The position numbers were made by a program, and so were the translations under genes. A stretch of 64,000 nucleotides of DNA, from positions 18,675 to 82,674 of the forward strand of contig QPGA01000017.1 in assembly GCA_003332265.1 (NCBI GenBank), in the 5' to 3' direction. Under the pieces are notes generated by a model. That model ran no database searches and was not told the origin of the DNA. It was given only the letters and a program-made list of their open reading frames with translations. The stretch's first letter is position 1. Every line of letters starts with the position of its first letter. The stretch is from Candidatus Accumulibacter meliphilus (lineage in GTDB: Bacteria > Pseudomonadota > Gammaproteobacteria > Burkholderiales > Rhodocyclaceae). Positions 1-64,000 of this stretch are shown one piece after another.

Positions 1-2157
<2,157 letters not shown>

Positions 2158-2321
2158 CAAGGCGCAAGCTTTCGAGCCACATCAGGGAGCGAGCATAGGC
2201 GCTTGCACTTGCAGCACTGGCCGGTGCGCTGCGCGCCAAACGGCCTACCGAAAACGCTGCGACGCGCTGCGGCGCTGAAGTACTGCGTGCCCGTCGCCGA
2301 GCGGCAAGCCGGCTTTCCTGG

Positions 2322-2662
2322 TCACACTGCCGGGCTTGGTAACGCCGCTTCCCTGATCGGCAGGTTCAGCAGTGCCGCCACAGCCGCCAACGCAATGTCG
2401 GCGTACCACATCCATCCGTAGTCGCCGAACTGCGTCAGCGCCAGGCCGCCAAGATAGGCGCCAAAGAAGTCGCGGATCTGGTGCGAGAGCAGCGTCATGC
2501 CGAACAGCGTCCCGAGATCGCGCAGGCCAAAGAGCTTGCCGACGATCGCCGCGGTCGGTGGCACCGTCGCCAGCCAGGTGAAACGCCCATGCTCACCATC
2601 AGGATGCCGGCAGCCGACAGCGTGATTGCCCACAAGGCGGGTTGATTGAGAGCGCGGAACAT
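2322..2662 (-). pseudogene. remnant of an MFS transporter (C-terminal part, frameshifted)
   Basis: The frame ending at 2322 encodes a clear MFS C-terminal half-domain: WLATVPPTAAIVGKLFG, then FGAYLGGLAL and a last helix rich in A and L. Just upstream, in a different frame (about 2585-2662), lies MFRALNQPALWAITLSAAG, which is the helix that normally precedes it. The two pieces join only through a frameshift or small deletion near 2583-2588, and the first two thirds of the roughly 400-residue transporter are absent. No intact start or ribosome site is seen. The flanks 2158-2321 and 2663-2755 hold nothing I recognise. Confidence 0.75.
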
Positions 2663-2755
2663 ACGTCGGCTCGCGGTCGGGCAGAAAACCGTTGGGAAGC
2701 AAGCGAAAACAAGCGATCAGGAAGCGGCCCGCCGAGCGTGGTCGCGAGTCGCCGC

Positions 2756-3511
2756 CTACAGATTGCAGAACAGCATGTCGAATTCGACTTCACTATCCGA
2801 CTGCCGTGGTCGATGATCGCTGTCTGGATGAGTGAAGCGGATATTCAGTGCATACTTGTTGGCGCTGATCTCGGGAATATAGGGATCGTCGATCTTCAGA
2901 GAAATGCGGACCATCTGCGAGCTGCTGCCGCCAAGCATCATCTGGAAAGCACCATTGGCCGCCACGTGATGTTCGGCACGACCGCTCGCACGCAACAAAC
3001 GCAGGACGATGGCCAAGGCATCACGCAAGGGCAACATCGGTTGCAGCCAGCCAAGCAGTGCTTCACGCCGTGCGCCTGGCGTCTGATGCCGCCAGTAGTG
3101 ATATGACGGCAGATCGAACTGGCAGACGCCCCCGGGAATACTGGCGCGACTCTTGATACTCATCAGCCAATCGTTGTCGCGCAGATGCTGGCCGATCTTG
3201 CCGGTCATGGCGAGCAGGGCTGCCGACGCCTGCTCGATCTCCTGGAGGGCAAGGTTAAGCGCTTCTTCAGAGATCTCGGGGTTGTTGCGATAAGCGAGCA
3301 GGCTCTGGCGCTGTCGCTCCAGTTCCTGAATCAAGTCCATTTTCAGATCGGCCCGCCCGGAGACATCGAGGATCTCGAACAGGGTCAGCAGCGCGACGTG
3401 GTGCTCGTGCGCTCCGTCACGCTGCATGAAGCGGCCGACCTTCTGGAATAAGTCCTCCAGACGCAACAGGGTGCGTATGCGTTCATTGAAAGGATATTCG
3501 TAGGTAATCAC
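2756..3511 (-). CDS. zapD: cell division protein ZapD
   Basis: ZapD (DUF1342 family) crosslinks FtsZ filaments and stabilises the Z ring. The 251-residue product has the family opening MITYEYPFNERIRTLLRLE, the alpha-helical N-terminal half, and the beta-rich second half with FDLPSYHYW and the family-typical end. Length matches the family (about 250). It lies 60 bases downstream of coaE on the same strand, the coaE-zapD arrangement common in gammaproteobacteria and betaproteobacteria. The usual downstream yacG is absent and is replaced by the MFS remnant. Confidence 0.95.
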   Translation of the reverse strand: MITYEYPFNERIRTLLRLEDLFQKVGRFMQRDGAHEHHVALLTLFEILDVSGRADLKMDLIQELERQRQSLLAYRNNPEISEEALNLALQEIEQASAALLAMTGKIGQHLRDNDWLMSIKSRASIPGGVCQFDLPSYHYWRHQTPGARREALLGWLQPMLPLRDALAIVLRLLRASGRAEHHVAANGAFQMMLGGSSSQMVRISLKIDDPYIPEISANKYALNIRFTHPDSDHRPRQSDSEVEFDMLFCNL

Positions 3512-3571
3512 ACTTCCGCCAACGTCAGAAACGGGAATTTTCGATAATTCTGAAGCATTTGCAACAAAACC

Positions 3572-4195
3572 TCAACGTCCAGCATGAAGTTTGGCACTAG
3601 CCAGCGCCAGATAGCGCCGGTGCAGACCGTCAACCTCTGGCAGCAAGGCGTCCAGTCCACCCTCGTTGTGCAGCACATCGTCGGCCACCGCGCGCCGCTG
3701 CGCACGGGTCGCCTGCGTAGCCATGATCGCCTGCACTGCCGCGGCGCTCAGGCCGCTTCGCGCCGTCACCCGGGCAATCTGCACAGCCTCGTCGCAATCG
3801 ATGACCAGCACTCGATCGGCACGCTGACGATAGCTCGCGGTTTCCACCAGCAAGGGCACGACCAACAGTACGTACGGTGCGTGCTCGGCAGCGGCGCAGC
3901 AGGCGTCGCTGCGTAGCCGAATCAGCGGATGCAGGATCTCTTCGAGCTTCGTCCTGGCCAGTGGATCGGCGAAAGCCAGACGACGCATCGCGGCCCGATC
4001 GAGGCCGCCGTCGGGACGCAAGACGGTGTCGCCGAAAGCAGCTCGAATGGCGGCCATCGCCGCACCCTGCGGGCCGCTCAGTTCATGGGCAATGGCATCA
4101 GTATCGACGAGCACCGCGCCACGTGCGGCGAAAAGCTCAGCGACCGTACTTTTGCCACTGCCGATACCTCCGGTCAGACCCACCACGAAGCTCAT
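3572..4195 (-). CDS. coaE: dephospho-CoA kinase
   Basis: Phosphorylates the 3' hydroxyl of dephospho-CoA, the last step of coenzyme A synthesis. The 207-residue product has the P-loop GLTGGIGSGKST at residues 6-17, then DTDAIAHEL, the DGGLDRAAMRRLAF region and the LLVVPLLVETASY lid segment of the family. Its ATG overlaps the stop of the upstream SPOR gene by 4 bases (ATGA), implying translational coupling. pilBCD, which often precede coaE, are not here. Confidence 0.96.
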   Translation of the reverse strand: MSFVVGLTGGIGSGKSTVAELFAARGAVLVDTDAIAHELSGPQGAAMAAIRAAFGDTVLRPDGGLDRAAMRRLAFADPLARTKLEEILHPLIRLRSDACCAAAEHAPYVLLVVPLLVETASYRQRADRVLVIDCDEAVQIARVTARSGLSAAAVQAIMATQATRAQRRAVADDVLHNEGGLDALLPEVDGLHRRYLALASAKLHAGR

Positions 4196-4926
4196 GGCGT
4201 CACCTCAGCCGGCGCCGAACAAGGGGCCGCCTCGGCCTTCGGCAGCAGCGCCACAATCGCCTCACGCAGCGCGCCCATATCCGCCTCCGGGCCATGGATT
4301 TCGAGCGTACTGAGTGTCGGCTCGCTCCTTCGCTCGCCGATTCTGGCCGAGCGTACCCCCTTGGCGCGTAGCGCTTCGAGCCGCGCCCGGGCGGCCTCCT
4401 CGCCGCGATAGGCTCCCAGGGAAACAGCCAGTGGGCGGGAGCCACTGCTCGGCACAATGAAATAATCCGTTACGCCGAGCTCTTGCAACTCGGCCACTTT
4501 CCGAACCGCTTCCTCTCTGTTGGCAAGTGGTGGGATGAAGACCCAGTAGCCAGTGATCTCGCCAACGTTACGACGTTGCCCCTTGAACGCTGTAAATCGT
4601 TCCGTCAGCAGGCGCTCGACCTGTTCGGCATCGCCAGCGGCCAGCTTGCTCCATAGCTGACAGCTCTCGACGGGCTTCTCGACGGGCTTCTTGTCGCCCT
4701 CGTTGTCAGCCGCGCTGGCGACCACTTTTTCGACCACTTTCTCAGCTTCCGTTTTCTTCTTCGCGGTCGGCGGCGGCTCGCCACGCGAAACGATACGCAC
4801 ACGCTCGGGCAGCAGTTGCTGTGCAAGGTGCCTCGCATCAGGGTTGACCGACGCACCCAGGTAACCCTGCGTCCATACGAACAACAGCAGATTGGCGAGC
4901 AACAGCAGGAAAACGGTGATTCGCAT
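4192..4926 (-). CDS. SPOR-domain membrane protein
   Basis: A 244-residue protein with one N-terminal membrane helix (about residues 3-22), a charged Lys/Glu-rich linker (about 50-90) and a C-terminal part resembling the sporulation-related SPOR fold (WVFIPPLANREEAVRKVAEL and the SLGAYRGEEAARARLEAL repeat). SPOR domains bind denuded peptidoglycan at division sites; a role at the septum is inferred only. Upstream of coaE and zapD, the context leans the same way. No gene symbol is justified. Confidence 0.75.
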   Translation of the reverse strand: MRITVFLLLLANLLLFVWTQGYLGASVNPDARHLAQQLLPERVRIVSRGEPPPTAKKKTEAEKVVEKVVASAADNEGDKKPVEKPVESCQLWSKLAAGDAEQVERLLTERFTAFKGQRRNVGEITGYWVFIPPLANREEAVRKVAELQELGVTDYFIVPSSGSRPLAVSLGAYRGEEAARARLEALRAKGVRSARIGERRSEPTLSTLEIHGPEADMGALREAIVALLPKAEAAPCSAPAEVTP

Positions 4927-4934
4927 CGAGGCGC

Positions 4935-6299
4935 TTATCCGACCTTGGGCAAGTGTTCGAGTGAAGCCCGGATGGCTTCGGCGGGGTAATCGAAATCCTC
5001 GAGCTCAGCGGCGAAATAGCGGTCGTAAGCAGCCATGTCGAAGTGCCCGTGGCCGGTGAGATTGACGAAGATCGTTTTCGCCTCGCCACTCAGTTTGCAA
5101 CGCAAAGCCTCGTCTATCGCCGCCCGCAGCGCGTGATTGGACTCCGGTGCGGGAATGATCCCCTCGGCGCGAGAAAACATGACGCCAGCTTCAAAGGTGG
5201 CGAGCTGCGAGACCGCAACCGCCTCGATCAAGCCTTCGTGATAGAGCTGCGAAACCAGCGGCGAATCACCATGGTAACGCAATCCACCGGCGTGGATTCC
5301 CGGGGGCATGAAATCATGCCCGAGGGTGTACATTTTCATCAACGGCGTGAAGCCGGAGGCATCGCCAAAGTCGTAGGCGTAGGCACCGCGCGTCAAGCTC
5401 GGGCAGGAAGTCGGCTCGACGGCCACCAGCCGTGTCGGGCGCCCATTTCGGCCACCGGCAGCGTTGTCGGCGATGAACGGAAAGGCCACGCCGGCAAACG
5501 ACGATCCGCCGCCACAAGGCGCAAAAATGACGTCCGGCCAGTCACCGATTTTCGCGAACTGCTTCTTGGCTTCCTGACCGATGATCGTCTGATGAAGCGC
5601 CACGTGATTGAGGACCGAGCCGAGCGCATAACTGGTATCCGCGCGCCCAGCAGCCTCTTCGACGGCCTCTGAAATGGCAATTCCGAGCGAACCCTGGCTG
5701 TCGGGATCGCTGGCCAGCAGATCGCGCCCGCTCTGCGTCATCGACGAAGGGCTGGCAAACACCTCGGCGCCCCAGGTCTGCATCATCGAACGCCGGAAGG
5801 GTTTTTGCTGATAGCTGACCTTGACCATGTAGACCCGCACGTCAAGGCCAAACATCTGGCCGGCGAAAGCCATCGAGCAACCCCATTGGCCGGCGCCGGT
5901 CTCGGTGGTGATCCGTTTGATTCCTGCCTGCTGATTGTAGAAGGCCTGCGGTACGGCGGTATTGGGCTTGTGCGAACCGGCCGGGGAAACCCCCTCGTAC
6001 TTGTAGTAAATCCTGGCCGGCGTGCCGAGCACTTCTTCGAGTCGATGAGCGCGAATCAAAGGCGACGGACGCCACAGGCGGTAAATCTCACGGACCGGCT
6101 CGGGAATCGGAATCCAGCGCTCGCTCGACATTTCCTGCGCGATGATCGCCTCCGGAAAGATCGCCCCCATCTGCTCCGGTGAAACCGGCTGGCCGTCCGC
6201 GGCAAGCGGCGGCAGCGGCGGTGTCGGCAGGTCGGCGACGACGTTATACCAGTGCGTCGGAATTTCGGACTGATCGAGAGTAATGTGCAGCGATTCCAC
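4935..6299 (-). CDS. trpB2: tryptophan synthase beta chain, TrpB2 type (PLP-dependent)
   Basis: A 454-residue fold-type II PLP enzyme of the TrpB-like (TrpB2) family, which condenses indole with serine (or phosphoserine in some members). PLP-binding Lys111 sits in AGSHKPNTA; the substrate loop is ETGAGQWG (133-140), where TrpB1 enzymes have GAGQHG; a CGGGSS loop binds the phosphate. It is longer than classical TrpB (about 400) and lacks the usual alpha-subunit interface sequence. A second, classical trpB is at 21682-22887 beside trpA, so this copy probably salvages indole without TrpA. It starts 8 bases upstream of the SPOR gene. Confidence 0.92.
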
Positions 6300-6340
6300 G
6301 AAACTTCCCCTTATTCTTCCTGTTCAGCGAATCCGCGAAG

Positions 6341-6370
6341 TATACCCCGGGATACCCCGGGATACCCTGG
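6341..6370. repeat. three 10-bp direct repeats
   Basis: Three adjacent units, tataccccgg, gataccccgg and gataccctgg, lie in the 110-base gap between the trpB2-type gene start and the end of the BamE-like gene. No function is evident; they sit where the trpB2 promoter or leader would be. Confidence 0.6.
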
Positions 6371-6409
6371 CGATCCGCTTCAGCGACCGGCGTGGACACA
6401 AGCGCGGCG

Positions 6410-6898
6410 TCAAGGGCCGGGCGTGAAGTTGGTACTGGTCCTGGTAACCACTCCAGCGTTGTTGAAATGGACGTTGAAATACCAGGTCATGCCCGCTTCG
6501 ACCTTGGTTTTCCAGTCCCATACCTTTTCTTGTTTGAGTGAAAAGTAGAGCTCGTGCGCCGGTCGGCCGAGCAGGTAACGCACTTCGTCGCTGCTCATGC
6601 CCGGCCGGACCTTGGCGAAATTCTCCTCGGTCAGCACCTGCCGCACTTCGCGCAAAACCTTGTCCGAACCGATGACCAGCATGTAGTTGACGATGCCCTG
6701 GGGCGTGCGCGGATACTCCCAGACCCGTGCACCGTCGGCTTCCACCCACTCCATGCTAGGCTCGCCCATCAGCTGGCGTACTTCATCGACGCTGGTGATG
6801 CCGGGCTTGAGCTTGCTCAGCTTGTCGGCGTCGCATGCCGAGAACGCAAGAGCGACCAGTCCGGAAAGCAAAACACCTGGCAAGAGTTTGATCGACAT
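6410..6898 (-). CDS. BamE/SmpA-like outer-membrane lipoprotein
   Basis: A 162-residue protein with a lipoprotein signal peptide (hydrophobic stretch 8-20, lipobox ending at Cys22) and two copies of the SmpA/OmlA signature: LKPGITSVDEVRQLMGEP and VRPGMSSDEVRYLLGRP. BamE is a small lipoprotein of the beta-barrel assembly complex and has one such motif in about 110 residues. This longer two-motif form is seen in betaproteobacteria; whether it serves the BAM complex is inferred. The gene diverges from the MFS gene at 6981. Confidence 0.82.
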   Translation of the reverse strand: MSIKLLPGVLLSGLVALAFSACDADKLSKLKPGITSVDEVRQLMGEPSMEWVEADGARVWEYPRTPQGIVNYMLVIGSDKVLREVRQVLTEENFAKVRPGMSSDEVRYLLGRPAHELYFSLKQEKVWDWKTKVEAGMTWYFNVHFNNAGVVTRTSTNFTPGP

Positions 6899-6980
6899 GT
6901 TTTACCGCGCCCCACTCACTGCGACTAGAATTGGTGCCACAAAGCCACGAGTATAGACGACACGAGCGCATGGAGGACTG

Positions 6981-8414
6981 TTGAGCCCGAGCGAAGCAGC
7001 CAGCAAGCAAGCCACTGCACCGCAGCCGCCCCCCGTCGGGCTGGCCGAGAGCCCGGCACGGATACGAGCGGCAGCTTCGCTCGGCCACCACCGGCGCCCG
7101 TGCTGTGCACCGTCGCCAGGGTCGACCTTGAACGCCGCCCCGCGCGGCTACCCACCCGCCTCCCTCGCCTGGAGCGTGTGGGGGCTGGGCGCTCTGCTCT
7201 ATTTGATCGGTTTCTACCAGCGCGTCGCGCCGGCGGTAATGACCGACCAGCTGATGATCGACTTCTCGATCGGGGCCACCGAACTCGGCAATCTTTCGGC
7301 CTTCTATTTCTACTCCTATGTGGTCATGCAGATCCCGACCGGGATCATCGCCGATCGTTGGGGACCGCGCCGTCTGCTGACGGCGGGCGCGCTGGTCGCG
7401 GCCATCGGCAGTGCGCTGTTTGCCAGCGCCCCTGATCTGTGGTGGGCGAACGGCGGACGTTTGCTGATCGGCGCCTCGGTTGCCGTCGCCTTCGTCTCGA
7501 TGCTCAAGCTCGCCAGCCACTGGTTCGCACCGCAGCAGTTTGCGCTGGCCTCCGGACTGGCACTGGTCTTTGGTGTCGTCGGCGGGGTGATCGCCGGCGT
7601 CCCTCTGCGGATGCTGATCGAAGCCTGGGGCTGGCGCTCGGTGATGGGCGTCTCGGCAGCTCTGACCGCGTTGCTGGCGGTCGCCATCTGGCTGCGCGTG
7701 CGCGACGACCCCGTCGACTGCGCTTACGACAGCCATGCGCATTCCGCGCACGGCAGCGGGCACCACGGCTCGATCCTGCACGGCATGGCGGAAGTACTCT
7801 CCTACCGCAACACCTGGATTCTGCTGATCACCCCGATCGGCATTGCCGGATCGGTACTTACCTTTGCCGGCCTGTGGGGTGTGCCCTATCTGCGCCAGGT
7901 GCATGGCCTCGACACCCACAGCGCCGCAGCGATCACCTCGCTACTGTTGATCGCCTGGGCGATCGGCGGACCCGTCCTCGGTACCCTCTCCCAACGCATG
8001 GGCCGCCGGCGACCGCTCTATGTCTGGACCACCGCCGCGGCGCTCGCCGGCTGGCTGGTGGTCATTTTTGCGCCGATACCGATCTGGCTGCTGATCATCA
8101 CCCTGCTGTTCACCGGGCTGGTCTCTGGCAACCTGATCATCGGTTTCGCTTTCGCCAAAGAATCGGTGCCGGTCCGCCTGATGGGCACTGCTTCGGGAAT
8201 CTGCAACATGGGGCCACTACTCGGCGGCATGTTGCTGCAACCGGCCGTCGGCTGGGTACTCGACGATAACTGGCTGGGTGCCACGGCGGCTGGGGTCCGC
8301 CTTTACGACGCCACCGCTTATCAGGCCGGATTCAGCCTGATGGCCGGCTGCCTGGTCATTTCACTCTGCCTGATCCCTTTTGCCAAGGAAACCGCTTGCC
8401 AACAGAGCAAATAA
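6981..8414 (+). CDS. major facilitator superfamily transporter
   Basis: A 12-helix MFS permease with the loop 2-3 signature (GIIADRWGPRRLL) and a His-rich central loop (HAHSAHGSGHHG). The TTG at 6981 follows GGAGG by only four bases and adds about 50 non-helical residues. A second in-frame TTG at 7128, just before NAAPRGYPPASLAW, fits the family N-terminus better, so the start is uncertain. The substrate cannot be told from sequence. Its 3' end overlaps the convergent Bcr-type gene by 59 bases. Confidence 0.88.
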   Translation: MSPSEAASKQATAPQPPPVGLAESPARIRAAASLGHHRRPCCAPSPGSTLNAAPRGYPPASLAWSVWGLGALLYLIGFYQRVAPAVMTDQLMIDFSIGATELGNLSAFYFYSYVVMQIPTGIIADRWGPRRLLTAGALVAAIGSALFASAPDLWWANGGRLLIGASVAVAFVSMLKLASHWFAPQQFALASGLALVFGVVGGVIAGVPLRMLIEAWGWRSVMGVSAALTALLAVAIWLRVRDDPVDCAYDSHAHSAHGSGHHGSILHGMAEVLSYRNTWILLITPIGIAGSVLTFAGLWGVPYLRQVHGLDTHSAAAITSLLLIAWAIGGPVLGTLSQRMGRRRPLYVWTTAAALAGWLVVIFAPIPIWLLIITLLFTGLVSGNLIIGFAFAKESVPVRLMGTASGICNMGPLLGGMLLQPAVGWVLDDNWLGATAAGVRLYDATAYQAGFSLMAGCLVISLCLIPFAKETACQQSK

Positions 8415-9777
8415 GGCGATTGCCGGAAAAGAACGTACCAGATTGCTGCGGATTTTCGGTCGTCTTCAAGGCGCGACAACAGGCGCATAGTCGAACTCTG
8501 TAACTGTTGTCGTACCCCAGAAGACGGGCGAAACGACAAGCAAGATGGGTTGTTATTTGACACAAATCGCCTAAGGCCTCGCCGATGCTTCGCCGGTAAT
8601 GGGTGGCAGTGGCCGCAGCGCCGAGCAAGCTCAGACCCGCCATGCCGAGCGCCAGGCTCAGCGTCGATTCGCACAACACAGGCACAATCAGCGCGGCAGC
8701 AAGCGCATTGACCGCGGCCTGCACGAAGGCCTGGCAGGAGGCGGCAAGACCGCGCTGGTTCGGAAACATGTCCAGGGCCAACAGGGTCAGGCTGGGGAGT
8801 TGCAATGACATGCCAAGGGTGAAAACGAACAGCGGCAAGACGCTCCACGGCAGCGCCGCTGCGCCGTCCAGATTCCAGCCCAGGTTAAGGGTCGCCGCAA
8901 GCCCCATTATCAGGTAGCCGGCGACGATCGTCCGGGCGCGAGAACAGCGCTTGGCGAGCGCGCGGGACAAGCCCGCGCCGAGCACGAGACCGCCCATTGC
9001 CGGCCCGAAAAGCCACAGGAAACCGGTCTCCGAAACCCCCAGGTGGCGGACCAGGAAAACCGGCGCCGAAAGCACGTAGATGAAGAACGCGACGAAGTTA
9101 AAGGCCAGCGCGCCACAGATCAGCAGGAAGGATGGTGAGCTGAGCACGCCACGGTAGGCCTTTGCCAGATAGTCGACGCGCAGCGACTGGCGCCGGTGCG
9201 CGGGCAGCGTTTCCGGGAGGAAGTTCCAGCAGGCCAACCACAGGGCGACGCTGAGCACGACCAGCAGCGCAAACACCGCACGCCAGCCAAACCAGGTTTG
9301 TAGCCAACCGCCAATTACCGGGGCGATCACCGGCGCGAGTGCAAACATGATCATGATCTGCGCCATCAGCCGCTGTGCTCGCGCGCCGTGGTAGAGATCA
9401 CCCACGATCGCCCGACCGACGACCATGCCGGCACCAGCGGTCATCCCCTGCACGGCGCGCAGCAGCCACAGCTGTTCAATGCGAGTGGCGAAGATGCAGC
9501 CCAGCGAGGCCAGCGCAAAGAGTGCCACAGCCACCAGAATTACCCGGCGACGGCCGAGCGCATCGGAGATCGGGCCATACCACAGTGTCATCAGCGCAAA
9601 GGGCAGCAGGAAAGCGGTCAGGGTCTGCTGGACTTCCTGCGGCGTCGCCAGCAGCGATTGGGCAATGTCTCCGAACGACGGCAAGTAGGTGTCGATCGAG
9701 AAGGGACCAAGCGTGGCCAGAGCGGCCAGGACCGAGCCGATGCCGCGTTGAGCGGGCAAAGTTTCAGAATCAAGCAC
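8356..9777 (-). CDS. Bcr/CflA-type drug efflux MFS transporter with extra C-terminal tail
   Basis: Residues 1-400 match the Bcr/CflA subgroup of drug:H+ antiporters: TLGPFSIDTYLPSF at helix 1, WYGPISDALGRRRVIL after helix 2, and LRAVQGMTAGAGMVVGRAIV in helix 4 (motif C-like). Family length is about 400, but here a further 70 residues follow, Cys- and Arg-rich and without homology that I recognise. The tail runs through what looks like the spacer and into the 3' end of the convergent MFS gene, so the original stop may have been lost. The gene starts 2 bases before the end of comM and probably shares its transcript. Confidence 0.88.
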   Translation of the reverse strand: MLDSETLPAQRGIGSVLAALATLGPFSIDTYLPSFGDIAQSLLATPQEVQQTLTAFLLPFALMTLWYGPISDALGRRRVILVAVALFALASLGCIFATRIEQLWLLRAVQGMTAGAGMVVGRAIVGDLYHGARAQRLMAQIMIMFALAPVIAPVIGGWLQTWFGWRAVFALLVVLSVALWLACWNFLPETLPAHRRQSLRVDYLAKAYRGVLSSPSFLLICGALAFNFVAFFIYVLSAPVFLVRHLGVSETGFLWLFGPAMGGLVLGAGLSRALAKRCSRARTIVAGYLIMGLAATLNLGWNLDGAAALPWSVLPLFVFTLGMSLQLPSLTLLALDMFPNQRGLAASCQAFVQAAVNALAAALIVPVLCESTLSLALGMAGLSLLGAAATATHYRRSIGEALGDLCQITTHLACRFARLLGYDNSYRVRLCACCRALKTTENPQQSGTFFSGNRLICSVGKRFPWQKGSGRVK

Positions 9778-9778
9778 G

Positions 9779-11278
9779 TCAGTCTTTCGCTATCCGACGG
9801 TACTGCACGGCCTCAGCAACATGCTGCGCCTCGATCGTACCAACCCCTGTTATATCGGCAATTGTGCGAGCCAACTTTAGTAAACGATGGTAAGCGCGAG
9901 CAGAAAGGTCAAAGTGCCTGATGGCGTGTTTCAGCAGGGCGGCAGCGGCCGCTTCGGGCTGGCAAAACTGGTCGATTTCCCGGGTCGTCAAATGTGCGTT
10001 GGCTTTACCCTGGCGCTTTATCTGCACCTCGCGCGCCAGCGCGACGCGGCAACGAACAACTGCCGACGCTTCGCCATCCGCTGGCTTTTGCAGCGCTTCG
10101 GCCGGCAAGGCGGGAACCTCGATCTGCAGATCGATGCGGTCGAGCAGCGGACCAGAGAGCCGACTCCGATAGCGCCGCACTTGCTCGGGGGTGCAGCGGC
10201 AGCGGCCAGTTGAGTCGCCATGATAGCCGCAGGGGCAGGGATTCATCGCCGCGACCAACTGAAACTGGGCTGGAAACTCGGCCTGGCGGGCGGCGCGCGA
10301 AATGTGGATGCGACCGCTGTCGAGGGGCTCGCGCAGCGCCTCGAGTACTCGCCGATCGAACTCGGGAATCTCGTCGAGGAAGAGGACCCCGTGATGCGCC
10401 AGCGATATTTCGCCGGGACGAGGCACGCTGCCGCCGCCGACCAACGCTGCCGACGACGCCGTGTGGTGCGGCGCGCGGTAGGGGTAGCGACGGAAAAACT
10501 CGGGGCGAAACTGCCCGGCCAAGGACAACACTGCCGCTGACTCGAGCGCGGCGGCCAGGGTCATTGGTGGCAGCAAGCCCGGCAAACGGCTGGCGAGCAT
10601 CGATTTGCCGGTACCCGGCGGGCCGGCAAGCAGAATCGAATGCGCGCCAGCGGCAGCAATTTCGAGCGCGCGTTTTGCCTGTGTCTGCCCGCGCACGTCA
10701 GCCAGATCGGGATAATCGCTGCCGACAGCGATGCTTTCGTCGGCCGGCAGACATTCGGCCAGGACGCCCTGCCCCGTCAAGTGGGCACAAACCTCGAGCA
10801 AGGTAGTGGCGGCGAGCACCCGCACCTGGCTGGCCAGCGCAGCCTCACGCGCACTGCTCGTTGGCAGGACAAAGCTTCGCCCCTGACCACCGGCGGCGAG
10901 GACCATCGCCAAGGCGCCACGGATCGGCCGCAGTTCGCCCGAGAGCGACAGTTCGCCCGCGAATTCATGGTCGGCCAGCGCGGAGTCGGGAATCTGGCCT
11001 GAAGCCGCCAGGATACCGAGCGCAATCGGCAAGTCGAAACGGCCCGACTCCTTGGGCAGATCGGCCGGCGCGAGATTGACCGTGATCCGTTTGCTGGGAA
11101 AAGCAAAACCCGAGTTCTGCAGTGCAGCCCTGACCCGATCGCGCGCTTCCTTGACCTCGGTATCCGGCAGGCCAACCAGCGTGACGCTCGGCAGGCCACC
11201 CGCGAGATGCACCTCGACGGCGACCTCCGGGGCAGAAAGTCCGTCCAGTCCGCGGCTATGAACAATGGCAAGCGACAT
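9779..11278 (-). CDS. comM: ComM/YifB family Mg-chelatase-like AAA+ ATPase
   Basis: ComM is a hexameric helicase that promotes branch migration during natural transformation. The 499-residue product has an N-terminal Lon-protease-like domain (MSLAIVHSRGLDGLSAPEV), then the AAA+ core with Walker A GPPGTGKSML, Walker B LFLDEIPEF, and the Mg-chelatase C-terminal domain. A CPCG...C...C cluster (MNPCPCGYHGDSTGRCRC) typical of the family is intact. ubiK precedes it on the same strand. Confidence 0.95.
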   Translation of the reverse strand: MSLAIVHSRGLDGLSAPEVAVEVHLAGGLPSVTLVGLPDTEVKEARDRVRAALQNSGFAFPSKRITVNLAPADLPKESGRFDLPIALGILAASGQIPDSALADHEFAGELSLSGELRPIRGALAMVLAAGGQGRSFVLPTSSAREAALASQVRVLAATTLLEVCAHLTGQGVLAECLPADESIAVGSDYPDLADVRGQTQAKRALEIAAAGAHSILLAGPPGTGKSMLASRLPGLLPPMTLAAALESAAVLSLAGQFRPEFFRRYPYRAPHHTASSAALVGGGSVPRPGEISLAHHGVLFLDEIPEFDRRVLEALREPLDSGRIHISRAARQAEFPAQFQLVAAMNPCPCGYHGDSTGRCRCTPEQVRRYRSRLSGPLLDRIDLQIEVPALPAEALQKPADGEASAVVRCRVALAREVQIKRQGKANAHLTTREIDQFCQPEAAAAALLKHAIRHFDLSARAYHRLLKLARTIADITGVGTIEAQHVAEAVQYRRIAKD

Positions 11279-11369
11279 CGGGGTTGATGGTCAATGCACA
11301 GGCCAGGGGCAGGAAGTGGGCGGCCAGCAAGCGGAAGAGCGATCGGGCCTCGGCGCCGAAGCCCCCTGC

Positions 11370-11615
11370 TCAGGCCGACGGGTCGGGTGGGCTTTCCAGC
11401 TGCTCCAGGCGCCGCTCGAGGGCTTTCAATTTTTCCCGGGTGCGTTGTAGAACCTGGGTCTGGATATCGAACTCTTCGCGGCTGACGAGATCGAGTTTGC
11501 TGAAGAAACTGGCGAGCAGCGCACGTGCGTTCTTGTCGATATCCGCAGCAGGGCTGGCAGCGATGATGCCACCCAGTCGAGCGCCAAGTTCTTCGAGAAT
11601 TCTGGGGTCGAGCAT
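11370..11615 (-). CDS. ubiK: ubiquinone biosynthesis accessory factor UbiK
   Basis: An 81-residue protein (BMFP/YqiC family) that begins MLDPRILEELGARL and ends in a coiled coil (REEFDIQTQVLQRTREKL and on). UbiK binds the UbiJ-containing ubiquinone assembly complex and lipids. The ATG at 11615 is chosen over an upstream one at 11702 because the added 29 residues do not match the family. It lies 91 bases upstream of comM, divergent from glnK. Confidence 0.9.
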   Translation of the reverse strand: MLDPRILEELGARLGGIIAASPAADIDKNARALLASFFSKLDLVSREEFDIQTQVLQRTREKLKALERRLEQLESPPDPSA

Positions 11616-11684
11616 GGGAATCACCGACGGGTTCTGGTTTCTGAGTGCGTCGAGTTTAGCACAGGCACGGCGCGCAACCGAATA

Positions 11685-11701
11685 CGCACCAGAACGGTGC
11701 A
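11685..11701 (+). promoter_or_regulatory. NtrC-binding-site-like palindrome
   Basis: CGCACC-agaac-GGTGCA matches the NtrC consensus TGCACY-N5-GGTGCA with a single mismatch in the first base. Its centre lies about 129 bases upstream of the predicted sigma-54 start site at about 11822, the usual distance for an NtrC enhancer. NtrC binding is inferred. Confidence 0.65.
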
Positions 11702-11794
11702 TTGACCTATGGGCGCTGCTCTATCGCAGTGCAGCAAGCATCCGCCTGCGCCGTACAGATTGCGCAGGGCTCTGATTACCCGCATAAAACAAGC

Positions 11795-11811
11795 CTGGCA
11801 CGAAACCTGCT
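11795..11811 (+). promoter_or_regulatory. sigma-54 (-24/-12) promoter of glnK-amtB
   Basis: The sequence CTGGCACGAAACCTGCT carries GG at 11797-11798 and GC at 11809-11810 with exactly 10 bases between, and differs from the consensus TGGCACG-N4-TTGC at one position. The predicted start is near 11822. Sigma-54 control of glnK-amtB through NtrC is well established in proteobacteria. Confidence 0.85.
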
Positions 11812-11867
11812 AATAGCTGGGTAGCAATTCTTTTCTTTCGTCGTTCGCTTTGCTGGAGGGCTCACGC

Positions 11868-11966
11868 ATGAAAAATAGTGCTCTTGCCGCGCGGTTCACC
11901 GCTGCACTGTGGCCGCCACGCGGACCACAGGCCATTCCTCAACGGAAGACGCCGCACAGCCTTTGA
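11868..11966 (+). CDS. 32-codon reading frame ahead of glnK (leader peptide or gene remnant)
   Basis: An ATG with a strong ribosome site (GGAGGG, 8 bases upstream) opens a frame beginning MKNSALAARFTAALWPP and stopping after 32 codons. It is the first frame downstream of the sigma-54 promoter. The start resembles a signal peptide, but no cleavage region or mature protein follows. In related betaproteobacteria a TorF-like porin gene often precedes glnK, so this may be the surviving start of such a gene; a leader peptide is the alternative. Translation is not proven. The rest of 11967-12035 has no gene. Confidence 0.4.
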   Translation: MKNSALAARFTAALWPPRGPQAIPQRKTPHSL

Positions 11967-12374
<408 letters not shown>

Positions 12375-12384
12375 GGAGCCTGCC

Positions 12385-13878
12385 ATGAAACACTTTTTTA
12401 CCATTCTCGCCCTGGTCGGAGCCGTCGCTATCGGCGCCCCGGCCTGGGCTGACGAGACGCCGGCCGGGCTCAGCGCGGCGAGCCCCGCGATGACCTTGGC
12501 GCAGGCTCCGACCGCGGCTGCAGAAGTCGCAGCCACCGCCAGCGCAGTTGCAGCAGTCGAAGCAGCGCCGCAGCTCAGCAAGGCAGACAACGGCTGGATC
12601 ATGGTCTGCGCCGCGCTGGTCATCCTGATGTCGCTGCCCGGGCTGGCCCTCTTCTATGGGGGGCTGGTGCGCACCAAGAACATGCTCTCGGTGCTGATGC
12701 AGGTCTTCGTGACCTTCTCGCTGATCAGCGTGCTGTGGGTGGTCTATGGCTACTCCCTGGCGTTCACTGAAGGCGGCAGTTTCTTCGGGGTGCTCGACAA
12801 GGTCTTCCTGAAAGGAATTACCGCCGACTCGCTTGGCGCCACCTTCTCCAAGGGCGTGTTCATCTCCGAGCTGACCTTTGTCATCTTCCAGGGCGCTTTC
12901 GCAGCGATCACCTGCTGCCTGATCGTCGGTGCTTTCGCCGAACGCGCGAAGTTTGCCGCAATCCTGGTGTTCATGATCATCTGGTTCACGCTCTCCTACG
13001 CACCCATGGCGCATATGGTGTGGTACTGGGCGGGTCCGGATGCCTATATCGACGCCGCTGCCGGCGAAGCCGCCGGCAAGACCGCCGGCTTCCTGTTCCA
13101 GAAAGGCGCTCTCGACTTTGCCGGCGGCACAGTGGTGCACATCAACGCCGCCGTTGCCGGACTGGTCGGCGCCTTCATGATCGGCAAGCGGATTGGTTAC
13201 GGCCGCGAATCGATGGCGCCGCACAGCCTGACCTTCACCATGATCGGGGCCTCGCTGCTGTGGTTTGGCTGGTTCGGATTCAACGCCGGCTCGGCACTGG
13301 AGGCCAGCGGTGGCTCGGCTCTGGCAATGGTCAATACCTGGTTGGCAACCGCTTGTGCAACCCTCTCCTGGATGCTCGCCGAATGGATGCTCAAAGGCAA
13401 GCCTTCGATGCTCGGCGCCGCTTCCGGAGCAGTGGCGGGGCTGGTGGCCATCACCCCGGCAGCCGGTTTTGTCGGGGTCATGGGTGCCATCGCCATTGGT
13501 CTGCTGGCCGGCGTGGTCTGCCTGTGGGGCGTCAATGGTTTGAAGCACATGCTCGGCGCCGATGATTCCCTCGACGTTTTCGGCGTCCATGGTGTCGGCG
13601 GCATCCTCGGTGCCATCCTGACCGGCGTCTTCGCCTCGCCCTCGCTTGGCGGCAGCGGCGTCTATGACTATGTCGCCAACGCCGTCGGCGAGTACGACAT
13701 GACCGCGCAGGTGATCAGCCAGTTGTGGGGCGTCGGCACGGTAATCGTCTGGTCGGGCATCGTGTCGGTCGTCGCCTTCAAAGTGGTCGACCTGCTGATC
13801 GGTTTGCGAGTACCGGAAGACGAGGAACGCGAAGGCCTTGACATCACCGCACACGGCGAGTCGGCCTACCACTACTGA
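12385..13878 (+). CDS. amtB: ammonium transporter
   Basis: An Amt/Mep/Rh channel moving ammonium across the inner membrane. The 497-residue product has a cleavable-looking signal peptide (to about AWADE at residue 24), an Ala-rich linker, then the 11-helix Amt domain beginning ADNGWIMVCAALVILMSLPGLALFYGG. The family signatures FAGGTVVHINAAVAGLVGA (first pore His) and DVFGVHGVGGILGA (second pore His) are intact. The start at 12385 has a GAGGAG-type site; longer in-frame starts would run into glnK. Co-transcribed with glnK from the sigma-54 promoter. Confidence 0.96.
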   Translation: MKHFFTILALVGAVAIGAPAWADETPAGLSAASPAMTLAQAPTAAAEVAATASAVAAVEAAPQLSKADNGWIMVCAALVILMSLPGLALFYGGLVRTKNMLSVLMQVFVTFSLISVLWVVYGYSLAFTEGGSFFGVLDKVFLKGITADSLGATFSKGVFISELTFVIFQGAFAAITCCLIVGAFAERAKFAAILVFMIIWFTLSYAPMAHMVWYWAGPDAYIDAAAGEAAGKTAGFLFQKGALDFAGGTVVHINAAVAGLVGAFMIGKRIGYGRESMAPHSLTFTMIGASLLWFGWFGFNAGSALEASGGSALAMVNTWLATACATLSWMLAEWMLKGKPSMLGAASGAVAGLVAITPAAGFVGVMGAIAIGLLAGVVCLWGVNGLKHMLGADDSLDVFGVHGVGGILGAILTGVFASPSLGGSGVYDYVANAVGEYDMTAQVISQLWGVGTVIVWSGIVSVVAFKVVDLLIGLRVPEDEEREGLDITAHGESAYHY

Positions 13879-13907
13879 GCCCTTCGGTCATAATGAACTC
13901 TCCCCTT

Positions 13908-13937
13908 CGGGCGCCCACGTGGCGCCCGTTTTTTTTT
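13908..13937 (+). terminator. rho-independent terminator of glnK-amtB
   Basis: An 8-bp GC stem (cgggcgcc/ggcgcccg) with a 5-base loop is followed by an unbroken run of nine or more T residues, 30 bases after the amtB stop. Confidence 0.92.
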
Positions 13938-13981
13938 GGGGGGGTGTGTAGGGGGCGATCAACTGATGAGCGGGAGCAAGA

Positions 13982-14203
13982 ATGGCTTTTCTGAGCTGGT
14001 GAGACCAGCATCGCGTCGGGGTTGAGCACATCGACCAGGAGCATCGCTTTCCTTTTCGATCTGAGCAGCGAGTTCCATAACGAGTACCGTGGCGGCGCCG
14101 ATCGCAGGGCGATGGAACAGGTCTTCAACCGTCTGCTTCGATATTCCGAAGAACATTTTGCCGCGAGGAGGAGACCATGTTGAAAAGCGGGTATCCGCTT
14201 CAC
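13982..14203 (+). pseudogene. bacteriohemerythrin pseudogene
   Basis: Following a GGGAG site, the ATG at 13982 starts MAFLSW, then a TGA stop, then DQHRVGVEHIDQEHR. A one-base shift leads into FLFDLSSEFHNEYRGGADRR and AMEQVFNRLLRYSEEHFAA, and a second shift into EETMLKSGYPLH. Together these spell a bacteriohemerythrin: the HxxxD/E-type diiron ligands (H...D..H, H, EEHF..EE, H) are recognisable. One stop and two frameshifts in 220 bases and loss of the C-terminal helix mean no O2-binding protein can be made. Sequencing error is possible but three lesions make decay more likely. Confidence 0.8.
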
Positions 14204-14241
14204 AGGCTGCCTCTACCGAAGCCAGGCACTTCCCGGCGCAG

Positions 14242-14268
14242 TGTACTCTGTGTACTCTGTGTACTCCT
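14242..14268. repeat. three 9-bp tandem repeats
   Basis: tgtactctg occurs twice and tgtactcct once, head to tail, within the decayed stretch between the hemerythrin remnant and the gene at 14391. No function is apparent. The remainder of 14204-14390 shows no gene. Confidence 0.6.
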
Positions 14269-14390
14269 TGAACCGGAGCGCCGTCTGTGCGACATTCGCG
14301 GTCTTGTTCACGTCGATTCGGTCCGCGGATACATCGTCGGCACCGCCTCGATACAACAACGATCAAGCACAGCAGTAACAGGGAGAGAAC

Positions 14391-14690
14391 ATGAAATACG
14401 TGATTTGGGTGTTCTGGCCGGCCTTTATCGCCGCCGGAATCGCCGAAACGATCTTCTTTACGATGATCGATCCAGAGCAGTTATACCTTTTCGGGCAACG
14501 TGTCGAATGGTCCTTGACCGCGACCTACTCAACGGGTTTTCTGCTCTTCTGGCTGGTCTGCATTGGCTCGAGTCTGATGACCTATCTGATGATGCCGAGA
14601 GACGCCAAGGAGGCGCTGATGAAAGCCGCCGGTGAGCGTGAGGATCTCGCCCGACCGAAGCGCCGGGAACCTGGCAGCGGCGGCCGCTAG
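14391..14690 (+). CDS. conserved two-helix membrane protein of unknown function
   Basis: A 99-residue protein with two predicted membrane helices (about 4-25 and 46-66) and a basic cytoplasmic tail (RPKRREPG). A GGGAG site precedes the ATG. The sequence, beginning MKYVIWVFWPAFIAAGIAET and containing WSLTATYSTGFLLFWLVCIG, resembles small hypothetical membrane proteins of betaproteobacteria; no function is known to me. Its 3' end overlaps the convergent metZ by 4 bases. Confidence 0.75.
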   Translation: MKYVIWVFWPAFIAAGIAETIFFTMIDPEQLYLFGQRVEWSLTATYSTGFLLFWLVCIGSSLMTYLMMPRDAKEALMKAAGEREDLARPKRREPGSGGR

Positions 14691-15886
14691 ATCGACGCCA
14701 AACCGCTTTCGAGGTCGTTCTGCAGGTCGACGACGGCTTCGAGACCGACGGCAATGCGCAGCAAATCCTCGCTGACGCCCGCCGCAGCACGCTGCTCCGG
14801 TGTGATGCGACCGTGTGTCGTTGAGGCGGGATGAGTGAGCGTCGTTTTGGTATCACCCAGATTGGCGGTAATCGACAGCAAACGACAGCTATCGACCACC
14901 TTCCAGGCTTCCTGACGCGCCCCCTTGACGGTGAAGGAAACGATCGCCCCACCGCTTTTCTGCTGCCGAGAGGCCAGCTCGAACTGCGGATGCGAAGGCA
15001 GGCCAGGATAGTAGACACGCGCCACCCGGGGGTGCTGCTCCAGCCACTGCGCGAGTTGCAGCGCCTTCGCCGACTGTGCGTGCATGCGAATCTGTAGCGT
15101 TTCCAGGCCTTTCAGAAGCACCCAGGCATTGAACGCGGAGAGCGTCGGGCCGGCGGTGCGCAGAAATCTGAACACCTCGTCGGTCAGTCTTTTCGGCCCG
15201 GCGACGGCACCACCGAGTACCCGGCCCTGGCCGTCGAGGTATTTGGTCGCCGAATGCAGCACCAGATCGGCACCGAGATCGAGCGGCCGCTGCAGAATCG
15301 GCGTGCAAAAGCAGTTATCGACGACCACCAGAATGCCGCGCGCGTGCGCGATGGCGACCAGCGCGGCGATGTCGGCGATGGCGGTCAGCGGATTCGACGG
15401 CGTTTCCAGAAACAGGAGCCTGGTTTCTGGCCGCAGTGCTTCTTCCCAGGCCGCGACGTCGGTCTGCGCGACAAAGCTGGTCTGAATCCCGAAGCGCGGC
15501 ATTAGCGTGCCGAGCATCTGTTGCGTCGCGCCAAACAGCCCGGTCGAAGCGACGATATGGTCGCCGCTGCTGCACAGCGCCATCACCAGCGAAAGAATCG
15601 CCGACATTCCCGATGCCGTGGCCACGCAAGCCTCGGCGCCTTCCAGCGCCGCGAGACGGTCCTGAAATGCCGTCACCGTCGGATTCGTAAAGCGCGAGTA
15701 GACGTTCCCTTCTTCCTCACCCGAAAAGCGAGCGGCTGCCTGAGCGGCGCTGTCGAAGACAAAACTCGAGGTCAGATACAGCGCCTCGCTATGCTCGTTG
15801 AACTGGCTGCGTTCCTGCCCGGCGCGCACCGCCAGCGTCTCCAGGGAATAGCTGCGAGGGGGGTCGATTGCTTCCATTGCTTGCAT
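14687..15886 (-). CDS. metZ: O-succinylhomoserine sulfhydrylase
   Basis: PLP enzyme of the Cys/Met metabolism family that makes homocysteine directly from O-succinylhomoserine and sulfide. The 399-residue product has PLP Lys215 in HSATKYLDG, the DNCFCTPILQRPLDLGADLV strand, YSRFTNPT near residue 63 and the C-terminal SVSEDLLRI-like motif (GVSEDLLRIAVGLE). metZ next to purF is the standard arrangement in this lineage. A second ATG three codons in is possible. MetB or MetC function is the alternative, but MetZ is favoured by the GQGRVLGGAV segment and context. Confidence 0.93.
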   Translation of the reverse strand: MQAMEAIDPPRSYSLETLAVRAGQERSQFNEHSEALYLTSSFVFDSAAQAAARFSGEEEGNVYSRFTNPTVTAFQDRLAALEGAEACVATASGMSAILSLVMALCSSGDHIVASTGLFGATQQMLGTLMPRFGIQTSFVAQTDVAAWEEALRPETRLLFLETPSNPLTAIADIAALVAIAHARGILVVVDNCFCTPILQRPLDLGADLVLHSATKYLDGQGRVLGGAVAGPKRLTDEVFRFLRTAGPTLSAFNAWVLLKGLETLQIRMHAQSAKALQLAQWLEQHPRVARVYYPGLPSHPQFELASRQQKSGGAIVSFTVKGARQEAWKVVDSCRLLSITANLGDTKTTLTHPASTTHGRITPEQRAAAGVSEDLLRIAVGLEAVVDLQNDLESGLASI

Positions 15887-15911
15887 GGCCTTTATCGTAA
15901 ATCTACGGACA

Positions 15912-17429
15912 TCACATCAGGTTCAACTGCAATTGATTCGACGACCAGCGCTCCTCCCGCGCTGCGGCGCCGTCACCTTCGCGCGCCAGTTCGATGGCAT
16001 TCAGATACGCCGGGCTGACGTCGCCGGTAATATAGACGCCATCAAAGCACGAAGTGTCAAAGTTACACAGCGAAGGCTTCAATTCTCGAATCGACGCCTT
16101 CAGCGCGTCGAGATCCTGGTACACCAGCGCGTCGGCACCGATTTCGCGGGCGATTTCCTCGCCGCTGCGACCGGTGGCGATCAACTCGCTGCGCGTCGGC
16201 ATGTCGATTCCATAAACGTTCGGATAGCGCACCGGCGGCGAAGCAGAGGCAAAGTAGACCTTCAGTGCACCCGCAGCGCGCGCCATTTCGACGATCTCGC
16301 GACTGGTTGTGCCACGCACGATCGAATCGTCGACCAGGAGCACGCGCTTGCCCTTGAACTCCTGGGCAACGGTGTTGAGTTTCTGGCGCACCGAGCGTTT
16401 GCGTGTTGCTTGACCCGGCATGATGAAGGTGCGACCAATGTAGCGGTTCTTGACGAAACCCTCGCGATAGGGGACATTGATGCGCTGCGCGAGCTGCATC
16501 GCCGACGGGCGACTGGAGTCGGGAATCGGGATGACCACGTCGATTTCCTCGACCGGAATATGCTTCACCAGCTTGTCGGCGAGATGCTCGCCCATGTGCA
16601 GCCGCGCTTCATAGACCGAAACGCCGTCGATCACCGAGTCGGGGCGTGCCAGATAGACGAACTCGAAAATGCACGGCGCAAGCACTGAATTTTGCGCGCA
16701 TTGACGTTGGTGGATGCGGTGTTCGAGGTCGATGAAGATGGCCTCGCCCGGCTCGACGTCGCGCAGCACTTTGAATCCCAGGGTGTCTAGCGCCACCGAC
16801 TCGGAAGCAAACAGATACTCGGTGCCCTCGGGCGTCTCGTTGCTGCCGAAGATCAGTGGACGGATGCCAAAGGGGTCACGGAACGCGAGCATGCCGTAAC
16901 CGGCGATCATCGCCACCACGGCATAGGCTCCTCGGCAGCGACGATGAACCGCCGACACCGCACCAAAAATGGTATCGAGATCCAGACGATACCCCTTGGC
17001 AGTGGCCTGAAGTTCGTGCGCCAGTGCATTGAGCAGCACTTCCGAATCGGAGTGGGTATTGATGTGCCGCAGGTCCTGGCGGAACATCTCCTTCTTGAGT
17101 TCTTCGGTGTTGGTCAGGTTGCCGTTGTGCCCGAGAACGATCCCGAATGGCGAGTTGACATAAAAAGGCTGTGACAACGAAGAATCGAACGCCGAACCAG
17201 CGGTCGGGTAGCGGCAGTGAGCGATTCCCATGTTGCCCGGTAGCGCGCGCATGTTGCGCGTGCGAAAGACGTCGCGCACCAGCCCGGAACCTTTGTGCAT
17301 ATGGAAGGCATCATCCTCGACGGTCGCCATTCCGGCAGCGTCCTGGCCGCGATGCTGGAGGACCATCAAGCCATCATAAAGCAACTGGTTTACCGGGGTG
17401 GTGGCGACAACTCCGAGAATCCCGCACAT
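15912..17429 (-). CDS. purF: amidophosphoribosyltransferase
   Basis: Makes phosphoribosylamine from PRPP and glutamine, the committed step of purine synthesis. The 505-residue product starts MCGILGVV, leaving Cys2 as the N-terminal glutaminase nucleophile, followed by LQHRGQDAAGM. The phosphoribosyltransferase domain has the PRPP motif VLLVDDSIVRGTTSREI. No propeptide or Fe-S cysteine set as in the Bacillus type. It follows cvpA by 10 bases; the cvpA-purF pair is widely conserved. Confidence 0.97.
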   Translation of the reverse strand: MCGILGVVATTPVNQLLYDGLMVLQHRGQDAAGMATVEDDAFHMHKGSGLVRDVFRTRNMRALPGNMGIAHCRYPTAGSAFDSSLSQPFYVNSPFGIVLGHNGNLTNTEELKKEMFRQDLRHINTHSDSEVLLNALAHELQATAKGYRLDLDTIFGAVSAVHRRCRGAYAVVAMIAGYGMLAFRDPFGIRPLIFGSNETPEGTEYLFASESVALDTLGFKVLRDVEPGEAIFIDLEHRIHQRQCAQNSVLAPCIFEFVYLARPDSVIDGVSVYEARLHMGEHLADKLVKHIPVEEIDVVIPIPDSSRPSAMQLAQRINVPYREGFVKNRYIGRTFIMPGQATRKRSVRQKLNTVAQEFKGKRVLLVDDSIVRGTTSREIVEMARAAGALKVYFASASPPVRYPNVYGIDMPTRSELIATGRSGEEIAREIGADALVYQDLDALKASIRELKPSLCNFDTSCFDGVYITGDVSPAYLNAIELAREGDGAAAREERWSSNQLQLNLM

Positions 17430-17439
17430 AGTGTTTTTC

Positions 17440-17928
17440 CTAGCCGAACCTGATTCGTTTAGTCACTTCTGATGGCAACCAGGGCTTGCTGGCCAGGACT
17501 GCCGTTTCGAGCGGCGCCGAAAAGTACGCCTCACTCCACCACTTCTCGCTGGGTAGCGACGTCATGCCGCCAACGGCCACCAGGACCAGGACGATCACCA
17601 GGCCCCGGGCAGCACCGAAAATGATTCCCAGCAGGCGATCGGTCAAGGTCATCCCCAGCGCCTTGAGCAGGCTACGCACAGCCAGACGCAGCAGTGCCAT
17701 CACCACCAGCACGGCCACGAAGATGGTCACCCAGCCGGCGACCAGGCGCAGCGCCGGGTCGGCAATCGACGTAAAGCCTTCGGCGACCAGAGAACCCCAC
17801 CAGCGAGCAGCAAAGAAGGCGAGCACCCACGCCACCAGGGCGATGATTTCGCCAACGACGCCACGCCACATACCAATTACCAGGGAAACAGCGACGACAA
17901 ACAGCACGACATAGTCGAAAACGGTCAT
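17440..17928 (-). CDS. cvpA: CvpA family membrane protein
   Basis: A 162-residue inner-membrane protein with four predicted helices and the family opening FDYVVLFVVAVSLVIGMWRGVVGEI. CvpA is needed for colicin V production in E. coli and for envelope stress tolerance; its molecular role is unclear. The ATG overlaps the stop of the SPOR gene (ATGA) and purF follows directly, so the three are likely one transcript. Confidence 0.93.
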   Translation of the reverse strand: MTVFDYVVLFVVAVSLVIGMWRGVVGEIIALVAWVLAFFAARWWGSLVAEGFTSIADPALRLVAGWVTIFVAVLVVMALLRLAVRSLLKALGMTLTDRLLGIIFGAARGLVIVLVLVAVGGMTSLPSEKWWSEAYFSAPLETAVLASKPWLPSEVTKRIRFG

Positions 17929-18614
17929 GAGCGGCCAGCGACGACCCCGCCAACACCGATCTTTTTCAGCTTCTCGAGGGCTTTCTCAGCAGCCTCGCGG
18001 TTCGGGAAGGGGCCGGCACGCACACGCGTCCTTTTCCCGGCGGGCGAATTGAGGATTTCAGTATAGTTGGCGACGCCAGTGCGATTGATGCTGGCGACGA
18101 GCTTCTTGACGTTCTCAGGATCGGCGAATGCGCCGACCATAATGACGAACTGCCCGTCTGACGCCACCGGTGCGGGTGGTGGCGGCGGCGGCAAGGGTTG
18201 CGGCTTCTTGACGATGGGCGGAGCAGGCGGCGCTACCGGGATCTCGGTTTTTTTCGGCGGCGACTTCTCGACGGGCTTGGCCGCTTTCGTTTTCGCGCCC
18301 TCTTCTACCGCCTTCGCGGTCGGCTCTTCTGCCGCTGCCGCCTCATCTTGCAGCGCAGCGTCGTGCTCTGCGCCAGCTGCGGCCACGGCAGCCGACGGCG
18401 ACGAGCGAGCGGCCAGTTCGGCTGGATCGAACAGCTTTTGGTCCTGACCCGGAATGCGGATCTGGATGTCCTGCACCGCTTGCTTCGGCTCTTCGTCCAT
18501 GACCATCGGCAGGACCACCGCGGCCAGTCCGGCAATTGCCACCGCGCCGACCAGGCGGCGCCGTGCCTTCTTCTTGAGGTGTAACTGCGGGTCGGATGAT
18601 TCAGTCATCTGCAT
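17925..18614 (-). CDS. SPOR-domain cell division protein, DedD-like
   Basis: Bitopic protein: a basic N-terminus (LKKKARRRL), one membrane helix (about 20-38), a long Ala/Pro/Lys-rich periplasmic linker with a run of prolines, and a C-terminal SPOR domain (GQFVIMVGAFADPENVKKL to the end). DedD-type proteins bind septal peptidoglycan. The folC-SPOR-cvpA-purF order is the same as in E. coli (folC-dedD-cvpA-purF), which supports a DedD role. The start could be GTG 18626, ATG 18614 or ATG 18608; none has a strong ribosome site. Confidence 0.88.
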   Translation of the reverse strand: MQMTESSDPQLHLKKKARRRLVGAVAIAGLAAVVLPMVMDEEPKQAVQDIQIRIPGQDQKLFDPAELAARSSPSAAVAAAGAEHDAALQDEAAAAEEPTAKAVEEGAKTKAAKPVEKSPPKKTEIPVAPPAPPIVKKPQPLPPPPPPAPVASDGQFVIMVGAFADPENVKKLVASINRTGVANYTEILNSPAGKRTRVRAGPFPNREAAEKALEKLKKIGVGGVVAGRS

Positions 18615-18640
18615 CGTGGAATCCACTGCCGTCGCTTCGA

Positions 18641-19975
18641 TCAGTGACCGTTCTGCAGGCTACGCATGACGGCCGCGACTGTGTAGAACGATCCAAAAAC
18701 GGCGATTCTATCATTTTCACCGGCCAGCTTGGCACAACGCGCGAAGGCTTGCGAAGGTGAGGGCAAACCTTCGATCTCACCACCCAGACCAGACGCCGTC
18801 ACCACCGCCGCCAGGGCGGCTGCCGAGGCACCGCGTGGCACGTCGAGATCGGCCAGCAGCCAATGATCGATCTTGCCAGCCAACGGGGCCAGCGCGCCAG
18901 CGAGGTCCTTGTCGGCAAGCATGCCGACCACGGCGAGAGTCCTGGCGAAGAAACCCATGCCGGCAAGGTTGTCGGCCAGTTCGCCCACCGCCTGCGGATT
19001 GTGGGCAACATCGAGGACGATTGCCGGCCGGCCAGGAAGAACCTGAAAGCGCCCGGGCAAATCCAGCTCGATGAGCCCGCGCCGTACTGCGCTCATCGAC
19101 AGCGGCAGCCGCAACTTTAGGCTTTCGATGGCGGCGAGCGCAGCGCAGGCGTTGCGCAGCTGGCAACGGCCACGCAAACCGGGATTGGCCAGGCCGCCTC
19201 GCCGCAGACCGCGACGCCCCCAGAAGGTCCACTGGGTGTGGTCCCCGAAATAACCGAAGTCGCGGCCCAGCAGCTGCAGATCGGCGCCGACAGCGAGAGC
19301 TTGCGCGATCAGCGAGGCGGGGGGATCGGGATCGGCGCAGAGCGCCGGCTTGCCGGCACGAAAGATGCCGGCCTTTTCGAAGCCGATCGCTTCGCGCGTC
19401 GAGCCCAGCCATGCGGTGTGATCAAGGGCAATACTGGTCACCACCGCGCAATCCGGAGGATAGACATTGACCGCATCCAGGCGCCCGCCGAGGCCGACTT
19501 CAAGAATCAGCACCTCGACCTCCTGCGCAGCAAACACTTCCAGTGCAGCCAGGGTGCCGAACTCGAAGTAGGTGAGCGCGACCTCAGCGCAAGCCGTTCT
19601 CGCCGCTTCAACTTTGCTGAAGGCCGCGCACAACAGCGCGTCGCTTACCGGTCGCCCAGCGACCCGCACCCGCTCGTTGTAGCTGAGCAGATGCGGCGAC
19701 GAATAGCAGCCAACGCGATAGCCGGCAAAAGTATAGATGGCTTCCAGGTAGGCGCAGGTCGAGCCCTTGCCGTTGGTCCCGGCAACCGTGATCAGCGGGC
19801 AGCGCAACTGCTGGCCGAGAGCCTCCTTGACCAGCAAGACACGCTCCAGCCCGAGCTCGATTCCCGCCGCCCCCTTGGGGTGAAGGCTTTCGAGATGAGC
19901 CAGCCATGCCGCCAGAGAGGTAGGCGCGACGGCAGGAGAAACTGCCGGCACGGTGCTGCCCTGCCGCCCGCTCAT
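18641..19975 (-). CDS. folC: bifunctional dihydrofolate/folylpolyglutamate synthase
   Basis: Adds glutamate to dihydropteroate and to folates. Mur-ligase-type enzyme of 444 residues with the P-loop TVAGTNGKGST, the LEVGLGGRLDAVN segment and TSIALDHTAWLG metal-binding region in the central domain, and LDVAHNPQAV plus a C-terminal ligase domain. It follows accD by 10 bases. Confidence 0.95.
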   Translation of the reverse strand: MSGRQGSTVPAVSPAVAPTSLAAWLAHLESLHPKGAAGIELGLERVLLVKEALGQQLRCPLITVAGTNGKGSTCAYLEAIYTFAGYRVGCYSSPHLLSYNERVRVAGRPVSDALLCAAFSKVEAARTACAEVALTYFEFGTLAALEVFAAQEVEVLILEVGLGGRLDAVNVYPPDCAVVTSIALDHTAWLGSTREAIGFEKAGIFRAGKPALCADPDPPASLIAQALAVGADLQLLGRDFGYFGDHTQWTFWGRRGLRRGGLANPGLRGRCQLRNACAALAAIESLKLRLPLSMSAVRRGLIELDLPGRFQVLPGRPAIVLDVAHNPQAVGELADNLAGMGFFARTLAVVGMLADKDLAGALAPLAGKIDHWLLADLDVPRGASAAALAAVVTASGLGGEIEGLPSPSQAFARCAKLAGENDRIAVFGSFYTVAAVMRSLQNGH

Positions 19976-19985
19976 GCCGCTATCC

Positions 19986-20858
19986 TCACGGCAGAGCCGG
20001 CAGCCTCAGCAACAGGGCCAGCACCGCGGCGACCCGGTCCTTCATCTCGCGGCGGTCGACGATCATGTCGATGGCCCCCTTCTCGAGCAGGAATTCGGAG
20101 CGCTGAAAACCCTCCGGCAAGGTTTCGCGAACCGTCTGTTCGATCACCCGCGGGCCGGCAAAGCCGATCAGAGCTCCTGGCTCGGCGATCACCACATCGC
20201 CGATAAAGGCGAAGGATGCCGACACCCCGCCCATTGTCGGGTCGCTGAGAATCGAGACGAACGGCAGCTTGGCTTGCGAAAGCAGCGTCAAGACGGCCGT
20301 CACCTTGGCCATTTGCATCAGCGAGAAAAGACCTTCCTGCATGCGTGCGCCGCCCGACGAGGCGACACAGATGAAGGGCAGGCGTTGCTCGACAGCGGTT
20401 TGCACGCCACGCACGAAGCGCTCGCCCAGTACCGAGCCCATCGAACCGCCCATGAAGTTGAACTCGAAAACGGCAATCACTACCGGCAGAGTCTTCATCG
20501 TCCCGTGCATGACCACCAGCGCCTCGGTCTCGCCGGTGTCGGTGGTCGCCGCCTGCAAACGCTCCGGATAACGCCGGCTGTCCTTGAAGTTCAGCGAATC
20601 GACCGGCAAGACATCGCCGCCAATCTCGACACGCCCCTCGCCATCGAGCAGCATTTCGATTCGCGCGCGCGCGTTTACGCGCATATGGTGAGCGCACTTT
20701 GGGCAGACGTGACAGTTGCTGGCCAGGTCCGTGGCGTAGAGCACGGCCTCGCAGCTCGGGCATTTGCTCCACAGCCCCTCCGGAAGCGCCGACTTGCGCG
20801 CCGAACCTGCGCCGTTCCTCTTGATCTTCGGTGGTAGCAGCTTGCTCAACCAGTTCAT
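19986..20858 (-). CDS. accD: acetyl-CoA carboxylase carboxyltransferase subunit beta
   Basis: Transfers carboxyl from carboxybiotin to acetyl-CoA for fatty-acid synthesis, together with AccA (not in the window). The 290-residue product has the zinc-ribbon cysteines C33, C36, C52 and C55, then the crotonase-like carboxyltransferase core ([40 protein letters not shown]). Its ATG overlaps the trpA stop by 4 bases; the trpA-accD-folC order is conserved in proteobacteria. Confidence 0.97.
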
Positions 20859-21679
20859 GGCATTCCTCGCGACGCATTCGTTGCGGTATCGATCGCCTGG
20901 CGAAGTTCTGCGACCAGGGCACGTACTTTCTCACAGGCCTCTTCGGGTGACGAGCGCTCCAGTTCTTCGATGATTCGGCTACCGACCACCACGGCATCGG
21001 CATGTTCGGCCACCGCCGCGGCGGTCGCCGCATCGCGAATCCCGAAACCGACGCCTACCGGCACTCCGGTGCGTGCCCGAATCTCCGGGATGCGGGCCGC
21101 AACGGCGGCGACATCGAGCGCTGCCGAGCCAGTCACACCTTTCAGCGACACGTAGTAGATGTAGCCACTGGCCAGCGCACCGACCTGCACCATGCGCGCC
21201 TCGCTGGACGTCGGCGCCAACAGAAAAATCGGGTCGAGCGCGTGGCGGTGCAAGGTCTGTGCAAAGGCGCTCGCTTCCTCCGGTGGGTAGTCGACCACCA
21301 GCACGCCGTCCACCCCGGCGTCGAAGGATGCAGCGGCAAAAGCCTCGATTCCCATCGCCTCGATCGGATTGGCGTAGCCCATCAGAACAATCGGCGTGTC
21401 ATTGTTGTCGGCACGGAAATTGGCCACCATCTCGAGTACTTTCCGCAAGCTGACGCCCTTGGCCAGGGCCCGTTCGGAAGCCCTCTGGATGGTTGGCCCA
21501 TCAGCCATCGGATCGGAGAACGGCACGCCAAGTTCGATGATGTCGGCGCCGGCCAGAACCAGCGAATGCAGCAAGGGAACGGTCAGTAGCGGGTCCGGAT
21601 CACCAGCGGTAATGAACGGAATCAGCGCCTTGCGCCCCTGCGCTTGCAGACGCTCGAATACAGCCTGTATTTTCGACAT
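20855..21679 (-). CDS. trpA: tryptophan synthase alpha chain
   Basis: TIM-barrel subunit that cleaves indole-3-glycerol phosphate and channels indole to TrpB. The 274-residue product has both catalytic acids at their canonical positions: Glu49 ([12 protein letters not shown]) and Asp60 (MADGPTIQ). It begins 2 bases after the trpB stop, the usual coupled arrangement. Confidence 0.97.
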
Positions 21680-21681
21680 GG

Positions 21682-22887
21682 TCAGAATTTGATGCCCGAT
21701 TTATCGGCAACGGTGTGCATATCCTTGTCACCACGACCGGAAAGGTTGACCAGCAGGATCTTGTCTTTGGGCAGAGTCGGTGCCAGCTTGCCGGCGTAGG
21801 CCAGGGCATGGCTCGATTCGAGCGCCGGGATGATGCCTTCGAGACGGCACAGGTCGTGAAAGGCCTGCAGCGCCTCGGCGTCGTCGATGCTGACGTACTC
21901 GGCGCGGCCGCAATCCTTGAGCCAGGCGTGCTCGGGGCCAACGCCAGGATAATCGAGACCGGCCGAAATCGAATGCGTCTCGATGATCTGGCCGTTTTCA
22001 TCCTGCAACAGATAGGTCCGATTGCCGTGCAGAACCCCCGGACGACCGGCGGTCAGCGAAGCCGCATGCTTCCCCGTCGCGATCCCGTCGCCCGCCGCTT
22101 CGACACCAATCAGACGCACCCCTGCCACCGGGATATAGGGATGGAAGATGCCCATCGCATTGGAGCCACCGCCGACACAGGCAATCACCGCATCCGGCTG
22201 ACGACCGCAGTGCTCGAGCATCTGCGCAATCGACTCACGACCAATGACCGCTTGAAAATCGCGCACCATCATCGGATAAGGATGCGGACCGGCCACCGTG
22301 CCGATGATGTAGAAAGTGTCGGAAACCTGTGCCACCCAGTCGCGCATCGCTTCGTTGAGGGCATCCTTGAGGGTTCGTGAACCACTGTTGACCGGCACCA
22401 CCGTCGCCCCGAGCAGCTTCATGCGGTAGACATTGGCCATCTGCCGCTGGATGTCATCAGCACCCATATAGACTACACATTCCATGCCGTAGCGTGCGGC
22501 CACGGTGGCCGTCGCCACGCCGTGCTGACCGGCGCCGGTTTCGGCAATGACGCGCGGCTTGCACATGCGCCGGGCGAGCAAGGCCTGGCCAATGCAGTTG
22601 TTGATTTTGTGCGCCCCGGTGTGGTTCAGGTCTTCGCGCTTCAGATAAATCTGCGCGCCGCCAAGCAGTTCTGACCAGCGCCGGGCGTGGTAGATGGGAC
22701 TCGGTCGGCCGACATAGTGGCGCAGCTCGTAGTCGAATTCGGCGAGAAACTGCGGATCGCGCTGCGCGCTGGCGTAGGCTTCCTTCAGTTCCTCGAGTGC
22801 ACCGATCAGGGTTTCCGCGACGAAGACACCCCCGTACTGGCCGAAATGGCCCGCAGTGTCCGGCAAATCATAAACATCAACGGCCAT
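21682..22887 (-). CDS. trpB: tryptophan synthase beta chain (classical TrpB1)
   Basis: Condenses indole with serine using PLP. The 401-residue product starts [23 protein letters not shown] lysine is Lys94 in [10 protein letters not shown], with ETGAGQHG as the substrate loop and CVGGGSNA for the phosphate. The frame is open for 66 further codons upstream, but the ATG at 22887 gives the conserved start and clears trpF. It is the partner of the adjacent trpA; the TrpB2-type gene at 4935 is a distinct second copy. Confidence 0.96.
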
Positions 22888-22927
22888 CAACAATCTCCTT
22901 GCGGCGGCTTGCAACACCTGCACAGCA

Positions 22928-23560
22928 TCAAACGGCCCTTCCCGTCGCCCGCAGCGCGGCTGCGAAGGCACGGATCTTTGCGCCATCCTTGATTCCCTTG
23001 CTCGCCTCGACGCCCGACGAGACATCCACCGCTGCCGGGCGCAGCCGGCGTACCGCCGCAGCGACATTTTCCGCATCCAGGCCACCCGAGAGGATCAGTG
23101 GCTTGCCCAGGGCGTCCGGCACCAGCGCCCAGTCAAAAACCTTGCCGCCGCCACCGTAACCTTCGACGAAAGCATCGAGAAGGATGGCCTGCGCCGACGG
23201 GAAGCCAGCCGCGTATTGTATCAAATCCATTCCCGGCCTGACGCGCGCCGCCTTGATGTAGGGCCGCTCGAACTGCCGGCAATACGCTTCGTCCTCGTCG
23301 CCATGAAATTGCAGCAGGTGAATCGGCAGCGCGGCCAGCGTCGCGCGCACCAAGGCCGGATCGGCATTGACGAAGAGTCCGACAATGCTGATGAAAGGCG
23401 GCACGGCACAGGCCAGCGCAGCAGCGGTCGGCAGATCGACGAAGCGCGGACTCGGCGGGTAGAAAACCAGACCCAGCGCATCGGCGCCGGCGTCGACGGC
23501 GCACAGCAGATCCTCGCGGCGAGTCAGTCCGCAAATCTTGAGGCGCGGAATCCTGGCCAT
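22928..23560 (-). CDS. trpF: phosphoribosylanthranilate isomerase
   Basis: Converts phosphoribosylanthranilate to its ribulose form (step 3 of tryptophan synthesis). The 210-residue TIM barrel has the [15 protein letters not shown] opening with catalytic Cys, LQFHGDED, catalytic Asp in [29 protein letters not shown] and DVSSGVE. The ATG at 23560 is preferred over one at 23605, which would overlap truA. Confidence 0.95.
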
Positions 23561-23574
23561 GGCCGGCACGCCAC

Positions 23575-24369
23575 TCACGATCCGGGCCCGACGGGTAGCA
23601 GCCAACTCTCTTCAGCAGCTGGCAAGCCAAACTGCGAAGGGTAGCTGACGGCGGCCAGATAGAGCCCGGCGGCGGCGAAAGTGGGCGCCGCCAGGCGGCG
23701 ATCGCCGGCCGTCAACAGCTCGCCAATCCACGCCGGCGGGTGCTTGCCCTGACCGACATAGACCAGACTTCCGACCAGATTGCGCACCATGTGGTGCAGG
23801 AAGGCAGAGGCCTCGAAATCGAAGACGAGGAGCTCGCCGAGACGCGTGATGTTTGCTTGGCGCATAAGCTTTATGGGTGAGTTGGCCTGACACTCGGCGG
23901 CCCGAAAAGCCGAGAAGTCGCGTTCGCCGAGCAGCAGTTGGGCGCCGGCCTGCATCGCCGTCAGCTCTAGCGGATAGTGATACCAGCCCACCCTGCCTGC
24001 CCAGAGCCCCGTGCGATGCGCCCGGTTGAGCAACAGATAGCGATAGTGCCGGCCATAAGCCGAAGCCCGCGCATGGAAATCGTCGGCAACCGGCTGCGCC
24101 CAGCGCACGGCAACCGCCGACGGCAGAAAGGTGTTGATCCCGCGCACCCAGGAATGCATCGGCCGATCGAGCGGGGTATCGAAGTGCACCACCTGCCCCA
24201 GCGCATGTACGCCAGCATCGGTGCGCCCGGCGCAGATCACCCGCACCGCCATCCCGGCGAACTGCTGCAAGGCTTCCTGCAAGGCATCCTGAACGGTGCC
24301 GCCAGCGGGCTGTTTCTGCCAGCCGCGAAAACCGCTGCCATCGTACTCGACGGCCAAGGCGATGCGCAC
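23575..24369 (-). CDS. truA: tRNA pseudouridine(38-40) synthase
   Basis: Isomerises uridines 38-40 of the tRNA anticodon arm. The 264-residue product has catalytic Asp51 in CAGRTDAGVHALGQV, the FLPSAVAVRWAQPV strand and FLHHMVRNLVGSLVYVGQGK. truA between fimV and trpF is conserved in betaproteobacteria. It starts 3 bases beyond the stop of the preceding membrane-protein gene. Confidence 0.96.
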   Translation of the reverse strand: MRIALAVEYDGSGFRGWQKQPAGGTVQDALQEALQQFAGMAVRVICAGRTDAGVHALGQVVHFDTPLDRPMHSWVRGINTFLPSAVAVRWAQPVADDFHARASAYGRHYRYLLLNRAHRTGLWAGRVGWYHYPLELTAMQAGAQLLLGERDFSAFRAAECQANSPIKLMRQANITRLGELLVFDFEASAFLHHMVRNLVGSLVYVGQGKHPPAWIGELLTAGDRRLAAPTFAAAGLYLAAVSYPSQFGLPAAEESWLLPVGPGS

Positions 24370-24372
24370 GCG

Positions 24373-24966
24373 CTACACCTGCCGCAAACAAAAGACGGCA
24401 ACGAGGCCGACAACGAGCAGCATGAGCAAGGGGTCTAGCCACGAAAAACGCCGCTCGGCAAGTTCAAGCACTTCATCGCCGTCATTGGCCGGCGCCTGGA
24501 GCAGAATCCGCCAGTCGCGCGGACGTGGCAAGGTCTCGATGTGGCGCATGACCAGCAGCAGTCGCACGACGCCGCGGTCGGGATCGACGCCGCAGTGTCG
24601 TAGCGGCTGCAGCAAGCGATGGGTGGCCAACAGCAATTCAGGCACAGGCATCCATTCGAGAAGGATCGCCACCGCCCACAAGGCCAGCAGCAAACGCCCG
24701 CTTTGCGTGCAAGCGGCAAGCAAACCCTCGCCAGCAGGAGCGAGAGCGCCATCCCAAGCAGGTTCTCCAGCCTCTCCCCAAGCCACAATGACGAATAGCG
24801 ACAGGAAGAGCCAGCGCGTCCGCCAGGCGAGGCGCGCCGCCCGTCGCAGTGCGGCCAGGCCAAAAAACGGCAGCACGAGAAGTGCCACGAGCAGTTGTTC
24901 GCCACGCAGGCACTGGCTCGCTGGCAGCAGCAGCAGCCAGACGACAAGGCGGGTGGTTGGATGCAC
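24373..24966 (-). CDS. membrane protein resembling an ECF/CbiQ-type transporter T component
   Basis: A 197-residue hydrophobic protein beginning MHPTTRLVVWLLLL, with about five helices and a central cytoplasmic Arg-rich segment. The pattern MHPxTRL, the GRLLLALWAVAILLEW helix and ELLLATHRLLQPLRHCGVD, where CbiQ-type coupling proteins carry their Ala-Arg-type motifs, suggests PF02361. No A (ATPase) or S (substrate) component is nearby, so the transporter idea is tentative. It is translationally close to truA. Confidence 0.55.
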   Translation of the reverse strand: MHPTTRLVVWLLLLPASQCLRGEQLLVALLVLPFFGLAALRRAARLAWRTRWLFLSLFVIVAWGEAGEPAWDGALAPAGEGLLAACTQSGRLLLALWAVAILLEWMPVPELLLATHRLLQPLRHCGVDPDRGVVRLLLVMRHIETLPRPRDWRILLQAPANDGDEVLELAERRFSWLDPLLMLLVVGLVAVFCLRQV

Positions 24967-24980
24967 AGCAGCGCCCCCGC

Positions 24981-25106
24981 TTAATGTAAAAGTCGCGCAA
25001 GCGACTCACGAAACTCCCTTCTCCCCTCGCGGGAGAACGGTCAGGGGAAGAGAGGGACGGTCATGGCTTTCATCATCAGGGGTGTCTCGACATGTCATGA
25101 CCGTTA
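24981..25106 (+). repeat. 126-bp intergenic repeat, copy A
   Basis: The segment from ttaatgtaaaagt to tcatgaccgtta aligns without gaps to the reverse complement of 49196-49321; I count 17 mismatches by hand (about 86% identity). It contains a short palindrome ctcccctcgcgggag and ends in gtcatgac-type dyads. A second partial start (ttaatgtgaaagtcgcg) follows directly at 25104-25120. It lies between fimV and the ECF-T-like gene. The rest of 24967-25212 holds no gene. Confidence 0.85.
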
Positions 25107-25212
25107 ATGTGAAAGTCGCGTCGGCGAGAGTGATCAGCTGTCGAGACGCCCTTGACCGTGCAAATCATGGCCTTGCCACGACCGGCATGGTCAGACGCTT
25201 GAGCGGTCGATA

Positions 25213-28413
<3,201 letters not shown>

Positions 28414-28512
28414 GGCGCCACCTGAGCGTCGAAATCGGGATTATTAAAATAACATCATGGGGTTAGCCATGCAAGCTAAACTTGCTTCTGAATCGAGTCC
28501 CTGCGAAAGTCG

Positions 28513-28540
28513 AAAACCGGCTTTCTGGAGCCGGTTTTTT
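28513..28540 (-). terminator. intrinsic terminator after asd
   Basis: An inverted repeat aaaaccggct/agccggtttt with a 6-base loop, flanked by A and T runs on either side, lies 14 bases beyond the asd stop on the minus strand. It could act on both strands. Confidence 0.75.
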
Positions 28541-28553
28541 CGTTCAGCTTCAA

Positions 28554-29684
28554 TCAGTTGTCAAGCAGAATGCGAAGCATGCGCCGAAGTGGCTCGGCCG
28601 CCCCCCAGAGCAGTTGGTCGCCAACCGTGAACGCGCCAAGGTAGTCCGCACCCATCGCCAGCTTGTGCAAGCGACCGACCGGGACCGTCAAGCTGCCGGT
28701 AACCGCCGCCGGGGTCAACTCGCGCTCGCTGATTTCACGTTCGTTCGGAACCACCTGCACCCACGGATTTGCCTGCGCAATGATCTCATTGACCTCGTCG
28801 AGCGGCACATCACCCTTGAGCTTGATGGTCAGGGCCTGCGCATGACAGCGCATTGCGCCGACGCGTACGCAGAGCCCGTCGACGGGAATACTGCCTGGCG
28901 AACGGAACGGCGGGCGGCCGAGGATCTTGTTGGCCTCGGCGCCACCTTTCCACTCTTCCTTCGACTGCCCGCCTTCGACCGCCGCATCGATCCACGGGAT
29001 GACGCTGCCGGCCAGCGCCGTATTACGGAAGTTGCGGGTCGGAAAGTCCGGCGAGCGCATCGTTTCAGCAACCTTGCGGTCAATGTCGAGAATCGCCGAC
29101 GCCGGATCAGCCAACTCACCTTTCACCGCATCGTACAGGGCGCCCATCTGCAACAGGAGCTCGCGCATATTCTGCGCGCCGGCACCCGATGCCGCCTGGT
29201 AAGTCATCGCGCTGACCCACTCGACGAGATCATGCCGGAACAGTCCGCCGAGGCCCATCAGCATCAGCGAGACGGTGCAGTTGCCGCCGATCCAGTTCCT
29301 GCCGCCCTTGGCCAAAGCGTCATCGATGACCTCGCGATTCACCGGATCGAGGATGATCACCGCATCGTCCTGCATGCGCAGCGTGGAGGCGGCGTCGATC
29401 CAGTGCCCTTTCCAGCCCGCAGCGCGGAGTTTGGGAAAGACTTCCTTGGTGTAGTCGCCCCCCTGACAGGTGATGACAATGTCCATCCGCTTGAGGGCCT
29501 CGATCGACATCGCGTCCTGCAGGCTACCCGCGTCCTTGCCCGCCAGCAGCGGCGCTTTGTCACCCACCGCCGAGGTCGAGAAATAGAGCGGCTCGATGTG
29601 CTCAAAATCGCCCTCTTCGAGCATTCGTTGCATCAGCACCGATCCGACCATGCCGCGCCAACCTACCAAACCTACCTTGTTCAT
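28554..29684 (-). CDS. asd: aspartate-semialdehyde dehydrogenase
   Basis: Reduces aspartyl phosphate to the semialdehyde, the branch point for lysine, threonine and methionine. The 376-residue product has the NADP motif [18 protein letters not shown], catalytic Cys136 in [12 protein letters not shown], and [16 protein letters not shown]. This is the long gammaproteobacterial/betaproteobacterial Asd type. It lies 39 bases downstream of leuB. Confidence 0.97.
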
Positions 29685-29723
29685 TTGCCTACCTCTAAGA
29701 AAATTTCCACGCCATCACTTCCC

Positions 29724-30797
29724 TCACTCGACCTGCAGCGCCGCCAGGACCGCATCGCCCATTGCCCGGGTACCGACCTGCCGCATTCCCGGCTCATGAA
29801 TGTCAGCCGTCCGGTAGCCCTGGCCAAGTACTTTCTTGACCGCGTTCTCGATGCGCTGGGCGGCGTCATGGCGCGTAAAAGTGTAGCGCAACATCATCGC
29901 CGCCGAGAGGATCGTGGCCAGCGGATTGGCCACGCCTTTGCCGGCGATGTCGGGCGCCGATCCGTGACAGGGCTCGTACATGCCTTTGTTGTTGGCGTCC
30001 AGAGACGCCGAAGGCAGCATGCCGATTGACCCGGTGAGCATCGCCGCCTCGTCGGAAAGAATATCGCCGAACATGTTGCCGGTAACGATGACGTCGAACT
30101 GCTTCGGATTGCGGACCAGCTGCATCGCCGCATTGTCCACCAGCATGTGACTGAGCTCGACATCGGGATAGTCGGCCGCCGTCTCGATGGCCACGTCGCG
30201 CCATAGCTGCGTCGTTTCCAGGACATTCATCTTGTCCACCGAGCACAGCCTGCCGCGGCGCTTGCGCGCCGCCGCGAAAGCCACCCGCAGGATGCGGCGG
30301 ATCTCGCTCTCGCTGTAATGCATGGTGTTGAAACCGAAACGCTCCTGACGACCATCGACGTCGCGCATTTCGATCCCGCGCGGCTGCCCGAAATAGATGT
30401 CGCCGGTCAACTCGCGGACGATCAGGATGTCGAGGCCGACGACGACTTCGTTCTTCAGCGTCGAGGCATTGGCCAGCTCCGGATAAAGGATCGCCGGGCG
30501 CAGGTTGGCGAACAGGCCAAGCTGCTTGCGGATGCCCAGCAGACCGCGTTCCGGACGCTGCGCACGCGGCAGAGCGTCCCATTGCGGGCCACCGACGGCA
30601 CCGAGCAGCACCGCATCGGCGGCCTGCGCCAGGCGTTGCGTGGCTTCCGGATAGGGATCACCGGTGGCATCGACCGCGCCACCACCGAGCAGCGCTTCTT
30701 CCATCTCGCAATCGAGATCGAGGGCCTGCAGGACGCGCACCGCTTCGGCCATGATTTCCGGGCCAATCCCGTCGCCGGGGAGAAGACAAATCTTCAT
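29724..30797 (-). CDS. leuB: 3-isopropylmalate dehydrogenase
   Basis: Oxidatively decarboxylates 3-isopropylmalate in leucine synthesis. The 357-residue product has [25 protein letters not shown], the [11 protein letters not shown] segment with the catalytic Lys, [17 protein letters not shown] and [14 protein letters not shown] for NAD. The ATG at 30797 has GAGGA at a good distance (GAGGAAATGAAC); the in-frame ATG two codons upstream lies inside that site. leuD ends 10 bases upstream. Confidence 0.97.
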
Positions 30798-30807
30798 GTT
30801 CATTTCC

Positions 30808-31446
30808 TCAGGCGAACAGCCAGGGCTGCTCGATTCGGCGCCGTTCTTCAAAGGCCCGGATCAGCTCCGCGTGCCGCAAGGTCAGGCCGATATCGTCCCA
30901 GCCATTGAGCAGGCATTCCTTGCGGAAGCCATCGACGGCAAACGACAAAGCCCGGCCGTCGGGACAAAGCACCTGCTGTTGCTCGAGATCGACCAGCAGC
31001 CGGCAGCCGGGCGTCGACTCGACGAGTGCAAACAGGGCGTCAACCTCGGCCGCCGGCAATACGATCGGCAGAATGCCGTTCTTGAAGCAGTTGTTGAAAA
31101 AGATATCGGCGAAACTCTCGGCAATCACCGCCCGGAAGCCAAAGTCGAGCAGGGCCCATGGCGCGTGCTCGCGCGAACTTCCACAACCGAAGTTCTTGCG
31201 CGTCAGCAGAATCTGTGCGCCCTGGTAGCGCGGCTGATTGAGGACGAAATCGGGCTTCAGCGGGCGCTGCGAGTTGTCCCTGCCAGGCTCACCGACGTCC
31301 AGGTAGCGCCATTCGTCGAACAGGTTCGGACCAAAGCCCGAACGCTTGATCGACTTCAGGAACTGCTTGGGAATGATTGCGTCGGTATCGACGTTGGCCC
31401 GGTCAAGCGGCGCGACCAGGCCTTCAAGACGAACGAACTTGTCCAT
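30808..31446 (-). CDS. leuD: 3-isopropylmalate dehydratase small subunit
   Basis: Swivelling domain of isopropylmalate isomerase, partner of LeuC. The 212-residue product has [13 protein letters not shown] near the start, [15 protein letters not shown] (substrate-binding loop) and [17 protein letters not shown]. An entericidin gene lies between it and leuC. Confidence 0.97.
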
Positions 31447-31467
31447 GCTCTTCCTTGTATGGGGCCC

Positions 31468-31596
31468 CTACTTGGCCGCCTTTTCAATCGCCTGCCCGCC
31501 CTTGGAGATATCCTTGCCAACGCCCTGCATGGTATTGCAGGCGGTCAGCGAAACAGTCGCGACCAGTGCCCCCAGCAGTAGTATCAAGCGTTTCAT
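31468..31596 (-). CDS. entericidin A/B family lipoprotein
   Basis: A 42-residue small lipoprotein too short for most gene finders. It begins MKRLILLLGALVATVSLTAC, with Cys20 in a good lipobox (LTAC), and continues NTMQGVGKDISKGGQAIEKA to an AAK end. The TxxGxGxDIxxxGxxI pattern is that of entericidin A/B, which in E. coli form a starvation-responsive antidote/toxin pair. It has a GGAGAAGG-type site and sits between leuC and leuD, probably in the same transcript. Only one member is present. Confidence 0.87.
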   Translation of the reverse strand: MKRLILLLGALVATVSLTACNTMQGVGKDISKGGQAIEKAAK

Positions 31597-31611
31597 GCCT
31601 TCTCCTTTCCG

Positions 31612-33018
31612 TCAGAGCCACTCACGTACATCGCAGAAATGCCCGGCTATCGCCGCCGCCGCGGCCATCTCCGGGCTGACCAGATGCGTGCGACCACCGG
31701 CCCCCTGGCGCCCCTCGAAGTTACGATTCGAGGTCGACGCGCAGCGTTCGCCGGGCTCGAGGCGGTCGGCGTTCATCGCCAGGCACATCGAGCAACCGGG
31801 CTCACGCCACTCGAAGCCGGCGGCGCGGAAAATCTCGTCGAGCCCTTCTTCCTCGGCCTGTCGCTTGACCAGCCCCGAACCGGGGACGACCAACGCCAGA
31901 CGGATGTTGCCGGCCACCTTCTTGCCGCGGACAACGCCAGCAGCGGCACGCAAATCTTCGATCCGTGAATTGGTGCACGAGCCAATGAAAATCTTGTCCA
32001 GCGGGATCTCCCGGATCGGCACATTGGCGGCAAGCCCCATGTATACCAGCGCACGCTCCATCCCTTCGCGCTTGACGGGATCGGGCTCCTGCGCCGGATC
32101 GGGAACGCGGGCATCGATCGCCACCACCATCTCGGGCGACGTTCCCCAGCTCACCTGTGGCTGGATGTCCTCGGCAGAGAACTCGATCACGCTGTCGAAC
32201 TCGGCGCCGTCGTCGCTGCGCAGCGACCGCCAGTGAGTGACAGCACGCTCCCACTGCTCCGCTTTTGGAGCGAAGGGGCGACCGCGAAGATAGTCGATGG
32301 TCACCTCATCGACGGCCACCATGCCCAAGCGCGCACCAGCTTCGATGGCCATGTTGCAAAGCGTCATCCGCCCTTCCATCGACAGGCCGCGAATCGCGCT
32401 GCCGGCAAACTCGAGGGCATAGCCGGTACCGCCGGCGGTACCGATACGGGCAATGATCGCCAGGGCGACATCCTTGGCCGTGACGCCCTTGCCGAGAACC
32501 CCGTCGACACGCAGCAGCAGGGTCTTCGACTTCTTCTGCAGCAGGCACTGCGTCGCCAGGACGTGCTCGACCTCGGAAGTACCGATGCCGTGCGCCATGC
32601 ACGCGAAAGCACCGTGCGTACTGGTATGCGAATCACCGCAGACGACGGTCATGCCGGGCAGGGTGGCGCCGCTTTCTGGACCGACCACGTGCACAATCCC
32701 CTGCCGCGGATCCTTGAACGGGAAAAAAGCCAGGGCCCCGACTTCGCGAATGTTGGCATCCAGGGTCTCGACCTGCAGGCGTGAGACGGGATCCTCGATG
32801 CCGCGATCCCAATGCTCGGTGGGCGTATTATGGTCCGCCGTAGCGACAATCGAAGATACGCGCCACGGCTTGCGGCCGGCCAGCTTGAGGCCCTCGAAGG
32901 CCTGCGGACTGGTCACCTCGTGCACCAGGTGACGGTCGATATAGATCAGCGCCGTTCCGTCCGCTTGCTGGTTGACGACGTGGTCCTGCCAAAGTTTTTC
33001 GTACAAGGTCTGCGGCAT
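31612..33018 (-). CDS. leuC: 3-isopropylmalate dehydratase large subunit
   Basis: Aconitase-type enzyme that interconverts 2- and 3-isopropylmalate. The 468-residue product has [20 protein letters not shown], the single cysteine in [16 protein letters not shown] and the paired ligands in GCSMCLAMN that hold the 4Fe-4S cluster. It is the first gene of the leuC-entericidin-leuD-leuB-asd run. The 132 bases before it (33019-33150) show no clear promoter. Confidence 0.97.
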
Positions 33019-33150
33019 AGGTCGACGATCCGACGAAGTTCGGCCCCGGTGGGTCCATGGAGGGCAGGATTATGTCACACCGGGCGGGTCGCTGTCAGTG
33101 CTGGCTTGCACGCGCGGCAAGTGCTACGCCACCACCGCTGCTCGCTACGC

Positions 33151-33990
33151 TCAGCGCGACTTGCGCGCCGCCATGTACAACGGTTGCACGCGCTGCACAT
33201 AAACGCGCAGATCGGCAATGCGTGACTCGTGCGAGGGGTGGGTCGACAGCCACTGCGGCGGCCGCCCTTCCGAGACGCGCCCCATTTTCTCCCACAGCGA
33301 GATCGCCGCACTCGGATCGTAAGCGGCGCGCGCCGCGAGCTCGACGCCGATGCGGTCAGCTTCCTGCTCAAATGCGCGCGAGTTGGGGCGCATGAAAGCC
33401 AGGTCCCCGACACCGCCGATGACGCTTTTTCCGAGGCCGGCATCGACGCCAAAATAGGCACCGATCAAGGCCCCGCCAAGCGCTGCCGCGACATCCAGGC
33501 CGGCCGACTGGCCAGCTTTCTCACGCCCATGCTCACGCAGCGCGTGCGCAATCTCATGGCCCATCACCGCGGCCAGTTCGTCGTCGCTAAGCTGCAACTG
33601 CTCGATCAAGCCGGTGTACACCGCGATCTTGCCACCCGGCATGCACCAGGCGTTGAGCTCTTTGGAGCTGACGACATTGACTTCCCATTGCCAGCCCGGC
33701 GCATCGGCGCGAAAAGCCGCGGTCACCGGAATCAAGCGCTTGGCGATTGCCCGCACCCGCTCGCTCTGCTGCGCATCGCTATTGAGCAGCTTCTTGCTCT
33801 GCGCCGCCTGCATTGCCTCCTGGTAAGCCTTGGCGGCGGAGCGATCGACTTCGGCCGACGAAACCAGCATCATCTGCTCACGGTCGACGCCAACCCGGCC
33901 AGCGCTGGTCGTGCGAGTCGTTGCACAGGCAGCAACAACGAGCCCTGCGAGCACGACAAGCCAGTAACGACAGCAAGAACGGATACCCAT
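33151..33990 (-). CDS. M48 family metalloprotease, lipoprotein
   Basis: A 279-residue periplasmic or outer-membrane-anchored protease. The signal peptide ends in a lipobox at Cys22 (VAAC). Zinc ligands and catalytic Glu are in HEIAH (145-149), the third ligand in FEQEADRIG (Glu210). The fold matches the Loi/YcaL-like M48C group that acts in outer-membrane protein quality control; that role is inferred. The start ATG shares one base with the upstream MFS stop (TAATG), a coupled pair. Confidence 0.92.
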   Translation of the reverse strand: MGIRSCCRYWLVVLAGLVVAACATTRTTSAGRVGVDREQMMLVSSAEVDRSAAKAYQEAMQAAQSKKLLNSDAQQSERVRAIAKRLIPVTAAFRADAPGWQWEVNVVSSKELNAWCMPGGKIAVYTGLIEQLQLSDDELAAVMGHEIAHALREHGREKAGQSAGLDVAAALGGALIGAYFGVDAGLGKSVIGGVGDLAFMRPNSRAFEQEADRIGVELAARAAYDPSAAISLWEKMGRVSEGRPPQWLSTHPSHESRIADLRVYVQRVQPLYMAARKSR

Positions 33991-35198
33991 TATTTACCTC
34001 CAGAAGTTTGTGCCAGCGCGGCAATCGGCGCCGCTTGGTCGCCGCCCGGATCGTCGAGATCGTTTCTCTTCACTCCGACGGCGACGAAAAGCAGACCGAG
34101 CAGCGCAAACGCCGCGCTCATGGTGAAAGTGGAAGCCGCCCCCCAGACGTCCCAGCTCCAACCGCTGAGCAGAGTGCCAAGCAAGCCTCCAGCGCCAAAC
34201 GACAGACTCGAATACAAGGCCTGGCCACGCGCCTGAGAGCGACCCGGAAACCAGCGATTGACAGCGGCAATCGCCGCCGCATGGTAGGCGCCGAAAGTGA
34301 AGCCATGCAGCAGCTGCGCGACGACGATCAGCGCCACGCTGTCGACAGCCCAGCCAATCATCAGGAAGCGCACGATGGCGGCCGCAAAGCTGAGCAGCAA
34401 AATGGTCCGCAAGCCAAAGCGACGCAGCAAGCCAACCATGAAGAAAAAGACCACGATCTCGGCAAGAACGCCGAGGGACCACAGGCAACCGACCAGGAAC
34501 TTGCTGTAGTGATGCTCGGCGAGGTGAATCGAGTAGAACACGTACAGGGCGCCGTGCGCCGCCGACATCGCGACACAGGCGGCAAAAAGCGCCCTGACGC
34601 GCCGCTGGCGAAGGATTTCACCCACCGGCCGCTGCTCATTGCTGGCCGCGTGCGCCGGCGCCTCGGGAACCGCCAGTGCATAAACGAGAATTCCGGCCAG
34701 CGTTGCCGCGATCACCCACAGCAACGCGGACAGTGGCAGCCGGTCGAGTAGCGCTCCGGTGCCCATCACCGCGACGATGAAACCGACCGAACCCCACAAC
34801 CGAATGCGACTGTAACGTGCCGGTTGCTCGCGCAGATGATCGAAGGTCAGCGTCTCGACCAGCGGCAACGCGGCGCTCCAGAAAAACGCCAGCAAGGCCA
34901 TGGCCAGCAGCATTGCCTCGAAGCTGCGCACGGCAAAGAAGAGCGAAAAACCGATCAGGCTGAGGATGCCGGCGAGGCGGACGATGGCCACCCGCTGCCC
35001 CAGGCGGTCGGCCAGCGCGCCCCACAGATAGGGCGCGAACAGGCGCATCAACTGCATCTGGGACATCAGCACACCGATGTCCCAGGCCGAAAACGACAGC
35101 GACTGAAGATAGAGCCCGAAATACGGTGAGAACGCGCCGATGAAGGCGAAATAAAAGAAGTAGTAGCCGGAAAGACGCCAGTAGGGCAGAGCATGCAT
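33990..35198 (-). CDS. MFS transporter, HcaT-like (MFS_1_like family)
   Basis: A 402-residue, 12-helix permease that begins LPYWRLSGYYFFYFAFIGAFSPYFGLYLQ, typical of the MFS_1_like group that includes the 3-phenylpropionate permease HcaT and nucleoside permeases. PYLWGALADRLGQR carries the loop 2-3 motif. The substrate is unknown and no catabolic genes are near. Co-transcribed with the M48 protease gene. Confidence 0.85.
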   Translation of the reverse strand: MHALPYWRLSGYYFFYFAFIGAFSPYFGLYLQSLSFSAWDIGVLMSQMQLMRLFAPYLWGALADRLGQRVAIVRLAGILSLIGFSLFFAVRSFEAMLLAMALLAFFWSAALPLVETLTFDHLREQPARYSRIRLWGSVGFIVAVMGTGALLDRLPLSALLWVIAATLAGILVYALAVPEAPAHAASNEQRPVGEILRQRRVRALFAACVAMSAAHGALYVFYSIHLAEHHYSKFLVGCLWSLGVLAEIVVFFFMVGLLRRFGLRTILLLSFAAAIVRFLMIGWAVDSVALIVVAQLLHGFTFGAYHAAAIAAVNRWFPGRSQARGQALYSSLSFGAGGLLGTLLSGWSWDVWGAASTFTMSAAFALLGLLFVAVGVKRNDLDDPGGDQAAPIAALAQTSGGK

Positions 35199-35294
35199 CC
35201 GGCAATTCTACCGGATGGTGCCGCAGCACCCGGCGGCTAGCGTCGGCTAGCGGCTCGCCGACTCCATTGCCCGGTTGCTCAGCCGTTCAATCGC

Positions 35295-35546
35295 TCAATT
35301 GCTGTTCTTGAACGCAACCAGCATCCGGTACATCTGATCCTTGAGCAGTACGCGCTGCTTCTTCATCGTTTCGATCGTGAAATCGCCGACCGGCAGGTCT
35401 TCTTCTTCGAGACGCTCGACCTCGCGCGTCAGCTGATGGTATTCGTCATACATCTCGCCAAACGGCTCGCTCGAAGCTTTCAGGGCGTGAATCGAATCCA
35501 GGTACTCGGGGAACTCGTGGTGCAGGTCGTGGTGCTCAATTTGCAT
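35295..35546 (-). CDS. YdcH/DUF465 family small protein
   Basis: An 83-residue coiled-coil protein: HHEFPEYLDSIHALKASS followed by FGEMYDEYHQLTREVERLEE and MKKQRVLLKDQMYRML. DUF465 proteins are widespread and their function is unknown. It sits 79 bases downstream of aroC and may share its transcript. Confidence 0.85.
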   Translation of the reverse strand: MQIEHHDLHHEFPEYLDSIHALKASSEPFGEMYDEYHQLTREVERLEEEDLPVGDFTIETMKKQRVLLKDQMYRMLVAFKNSN

Positions 35547-35625
35547 GATCGTAGCCTCTCGCTGATCCCGGCCGGCCCGATGCGCGACCAGACCATGCGA
35601 TTATAACCAGAGCCACAGGCTGCCG

Positions 35626-36744
35626 TCACTTCGCCCCAACATTGATGATTGCCGAACCAGGAATTCGCGGCGTGGCGCAGCGCACGTCGCCGCACTGGGC
35701 GCGATGACGTAAGGCATGATCGATCAAGACCAGCGCCAGCATCGCCTCGGCAATCGGTGCCGCGCGGATACCGACGCAGGGATCGTGCCGGCCATGCGTT
35801 TCGACCATGGCCGTATTGCCGGCACGGTCTACGGAACGTCGCGGCAAGCGGATGCTCGAGGTCGGTTTGATCGCCACACTGACGACCAGGTCCTGACCTG
35901 TGGAGATACCGCCGAGCACTCCGCCGGCATGATTGCTGAGAAAACCCTGCGGCGTCATTTCGTCGCCATGCTCGCTGCCGCGCTGGGCAATGCTGGCAAA
36001 ACCGGCGCCGATCTCGACCCCTTTGACGGCATTGATGCTCATCATCGCGTAGGCAATCTCGGCGTCGAGCCGGTCGTAGACCGGTTCGCCCCAACCGGGC
36101 GGTACGCCGCTGGCAGCGACGCTGATCTTCGCGCCCACCGAATCGCCCGCCTTGCGCAATCGATCCATGTAATCCTCCAGCTCCGGAACAATCGCCGCAT
36201 TCGGCGCGAAGAAGGGATTGCCGGCGATTGCCGCGGCGTCGAGAAAGGGGATCTCGATGGGCCCAAGCTGGCTCATCCAGGCGCTGATCGTGACCCCGTA
36301 ACGCTCAGCCAACCACTTGCGGGCGATCGCCCCGGCGGCGACACGCACCGCCGTTTCGCGCGCCGACGAGCGACCGCCGCCGCGATGATCGCGAAAACCG
36401 TACTTCTGCGTGTAGACGTAGTCCGCATGCCCCGGCCGGAAGGTCTCGGCAATATTGCCGTAGTCCTTGCTGCGCTGATCCTGATTGCGGATCAACAGGC
36501 CGATCGGCGTTCCCGTCGTGCGGCCCGCGAAGACCCCCGAAAGAATCTCCACCTGATCGGGCTCGCGGCGCTGCGTCACATGCCGCGAGGTCCCCGGCCG
36601 ACGGCGGTCGAGTTGGCACTGGATGTCGGCTTCCGAAATGGCCAGCCCGGGCGGGCAGCCATCAACCACGCAGCCGATCGCCGGCCCGTGTGACTCACCA
36701 AACGAAGTCACGGTGAACAGCGTGCCAATGGTGTTGCCGGACAT
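35626..36744 (-). CDS. aroC: chorismate synthase
   Basis: Removes phosphate from EPSP to give chorismate, precursor of aromatic amino acids, folate and quinones; needs reduced FMN. The 372-residue product starts [20 protein letters not shown] and has the signatures [45 protein letters not shown] and the C-terminal [17 protein letters not shown]. The frame stays open 106 codons upstream, but this ATG is the conserved start. Confidence 0.97.
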
Positions 36745-37095
36745 GGTTTTCTCTTGAGCGTTAGAATAGGTGCAAAGTCTACCATAGCGATCAGCCCACG
36801 CTCCGCAGCCAGTCCGATGACCGACAAGCCTGCCCGTTCCGCGAAACCACTGCCGACGCCGAGCGCGAAAGCAGCCGCGCGGCAGCCCTCCCCGCCGCCG
36901 ATGAATGCCCTGCGCCAGGCAGACACTCGCTGGCAGCGAAGCGTTCGCTATGGCTGGGACAAGGGAGGCAGCAAGGGCGGGAGGTAGTAGCCAGCCACGG
37001 CCAAGCGCAGCCGTCACGATGCGCAAGAATCGGGTGGCCAGGAGCCGCTGCCGAGACGACAATCGAAGCCCACCCCCTCCTTACGAAAGTCCTGC
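36745..37095. other. 351-base intergenic region without a recognised gene
   Basis: Divergent spacer between aroC (minus) and the EamA gene (plus). Open frames in it are low in complexity and match nothing I know. It must carry the promoters of both genes, but I see no convincing -35/-10 or -24/-12 pair. Confidence 0.6.
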
Positions 37096-37974
37096 ATGGA
37101 CGCTGCAAGTATCACCCGATTGTTCTTTCTCGCTGCCATCTGGGGCGCTTCGTTTCTGTTCATGCGCATCAGCGTCCCGGCGTTCGGTCCGGTGGCGCTG
37201 ATCATGTTTCGCGTCGGCATCGCCGCCGTATTCCTCTGGCTGGTCGCCCGCGTCCTGAAACAGTCGCTGGGAATGGGCCGCCTGTGGAAGCACTTTCTGA
37301 GCATTGGCGTCCTCAACTCGGCGCTCCCCTTCCTGCTCTTTGCCTACGCCGCGCAATCGCTGCCGGCCTCGCTGCTGGCAATTCTCAACGCCACTTCGCC
37401 GCTCTTCGGAGCGGCGATCGGCGCGCTCTGGCTGGGCGTGCCGCTGACCGGCAGCGTCGCCCTCGGCCTCGGCTGCGGCTTGGCTGGGGTCAGCGTGCTC
37501 GTTGGCCAGAACCTCGCGCTGGCCGGCAGCGCTGAGTGGCCGGCGGTCGCCGCCGGGCTGCTCGCGCCGCTCTCGTACAGCCTGGCGAGCCTCTACACCA
37601 AGGCCCGCCCCGGCCTGGCTACGCCCTTCGGCAATGCGCACGGCAGCATGTGGATGGCTACCCTGGTGCTGCTGCCGCTGTTCCTTCTGGCCCCTGTGCG
37701 GCAGACGCCCGATGTCGGCGACTGGACAGCCGTCGCCCTGCTGGCGATCGTCTGCACCGGCGCTGCCTACCTGCTCTATTTTCGCCTGATCGACGATGTC
37801 GGCCCGACGCGCGCGCTGTCGGTGACTTTTCTGATCCCGGTCTTCGGCGTTCTCTGGGGGACCTTGTTCCTCGGCGAAGCCGTCGGCTGGCACACCCTGC
37901 TCGGCGGCACGCTGATCCTGACCGGCATCGCGCTGACCGCCGGCCTGCTCGGACGGCGCGGGCAAACGTCATGA
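37096..37974 (+). CDS. EamA/DMT superfamily transporter
   Basis: A 292-residue inner-membrane protein with ten helices in two EamA repeats (first LFFLAAIWGASFLFMRISVP, second from about residue 145 with APLSYSLASLYTKARPG). Members export amino acids or other metabolites; the substrate is not predictable. The 3' end overlaps the next gene by 4 bases (ATGA). Confidence 0.88.
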   Translation: MDAASITRLFFLAAIWGASFLFMRISVPAFGPVALIMFRVGIAAVFLWLVARVLKQSLGMGRLWKHFLSIGVLNSALPFLLFAYAAQSLPASLLAILNATSPLFGAAIGALWLGVPLTGSVALGLGCGLAGVSVLVGQNLALAGSAEWPAVAAGLLAPLSYSLASLYTKARPGLATPFGNAHGSMWMATLVLLPLFLLAPVRQTPDVGDWTAVALLAIVCTGAAYLLYFRLIDDVGPTRALSVTFLIPVFGVLWGTLFLGEAVGWHTLLGGTLILTGIALTAGLLGRRGQTS

Positions 37975-38879
37975 ACGAACTCGCCGCCCGCTGCCGCGCC
38001 TATGAAACGGTCGCCCGGGCAATTCGCTTCGTCAGACAGCGCAGCCCCTGCCAGCCCAGCCTGCAGGAGATCGCCGCACACGTCGGCATGAGCCATTTCC
38101 ATTTGCAGCGCCTGTTCAGCGTCTGGGTCGGCATTTCGCCGAAGCGCTTTCTGCAATACCTGACCACCGAACACGCCAGATCGCTGTTGCGTGGCGAGTA
38201 CGATGTGCTCTCCGCAGCGCACGCGGCAGGGCTCTCCGGACCCGGTCGGCTGCACGACCTGATGGTCGCCTGCGATGCGGCAACCCCGGGCGAAGTGCGT
38301 TCCCTGGGCGAGGGGCTGCTGATCACCTACGGCTTCGGGCCGACGCCGTTCGGGCGAGTCATTGCCGGCACCACCGCCCGCGGCCTCTGCCATCTGCAGT
38401 TCGTGAACGCGAATGACAGCACCGACGACGCCGATGGCGACGCCACATGGCAACTGCAGGCCGACTGGCAGCACGCGCGACTGCACCGCGACGATGCAGC
38501 GCTGGCAAGCAGCATCGGACGCGTTTTTTCGCTGGTCGGCGAAGAACAACCGCTGCACATTCTCCTGCGTGGCACGAATTTTCAGCTTAAAGTCTGGCAA
38601 GCGCTGATCGACATTGCTCCCGGCGAGGTGGTCTCGTACGGAGAATTGGCCGCGCGCATCGAACATCCTCACGCCCAACGCGCGGTCGCTTCCGCGCTGG
38701 CCCGCAACCGTATCGCCGTTCTGATTCCCTGCCATCGCGTCATTCGCGAGAATGGTGACATCGGCAATTATCGCTGGGGCGGCGACCGTAAACAGGCGCT
38801 ATTGTCGGTCGAAGCGGCGCGCAGCCTTAGTCCAGGCTGCGCACAAGGATCCGCAGCGGGAAAGGTGGCGGTACGGTAG
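37971..38879 (+). CDS. Ada-like protein: AraC-type domain fused to methylated-DNA cysteine S-methyltransferase
   Basis: A 302-residue protein with an AraC HTH domain (about 12-100: LQEIAAHVGMSHFHLQRLFSVWVGISPKRFLQYL) followed by an O6-alkylguanine transferase domain with the acceptor Cys254 in LIPCHRVIRENGDIGNYRWG. It repairs O6-methylguanine. The N-terminal zinc/phosphotriester domain of E. coli Ada is absent, so methylation-triggered activation as in Ada is unlikely. The ATG at 37971 overlaps the EamA stop; the frame is open upstream inside that gene but not homologous. Confidence 0.9.
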   Translation: MNELAARCRAYETVARAIRFVRQRSPCQPSLQEIAAHVGMSHFHLQRLFSVWVGISPKRFLQYLTTEHARSLLRGEYDVLSAAHAAGLSGPGRLHDLMVACDAATPGEVRSLGEGLLITYGFGPTPFGRVIAGTTARGLCHLQFVNANDSTDDADGDATWQLQADWQHARLHRDDAALASSIGRVFSLVGEEQPLHILLRGTNFQLKVWQALIDIAPGEVVSYGELAARIEHPHAQRAVASALARNRIAVLIPCHRVIRENGDIGNYRWGGDRKQALLSVEAARSLSPGCAQGSAAGKVAVR

Positions 38880-38916
38880 CAGCTGGCAAACCGTACCGCC
38901 ACCCGCACCGCAAAAC

Positions 38917-38943
38917 AAAAAACCGGCTCAAAGCCGGTTTTTT
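38917..38943. terminator. bidirectional rho-independent terminator
   Basis: A perfect inverted repeat aaaaaaccggct/agccggtttttt with a 3-base loop, placed between the convergent Ada-like gene and tRNA-Pro; A and T runs on both sides allow it to serve both. Confidence 0.9.
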
Positions 38944-38968
38944 GTTTGCTCTAACTTCTTGATTCTTT

Positions 38969-39045
38969 TGGTCGGGGCGCCGGGATTCGAACTCGGGACC
39001 CCTTGCACCCCATGCAAGTGCGCTACCAGGCTGCGCCACGCCCCG
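38969..39045 (-). tRNA. tRNA-Pro (GGG anticodon)
   Basis: On the minus strand a 77-base cloverleaf can be folded: acceptor CGGGGCG/CGCCCCG, D-arm with AGCCTGGTAGC, anticodon stem CTTGC/GCAAG with loop ATGGGGT (anticodon GGG), T-arm with GTTCGAATC, discriminator A and an encoded CCA. It follows merR at the end of the ihfA transcript and precedes the terminator. Confidence 0.96.
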
Positions 39046-39075
39046 ACAAGCTGCGAATTATAACCGAAATCGTCG

Positions 39076-39453
39076 TCAGCACCCTTCAAGCCGCAGCATT
39101 TCTGCAATGCTCAGCAACTCGGCACGCAGCAGCTCGTTGCTCATCAGCGAGTCGTTGCTGGCGGCCTCCGGCTCGTCATCTTCGAGCCGATGGCGAGCAC
39201 CGCTGATCGTGAAACCCTGACTATAGAGAAGCTCCCGGATACGGCGCACCAGGAGCACTTCGTGGTGTTGGTAGTAGCGGCGGTTGCCGCGGCGTTTGAC
39301 CGGTTTGAGTTGCGAAAACTCCTGCTCCCAATAGCGCAACACGTGCGGCTTGACGCCACACAGCTCGCTCACCTCGCCGATCGTGAAGTAACGCTTGGCC
39401 GGTATGGCCGGCAACGGCTCATTGCCGATGTCTCTAGGATTGGCTTCCATCAT
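39076..39453 (-). CDS. MerR family transcriptional regulator
   Basis: A 125-residue protein with a MerR-type winged HTH ([25 protein letters not shown]) and the [20 protein letters not shown] recognition wing, but a short C-terminus with no metal-binding cysteine set. This small MerR protein downstream of ihfA is standard in betaproteobacteria; its target is unknown. It overlaps ihfA by 20 bases. Confidence 0.9.
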
Positions 39454-39736
39454 AAGCGTGCTCCACCTCGGCCTTCAGTTTCTGGCTGGCATGAAAAGTG
39501 ACCACGCGTCGCGCAGTGATCGGGATTTCTTCGCCAGTTTTTGGGTTGCGGCCTGGCCGCTGCGGTTTGTCGCGCAATTGGAAATTACCGAATCCGGAGA
39601 GCTTCACACTATCCCCCCGTTCCAGCGCATTGCGGATCTCTTCGAAAAAAGCCTCCACCATGTCCTTGGCCTCGCGCTTGTTCAGGCCGACCTTCTCGAA
39701 CAGAAAATCGGCCAGCTCTGCTTTCGTAAGCGTCAT
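39434..39736 (-). CDS. ihfA: integration host factor subunit alpha
   Basis: DNA-bending histone-like protein, partner of IhfB. The 100-residue product has [23 protein letters not shown], the signature [29 protein letters not shown] and the DNA-intercalating beta arm. It lies 12 bases after pheT. IHF commonly assists sigma-54 promoters such as the two in this window. Confidence 0.97.
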
Positions 39737-39748
39737 ACCCTCCCTTTC

Positions 39749-42124
39749 TCAGACCCGCAGCTGCGCCGCAAATGTCGTTTGCAGATAGGCCACCAGGTGC
39801 TGCATGGCGGCCTCGACTTCGACTTCCTGCAATGTTTTTCGAGTATCTTGCATCATTATTCGGAAGGCAAGGCTTTTCTTGCCAGCCTCGACCCCAGGTC
39901 CGACATAGACGTCGAACAGATTGATTTCACGAACGATTTCCGAACGATTGGCGATCATGCCGTCAATCAAGGGCTGCAAATCCAGTTTCTGATCGACCAC
40001 GATAGCCATATCACGTATGACCGGTGGTTGCCGCGAGACCTCCGTGTATCGCGCCAGGCTGACCATGACCACAGCATCCAGATCGACTTCGAAGACGACC
40101 GGCGCCAGCGGCAGTTCGTATTTTTGCTGCCACTGCGGATGCAGCTCGCCGACGAAGCCAATGGCCTGGCCAGCGACGACGACGCGCGCACTGCGCCCGG
40201 GATGCAGGGCCGGATGCTGCGCAGCCTCGAAGTGGGCCATGCGCGGTGCGAGCAAGCGCTCGAGATCGCCCTTGATGTCGAAGAAATCGACCTTGCGTGC
40301 GGCACAGCCCCACTGCTCGGGAAAAGCACTGCCGTAAGCCAGTGCCGTGAGTTTCCACGGCTGACGAAAGCCGGCCACCGGTTCGCCCTGGGCGTCGCGA
40401 AAAAAACATCGCCCGGTCTCGAAAAAACGCGCCCGCGCCTGTCGCCGCTTGAGGTTGCTGGCAACGTTGGCGACGAGACCGCCGATCAGCGTCGAGCGCA
40501 TGACGCTCAGCTGACTGGCAATCGGGTTGGCCAGGCGAATCAGCTTGCTGTTGTCGGCAAAATCACGCTCCCAGGCCTCTTCGACGAAAGCGAAGTTGAC
40601 CACCTCCTGATAGCCGCAATCGGCGACGATCTGGCGCACACCTGCCAGGGGTCGTGTCTGCTCGGTCTGTGGCAGCATCGCCAGCAAGCCCGTCGGCGAG
40701 GTCGCCGGAATGTTTTCATAGCCGTGCAGGCGAGCCAGCTCTTCGATCAAGTCTTCCTCGATCTCGATGTCGAAGCGATAGCTCGGCGGGGTGACGATGA
40801 AGTCGTCGGCGTCCCTGCGAAAGGGCAGCGCGAGACGTGAAAAAAGCGCGCTGATTTGTTCGCCGTCGAGCGCTACGCCAAGCACCTTGGCGACGCGCGC
40901 CGGGCGCAGGCGAACCGCGTGGCGCTCAGGCAGGGTCGCCAGCGCTTCACTCACCGGTCCGGCCTGACCACCGCAGATATCGAGAACCAGACGCGTCGCT
41001 CGTTCGAGCGCGCGCCGCGTGCCGCCGAAATCGACGCCGCGCTCGAAACGATGTGACGCGTCGGAAACAAAGCTGTAACGACGGGCACGACCGGCAATCG
41101 CCGTCGGCGCAAAAAAAGCCGACTCGAGAAATAACTCGCTGGTAGCCAGGCTGATGCCGCTTTCTTCGCCACCCATCACTCCGCCCATCGCCAGCGGCCG
41201 CTGCTCATCGGCGATCAGCAGCACATCGTCCTGCAACTCCAGGGTCTGCTCGTTGAGCAGGGTGATTTTTTCGCCCGCAAGCGCCATGCGCGCGTGAATG
41301 GCGCCGTGCAAACGGCTGTTGTCAAAAGCGTGCAGTGGCTGGCCGAGTTCGAGCATTACGTAGTTGGTGATATCGACCACGGCGGAAATCGGCCGGATAC
41401 CGCTGCGCTCGAGGCGACGACTCATCCAGGTCGGGGTCGGCGCCGCAGCGTCGACGCCGGCGATCACCCGCCCGCAGTAGCGTGGACAAGCTTCCGGCGC
41501 ATCGAGAACAATGGCCCGTGCAGTGGCGATGGATACCTCGACATCATCGACCGGCGTAAAGCGCGCCGGCGTTCCGGTCAGCGCGGCGACCTCGCGGGCG
41601 ACACCTTCCAGGGACAGGCAGTCCGCCCGATTCGGCGTCAGCTTGAGGGTCAACAAGCGGTCATCGAGATCGAGATGGCGACGAATATCCTCGCCCACCG
41701 GCGCATCGCCGCTCAGCAAGAGCAAGCCGGCGGCGTCTTCGGCAATACCGAGCTCCTTGGCCGAACAGAGCATTCCCGACGAGGCGACGCCACGCACCTT
41801 GGCGACCTTGATCGTGAAGCCGCCCGGCAGTTCGGCGCCGGGAAGCGCGCACGGCACCTTGATCCCGGCAGCCGCGTTCGGCGCCCCGCAAACGATCTGC
41901 AGCGTTTCGCCCGAACCGACATCGACACGACAGACATTGAGGCGATCGGCATCAGGATGCTTTTCGACTTCGAGCACCTGCGCGACGAGCACTTTGTCGA
42001 AGGCCGGAGCGACCGACTCTTCCTCCTCCACTTCGAGACCAGCCATGGTCAACAGATGCGAAAATTCGCTACCCGAACAAACGGGGTCGACGAAACTGCG
42101 AAGCCAGGATTCTGAAAATTTCAT
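39749..42124 (-). CDS. pheT: phenylalanine--tRNA ligase beta subunit
   Basis: The 791-residue beta subunit of the (alpha-beta)2 synthetase. Domains in order: EMAP-like tRNA-binding domain (about 39-150), B3/B4 editing domain (about 215-390, LGQPLHAFDNSRL), B5 domain (about 400-475), core-like domain and the C-terminal FDX-ACB anticodon-binding domain (ending near the last residues). Length equals the E. coli subunit (795). 63 bases follow pheS. Confidence 0.97.
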   Translation of the reverse strand: MKFSESWLRSFVDPVCSGSEFSHLLTMAGLEVEEEESVAPAFDKVLVAQVLEVEKHPDADRLNVCRVDVGSGETLQIVCGAPNAAAGIKVPCALPGAELPGGFTIKVAKVRGVASSGMLCSAKELGIAEDAAGLLLLSGDAPVGEDIRRHLDLDDRLLTLKLTPNRADCLSLEGVAREVAALTGTPARFTPVDDVEVSIATARAIVLDAPEACPRYCGRVIAGVDAAAPTPTWMSRRLERSGIRPISAVVDITNYVMLELGQPLHAFDNSRLHGAIHARMALAGEKITLLNEQTLELQDDVLLIADEQRPLAMGGVMGGEESGISLATSELFLESAFFAPTAIAGRARRYSFVSDASHRFERGVDFGGTRRALERATRLVLDICGGQAGPVSEALATLPERHAVRLRPARVAKVLGVALDGEQISALFSRLALPFRRDADDFIVTPPSYRFDIEIEEDLIEELARLHGYENIPATSPTGLLAMLPQTEQTRPLAGVRQIVADCGYQEVVNFAFVEEAWERDFADNSKLIRLANPIASQLSVMRSTLIGGLVANVASNLKRRQARARFFETGRCFFRDAQGEPVAGFRQPWKLTALAYGSAFPEQWGCAARKVDFFDIKGDLERLLAPRMAHFEAAQHPALHPGRSARVVVAGQAIGFVGELHPQWQQKYELPLAPVVFEVDLDAVVMVSLARYTEVSRQPPVIRDMAIVVDQKLDLQPLIDGMIANRSEIVREINLFDVYVGPGVEAGKKSLAFRIMMQDTRKTLQEVEVEAAMQHLVAYLQTTFAAQLRV

Positions 42125-42187
42125 GAACGCGAGAACTCAGGAGAAGGCATGATCGGCGAATGGGTCACAAGCGGTCACAGGCCGCGG

Positions 42188-43237
<1,050 letters not shown>

Positions 43238-43243
43238 TCACCG

Positions 43244-43269
43244 AAAAAAAGGAGGCTAGCGCCTCCTTT
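43244..43269 (-). terminator. terminator or attenuator between rplT and pheS
   Basis: On the minus strand a perfect 9-bp stem AAAGGAGGC/GCCTCCTTT with a 4-base loop is followed by T7, ten bases before the pheS start. In E. coli the same place holds the phenylalanyl-tRNA-controlled pheS attenuator with its leader peptide; no Phe-rich leader is visible here, so partial read-through termination is the simplest reading. Confidence 0.8.
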
Positions 43270-43286
43270 CTTGACACGGGTCGAGC

Positions 43287-43646
43287 TCAGGCGTCGAGCT
43301 GGGCCTTGGCCTGCACGGCCAGAGCAGCAAAAGCCGGCTTGTCGAAAACAGCCAGATCGGCGAGCACCTTGCGATCCACTTCAATCTGCGCCTTCTTGAG
43401 GCCATTCATGAAGGTACTGTACTTCATGCCCAGTTCTCTGGCCGCGGCGTTGATACGGGCAATCCAGAGACTGCGAAACTGACGCTTGCGCTGGCGACGG
43501 TCACGATAGGCATACTGACCGGCCTTCATCACCGCCTGTTTGGCGACACGATAGACATTCTTGCGGCGACCGCGGTAACCCTTGGCCAGGGCGAGGATTT
43601 TCTTGTGGCGGGCGTGCGCGGTTACACCGCGTTTGACTCGGGGCAT
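43287..43646 (-). CDS. rplT: 50S ribosomal protein L20
   Basis: A 119-residue basic protein with the L20 signature ([25 protein letters not shown] and [13 protein letters not shown]). It is needed early in 50S assembly; in E. coli L20 represses rpmI-rplT translation by binding their mRNA. Starts 11 bases after rpmI. Confidence 0.98.
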
Positions 43647-43657
43647 CTCTTATCTCC

Positions 43658-43855
43658 TCAAGCGTAAGGCATCATGGAACGAACCATGGCCTTGTCAGCT
43701 GCATGAACTTCGGTCGTCCCGCGCAACTGGCGCTTGGTCTTGGTGTCCTTCTTGGTCAGGATGTGACGCTTGAACGCCTGCGCGCGCTTGATGCGGCCGC
43801 TGGCGCTGACCGTGAAGCGTTTTTTTGCTCCACTTTTGGTCTTCATTTTGGGCAT
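43658..43855 (-). CDS. rpmI: 50S ribosomal protein L35
   Basis: A 65-residue basic protein: [20 protein letters not shown], with [21 protein letters not shown]. It lies 116 bases after infC; that spacer contains a small inverted repeat (ctcccgtcgggag on the minus strand, about 43890) which could be part of the L20 control region, although the pseudoknot seen in E. coli cannot be confirmed by eye. Confidence 0.97.
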
Positions 43856-43971
43856 TTCATGCTCCGTTTATAAACATGCTGCCAGGTGTCTCCCGACGGG
43901 AGCACTTTCGACCCGACCGCACTTGTTTTTGCTACCAGGATTTGTATCAGGACCTGCTTCTACATCTACCT

Positions 43972-44499
43972 CTACGACGATTTCTTCTTGCTCGGCGTCA
44001 GCACCATGACCATCTGCCGCCCTTCCATCTTCGGCATCTGCTCGACCACCGCCATTTCCTGCAAATCGCCTCTGATACGCTCGATCTGGCGCATGCCGAT
44101 ATCCTGATGCGCCATTTCTCGACCGCGGAAGCGCAAAGTGACCTTGACCTTGTCTTCTTCGTCCAGGAAGCGCGTCATGTTACGCAACTTGATCTGGTAG
44201 TCGTTCTCGTCGGTACCGGGGCGAAACTTGACCTCTTTGACCTGCACCTGCTTCTGTTTCTGTCGCTGCTCGTGCTGGCGCTTCTGCTCCTGGTACTTGA
44301 ACTTGCCAAAATCGACGATCCGGCAAACCGGCGGACGCGCCATCGGAGCGATCTCGACCAGATCAAGCCCCGCTTCCTCAGCGAGCGACAGTGCCTCCCT
44401 GGAACTCATGACCCCCAATGCCTCGCCATCCTCGCCGATGAGCCGGATTTCTATTGCATTGATCTCTTGGTTAACGCGTTGCGCCTTTTGCAGTGCGAT
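43972..44499 (-). CDS. infC: translation initiation factor IF-3, probable AUC start
   Basis: IF3 binds 30S and rejects wrong start codons. The conserved N-terminus [22 protein letters not shown] lies upstream of the first in-frame TTG or ATG, so the gene must start earlier. The only candidate with a ribosome site is ATC at 44497-44499, preceded by GGAG at 7 bases and giving (M)[12 protein letters not shown] and 175 residues. E. coli infC uses the equally rare AUU for autoregulation. The C-terminal domain ([18 protein letters not shown]) is intact. 26 bases follow thrS. Confidence 0.94.
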
Positions 44500-44525
44500 G
44501 GTTCCGCTCCTTGTGTCTACAGAAG

Positions 44526-46442
44526 TTAAGCCGTACCACGTCGCGCGGCCACTTCATCCAGAAGTTGCCCAGTCAGAGCCTCGATCGACATTTGTCCGAG
44601 ATCCCGACCTCCGCGTGTGCGCACGGCCACCAGGTTCGCTGCCACTTCCTTGTCGCCAACGACGATCTGGTAGGGCAGCTTGTTCAAGCTATGTTCTCGT
44701 ATTTTATAGGTAATTTTTTCGTTGCGCAAATCCGCCTCGACGCGCAGGCCGGCATTGCGCAGCGTCGCCGCCACCTGTTCAGCGTACGCGCCCTGCTTCT
44801 CCGAAATATTGAGCACCACCGCCTGCGTCGGCGATAGCCACAACGGCATGGCGCCGGCATAATTCTCGATGAGGATGCCGATGAAACGTTCCAGCGAACC
44901 GAGAATTGCCCGATGCAACATCACCGGAATATGCCGATCATTGTCCTCGCCAACATAGTGCGCATTGAGGCGCTCGGGCAAGGCAAAATCGAGCTGCAGG
45001 GTGCCGCACTGCCAGACACGACCGAGGCAATCCTTGAGCGAAAACTCGATTTTCGGGCCATAGAAAGCGCCCTCGCCCGGCTGCACCTCGAAGCTCCGAC
45101 CCTTGGCCTTCAGCCCTTCGCCAAGGGCGGCCTCGGCGCGGTCCCACTGGGCGTCGGAACCAATACGCTTTTCTGGACGTGTCGACAGCTTGACGATGAT
45201 GTCGGTAAACCCGAAATCGGCATAGACCTTCTCCAAAAGGTCGATGAAGGCTTCGGTCTCCGGCAGCACCTGCGCTTCCGTACAAAAGATGTGCGCGTCA
45301 TCCTGCACGAAAGCGCGTACGCGCATGATGCCGTGCAAAGCCCCTGAAGGCTCGTTGCGATGACAGGAACCGAATTCGGCCAAACGCAAAGGCAGGTCCC
45401 GGTAGCTACGCAAGCCCTGATTGAAGATCTGGATATGCCCGGGGCAATTCATCGGCTTGACCGCGTAATCGCGATTTTCGGAAGCGGTGGTGAACATGTG
45501 CTCGGCGTAGTTCTCCCAATGCCCCGAGCGCTCCCATAAGGAGCGATCCATGATCATCGGCGTCTTCACTTCGCAATAGCCGTGCCGGTCGAGCAGACGA
45601 CGCATGTACTGCTCAACTTCCTGCCAGATCGTCCAGCCCTTGGGATGCCAGAAAACCATTCCCGGTGACTCTTCCTGGAGGTGAAACAGGTCCAGCTGCC
45701 GACCGATCTTGCGGTGGTCGCGCTTCTCGGCCTCTTCGAGCATATGCAGATATGCTTCCTGGTCCTCTTTCTTGGCCCACGCCGTACCGTAGATGCGCTG
45801 CAACTGTTCGTTACGATGATCACCGCGCCAGTAGGCACCCGCCAGCTTCATCAGCTTGAACACTTTCAGCTTGCCGGTAGACGGCACGTGCGGTCCGCGA
45901 CAGAGGTCGACGAAATCGCCCTCGCGATAGAGCGACACCTCCTGCCCCTCGGGAATGGCCTCGATCAGCTCGGCTTTGTAGCGCTCGCCGATCGACTGAA
46001 AGAAAGCCACCGCCGCTGCGCGCTCCCAGACCTCTCGCTCGACCGGGATATCGCGTTTGGCGAGCTCGCCCATGCGCTTTTCGATGGCCGCCAGATCATC
46101 GTTGGTAAACGGGCGCTGGTAGGCAAAGTCGTAGTAGAAACCGTTTTCGATGACCGGCCCGATGGTCACCTGCGCTTCCGGGAAAAGCTCCTTGACCGCG
46201 TAGGCCATCAGATGTGCGGTCGAGTGGCGAATCACCTCCAGGCCCTCGGCATCCTTCTCGGTGATGATGCCCAGCTGCACGTCGGCGACAATCAAGAACG
46301 AGGTGTCAACCAGACGCCCGTCGACCTTGCCGGCAAGCGCAGCGCGCGCCAGACCGGCGCCGATACTCTGCGCAACTTCGGCAACCGTCAGCGGCTGTGC
46401 GAACTCTCTTTGCGAACCGTCAGGCAGTGTAACAACCGGCAT
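44526..46442 (-). CDS. thrS: threonine--tRNA ligase
   Basis: A 638-residue class II synthetase: TGS domain (1-62, [14 protein letters not shown]), editing domain with the [16 protein letters not shown] zinc-like motif and C..H in DLCRGPHV, catalytic core with motif 2 ([22 protein letters not shown]) and MNCPGH (zinc Cys), and the C-terminal anticodon-binding domain. The ATG at 46442 is the family start; an upstream in-frame ATG adds six unmatched residues. In E. coli ThrS represses its own translation through a leader mimic; 46443-46670 upstream shows no gene. Confidence 0.97.
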
Positions 46443-46670
46443 AAGGCAACCCCAGCACAAAAATGGAAAAGCGCGATCTGCGACCAGCGGCAGCGACAGC
46501 CGCGGAAGAGATCGAGCGGCCCGAGCAGCCGCATCCGCGAGGGCAGGATTCTAGCACAGCGCCCAGCGGCTGCGAAAAGCCAGCGCGGCGCGACCCAGCT
46601 GCCCCACCTCGCCGGTAGGCGGGTGGCGCTGCCCGGTAGACAAGAGAGCGCGAACGGGCGCAAGCGGGCA

Positions 46671-47912
46671 TCACGATCGACCAGGGGAAGCCTCGTCGAG
46701 ATGCATCCAGTGCTCGATTTCGCTACGCAGGTCCGCCAGTTGCTCGGGTTCGATCAGGCGGATGCGGTAGGCACGGGCGCGTTCGCGCGCCGCCGAACCG
46801 GTGCCGGGATGCAGTCGTCGGGCGGTCAGCAGCCAGGTTTCCCCCATCGCCCCGCCGACATGCCGACGCAGGCTGTCGAGACGGTTGAGGATGGCCTGAC
46901 TACCGCCCTCGGTAGTGATCTGCACGCCGGTCTTGCATTCGAGTACCAGAAGCTGGTTGCGCCACACCAGTGCGGCGTCGAGTTCGTTCCCGGCGCCTTC
47001 CGGGGCGCCCTCGGCGTCGATGCGCACATTGGTGCCCCAGTGGCCGTCGGGGATCAAGCCGTCGGCCTGCAAGCCAGCGAGCGTCAGCCATACCCATTCC
47101 TCAAGCCAGCCACCACCAGCGTAGCGAGTCACGGTCTCGCTGCCGAAAGCGAAGCGACAATCGCCGTCCCAGTGCCAGATACCCGCCTGTTCGAAGGCCC
47201 AGGCAAGCTGGTGGTGATTGGCGAAGAGCGGTCGTTCGGCAACGATTTCCCTCTGAAACGGACGGATGACCATGCCATCGGGACGGGTCTTTGGCAGAGC
47301 TTGGCGAGTCAATCGGTTGACGTAGCCGAAGAAGCCGCCGAGCTGCGCAGCGGAAGACGCCAGATGCTCGGTCAGAAAAGCGCGCGCGGCGGCGGCGAGG
47401 GCGAAATCGGCGCCCCAGGTGGGATCGGCGACGACGCGGTAACCCTGCATCTGCAAGAGGTCGGTCAGGCGCAGCATGTCCGGCGGCAAGGCCAGCGGCT
47501 CGCCGCCACCCAGAGGCTCGAGCAGATCGTGGTGGGTATCGCAGTACCAGGCATCGCCCAGGCCGGCAAAGGCCCCGAGAAAACCGAAGGACATCACTTT
47601 GGTACCGCCACTGGCATTGAGATCGATCGGCCAGCCAGGGAATTCGCTACCCAGCGACGCCGCCAGTTCGCGAGCGTAGCTGCTGATGCGTCCGAGGTCG
47701 TGGTCAGGCGTGTGACGAACGATACGCACCGCATCTTCCGCCCAGCCCGCTTCACGCAGAACGCGACTGACCTGCAACGCACCCTGACACGCCGGCTCGG
47801 CATCGCTGGCAGCGATGACCACCTGGGCCGGCCGCAAGCGCAGCGCCGGCAGAGTGTTCTGCATGATCTGCTCGGAAGCCAGGCAGACAAGAACGCGTGG
47901 CTGGAACGACAT
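46671..47912 (-). CDS. Card1/Can2-like CARF-domain nuclease (DUF1887 family)
   Basis: A 413-residue protein in two parts. Residues 1-150 form a Rossmann-like CARF domain (RVLVCLASEQIMQNTLPAL) with the cyclic-oligoadenylate-pocket motif DLNASGGTKVMS (97-108). Residues 255-413 form a PD-(D/E)xK nuclease: GGWLEEW (Glu271/272), GNELDAAL (Asp312) and LVLECKTG (Glu325, Lys327), all expected active-site residues present. This is the VC1899/Card1/Can2 (DUF1887) architecture; characterised members are activated by cyclic tetra-adenylate from type III CRISPR complexes and cut DNA or RNA. No cas gene or array is in the window. It has a GGAAG site and lies 228 bases upstream of thrS on the same strand. 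Confidence 0.88.
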   Translation of the reverse strand: MSFQPRVLVCLASEQIMQNTLPALRLRPAQVVIAASDAEPACQGALQVSRVLREAGWAEDAVRIVRHTPDHDLGRISSYARELAASLGSEFPGWPIDLNASGGTKVMSFGFLGAFAGLGDAWYCDTHHDLLEPLGGGEPLALPPDMLRLTDLLQMQGYRVVADPTWGADFALAAAARAFLTEHLASSAAQLGGFFGYVNRLTRQALPKTRPDGMVIRPFQREIVAERPLFANHHQLAWAFEQAGIWHWDGDCRFAFGSETVTRYAGGGWLEEWVWLTLAGLQADGLIPDGHWGTNVRIDAEGAPEGAGNELDAALVWRNQLLVLECKTGVQITTEGGSQAILNRLDSLRRHVGGAMGETWLLTARRLHPGTGSAARERARAYRIRLIEPEQLADLRSEIEHWMHLDEASPGRS

Positions 47913-48127
47913 TTAGTGCTTCCGAAGAAGAGTCAAGCGGTCATTGTGCACTTTTTGCCGGCGCTTGCATCGCCGACGCGCGCGCTTGAGTCGAAATGAC
48001 CGTCGTGCGATGATCGCCGCGCCCCCCGCTCTGGAGCCGGCTTGCGCGGAGTCACGGGGCAGCGCCAGCGCTGGCGGCCTGCGCGCTGGCCGGCCACTTC
48101 GCCCATCAAGTACACGGAAAACATCAC

Positions 48128-49198
48128 ATGCTCTGGTTCATCCCGGGTCTCATCGCCCTGATCGTCGGCGCCGAACTGCTGGTCCGCGGCGCTTCGAAAC
48201 TGGCGCTGTCTTTTGGCATCTCGCCGCTGGTGGTCGGGCTGACGGTGGTCGCCTTCGGGACCAGTGCGCCCGAACTCGCGGTGTCCGTGCAATCCGCGTG
48301 GTCTGGGCAGGTCGACATCGCGCTCGGCAACGTGGTCGGCAGCAACATTTTCAACGTCCTGTTCATTCTCGGCCTGTCAGCGCTGATCGCGCCCTTGCTG
48401 GTGCATCGCCAGTTGATCCGGCAGGAAGTGCCGATGATGGTCGCTCTTTCGCTGCTGCTCTGGCTGCTCGCCAGCGACGGGGGTATCAGCCGTGGCGACG
48501 GCCTGCTGCTGGTCAGCCTGCTGCTCGCCTACACTTTCCTGGTCATCCGCCAGAGCCGCCGCGAGAGCCTTGCAGGCGCGCCGCTGGCGTCCGGGCCACC
48601 GCCCGTCGACGGCCGCGCCTGGGACGCTCACTGGCTGGCGCAGCTCCTGCTGGTCGCAGCTGGAATGACGCTCCTCGTGCTCGGATCCAACTGGCTGGTC
48701 GAAGCCGCGGTCACCCTGGCCCGGCGCCTGGGGATGAGCGAAGTGGTCGTCGGACTGACCATCGTCGCCGCCGGTACCTCGCTGCCGGAAGTCGCGACCT
48801 CGATCATGGCGGCAGTACGCGGCCAGCGCGACATCGCCGTCGGCAACGTGGTGGGCAGCAATATTTTCAACATCCTGGCCGTGCTCGGCATCTCCGCCAG
48901 CATCGCCCCGGGCGATCTGCTCGTGCCAGCGTCCTTGTTGGCCTTCGACCTACCAGTGATGGTCGTCGTCGCCGTCGCCTGCCTGCCCATCTTCTTTACC
49001 GGCCACCTGATCGCGCGCTGGGAAGGGGCGTTGTTCCTCGCCTACTACGCGGCCTACACCACCTACCTGGTACTCGACGCCGCCGGCCATGCCGCGCAAA
49101 GCGGTTTCTCGCTGGTGATGGGCAGCTTCGCCCTGCCGCTCACCGCAATCACCTTGATCCTGCTCGCCTGGCGTCATTGGCACAGGGTACGCAGCTAA
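48128..49198 (+). CDS. calcium/sodium antiporter (CaCA family)
   Basis: A 356-residue, ten-helix inner-membrane exchanger with both alpha repeats: VVAFGTSAPELAVS with GNVVGSNIFNVLFILG, and IVAAGTSLPEVATS with GNVVGSNIFNILAVLG. The acidic cation ligands (Glu in both APE/LPE) are present. YrbG-like. Preceding spacer 47913-48127 has no gene; the 126-bp repeat copy B begins at its stop codon. Confidence 0.93.
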   Translation: MLWFIPGLIALIVGAELLVRGASKLALSFGISPLVVGLTVVAFGTSAPELAVSVQSAWSGQVDIALGNVVGSNIFNVLFILGLSALIAPLLVHRQLIRQEVPMMVALSLLLWLLASDGGISRGDGLLLVSLLLAYTFLVIRQSRRESLAGAPLASGPPPVDGRAWDAHWLAQLLLVAAGMTLLVLGSNWLVEAAVTLARRLGMSEVVVGLTIVAAGTSLPEVATSIMAAVRGQRDIAVGNVVGSNIFNILAVLGISASIAPGDLLVPASLLAFDLPVMVVVAVACLPIFFTGHLIARWEGALFLAYYAAYTTYLVLDAAGHAAQSGFSLVMGSFALPLTAITLILLAWRHWHRVRS

Positions 49199-49321
49199 CG
49201 GTCATGACACGTGGAGACACCCCAAGTCATGACAGTCATGACCGTTTCCCTCTTCCCCTGACCCTTCTCCCGCGAGGGGAGACGGGCGTTTCGTGAGTCG
49301 CGTGCGCCACTTTCACATTAA
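49196..49321 (-). repeat. 126-bp intergenic repeat, copy B (inverted to copy A)
   Basis: Reverse complement of this segment aligns end to end, without gaps, with 24981-25106. It starts exactly at the TAA stop of the antiporter gene, so its last three bases (tta on the minus strand) supply that stop. The rest of the spacer to ureG (49322-49405) has no gene. Confidence 0.85.
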
Positions 49322-49405
49322 GGCGATTTCTGCCAAAGGACCAGCTGGGTCGTCGTTCTCCGGCAAGCGCCTAGCGAGAGGATGGCACTGGACTGCCGCG
49401 CTGCT

Positions 49406-50050
49406 CTAGCCCAACAAACCCCGCGCCTCGATGAAGGCAATGATCTCCGCCAACCCCTCACCGGTCTTCATGTTGCTGAACACGAAAGGCCGCGCGCCGC
49501 GCATGCGCCGGCTGTCGCTGTCCATCACTTCCAGCGACGCTCCCACCATGGGTGCGAGATCGGTCTTGTTGATCACCAGCAGGTCGGACTTGGTGATCCC
49601 GGGGCCGCCTTTGCGCGGGATCTTTTCGCCGGCGGCGACGTCGATCACGTAGATCGTCAGGTCGGAGAGTTCGGGGCTGAAGCTTGCTGCCAGATTATCG
49701 CCGCCGGACTCGACAAAGACGATCTCGATATCGGGAAAAGCAGTCGTCAAGCGGGCGACGGCTTCGAGGTTGATCGACGCATCCTCGCGAATGGCGGTAT
49801 GGGGGCAGCCGCCGGTTTCGACGCCGAGAATGCGTGCCTGCGGCAGCGCTGCGTGCTGGACGAGGAATTTCGCGTCTTCGGCGGTGTAGATGTCGTTGGT
49901 CACCACGCCGAGGCTGTACTTGTCGCGCAGCGCCAGGCACAGGGCCAGAGTCAGCGCGGTCTTGCCGGAGCCGACGGGGCCGCCGATACCGATGCGCAGG
50001 GCGGGACGTGGGTTCATCTTGGGGCTACTTTCTTTCACACTTTCTTTCAT
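49406..50050 (-). CDS. ureG: urease accessory GTPase UreG
   Basis: Delivers nickel to apo-urease in a GTP-dependent complex with UreD and UreF. P-loop [13 protein letters not shown], the nickel CPH motif in [26 protein letters not shown], and NKTDLAP. The ATG at 50050 overlaps the ureF stop (ATGA) and gives 214 residues; an internal ATG at 50017 ([13 protein letters not shown]) gives 203, closer to the 205 of Klebsiella UreG. It is the last gene of the urea operon. Confidence 0.96.
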
Positions 50051-50718
50051 GATCGGAAGAGTCTCGTGTATTGCGTTTCGTGGCCGCTGCAAGCCAGCGC
50101 CAGGCCAGGAGCGAAGTTACTCCAGCGCTCTTCGGGAAGAGCAAGCGCGCGCTCCACTACAGCCGGCAGGCGACTACCCAGAGCCAACAGAATGCGCTGC
50201 CCGGCCGTCTGCCCGAGCGGCACCGCCTTGAGCGCCGCCATGGCCTGGTTTTCGCACCACGACCAAAGATACGCGGTCAGCGAATCGGCGACCGGGATTT
50301 TCCAGACCTCCGCCGCCAGCGCCCAGCCGACCGGGAAGGAAAGCTCTGCCAGCGCGTCGAAAGCCGCTGGCACGGCGAAATCGTCCAGCTCGTGCAGCAG
50401 TCGGCGCAGCGAATAACCCATCTGCACGGTCTCGGCGCGCAGTTCGGAGGACTCGCGACTGGCCAGAAAGTCGGCGTTGAGGCGCGCGATTTCGCCGTGC
50501 TGCGAATTTTCCCAGGCGCGCTGCAACTGGGCGGTGAGCGGCGCTTCGAAGCAGCCGACACCCTCATCCAGCAAAGCGGCGATCCACGCCAGCGCGCTGC
50601 CCTGGTCGTGCACCCGGCCGCTTTCGACCGCCCACTCGAGACCTTGCGAATAGGTGTAGGCGCCGACCGGCAGCGCCGGACTGGCGAGCTGCAGCAGACG
50701 AGGCAGTGACGGAGTCAA
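50047..50718 (-). CDS. ureF: urease accessory protein UreF
   Basis: Helical protein that acts with UreD and UreG as the nickel-insertion scaffold. The 223-residue product has [27 protein letters not shown], the [15 protein letters not shown] helix and LPLG-like [21 protein letters not shown]. The only start giving the conserved N-terminus is TTG at 50718, which lies inside a tandem 8-bp repeat; the next in-frame codon upstream that matters is a stop. No ribosome site is seen. Confidence 0.94.
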
Positions 50719-50762
50719 GGAATCAAGGAATCAAGGAATCAAGGACTCAGGGATTCAAGGAC
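50715..50762. repeat. six 8-bp tandem repeats at the ureF start
   Basis: Units tcaaggaa (three times) and variants tcaaggac, tcagggat, tcaaggac run head to tail between ureE and ureF. The ureF TTG start is in the first unit, so a change in copy number would alter the distance and frame relation to ureE. Confidence 0.85.
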
Positions 50763-50778
50763 TCACGTTTACACGTTC

Positions 50779-51330
50779 TCACTTGAACTCATGAATTTTG
50801 GCTGGCGAGCGGTGCGGGCCGTGGCCGGGATGGTGGGCTTCAGTGACATCCGCGCCAGGCAACGGACGATAGCCGTGCGTACGGGCATGGCCATGCCCGT
50901 GCACACTCTGTGCGCCGTAGGCGCCGCCCTCGGGGTCAAATGGAGCTTCGATCTCGCTGACCGGGCAACCCAGACCGACCAGCATTTCGGCCAGTACGTG
51001 GTCCGGCTGGAAGCGTAGAAAGCGCTTGCCGAGCTGTACGGGTACGTGCCGATTGCCGAGGTGGTAAGCGGCACGGCCGAGCAGCAGGCTATCGCCGGTG
51101 CGCACTTCGAGCAGCACTTCCGGCGCCGCCTCGACTTCGACGACCCGGCCGTTGCCGGTGAGCAGGCGATCACCCTGCTTGAGTACGGTACCGGATGGCA
51201 GCACATAGCCCAGTTCCTCACCGCTGAGCAGCGTCACCCGCTGCCGACTCTTGCGGCGAACCTCGTAGGGCAGCACCAGGCGATCGCTGGCGGGAGTCTG
51301 GTCATCGGCAAAGGATTCGGCAAAAAGCAT
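50779..51330 (-). CDS. ureE: urease accessory protein UreE (nickel chaperone)
   Basis: Binds nickel and hands it to UreG. The 183-residue product has the peptide-binding N-terminal domain (VLPYEVRRKSRQRVTLLSGEELG), a metal-binding second domain (YHLGNRHVPVQL) and a His-rich tail (HGHGHARTHG, HHPGHGPH). The ATG at 51330 is used because the frame continues upstream inside ureC without homology. Confidence 0.94.
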   Translation of the reverse strand: MLFAESFADDQTPASDRLVLPYEVRRKSRQRVTLLSGEELGYVLPSGTVLKQGDRLLTGNGRVVEVEAAPEVLLEVRTGDSLLLGRAAYHLGNRHVPVQLGKRFLRFQPDHVLAEMLVGLGCPVSEIEAPFDPEGGAYGAQSVHGHGHARTHGYRPLPGADVTEAHHPGHGPHRSPAKIHEFK

Positions 51331-51337
51331 GCTGAGC

Positions 51338-53065
51338 TCAGAAAAGAAAATAGCGTTGCGCCATCGGCAGCACGCTGGCCGGCTCGCAGACCAGCAGCTC
51401 ACCATCGGCGCGTACGGCATAGGTTTCAGGATCGACGTCGATCTTCGGCGTCGCGCCGTTATGCACCATGTCCGCTTTACGCACCTGGCGGGTGTCGCGA
51501 ACGGCAAATAGCGGCTTGCTCAATTGCAGTGCAGCGAGCTCCGGATTATCCAGCGCCGCCTGCGAAACAAAAGTCACGGAAGTGCGCAGCGCTTTCCCGA
51601 AAGCGCCGAACATCGGCCGGTAGTGCACCGGCTGCGGTGTCGGGATCGAGGCGTTGGCGTCACCCATGGCGGCGGCGGCAATCATCCCGCCTTTGACGAT
51701 CAGCGACGGCTTGACGCCAAAGAACGCCGGCTTCCAGAGGATCAGATCGGCGAGCTTGCCGACCGCGATCGAGCCGACCAGGTGACCGATGCCGTGCGTG
51801 ATTGCCGGGTTGATGGTGTATTTGGCGAGATAGCGCTTGACGCGGAAGTTGTCGTTGGCGCTCGCTTTCTCCCCGTTGGCCGCGACCGCCGGTGCCGGCA
51901 AATGCCCGCGCTGCACTTTCATCTTGTGCGCCGTCTGCCAGGTGCGGATGATCACTTCGCCGACCCGGCCCATCGCCTGCGAGTCCGAGGACATCATCGA
52001 CAGTGCGCCGAGGTCGTGCAGAATGTCCTCGGCGGCGATGGTTTCGCGGCGAATGCGACTTTCGGCGAAAGCCACGTCTTCGGCGATCGCCGGGTCGAGA
52101 TGATGACAGACCATCAACATGTCGAGATGCTCGTCGACGGTATTCACCGTGTACGGCCGCGTCGGGTTGGTCGACGACGGCAGGACGTTGGCCTCGGAAA
52201 TCGCGCGCAGGATGTCGGGCGCGTGCCCGCCGCCGGCACCTTCGGTGTGGAAGGTATGGATCGTCCGCCCCTTGAAAGCGGCCAGGGTCGTTTCCACGAA
52301 TCCGGATTCGTTGAGGGTGTCGGTATGGATCGCCACCTGCACGTCCATTTCGTCGGCCACCGCCAGGCAATTGTCGATTGCCGCCGGTGTCGTTCCCCAG
52401 TCCTCGTGCAGCTTGAGACCGATGGCGCCAGCACGCACCTGCTCGCGCAAGGGTTCGGGCAACGAGACATTGCCCTTGGCGTAGAAACCGAGATTCATCG
52501 GAAAAGCGTCGGCGGCTTCGAGCATGCGCTGGATGTGCCACGGCCCCGGCGTGCAGGTCGTCGCGTAGGTACCGGTGGCCGGGCCGGTGCCACCACCGAG
52601 CATGGTCGTGATTCCCGACATCAGCGCTTCGTCGATCTGCTGCGGGCAGATGAAATGGATATGCGCGTCGATGCCGCCAGCGGTGACGATCATGCCTTCG
52701 CCGGCGATGATCTCGGTGCTGCCGCCGATGGCAATCGTCACCGCCGGCTGGATATCCGGATTGCCGGCCTTGCCGATGGCGCAGATGCGGCCCTCCTTGA
52801 TGCCGATGTCGGCCTTGACGATTCCCCAGTGGTCGACGATCAGGGCGTTGGTGATCACGGTATCGGCAACTTCAGCCGCCACTTGCTGGCCCTGCCCCAT
52901 ACCGTCGCGAATGACCTTGCCACCACCGAACTTGACTTCATCGCCGTAGACCGTGAAGTCGTCCTCGACTTCGATCCACAACTCGGTATCGGCCAGGCGC
53001 ACGCGGTCGCCGACGGTCGGCCCGAACATCTCGGCGTATGCCTGCCGGGAAATCCTGACGCTCAT
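51338..53065 (-). CDS. ureC: urease subunit alpha
   Basis: Catalytic subunit hydrolysing urea to ammonia and carbamate at a dinickel site. The 575-residue product has all ligands: His135 and His137 ([11 protein letters not shown]), carbamylated Lys218 ([10 protein letters not shown]), His247 (AIHTDTL), His273 ([10 protein letters not shown]), and the mobile-flap Cys320-His321 (MVCHHLDP). Length compares with 567 in Klebsiella. Its start overlaps the ureB stop by 4 bases. Confidence 0.98.
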
Positions 53066-53370
53066 TCCAGCCCTCCCATCACCAGACCGTTGAAACCATA
53101 GATGCGTCGCTGGCCGGCCAGCGCCACCAACTGCACGCTGCGCGTCTGCCCGGGTTCGAAGCGCACCGCCGTTCCGGCGGCGATATCGAGCCGGAAACCG
53201 CGTGCCGCCGCACGGTCGAAAGCCAGCGCGGTATTGGTTTCGGCGAAGTGGTAGTGCGAACCGACCTGAATCGGGCGGTCACCGGTGTTGGCGACAGTGA
53301 GTTGCACCGTCTGACGACCGGCGTTGAGTTCGATCTCGCCGGGCTGGACCTGCATTTCTCCGGGAATCAT
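53062..53370 (-). CDS. ureB: urease subunit beta
   Basis: A 102-residue structural subunit: [18 protein letters not shown], then [18 protein letters not shown] and [12 protein letters not shown]. Separate UreA and UreB chains are the usual bacterial three-subunit form. Confidence 0.97.
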
Positions 53371-53379
53371 GGCCCCTCC

Positions 53380-53682
53380 TCAGATGATCGGGTGGTGAAC
53401 GGTGACCAGTTTGGTGCCGTCCGGGAAAGTCGCTTCGACCTGGATGTCGTGGATCATCTCGGGCACGCCGTCCATCACCTCATCGCGGTTCAGAATCGTC
53501 GTGCCGAAGCTCATCAGTTCGGCGACCGTGCGCCCGTCACGCGCGCCTTCAACAATCGCTGCGCTGATCAGCGCCACCGCCTCCGGGTAGTTCAATTTCA
53601 GCCCGCGCGCCTGGCGCCGCTCGGCGAGCAGCGCGGCAGTAAACAGGAGCAGCTTGTCTTTCTCTCGCGGCGTCAGTTCCAT
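53380..53682 (-). CDS. ureA: urease subunit gamma
   Basis: A 100-residue subunit: [44 protein letters not shown] and the end [22 protein letters not shown]. It lies 9 bases before ureB and 54 after ureD. Confidence 0.97.
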
Positions 53683-53736
53683 AGGGCTTCCTCAGACTTT
53701 CTCAACACTACCGATATTCAGGCAGGCGTTCAAGGT

Positions 53737-54627
53737 TCAAGTATTCCAGATACGCGGCAAGACGGGCGGTTTGCCGAGCGCCAGCGGGCGCAATTGCTGC
53801 CATACCTCCCTCAACCATCGCCGCGCCGCTTCGGCACCCGGCGCCAGACAGCGCGCAACGAGCAGCTCGGGCAAGGCGGTCACCCCGGTCAGCAGGCCAT
53901 CGGCCACTGGCAAGGCACGGCAGGCTGCCAGCCAGTCGGGCTCGACCGCCCGGCCGGCGAGCAGCAAGCTCGCACTGACCGGAAAACCGGCAAGACCGGG
54001 AGCAGCCGCCAGCCAGGAGGAACCGCCGAGCAGCCGACCGCGCTCCAGCCACAGCGGCTGCCCTTGCTTCTCGATGCGCGTCGCAAGTTCCAGGCGGCCG
54101 TGACTGAAACGCTCGCCAGACGCCGTTCGTCCCAGGCAGAGGATTTCCCAGCCGCAGAACAGCGCGCCGGCAGCCAGTTCGATGTGCGTCTGCATCTGCG
54201 CTTCGGCACCGTCGAAGACGATCGTCTCCTGTGGCAGATACTCGACCACGCCGCCCTCGCCAACCCGCACGCGCAAGGACTGGCTCGCCTGCCGACCGCC
54301 CGCACGATACCACTTGCCGGCGCCCGGCGTGGTCAGCAGCGCGCGTGCGCCAGCGCCGACATTGACCGAGATCTCCAGGCTGTCGCCGCCGGCGATGCCA
54401 CCCGGCGGGTGCAGCAGAATCGCATGGCAAACGTCCGGACCTTCCGGGTAGAGCGCCTTCTGCACGCGCAAGGGTCCGAAATGTTCCCGCTGCACCAGCG
54501 CGCTGGTCGCGCCGCGGCGCTCGAAACCCAGCGCCAGCCGCGCCTGCCAGCCGGGGCGCGCCGCTTCCTCGCTGGCCTGCCCATCCCTGCCATCCCTACC
54601 GTCCCTTGCCGCCGGCGCCGCAATCAA
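53737..54627 (-). CDS. ureD: urease accessory protein UreD
   Basis: Scaffold for nickel insertion that binds the urease apoprotein first. The 296-residue product has LGFERRGATSALVQREHFGPLRVQKALYPEG, HPPGGIAGGD, LTTPGAGKWYR and VEYLPQETIVFDGA, all family marks. The start appears to be TTG 54627, overlapping the urtE stop (TTGA); residues 10-15 are a DGRDGR run from a local repeat. The junction welds the urea transporter genes to the urease genes in one transcript. Confidence 0.94.
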   Translation of the reverse strand: MIAAPAARDGRDGRDGQASEEAARPGWQARLALGFERRGATSALVQREHFGPLRVQKALYPEGPDVCHAILLHPPGGIAGGDSLEISVNVGAGARALLTTPGAGKWYRAGGRQASQSLRVRVGEGGVVEYLPQETIVFDGAEAQMQTHIELAAGALFCGWEILCLGRTASGERFSHGRLELATRIEKQGQPLWLERGRLLGGSSWLAAAPGLAGFPVSASLLLAGRAVEPDWLAACRALPVADGLLTGVTALPELLVARCLAPGAEAARRWLREVWQQLRPLALGKPPVLPRIWNT

Positions 54628-55334
54628 ACGGCCAGGGCTGCCAGAACCCCATCTTTATCCATGTCTTCGCCTCGTCCGCGCATGATGATCTCGCCCCGTT
54701 CCATGACCAGGTACTGATCGGCAAGGGAACGCGCGAAATCATAGTACTGTTCGACGAGCAGAATGGCCATTTCGCCGCTTTGTGCCAGCGCCCGGATGGC
54801 GCGCTCGATATCCTTGATGATCGACGGCTGGATGCCTTCGGTCGGCTCGTCGAGGATCAGCAGCTTGGGGCCCATGGCCAGCGCACGGCCGATCGCCAGC
54901 TGCTGCTGCTGGCCACCGGAAAGATCGCCGCCGCGACGGCGCAGCATCTGCCGGAGCACCGGGAACATCGCGAAGATGCGCTCGGGGATCGGCGTGCTGC
55001 CCGGACAACTGGCGAGCCCCATCAGCAGGTTCTCGTGCACCGTCAGGCGCGGGAAAATCTCGCGCCCCTGCGGCACGTAGCCGATGCCGGCCTTGACCCG
55101 CTGGTGCGAGGCGCTGCGACTCAGGTCGCGGCCGGCAAACTCGATGCTGCCACCTTTCGTCGCCACCATCCCCATCAGCGACTTGAGCAGGGTGGACTTG
55201 CCGACACCGTTGCGCCCGAGAATGGTGGTCACCTTGCCGGCTTCGGCGGTGAAACTGAGGTCACGCAGGATGTGGCTACCGCCGTAGTACTGGTTGAGGT
55301 TCTTGACGTTCAGCGTGGTGTTCGTTGCACTCAT
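54624..55334 (-). CDS. urtE: urea ABC transporter ATP-binding subunit UrtE
   Basis: Second ATPase of the high-affinity urea importer. The 236-residue product has Walker A GRNGVGKST, Q-loop, signature LSGGQQQQLAIGRAL and Walker B LLILDEPTEGIQPSII. LivF-type length. Starts 6 bases after urtD. Confidence 0.95.
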   Translation of the reverse strand: MSATNTTLNVKNLNQYYGGSHILRDLSFTAEAGKVTTILGRNGVGKSTLLKSLMGMVATKGGSIEFAGRDLSRSASHQRVKAGIGYVPQGREIFPRLTVHENLLMGLASCPGSTPIPERIFAMFPVLRQMLRRRGGDLSGGQQQQLAIGRALAMGPKLLILDEPTEGIQPSIIKDIERAIRALAQSGEMAILLVEQYYDFARSLADQYLVMERGEIIMRGRGEDMDKDGVLAALAV

Positions 55335-55340
55335 GGATTC

Positions 55341-56204
55341 TCAGCGCCCCAGATAGACTTCGATGACCCGCGCATCGGCCTGCACTTCCTCGAGCGCGCC
55401 TTCGGCGAGAACGCTGCCTTCGTGCAGCACGGTGACCTTGCCGCCGAGCTGCTTGACGAAAGCCATGTCGTGCTCGACGACGACCAGCGAATGCTTGCCG
55501 GCCAGGGTCAAGAACAGTTCGCCGGTGCGTTCCGTTTCCTCGTCGGTCATGCCGGCCACGGGTTCGTCGAGGAGCAGCAGCTTCGGCTCCTGCATCAACA
55601 GCATGCCGATCTCCAGCCACTGCTTCTGGCCGTGCGAAAGCAGGCCGGCCAGGCGGTCGGCGTGAGCACCGAGGCGGATCGTCTGCAGCGTTTCGGCAAT
55701 GCGGTCGCCGGCCGCCGAATCGAGCTGCGCCAGCAGGCTGCGCCAGACCCGCTTGTCCGTCTTCATCGCCAGCTCGAGATTCTCGAAAACCGTGTGGTTC
55801 TCGAAAATGGTCGGTTTCTGGAACTTGCGACCGATGCCGAGATGCGCGATCTCGGGTTCCGAGAGGCGCGTCAGATCAAGCGTCTGGCCGAAAAAAGCCT
55901 TGCCTTCGTCAGGCCGCGTCTTGCCGGTGATGACGTCCATCATCGTCGTCTTGCCCGCACCGTTCGGTCCGATGATGCAGCGCAACTCACCGGCGTCGAT
56001 GGCTAGCGACAGCTTGTTGAGGGCGCGAAAACCGTCGAAGCTGACCGTGATTTCGTCGAGATAGAGAACGACCTTGTGCGACAGGTCGAGCTCACCCGGC
56101 TTGAGCAGGTGCCCGAGCTCGGCAGTACCGCTGTCCCAGTCGGGATTGTCGCTGACTGGCAGCTCACTCGCGTTCATCGCGTTCATCGCGTTCGTCGCAT
56201 TCAT
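55341..56204 (-). CDS. urtD: urea ABC transporter ATP-binding subunit UrtD
   Basis: First ATPase of the urea importer, LivG-type. Walker A GPNGAGKTT, signature LSHGQKQWLEIGMLL and Walker B LLLLDEPVAGMTDEE. The 287 residues include an N-terminal extension starting MNATNAMNAMNAS. The ATG overlaps the urtC stop (ATGA). The LSHGQ signature in place of LSGGQ is typical of UrtD. Confidence 0.95.
   Translation of the reverse strand: MNATNAMNAMNASELPVSDNPDWDSGTAELGHLLKPGELDLSHKVVLYLDEITVSFDGFRALNKLSLAIDAGELRCIIGPNGAGKTTMMDVITGKTRPDEGKAFFGQTLDLTRLSEPEIAHLGIGRKFQKPTIFENHTVFENLELAMKTDKRVWRSLLAQLDSAAGDRIAETLQTIRLGAHADRLAGLLSHGQKQWLEIGMLLMQEPKLLLLDEPVAGMTDEETERTGELFLTLAGKHSLVVVEHDMAFVKQLGGKVTVLHEGSVLAEGALEEVQADARVIEVYLGR
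56169..56204. repeat. four 9-bp units at the urtD start
   Basis: The first 12 codons of urtD are four near-identical 9-base units coding Met/Thr-Asn-Ala. Several units begin with ATG, so translation could start at any of three in-frame codons. Confidence 0.75.
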
Positions 56205-57415
56205 GCGCCCGCTCCTTTGGTGACGGGAGCGACGGGAGAGACGTGAGTAACCGATGCCACTGGCGCCGCGTCCGACGCACTGTCCTGCCCACCGTTGCTG
56301 CCCTGCCCGCCGCGCAGCCGCCGGTAGAGGCCGACGACACCCTGCGGCAACCACAGCGTCGAGACGATGAACAGCGTACCCAGAAAGAACAGCCAGTACT
56401 CCGGGAAGCTGACCGTGAACCAGCTCTTGGCGAGGTTGACGATGAAAGCGCCGATGACCGCGCCGATCAGCGTGCCGCGCCCGCCGACGGCGACCCAGAT
56501 GGCGATCTCGATGGAGTTGGCAACCGCCATTTCGGAGGGATTGATGATCCCCACCTGCGGCACGTAGAGCGCCCCGGCGATGGCGCACAGCATCGCCGAC
56601 AGGGTCCACACGAAAAGCTTGTACCACAGCGGGTTGTAGCCGATGAACATGACGCGCGATTCGGAGTCGCGGATCGCCGTCAGGAGGCGGCCGAACTTCG
56701 AGGTCACCAGGAAGCGCGCCAGCAACAGGGTGCCGATCAGGGCCAGCGCCGACAGGCCGAAAAGCACCACCCGCGTTTCCGGCGCGGTGATCGAATAGCC
56801 GAGGATGCGCTTGAAATCGGTGAAGCCGTTGTTGCCGCCGAATCCGGTCTCGTTGCGGAAAAAAAGCAGCATCGCCGCGTAGGTCAGAGCCTGCGTAATG
56901 ATCGAGAAATAGACGCCCTTGATGCGCGAGCGAAATGCGAAATAGCCGAAAATGAAGGCGATCAGCGCCGGCACGATCAACACCAGCAGCACGGCCCACA
57001 GGAAGTGCTCGCTGCCGGTCCAGAACCAGGGCAGCTCTTGCCAGTCGAGGAAGACCATGAAATCGGGCAGATCGCTCTGGTAGCTGCCGTCGCGACCGAT
57101 CTCGCGCATCAGGTACATGCCGAAGGTGTAACCGCCGAGCGCGAAGAATAGCCCGTGGCCGAGCGAGAGGATACCGCCGTAACCCCAGATCAGATCCATG
57201 GCCACGGCGACAATCGCATAACAGAGAATCTTGCCGGTCAGGGTGATGAAGTAGGTCGACAGGTGCAGCGGATTCTCGGGCGGCAGCAGCAGGTGCATGA
57301 CCGGCACCGCGACCAGCGCAAAAGCGGCGAACAGCCCGACCAGCAGCCAGCTGCGCGCATCGAAGCTGCGCCCGAGGCGGACGATGAAAGGCGTGCGGGC
57401 AGACGAAGAACTCAT
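56201..57415 (-). CDS. urtC: urea ABC transporter permease UrtC
   Basis: LivM-type permease of 404 residues with about ten helices, the conserved MDLIWGYGGILSLGHGLFFALGGYTFGMYLM and the EAA-like loop LLTAIRDSESRVMFIGYNPLWYKLFVW. Its C-terminus after about residue 370 is Ala/Val/Ser-rich and not conserved. 10 bases follow urtB. Confidence 0.95.
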   Translation of the reverse strand: MSSSSARTPFIVRLGRSFDARSWLLVGLFAAFALVAVPVMHLLLPPENPLHLSTYFITLTGKILCYAIVAVAMDLIWGYGGILSLGHGLFFALGGYTFGMYLMREIGRDGSYQSDLPDFMVFLDWQELPWFWTGSEHFLWAVLLVLIVPALIAFIFGYFAFRSRIKGVYFSIITQALTYAAMLLFFRNETGFGGNNGFTDFKRILGYSITAPETRVVLFGLSALALIGTLLLARFLVTSKFGRLLTAIRDSESRVMFIGYNPLWYKLFVWTLSAMLCAIAGALYVPQVGIINPSEMAVANSIEIAIWVAVGGRGTLIGAVIGAFIVNLAKSWFTVSFPEYWLFFLGTLFIVSTLWLPQGVVGLYRRLRGGQGSNGGQDSASDAAPVASVTHVSPVAPVTKGAGA

Positions 57416-57425
57416 GGATGCTCCC

Positions 57426-59024
57426 TCACGACTCGACGAAGCGGCCCTTGAGGGCGAACAGCCCCTGCGGACGCTTCTGAATGAAGATGATGATGATCAC
57501 CAGGACCGCGATCTTGGCGACCACGGCGCCGGTCCAGCCTTCGAGGAACTTGGTCAGCACGCCGAGACCGAGCGCCGCCCAGACCGCGCCGGCGAGCTGG
57601 CCGACGCCGCCGAGCACGACGACCATGAAGGAATCGACGATGTAGCCCTGGCCCATGTCCGGACCGACGTTGGCGATCTGCGACAAAGCCACGCCACCGA
57701 GCCCGGCGATGCCCGCGCCAAGCCCGAAAGCCATGGTGTCGATGCGCCCGGTCGGCACGCCGACGCAGCCGGCCATCGGCCGGTTCTGGGTCACCGCGCG
57801 CACGAACATGCCCATCCGCGAGAGATTGAGGATGGACCACATGGCAGCGAGCACGGCAATCGAAAAGCCGATGATGATGATCCGGTTCCAGGGCAGCAGC
57901 AGGTTCGGCAGCACTTCGATCGCGCCGGCCATCCACACCGGATTGGCGACTTCGACGTTCTGGGCGCCGAAGACGGTACGTGCGACCTGGATCAGGAACA
58001 GCGAGATCCCCCAGGTGGCGAGCAGCGTTTCCAGCGGCCGCCCATAGAGGTGGCGAATGACGAGGCGCTCCATGAGCACGCCGACCAGCGCCGCGGCGAG
58101 AAAACCGGCCGGGATCGCGGCCAGCAGATACCAGTCGAGAAAATTCGGGAAATAGGCCTGGAAGACGCTCTGCATCGCCCACGCCGAGTAGGCGCCGACC
58201 ATCAGCAGCTCGCCGTGCGCCATGTTGATCACCCCCATGACGCCATAGGTGATGGCCAGGCCCAGCGCCGCCAGCAGCAGGATCGAGGCCAGCGAAACGC
58301 CGGTGAAGGCGCGCCCGACGTTCTCGGCGAAAGCCAGTCGTTTTTCGATGGCCCGCATCGAGGTGCCGGCGGCGGCGCGCACCGCGCTGTCCGGCTCGAT
58401 CCAGTTGCCATCGCGCTTTTCGGTCAGCGGCGCGAGCAACTGCAGAAGATTGGGATCCCCGCTGTCGCCAAGCAGGCGCACGGCGGTGAGGCGAACGACG
58501 GCGTCGCTCGAACCGAGGCTGCCCTGCGCATGCGCCATCTGCAGAGTGGCCTTGATCTCGGCATCGGTTTCGGCAGCCAGCGCCTTTTCGAGCAGCGGCA
58601 GCAGCTCGGCGTCGGCACCCGACGCCAGTTCCTGCGCCGCTTCCCAACGCACTTCGCGTTCGCTGGAAAACAGGCGCAGCGCAGCCAGGGTCGACGTCAG
58701 TTCGCGGCGCAGACGGTTGTTGATGCCGATCGATTCGGTCACTGCCGGCGCCGGAATGATCGCGGTATTGGTCGCCGCATCGATCACCTGTTCGTCATCG
58801 ACGATCACCACGCGCTCGCCGGCCAGCGCCAGCGATCCCTTTAACATGGCCTTGAGTACCGGCAGCGCCTCGCGCTGCGCGCCCTCGGTCAGTGCCGTGA
58901 TGGCGGCGATCTTGGCGTCGTTGCCGTCGGACGCCAGCGGCCTGAGCAGCGCCGGGTCAATCGCCGCCAGCGCCGAGGACATGCTCAACAGCCAGGCGAA
59001 AACCAATAATCCAATCGTACGCAT
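57426..59024 (-). CDS. urtB: urea ABC transporter permease UrtB
   Basis: The 532-residue product has a signal-like N-terminus, an approximately 210-residue helical repeat region (HEAT-like, ALTEGAQREALPVLKAML) that is normal for UrtB, and then a LivH-type permease (GLAITYGVMGVINMAHGELLMVGAYSAW; TNVGPDMGQGY region). ATG 59024 chosen for the MRTIGLLVFAW start. Confidence 0.95.
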   Translation of the reverse strand: MRTIGLLVFAWLLSMSSALAAIDPALLRPLASDGNDAKIAAITALTEGAQREALPVLKAMLKGSLALAGERVVIVDDEQVIDAATNTAIIPAPAVTESIGINNRLRRELTSTLAALRLFSSEREVRWEAAQELASGADAELLPLLEKALAAETDAEIKATLQMAHAQGSLGSSDAVVRLTAVRLLGDSGDPNLLQLLAPLTEKRDGNWIEPDSAVRAAAGTSMRAIEKRLAFAENVGRAFTGVSLASILLLAALGLAITYGVMGVINMAHGELLMVGAYSAWAMQSVFQAYFPNFLDWYLLAAIPAGFLAAALVGVLMERLVIRHLYGRPLETLLATWGISLFLIQVARTVFGAQNVEVANPVWMAGAIEVLPNLLLPWNRIIIIGFSIAVLAAMWSILNLSRMGMFVRAVTQNRPMAGCVGVPTGRIDTMAFGLGAGIAGLGGVALSQIANVGPDMGQGYIVDSFMVVVLGGVGQLAGAVWAALGLGVLTKFLEGWTGAVVAKIAVLVIIIIFIQKRPQGLFALKGRFVES

Positions 59025-59109
59025 GCTTTCTCCAGGATCAAGCACGGGCCGCCGCACTGCGCGCCGCCCGTGCCCTCAACCACTCATTTACTCATTCAGC
59101 AAACGACGC

Positions 59110-60378
59110 TCACTTGCCTTCCGGCTCGCCTTTCTTCTTGTCGTTACCCGCAATGTACGGGCTCCACGGCGCCGCCTTGACCGGGCCGGGGGTCTTCCAG
59201 ACGACGTCGAACTGTCCGTCGGCACGGATCTCGCCGATGAACACCGGCTTGTGCAGGTGGTGGTTCTTCTCGTCCATTTTGATATCGAAGCCGGACGGAG
59301 CCTTGAAAGTCTGCCCGGCCATCGCCGCGATGACCTTGTCGACATCGGTCGACTTGGCTTTCTCGACCGCCTGCTTCCACATGTAAACGCCGATGTAGGT
59401 GGCTTCCATCGGGTCGTTGGTCACCGCCTTGTCGGCGTTCGGCAGACCCTGCTTCACCGCCCAGGCACGGTAAGCCTTGGTGAAGCCGTCGTTCGCCGGG
59501 TTCTTCAGGGTCATGAAGTAGTTCCACGCCGCCAGATGGCCGACCAGCGGCTTGGTATCGACGCCGCGCAGCTCTTCTTCACCGACCGAGAAAGCCACCA
59601 CCGGCACTTCGGTAGCTTTGATGCCGGCATTGCCCAGTTCCTTGTAGAAGGGCACGTTCGAGTCGCCGTTGATGGTCGACACCACCGCCGTACGCTTGCC
59701 TTCGCTGGAGAACTTCTTGATCTTGGCGATGATCGTCTGGTAATCGCTATGACCGAAAGGCGTGTATTCCTCCATGATGTCGGCGTCGGCAACACCCTTG
59801 GACTTCAGGAAGGCACGCAGGATCTTGTTGGTCGTGCGCGGATAGACGTAGTCGGTGCCGAGCAGCACGAAACGCTTCGCCGAACCGCCATCCTTGCTCA
59901 TCAGATACTCGACCGCAGGAATCGCCTGCTGGTTTGGCGCCGCACCGGTGTAGACGACGTTGTACTCGAGCTCCTCGCCTTCGTACTGCACCGGGTAGAA
60001 AAGCAGGCCGTTGAGTTCCTTGTACACTGGCAGCACCGATTTGCGCGACACCGAAGTCCAGCAACCGAAAGTCACCGCCACCTTGTCCTGGCTCAGCAGC
60101 TGCCGCGCCTTCTCGGCGAAGAGCGGCCAGTTCGACGCCGGATCGACGACCACCGGCTCCAACTGCTTGCCGAGCACGCCGCCTTTGGCGTTGATCTCGG
60201 CGATGGCCATGAGCACGGTTTCCTTGAGCGCCGTCTCGGAAATCGCCATCGTCCCGGAAAGCGAATGCAGGACACCGACCTTGATCGTCTCGGCGGCCAG
60301 CGCGTTGAAGGAGCTCAGCCCCAAAGCCGCGCTAACGGCAACGGCGGAAACGGTCTTCACGAAATTGCGACGTAGCAT
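59110..60378 (-). CDS. urtA: urea ABC transporter substrate-binding protein UrtA
   Basis: Periplasmic urea receptor of 422 residues. The N-terminus MLRRNFVKTVSAVAVSAALG has a twin-arginine-type motif (RRNFVK) before a hydrophobic stretch, so export may be by Tat; Sec is possible. The mature part begins ETIKVGVLHSLSGTMAISET and has the family segments VTFGCWTSVSRKSVLPV and LNGLLFYPVQYEG that contact urea in the amide-receptor family. A GGAG site precedes the ATG. First gene of the urea operon. Confidence 0.96.
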   Translation of the reverse strand: MLRRNFVKTVSAVAVSAALGLSSFNALAAETIKVGVLHSLSGTMAISETALKETVLMAIAEINAKGGVLGKQLEPVVVDPASNWPLFAEKARQLLSQDKVAVTFGCWTSVSRKSVLPVYKELNGLLFYPVQYEGEELEYNVVYTGAAPNQQAIPAVEYLMSKDGGSAKRFVLLGTDYVYPRTTNKILRAFLKSKGVADADIMEEYTPFGHSDYQTIIAKIKKFSSEGKRTAVVSTINGDSNVPFYKELGNAGIKATEVPVVAFSVGEEELRGVDTKPLVGHLAAWNYFMTLKNPANDGFTKAYRAWAVKQGLPNADKAVTNDPMEATYIGVYMWKQAVEKAKSTDVDKVIAAMAGQTFKAPSGFDIKMDEKNHHLHKPVFIGEIRADGQFDVVWKTPGPVKAAPWSPYIAGNDKKKGEPEGK

Positions 60379-60441
60379 CTGATTGCTCCTCGAAAGTTGG
60401 AAACGGGGTAATCGGGAAAATTTCTTCCAGCGAGGGGTACT

Positions 60442-60459
60442 AAGCAATCACCGTGCCAG
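60442..60459 (-). promoter_or_regulatory. sigma-54 (-24/-12) promoter of the urt-ure operon
   Basis: On the minus strand CTGGCACGGTGATTGCTT matches the sigma-54 consensus TGGCACG-N4-TTGCT at every conserved base; GG and GC are 10 bases apart. Predicted start near 60431, 53 bases before the urtA ATG. Confidence 0.9.
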
Positions 60460-60542
60460 CTCACATAAGGGCGTGAAACGACCGCCGCAAAGCTTGTTTA
60501 TCGTCAGCGCGCACGTTCGCGGGGCGCGGCTCGCCCTCTGGG

Positions 60543-60559
60543 CGCACCAGAATGAAGCG
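60543..60559. promoter_or_regulatory. NtrC-box-like element upstream of urtA
   Basis: CGCACC-agaat-GAAGCG keeps one good NtrC half-site and the 5-base spacer, with a weak second half. It lies about 120 bases upstream of the predicted start, and its first eleven bases nearly repeat the glnK site (CGCACC-agaac). The rest of 60379-60809 has no gene. Confidence 0.4.
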
Positions 60560-60809
60560 TCGCGCGCACTCCTGCAGAGGCTGGCAAGACAAGCGCCAAG
60601 CCCGCCGCCGCAAGGCGGAGCCGGGCATCACGTCGATTGACGCCGACCGCCAAGGGCGCATACACTCCGCCGCAAGTCGCGGCGCCGCAGCCGGCGGCTG
60701 CGCCCACCGGGCCGCAGCGCTTGCTCAGAGGCGATGGGCTGGCCCACCAAACAGCTCCGCGACAATGCCCCCTCCGAACCCGCCTGGCAGCCAGCCAGGA
60801 ATGCTCCCG

Positions 60810-61802
60810 ATGGATATGGATTGCACAACCCGCTCACGAACGACGCGTTCGCTGACCTGGGCCGTCGCCCTGTCGCTGATCGTGCACGGCGTGGTGCTGT
60901 TCTTTCCCCAGCAAGAACCGACACGCCTGCGCGCCATGTCATCGCGCTTCGAAGCCACTCTGTCGCCCACCCCGCAAGCGGCGCGACCAGGCCCACCGCG
61001 TCCAGCAACGCCGCCCCGGCCACTTACACCGCCGAAGCCAACCAAGCCAACCACTCCCCCCACTCCACCGAAGCGCGTGGAGGCCAAACCAACGCCAAAG
61101 CCAACGCCGAAGCCAACGCCCAAGTCAACGCCGAAACCAACGCCCAAGCCGCCAGCCACCGCCGCCGCCGTCAAGAAGCAGACGCTCAAACCGACCCAGC
61201 CACAGCCACAGCCGCGGGTCATCACCGTGCCCGCAGCGCCGGCACCAGCGGTCACCCAGGCACCGCGGTGGTTCACCGGCGAGAAGTACGAGATGAAGCG
61301 TTTTCTCGACGATCTGGAAGCGGAGGCCAAACCCGCAGCCAAACCCAAACTGGCACAGAACGCGCTAGCCATGGCTCGCAGCCAGGGCCAGCAACAGGCG
61401 CGCAACGACGAAGAGGGCACAGCCATTCTCGAGCGCCTCCCCAACACCCCGCCACCAGCGCAGTTCAGCCTCGACTTCTATGTGGACGGCGTCGTCAAAC
61501 GCCTCAACCGCAGCGCCGCCTTCGTGCGCAACGACCCGAGAAGCAAGGGCATGCGCATGGCCGCCGTCCACTTCCGCATCAATCCCGACGGCAGCCTGAA
61601 AACCTTCAAGGTACTCAACGCAGGCGACCAGCAGGAAGAGATTGCCTTCATCAAGTCGGTCGTCGAACGCGCCATCCCCTTCGCCGCCTTCCCGGCAGAC
61701 ATCGCCCGCTCCGCCCGCTCACTGGGCATCACCATCTGCATCCAGCCAAGTCGCGGCGGCGGTTTCGGATTTGCGCGCGTGCCCGACGGCCGCAAGTGCT
61801 GA
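60810..61802 (+). CDS. TonB-like proline-rich membrane-anchored protein
   Basis: A 330-residue protein with an N-terminal membrane anchor (LTWAVALSLIVHGVVLFFP), a long Pro/Thr/Lys linker with TPKP repeats, and a C-terminal globular domain (FSLDFYVDGVVKRLNRSAAF, VHFRINPDGSLKTFKVLNAG) that recalls the TonB C-terminal fold. It could span the periplasm; no exbB-exbD is near. The ATG at 60810 has AGGA 9 bases upstream; several upstream ATGs lack sites. Confidence 0.7.
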   Translation: MDMDCTTRSRTTRSLTWAVALSLIVHGVVLFFPQQEPTRLRAMSSRFEATLSPTPQAARPGPPRPATPPRPLTPPKPTKPTTPPTPPKRVEAKPTPKPTPKPTPKSTPKPTPKPPATAAAVKKQTLKPTQPQPQPRVITVPAAPAPAVTQAPRWFTGEKYEMKRFLDDLEAEAKPAAKPKLAQNALAMARSQGQQQARNDEEGTAILERLPNTPPPAQFSLDFYVDGVVKRLNRSAAFVRNDPRSKGMRMAAVHFRINPDGSLKTFKVLNAGDQQEEIAFIKSVVERAIPFAAFPADIARSARSLGITICIQPSRGGGFGFARVPDGRKC

Positions 61803-61845
61803 TCCAGCACCTGCTGACCGAGAGATCGACAGCCACCTCGACCCC

Positions 61846-61973
61846 GTCATTGCGAGGAGGCGAAAGCCGACGCGGCAATCCAGAGCTTTGGCGCGTCGCG
61901 TTTTCGATGCGCCAAAGAAGCAGCGAGAAGATGGAACTGGATTGCCGCGTCGGCTGCGCCTCCTCGCAATGAC
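61846..61973. repeat. REP-type inverted repeat pair (nested hairpins)
   Basis: Arms 61846-61883 (gtcattgcgaggaggcgaaa and on) and 61937-61973 are inverted copies, with an inner dyad ctttggcgc/gcgccaaag. The gtcattgcgaggagg...caatccag type is common in intergenic DNA of many bacteria. A single arm recurs at 63526-63562. The rest of 61803-62065 has no gene. Confidence 0.85.
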
Positions 61974-62065
61974 CTGCGTGCTACCCGGAACCCCAACCGC
62001 GCCGCCGCCCGCGTCACCAACTTTGCCGTCCCCGCGCCGCCCCCGCGCCGCCCCCTAACGCCGCC

Positions 62066-63388
62066 CTACAGGCGCCCAATCGCAAAATACTCCAGCCCCG
62101 CCCGCCGCGGCACGGCCGGATCGTAGAGATTGCGCCCATCGAAAATTGCCGGCGTCTTGAGCAGTGCCTTGATGGCCGGGAAGTCCGGCGCGCGGAACTC
62201 TTTCCACTCGGTGACGATCGCCAGCACGTCGGCGTCCTGCACGGCCAGCATCGGCTTGTCGACAAACACGATCCGCGTTTCGCCGGCAAAAATGCGCTGC
62301 GCCTCTTGGCGGGCCACCGGGTCGTAGGCGCGCACGCGCGCGCCACGCGCCAGCAGCTCGGCGATCAACACCCGGCTGGGCGCCTCGCGCATATCGTCGG
62401 TGTTCGGCTTGAAGGCCAGGCCCCAGAGGGCGATGGTCTTGCCCGCGAGGTCGTTGCCGAGGCGCTTGATGATCTTTTGCGTGAGCACGCTCTTCTGCGC
62501 GTCGTTGGCCTCTTCAACCGCCTGCAGAACCTTGAGCTCATGGCCCGCAGCGTTAGCCGTGCGAATCAGCGCCTGCACGTCTTTAGGAAAACACGAGCCG
62601 CCGTAACCAGCCCCGGGGTACAGGAAGTCAAAGCCAATCCGCGGGTCGGAACCAATGCCCTTGCGCACCAGTTCGATGTCCGCCCCCAGCCGTTCGCTGA
62701 GATTGGCCAATTCGTTCATGAAGCTGATGCGCGTCGCCAGCATCGCGTTGGCGGCGTACTTGGTCAGCTCGGCGCTGCGCACATCCATCACCAGCAAGCG
62801 CTCGTGATTGCGCTGGAAAGGCGCATAGAGCTCGCGCATCACTTCGATCGCGCGCGGATCCTGGGTGCCGACGACGATCCGGTCGGGCTTCATGAAGTCT
62901 TCCAGCGCGGCCCCTTCCTTGAGGAACTCGGGGTTGGAGACGACGCTGTAGTCAATGCTCGCCCCGCGCGCGGCGAGTTCTTGGGCAATGGCGGCCTGCA
63001 CCTTGTCGGCAGTACCCACCGGCACCGTCGATTTATCGACGACGACCTTGTACTCGCTCATGAACCGGCCCACGTTGCGCGCTGCCGCCACCACGTACTG
63101 CAGGTCGGCCGAACCATCCTCGTCCGGCGGCGTGCCGACGGCGATGAACTGCACGAGGCCGTGGGCGACAGCCTCTTCGACATCGGTCGTGAAGCGCAGG
63201 CGTCCCGCGTCCACATTCGCTTTGACCATCGCCGCCAGCCCAGGCTCAAAGATCGGGATCCCGCCCTCCTTGAGAATACGGATCTTGTCCGCGTCAAGGT
63301 CGAGACAGAGCACATCGTTGCCAACGTCGGCCAAACAGGTTCCAGAAACCAGACCGACGTAGCCGGTACCGATGACAGTAATTTTCAT
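62066..63388 (-). CDS. ugd: UDP-glucose 6-dehydrogenase
   Basis: Oxidises UDP-glucose to UDP-glucuronate with two NAD+. The 440-residue product has the Rossmann motif VIGTGYVGL, catalytic Cys in [13 protein letters not shown], the [16 protein letters not shown] loop and [19 protein letters not shown] 63388 is the family start. With the epimerase at 63696 it points to capsule, exopolysaccharide or LPS sugar supply. Confidence 0.97.
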
Positions 63389-63525
63389 TAACGACAACCT
63401 CGCAAAGCCAGCAAAAAAATCAAGCGATCAACGCCGCCGCACTCGCCGCCAAACTCCCCGCCAAGCTCGCCACCATTCCCGGCACCCATCCCTGCCTCCC
63501 CATCCCCGCCCCCCCACCCCACCCC

Positions 63526-63562
63526 GTCATTGCGAGGAGGCGCAGCCGACGCGGTAATCCAG
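63526..63562. repeat. single REP-type arm
   Basis: A third copy of the gtcattgcgaggagg...aatccag element found as an inverted pair at 61846-61973, here alone in the 307-base spacer 63389-63695, which is otherwise a C-rich stretch without a recognised gene. Confidence 0.85.
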
Positions 63563-63695
63563 TTCCACCCTCTCACTACCGCTCACGACCTCTCACTACT
63601 CTTCCGCCGCATCCCGACCAAGCACCCGAACACCCACAACTCTCTCACCACGATCGACAGGCCCCTGTGCGACGTTCCCGCAACATCGACCCACC

Positions 63696-64000
63696 TCAAA
63701 CATTGTAGTAGTCCCGATACCAGGCCACGAAACGCCTCACCCCTTCCGCCACCGGCGTCGCCGGCGCGAAGCCGACCCAGTCCTCCAGCAGTGTCGTATC
63801 GGCATAGGTCGCCGGCACGTCGCCGTCCTGCATCGGCAGCAAGCGCTTTTCCGCCTTCCTGCCAATCGCCTCTTCGATGGCGGCAATGAAATCGAGCAGC
63901 GCCACCGGCTGGTGATTGCCGATGTTGAATACCCGGTAAGGCACGTTGCTCGTCGCCGGATCAGCCTCGTCCGCGAGGTAATCGGCATTGGCCGTGGCAC
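63696..64000 (-). CDS. NAD-dependent epimerase, probably UDP-glucuronate 4-epimerase, cut by window edge
   Basis: Only the C-terminal 100 codons are inside. They match extended SDR sugar-nucleotide epimerases: PYRVFNIGNHQPVALLDFI, AEKRLLPMQDGDVPATYAD and GVRRFVAWYRDYYN, the pattern of UDP-glucuronate 4-epimerases (CapI-type). The frame runs open to the edge, so the start and the NAD-binding half lie outside. It would convert UDP-glucuronate, made by Ugd, to UDP-galacturonate. Confidence 0.88.
   Translation of the reverse strand, partial: ATANADYLADEADPATSNVPYRVFNIGNHQPVALLDFIAAIEEAIGRKAEKRLLPMQDGDVPATYADTTLLEDWVGFAPATPVAEGVRRFVAWYRDYYNV

What the first reader, a model, noticed from the sequence alone, without database searches (positions are those of the whole stretch)
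46671..47912. Orphan Card1/Can2-type CARF nuclease in a core-gene neighbourhood
The protein has a CARF domain with DLNASGGTKVMS at 97-108 and a complete PD-(D/E)xK site (Glu271/272, Asp312, Glu325, Lys327). Characterised relatives of this DUF1887 family are effectors of type III CRISPR systems activated by cyclic tetra-adenylate. Here it stands alone beside thrS with no array, cas10 or ring nuclease visible in 64 kb. It may answer to a cyclic oligonucleotide made elsewhere, or belong to a CRISPR-independent defence or stress pathway.
Basis: partly seen in the sequence, partly recalled or inferred. Interest (0 to 1): 0.75.

Follow-up and report, generated by a model that had tools for sequence, protein, structure and literature searches.

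The report
Off-site CRISPR effector nuclease in Accumulibacter
A DNA/RNA-cutting immune enzyme that normally sits inside type III CRISPR loci is kept away from them, as a long-term resident of the chromosome, in this wastewater bacterium; it still has its trigger-binding site and probably works with the CRISPR system found elsewhere in the same genome, although some sister species keep it with no such system detected.

Summary
In detail: a 413-aa CARF + PD-(D/E)xK protein of the DUF1887/Card1-Can2 family lies between thrS and a Na/Ca exchanger, with no array in the window and no Cas10, RAMP or Csx16 above cut-off on its contig. The genome is a Candidatus Accumulibacter, and another contig carries a III-A locus (GGDD Cas10, Csm2-5, Cas6, Csx1, 44-repeat array, cA4 ring nuclease Csx16). 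Fourteen of 28 genomes of the genus have the orthologue. It is mostly vertically inherited, with no cas gene called beside it in 13; in one (G011) it overlaps csx16 by ATGA in a type III locus. Four cA4-contact residues shared by Can1 and Can2 are kept in 12 of 13 full-length orthologues; their Lys and Tyr are lost in 10 of 11 testable relatives from RAMP-negative genomes of the order. Ten of 14 carriers have type III (III-A or III-B). Four have none detected, and in three compared the gene is no less constrained (dN/dS 0.08-0.10). Best reading: a resident cA4-activated nuclease acting in trans with whichever type III system is present. A Cas10-independent trigger in type III-less species is not excluded.

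The parts
46671..47912 (-). card1/can2-type gene (DUF1887), 413 aa, CARF + PD-(D/E)xK nuclease
47463..47912 (-). CARF sensor domain (about residues 1-150); Can2 Ser19/Thr42/Lys99/Tyr118 correspond to S13/S36/K105/Y123
   Evidence: profile alignment to 7bdv and 1xmx, column check, contacts from PMC7969007 (passages)
47589..47624 (-). strand-4 motif DLNASGGTKVMS (97-108)
46701..47138 (-). PD-(D/E)xK nuclease domain (residues 259-404)
   Evidence: PF09002
47097..47102 (-). Glu271/Glu272 of GGWLEE; E271 invariant in 19 of 19, E272 not
46932..46985 (-). catalytic NELD...ECK block (E310, D312, E325, K327)
   Evidence: invariant in 19 of 19
44526..46442 (-). thrS, neighbour downstream (229 bp gap); adjacency found in G000, G001, G009, G012, G015
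48128..49198 (+). divergent Na/Ca exchanger (PF01699), neighbour upstream (216 bp gap)

Best explanation
It is a Card1/Can2-type ancillary nuclease that lives off-locus. When the genome's type III complex meets target RNA, Cas10 makes cyclic oligoadenylate. The messenger diffuses, cA4 binds between the two CARF domains of a Card1 dimer, and the PD-(D/E)xK domains then nick DNA and cut RNA without sequence specificity. This slows the invader, next to the locus-encoded Csx1, and the signal is cleared by Csx16 where present. The gene is a long-standing Accumulibacter chromosomal resident serving whichever type III system a lineage currently holds. SHOWN by sequence: family, catalytic residues, retained cA4 contacts, the III-A locus elsewhere in the genome, the off-locus position, mostly vertical inheritance, constraint, and coexistence with both III-A and III-B. 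INFERRED: dimerisation, cA4 binding, nuclease activity, activation in trans.
For: (1) III-A locus on C28 (L035): Cas10 (PADLOC Cas10a; HD motif and GGDD), Csm2-5, Cas6, CARF-HEPN Csx1 with an R-x4-H motif, NE0113 CARF, Csx16, cas2-cas1-cas2 and a 44-repeat array. (2) S13/S36/K105/Y123 kept in 12 of 13 full-length orthologues. Lys and Tyr kept in 11 of 11 testable relatives (11 genera) from other RAMP-positive genomes of the order sample, and lost in 10 of 11 testable ones from RAMP-negative genomes (the 10 are from 6 genera). (3) In G011 the orthologue overlaps csx16 by ATGA, followed by cas2-cas1-cas2 and, about 16 kb on, a III-B Cas10; Csx16 is a cA4-specific ring nuclease (PMC12409355, passages). 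(4) The nearest paralogues (36-39% identity, G018 and G023) are fused to Csx16 inside III-A-like loci. (5) Sister genomes G010 and G026 share near-identical card1 (dN 0.015) but hold III-A and III-B at one site, with Csx1 and NE0113 shared. (6) dN/dS 0.08-0.14 in the 12 closer pairs of 15 computed.
Against: Presence of the orthologue is not significantly tied to type III in the genus: 10 of 14 carriers against 7 of 14 non-carriers, Fisher p = 0.44. Four carriers (G001, G002, G009, G012) have no Cas10 above 60 bits and no RAMP match, and constraint is not relaxed among the three compared. In 16 of the 17 type III genomes I looked at one Cas10-GGDD locus, and each has its own Csx1 (shortened in G015), whether or not card1 is present, so Card1 would be a second effector, not a needed one. 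Csx16 is absent from 10 of 14 carriers. One RAMP-negative relative (G164) keeps Lys and Tyr. The Pfam CARF_Card1 model does not reach its cut-off. No structure model or assay was available.
Confidence: 0.6

Rival explanations
1. Cas10-independent effector: the CARF domain senses a cyclic oligonucleotide or related ligand made by another host enzyme (or brought by phage), and type III is incidental.
For: Four of 14 carriers have no Cas10 above 60 bits or RAMP match, with dN/dS 0.082-0.099 among three of them. The gene tracks the thrS tree in its main clades rather than the type III subtype.
Against: The cA4 contacts are conserved rather than changed. No mCpol above cut-off in 28 genomes. SMODS-type CD-NTase above cut-off in only one of the four type III-less carriers, G009. 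One orthologue overlaps csx16 in a CRISPR locus. In G002, which has no type III detected, two pocket residues have drifted (T13, F123).
Confidence: 0.22
2. Bet-hedging standby: the gene is useful only when a type III locus is present, and is kept in type III-less species because such loci come and go faster than the gene is lost.
For: Different type III subtypes at one site in sister genomes (G010 against G026). Patchy type III (17 of 28) and patchy card1 (14 of 28). At least 5 changes of card1 presence on the thrS tree, one absence leaving an N-terminal remnant (G016).
Against: Constraint in the type III-less trio shows no relaxation; a pure standby gene should show some.
Confidence: 0.1
3. 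Cast-adrift remnant like VC1899: a degenerate or repurposed enzyme no longer gated by cA4.
For: Orphan location. VC1899, an orphan DUF1887 protein, has weak RNase activity not regulated by cA4 (PMC7969007, passage).
Against: VC1899 has Asp/Asp/Arg/Val at the four contact sites, whereas this protein has Ser/Ser/Lys/Tyr. The orphans of other families of the order mostly lost the Lys and Tyr (10 of 11 testable).
Confidence: 0.06

Closest known systems
Can2 (7bdv; PMC7969007) / Card1 (6wxw)
   Same: Single CARF + PD-(D/E)xK, same catalytic residues; the four contacts shared by Can1 and Can2 are kept, Thr42 as Ser
   Different: [quoted passage not shown] this gene has no cas gene called beside it in 13 of 14 carriers and is not in the III-A locus of its own genome
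VC1899 of Vibrio cholerae (1xmx)
   Same: Best PDB match of the profile; orphan DUF1887 protein
   Different: cA4 site lost in VC1899 but retained here
Csx16-Card1 fusion proteins in G018, G023, G051
   Same: Closest paralogues found; same nuclease and pocket residues
   Different: N-terminal Csx16 domain (Pfam in G018 and G023, by sequence in G051); in G018 and G023 encoded within a III-A-like locus
Inter-locus type III signalling proposed in PMC11229360 (passage read)
   Same: Messenger made at one locus may activate effectors encoded elsewhere
   Different: That paper inferred it from effector-less type III loci; here it is the effector that is found loose

Membership tests
DUF1887 / Card1-Can2 nucleases | PF09002 nuclease domain above curated cut-off | tested here: met
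   79.8 bits against 26.4
DUF1887 / Card1-Can2 nucleases | N-terminal CARF domain | tested here: met
   Full-length PADLOC model 7e-82 and near end-to-end profile match to Can2, Card1 and VC1899; the Pfam CARF_Card1 model itself is below its cut-off
DUF1887 / Card1-Can2 nucleases | Intact PD-(D/E)xK catalytic residues | tested here: met
   E271, E310, D312, E325, K327 invariant in 19 of 19
cA4-activated Can2-type effectors | cA4 contacts Ser19, Thr42, Lys99, Tyr118 (Can2 numbering) | tested here: met
   S13, S36 (conservative), K105, Y123
cA4-activated Can2-type effectors | Activation by cA4, dimer, DNA nicking/RNase | not testable with these tools
Type III CRISPR ancillary gene | Encoded within a type III locus | tested here: not met
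   Cas10, RAMP and Csx16 above cut-off only on C28, gene on C29; met only by the G011 orthologue
Type III CRISPR ancillary gene | A cyclase-competent type III system in the same genome | tested here: met
   Cas10 with GGDD at C28; Cas10 with GGDD in 10 of 14 carriers
VC1899-like orphan CARF nucleases | cA4 contact residues lost | tested here: not met

The most novel reading that the evidence does not exclude
In Accumulibacter species without a type III system (G001, G009, and perhaps G002 and G012) this CARF nuclease is kept active by a cyclic oligoadenylate-like messenger from an unrecognised host enzyme, i.e. a CRISPR-independent cOA signalling pathway into which type III systems plug when present.
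Probability: 0.17. Interest if true: 0.85.

Novelty: new variant of a known kind. Interest (0 to 1): 0.52.

Why it matters
Orphan CARF proteins are known; the studied one, VC1899, has lost its cA4 site. Here is an orphan lineage with the site intact, under steady selection, in genomes holding III-A, III-B or no detected type III. This makes 'do type III systems signal to effectors encoded elsewhere?' directly testable. The type III-less species give a clean test for a Cas10-independent source of the messenger.

Tried and rejected
CBASS as the common messenger source: SMODS is above cut-off in 5 of 28 genomes and in one of the four type III-less carriers. The mCpol polymerase: 0 of 28 above cut-off; the one weak hit lies inside the G011 Cas10. 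Phage or plasmid carriage: no phage record matched, no IMG/VR relative of the A1 profile was confirmed, and one plasmid matched at 27% identity. A functional pair with the neighbouring alpha/beta hydrolase: it lies near card1 in 10 of 14 carriers, but a relative is in all 28 genomes (24 of them at 62% identity or more), non-carriers included, so I take it as a locus marker. Co-occurrence as proof of linkage: not significant within the genus. It is strong in the order sample (24 and 25 of 399, 12 shared; p = 3e-10), but half of the 24 relatives are in RAMP-negative genomes. Weak PF22335 matches (below 52 bits in the whole set; below 30 bits in the genus) were set aside as GGDEF-like noise (the E. 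coli control also rings). RAMP hits gave the identical set of 17 genomes in the genus. Structure modelling was not possible.

Rows dropped before counts: G015 (truncated at its N-terminus) from pocket and invariance counts; the paralogues of G018 and G023 are not counted as orthologues; no thrS match above the limit was found in G023, so it is absent from the thrS tree. In the order sample G199 has no CARF part and was not counted; G426 is in two pieces and counted once; G164 is the exception. The ten RAMP-negative losses are not independent: four are from one genus and two from another. For the local-Csx1 count one locus per genome was looked at; G021 and the further Cas10 loci of G014 and G025 were not fetched. 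The extra III-C locus of G026 (Cas10c without GGDD) has no Csx1 among its called genes. The context of the G103 relative was not resolved.

Full report
WHAT IS THERE. The ORF at 46671-47912 (-) encodes 413 aa with host-like codon usage. It matches the Card1/Can2 nuclease family: PF09002 at 79.8 bits (cut-off 26.4), and PADLOC PDLC01880 CARF_PDDEXK across residues 6-404 at 7e-82. NCBIfam has no match. A profile of 19 relatives matches VC1899, Can2 and Card1 nearly end to end. Pfam's CARF_Card1 model is sub-threshold, so the CARF call rests on the full-length models. Neighbours are thrS (229 bp away) and a divergent Na/Ca exchanger (216 bp). The window holds no CRISPR array by a simple repeat scan.

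WHERE. The eight named relatives found (74-95% identity) are all Candidatus Accumulibacter. The window is contig C29 of a 4.70-Mb, 120-contig, 91%-complete genome.

THE PARTNER. The same genome has a III-A locus on contig C28 (L035): Csx16 at 1361-1657, cas2-cas1-cas2 at 2050-3688, 44 repeats at 4066-7094, cas6, csm5, csm4, csm3, csm2, cas10 at 11924-14596 with an HD motif and AGGDD, a CARF-HEPN Csx1 with an R-x4-H motif, and an NE0113 CARF protein. Each of these genes has a Pfam or PADLOC model match (coordinates, motifs, array). No Cas10, RAMP or Csx16 match above cut-off lies on C29. Linkage across a contig gap in G000 cannot be excluded: the III-A locus is at one end of C28 and card1 is about 19 kb from one end of C29. 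In the single-contig genome G010 the two are about 1.9 Mb apart.

DISTRIBUTION. In the 28 genomes of the genus the orthologue (71-96% identity to the window) is in 14. Type III, taken as PF22335 Cas10 above 60 bits, is in 17, and RAMP hits mark exactly the same 17. Ten of 14 carriers and 7 of 14 non-carriers have type III (Fisher p = 0.44). Carriers without it are G001 (100% complete), G009 (93%), G012 (88%) and G002 (87%); the last two above all could be assembly gaps. The best Cas10 of each of the 17 carries GGDD. PADLOC calls the Cas10 III-A in G000, G010 and G015, and III-B in G011, G013, G020 and G026; the others were grouped by similarity only.

HISTORY. Of the carriers, G000, G001, G009, G012 and G015 have card1 beside thrS. 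In 10 of 14 carriers it lies within about 2 kb of an alpha/beta-hydrolase gene, a relative of which is in all 28 genomes. Empty versions of these sites exist: thrS-exchanger in G019, and hydrolase to zeta-toxin-like gene in G014, G016 and G022 (zeta-toxin model match for the G013 gene). G016 keeps a 26-codon remnant of the card1 N-terminus at the expected place (tblastn E = 0.007), so at least one absence is a loss. The G015 copy lacks about its first 24 residues; the upstream ORFs there look like an insertion element (my reading, no family call). The card1 tree and the thrS tree agree on the clade {G000, G015, G009, G012, G001}, on G011 as its outer relative, and on {G010, G020, G026}; {G004, G013} is compatible with both. 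They differ on the order inside {G010, G020, G026}, and they disagree on G007/G002, which pair in card1 but not in thrS. I read this as old residence, mostly vertical descent and several losses; card1 presence needs 6 changes on the thrS tree, 5 of them forced by well-supported branches.

CRISPR LINK OF THE LINEAGE. In G011 the orthologue (76-77% identity) overlaps csx16 by ATGA, with cas2-cas1-cas2 and arrays downstream and a III-B Cas10 about 16 kb away. Csx16 is a cA4-specific ring nuclease (PMC12409355, passages read). Can2 genes near csx16 have been reported (PMC7969007, passage read). G011 falls beside the thrS clade in the card1 tree (support 93/95), as it does for thrS, so its CRISPR-linked position may be a re-recruitment of the resident gene. 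The nearest paralogues, in G018 and G023, carry an N-terminal Csx16 domain and sit in III-A-like loci; G051 has the same fusion (by sequence).

THE SENSOR SITE. Can2 contacts shared with Can1 are Ser19, Thr42, Lys99 and Tyr118; VC1899 has Asp, Asp, Arg and Val there (PMC7969007, passages read). The window protein has S13, S36, K105 and Y123. All four are kept in 12 of 13 full-length orthologues; G002, without detected type III, has T13 and F123. In an even sample of 399 genomes of the order, the profile finds relatives in 24 and RAMPs in 25, with 12 shared. Outside G000, all 11 testable proteins from RAMP-positive genomes keep Lys and Tyr. Of 11 testable proteins from RAMP-negative genomes, 10 have Pro for Lys and Ala, Val or Ser for Tyr, with nuclease residues intact; G164 is the exception. 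These 10 are from 6 genera, so they are not independent. By this test the Accumulibacter orphan belongs with the cA4-gated class, not with the VC1899-like class.

SELECTION. Pairwise dN/dS is 0.082, 0.098 and 0.099 among G001, G009 and G012 (no type III), and 0.104-0.141 among G010, G020 and G026 (type III present). Over all 15 pairs computed the range is 0.082-0.237. These are simple pairwise estimates, not branch tests. Selection is not visibly relaxed where type III is missing.

TURNOVER OF THE SENSOR MODULE. G010 and G026 have near-identical card1 (dN 0.015) but different type III systems at the same site. Csx1 (90%), NE0113 (95%) and three flanking genes (90-97%) match, while G010 has a Csm module with a III-A Cas10 and G026 a Cmr module with a III-B Cas10 (the G026 locus runs off a contig end). 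G026 also has a III-C locus whose Cas10 lacks GGDD. The effector gene seems to outlive the particular surveillance complex.

MECHANISM. Cas10 makes cOA on target recognition; cA4 bridges the CARF dimer; the PD-(D/E)xK domains open and cleave DNA and RNA. The gene's off-locus position implies activation in trans, a possibility raised for effector-less loci by PMC11229360 (passage read). All biochemical steps here are inferred from Can2. One Cas10-GGDD locus was looked at in 16 of 17 type III genomes and each has its own Csx1, so Card1 would add to, not replace, a local effector. I could not model the structure.

LITERATURE. Searches for Accumulibacter with CARF (two papers listed) and with type III/CRISPR/defence (first 10 of 1,630 listed) showed nothing on this gene in titles or abstract starts. 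Searches on orphan CARF, CARF classification and Can2 effectors, CARF not associated with CRISPR and Csx16 fused/Can2 listed the papers cited above. Papers were seen as passages or listings only, none in full, and only open-licence papers are held. PMC4012209 (passages) notes CARF genes not linked to CRISPR, among them VC1899-family genes. The 2020 CARF classification and the 2021 Card1 paper were not available.

Noticed in passing
L110:1462-2979 and L111:3524-5041 (G018, G023); L112:1435-2934 (G051): Proteins of about 500 aa fusing an N-terminal Csx16 ring-nuclease domain to Card1; in G018 and G023 next to a separate Csx16 gene inside III-A-like loci. This could be a self-limiting nuclease, like the known Crn2-Csx1 fusion.
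   Followed up: partly
L206:9692-19493 with L207 (G010) against L200/L202 (G026): Same chromosomal site, same Csx1-NE0113 pair and flanks, but a III-A Csm/Cas10 module in one genome and a III-B Cmr/Cas10 module in the other.
   Followed up: partly
L223-L231 (G230, G227, G337, G248, G278, G365, G409, G098, G459): A second class of orphan DUF1887 proteins in housekeeping-looking neighbourhoods of genomes without RAMPs: intact nuclease residues, but the CARF GGTK is replaced by GA(T/S/N)P or AASP and the Tyr is lost. Conserved within genera, so probably a different function rather than decay.
   Followed up: partly
L166:4484-4561 (G016): 26-codon degraded remnant of the card1 N-terminus between the hydrolase gene and the zeta-toxin-like pair, marking a past loss.
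   Followed up: yes
L201:8186-16310 (G026): A III-C type locus (Cas10c by PADLOC, HD motif, no GGDD) with no Csx1 among its called genes, beside the genome's III-B locus pieces.
   Followed up: partly
L098:8459-11170 (G015): card1 lacks about its first 24 residues; the adjacent ORFs look like an insertion element (not confirmed by a family search).
   Followed up: no
L177:3370-3666 (G017): A lone Csx16 gene in a genome with no RAMP match and no Cas10 above 60 bits.
   Followed up: no
L035:803-988: A 61-aa ORF next to Csx16 in the III-A locus resembles the small ORF that accompanies the zeta-toxin-like gene at the card1 site of other genomes (by eye).
   Followed up: no
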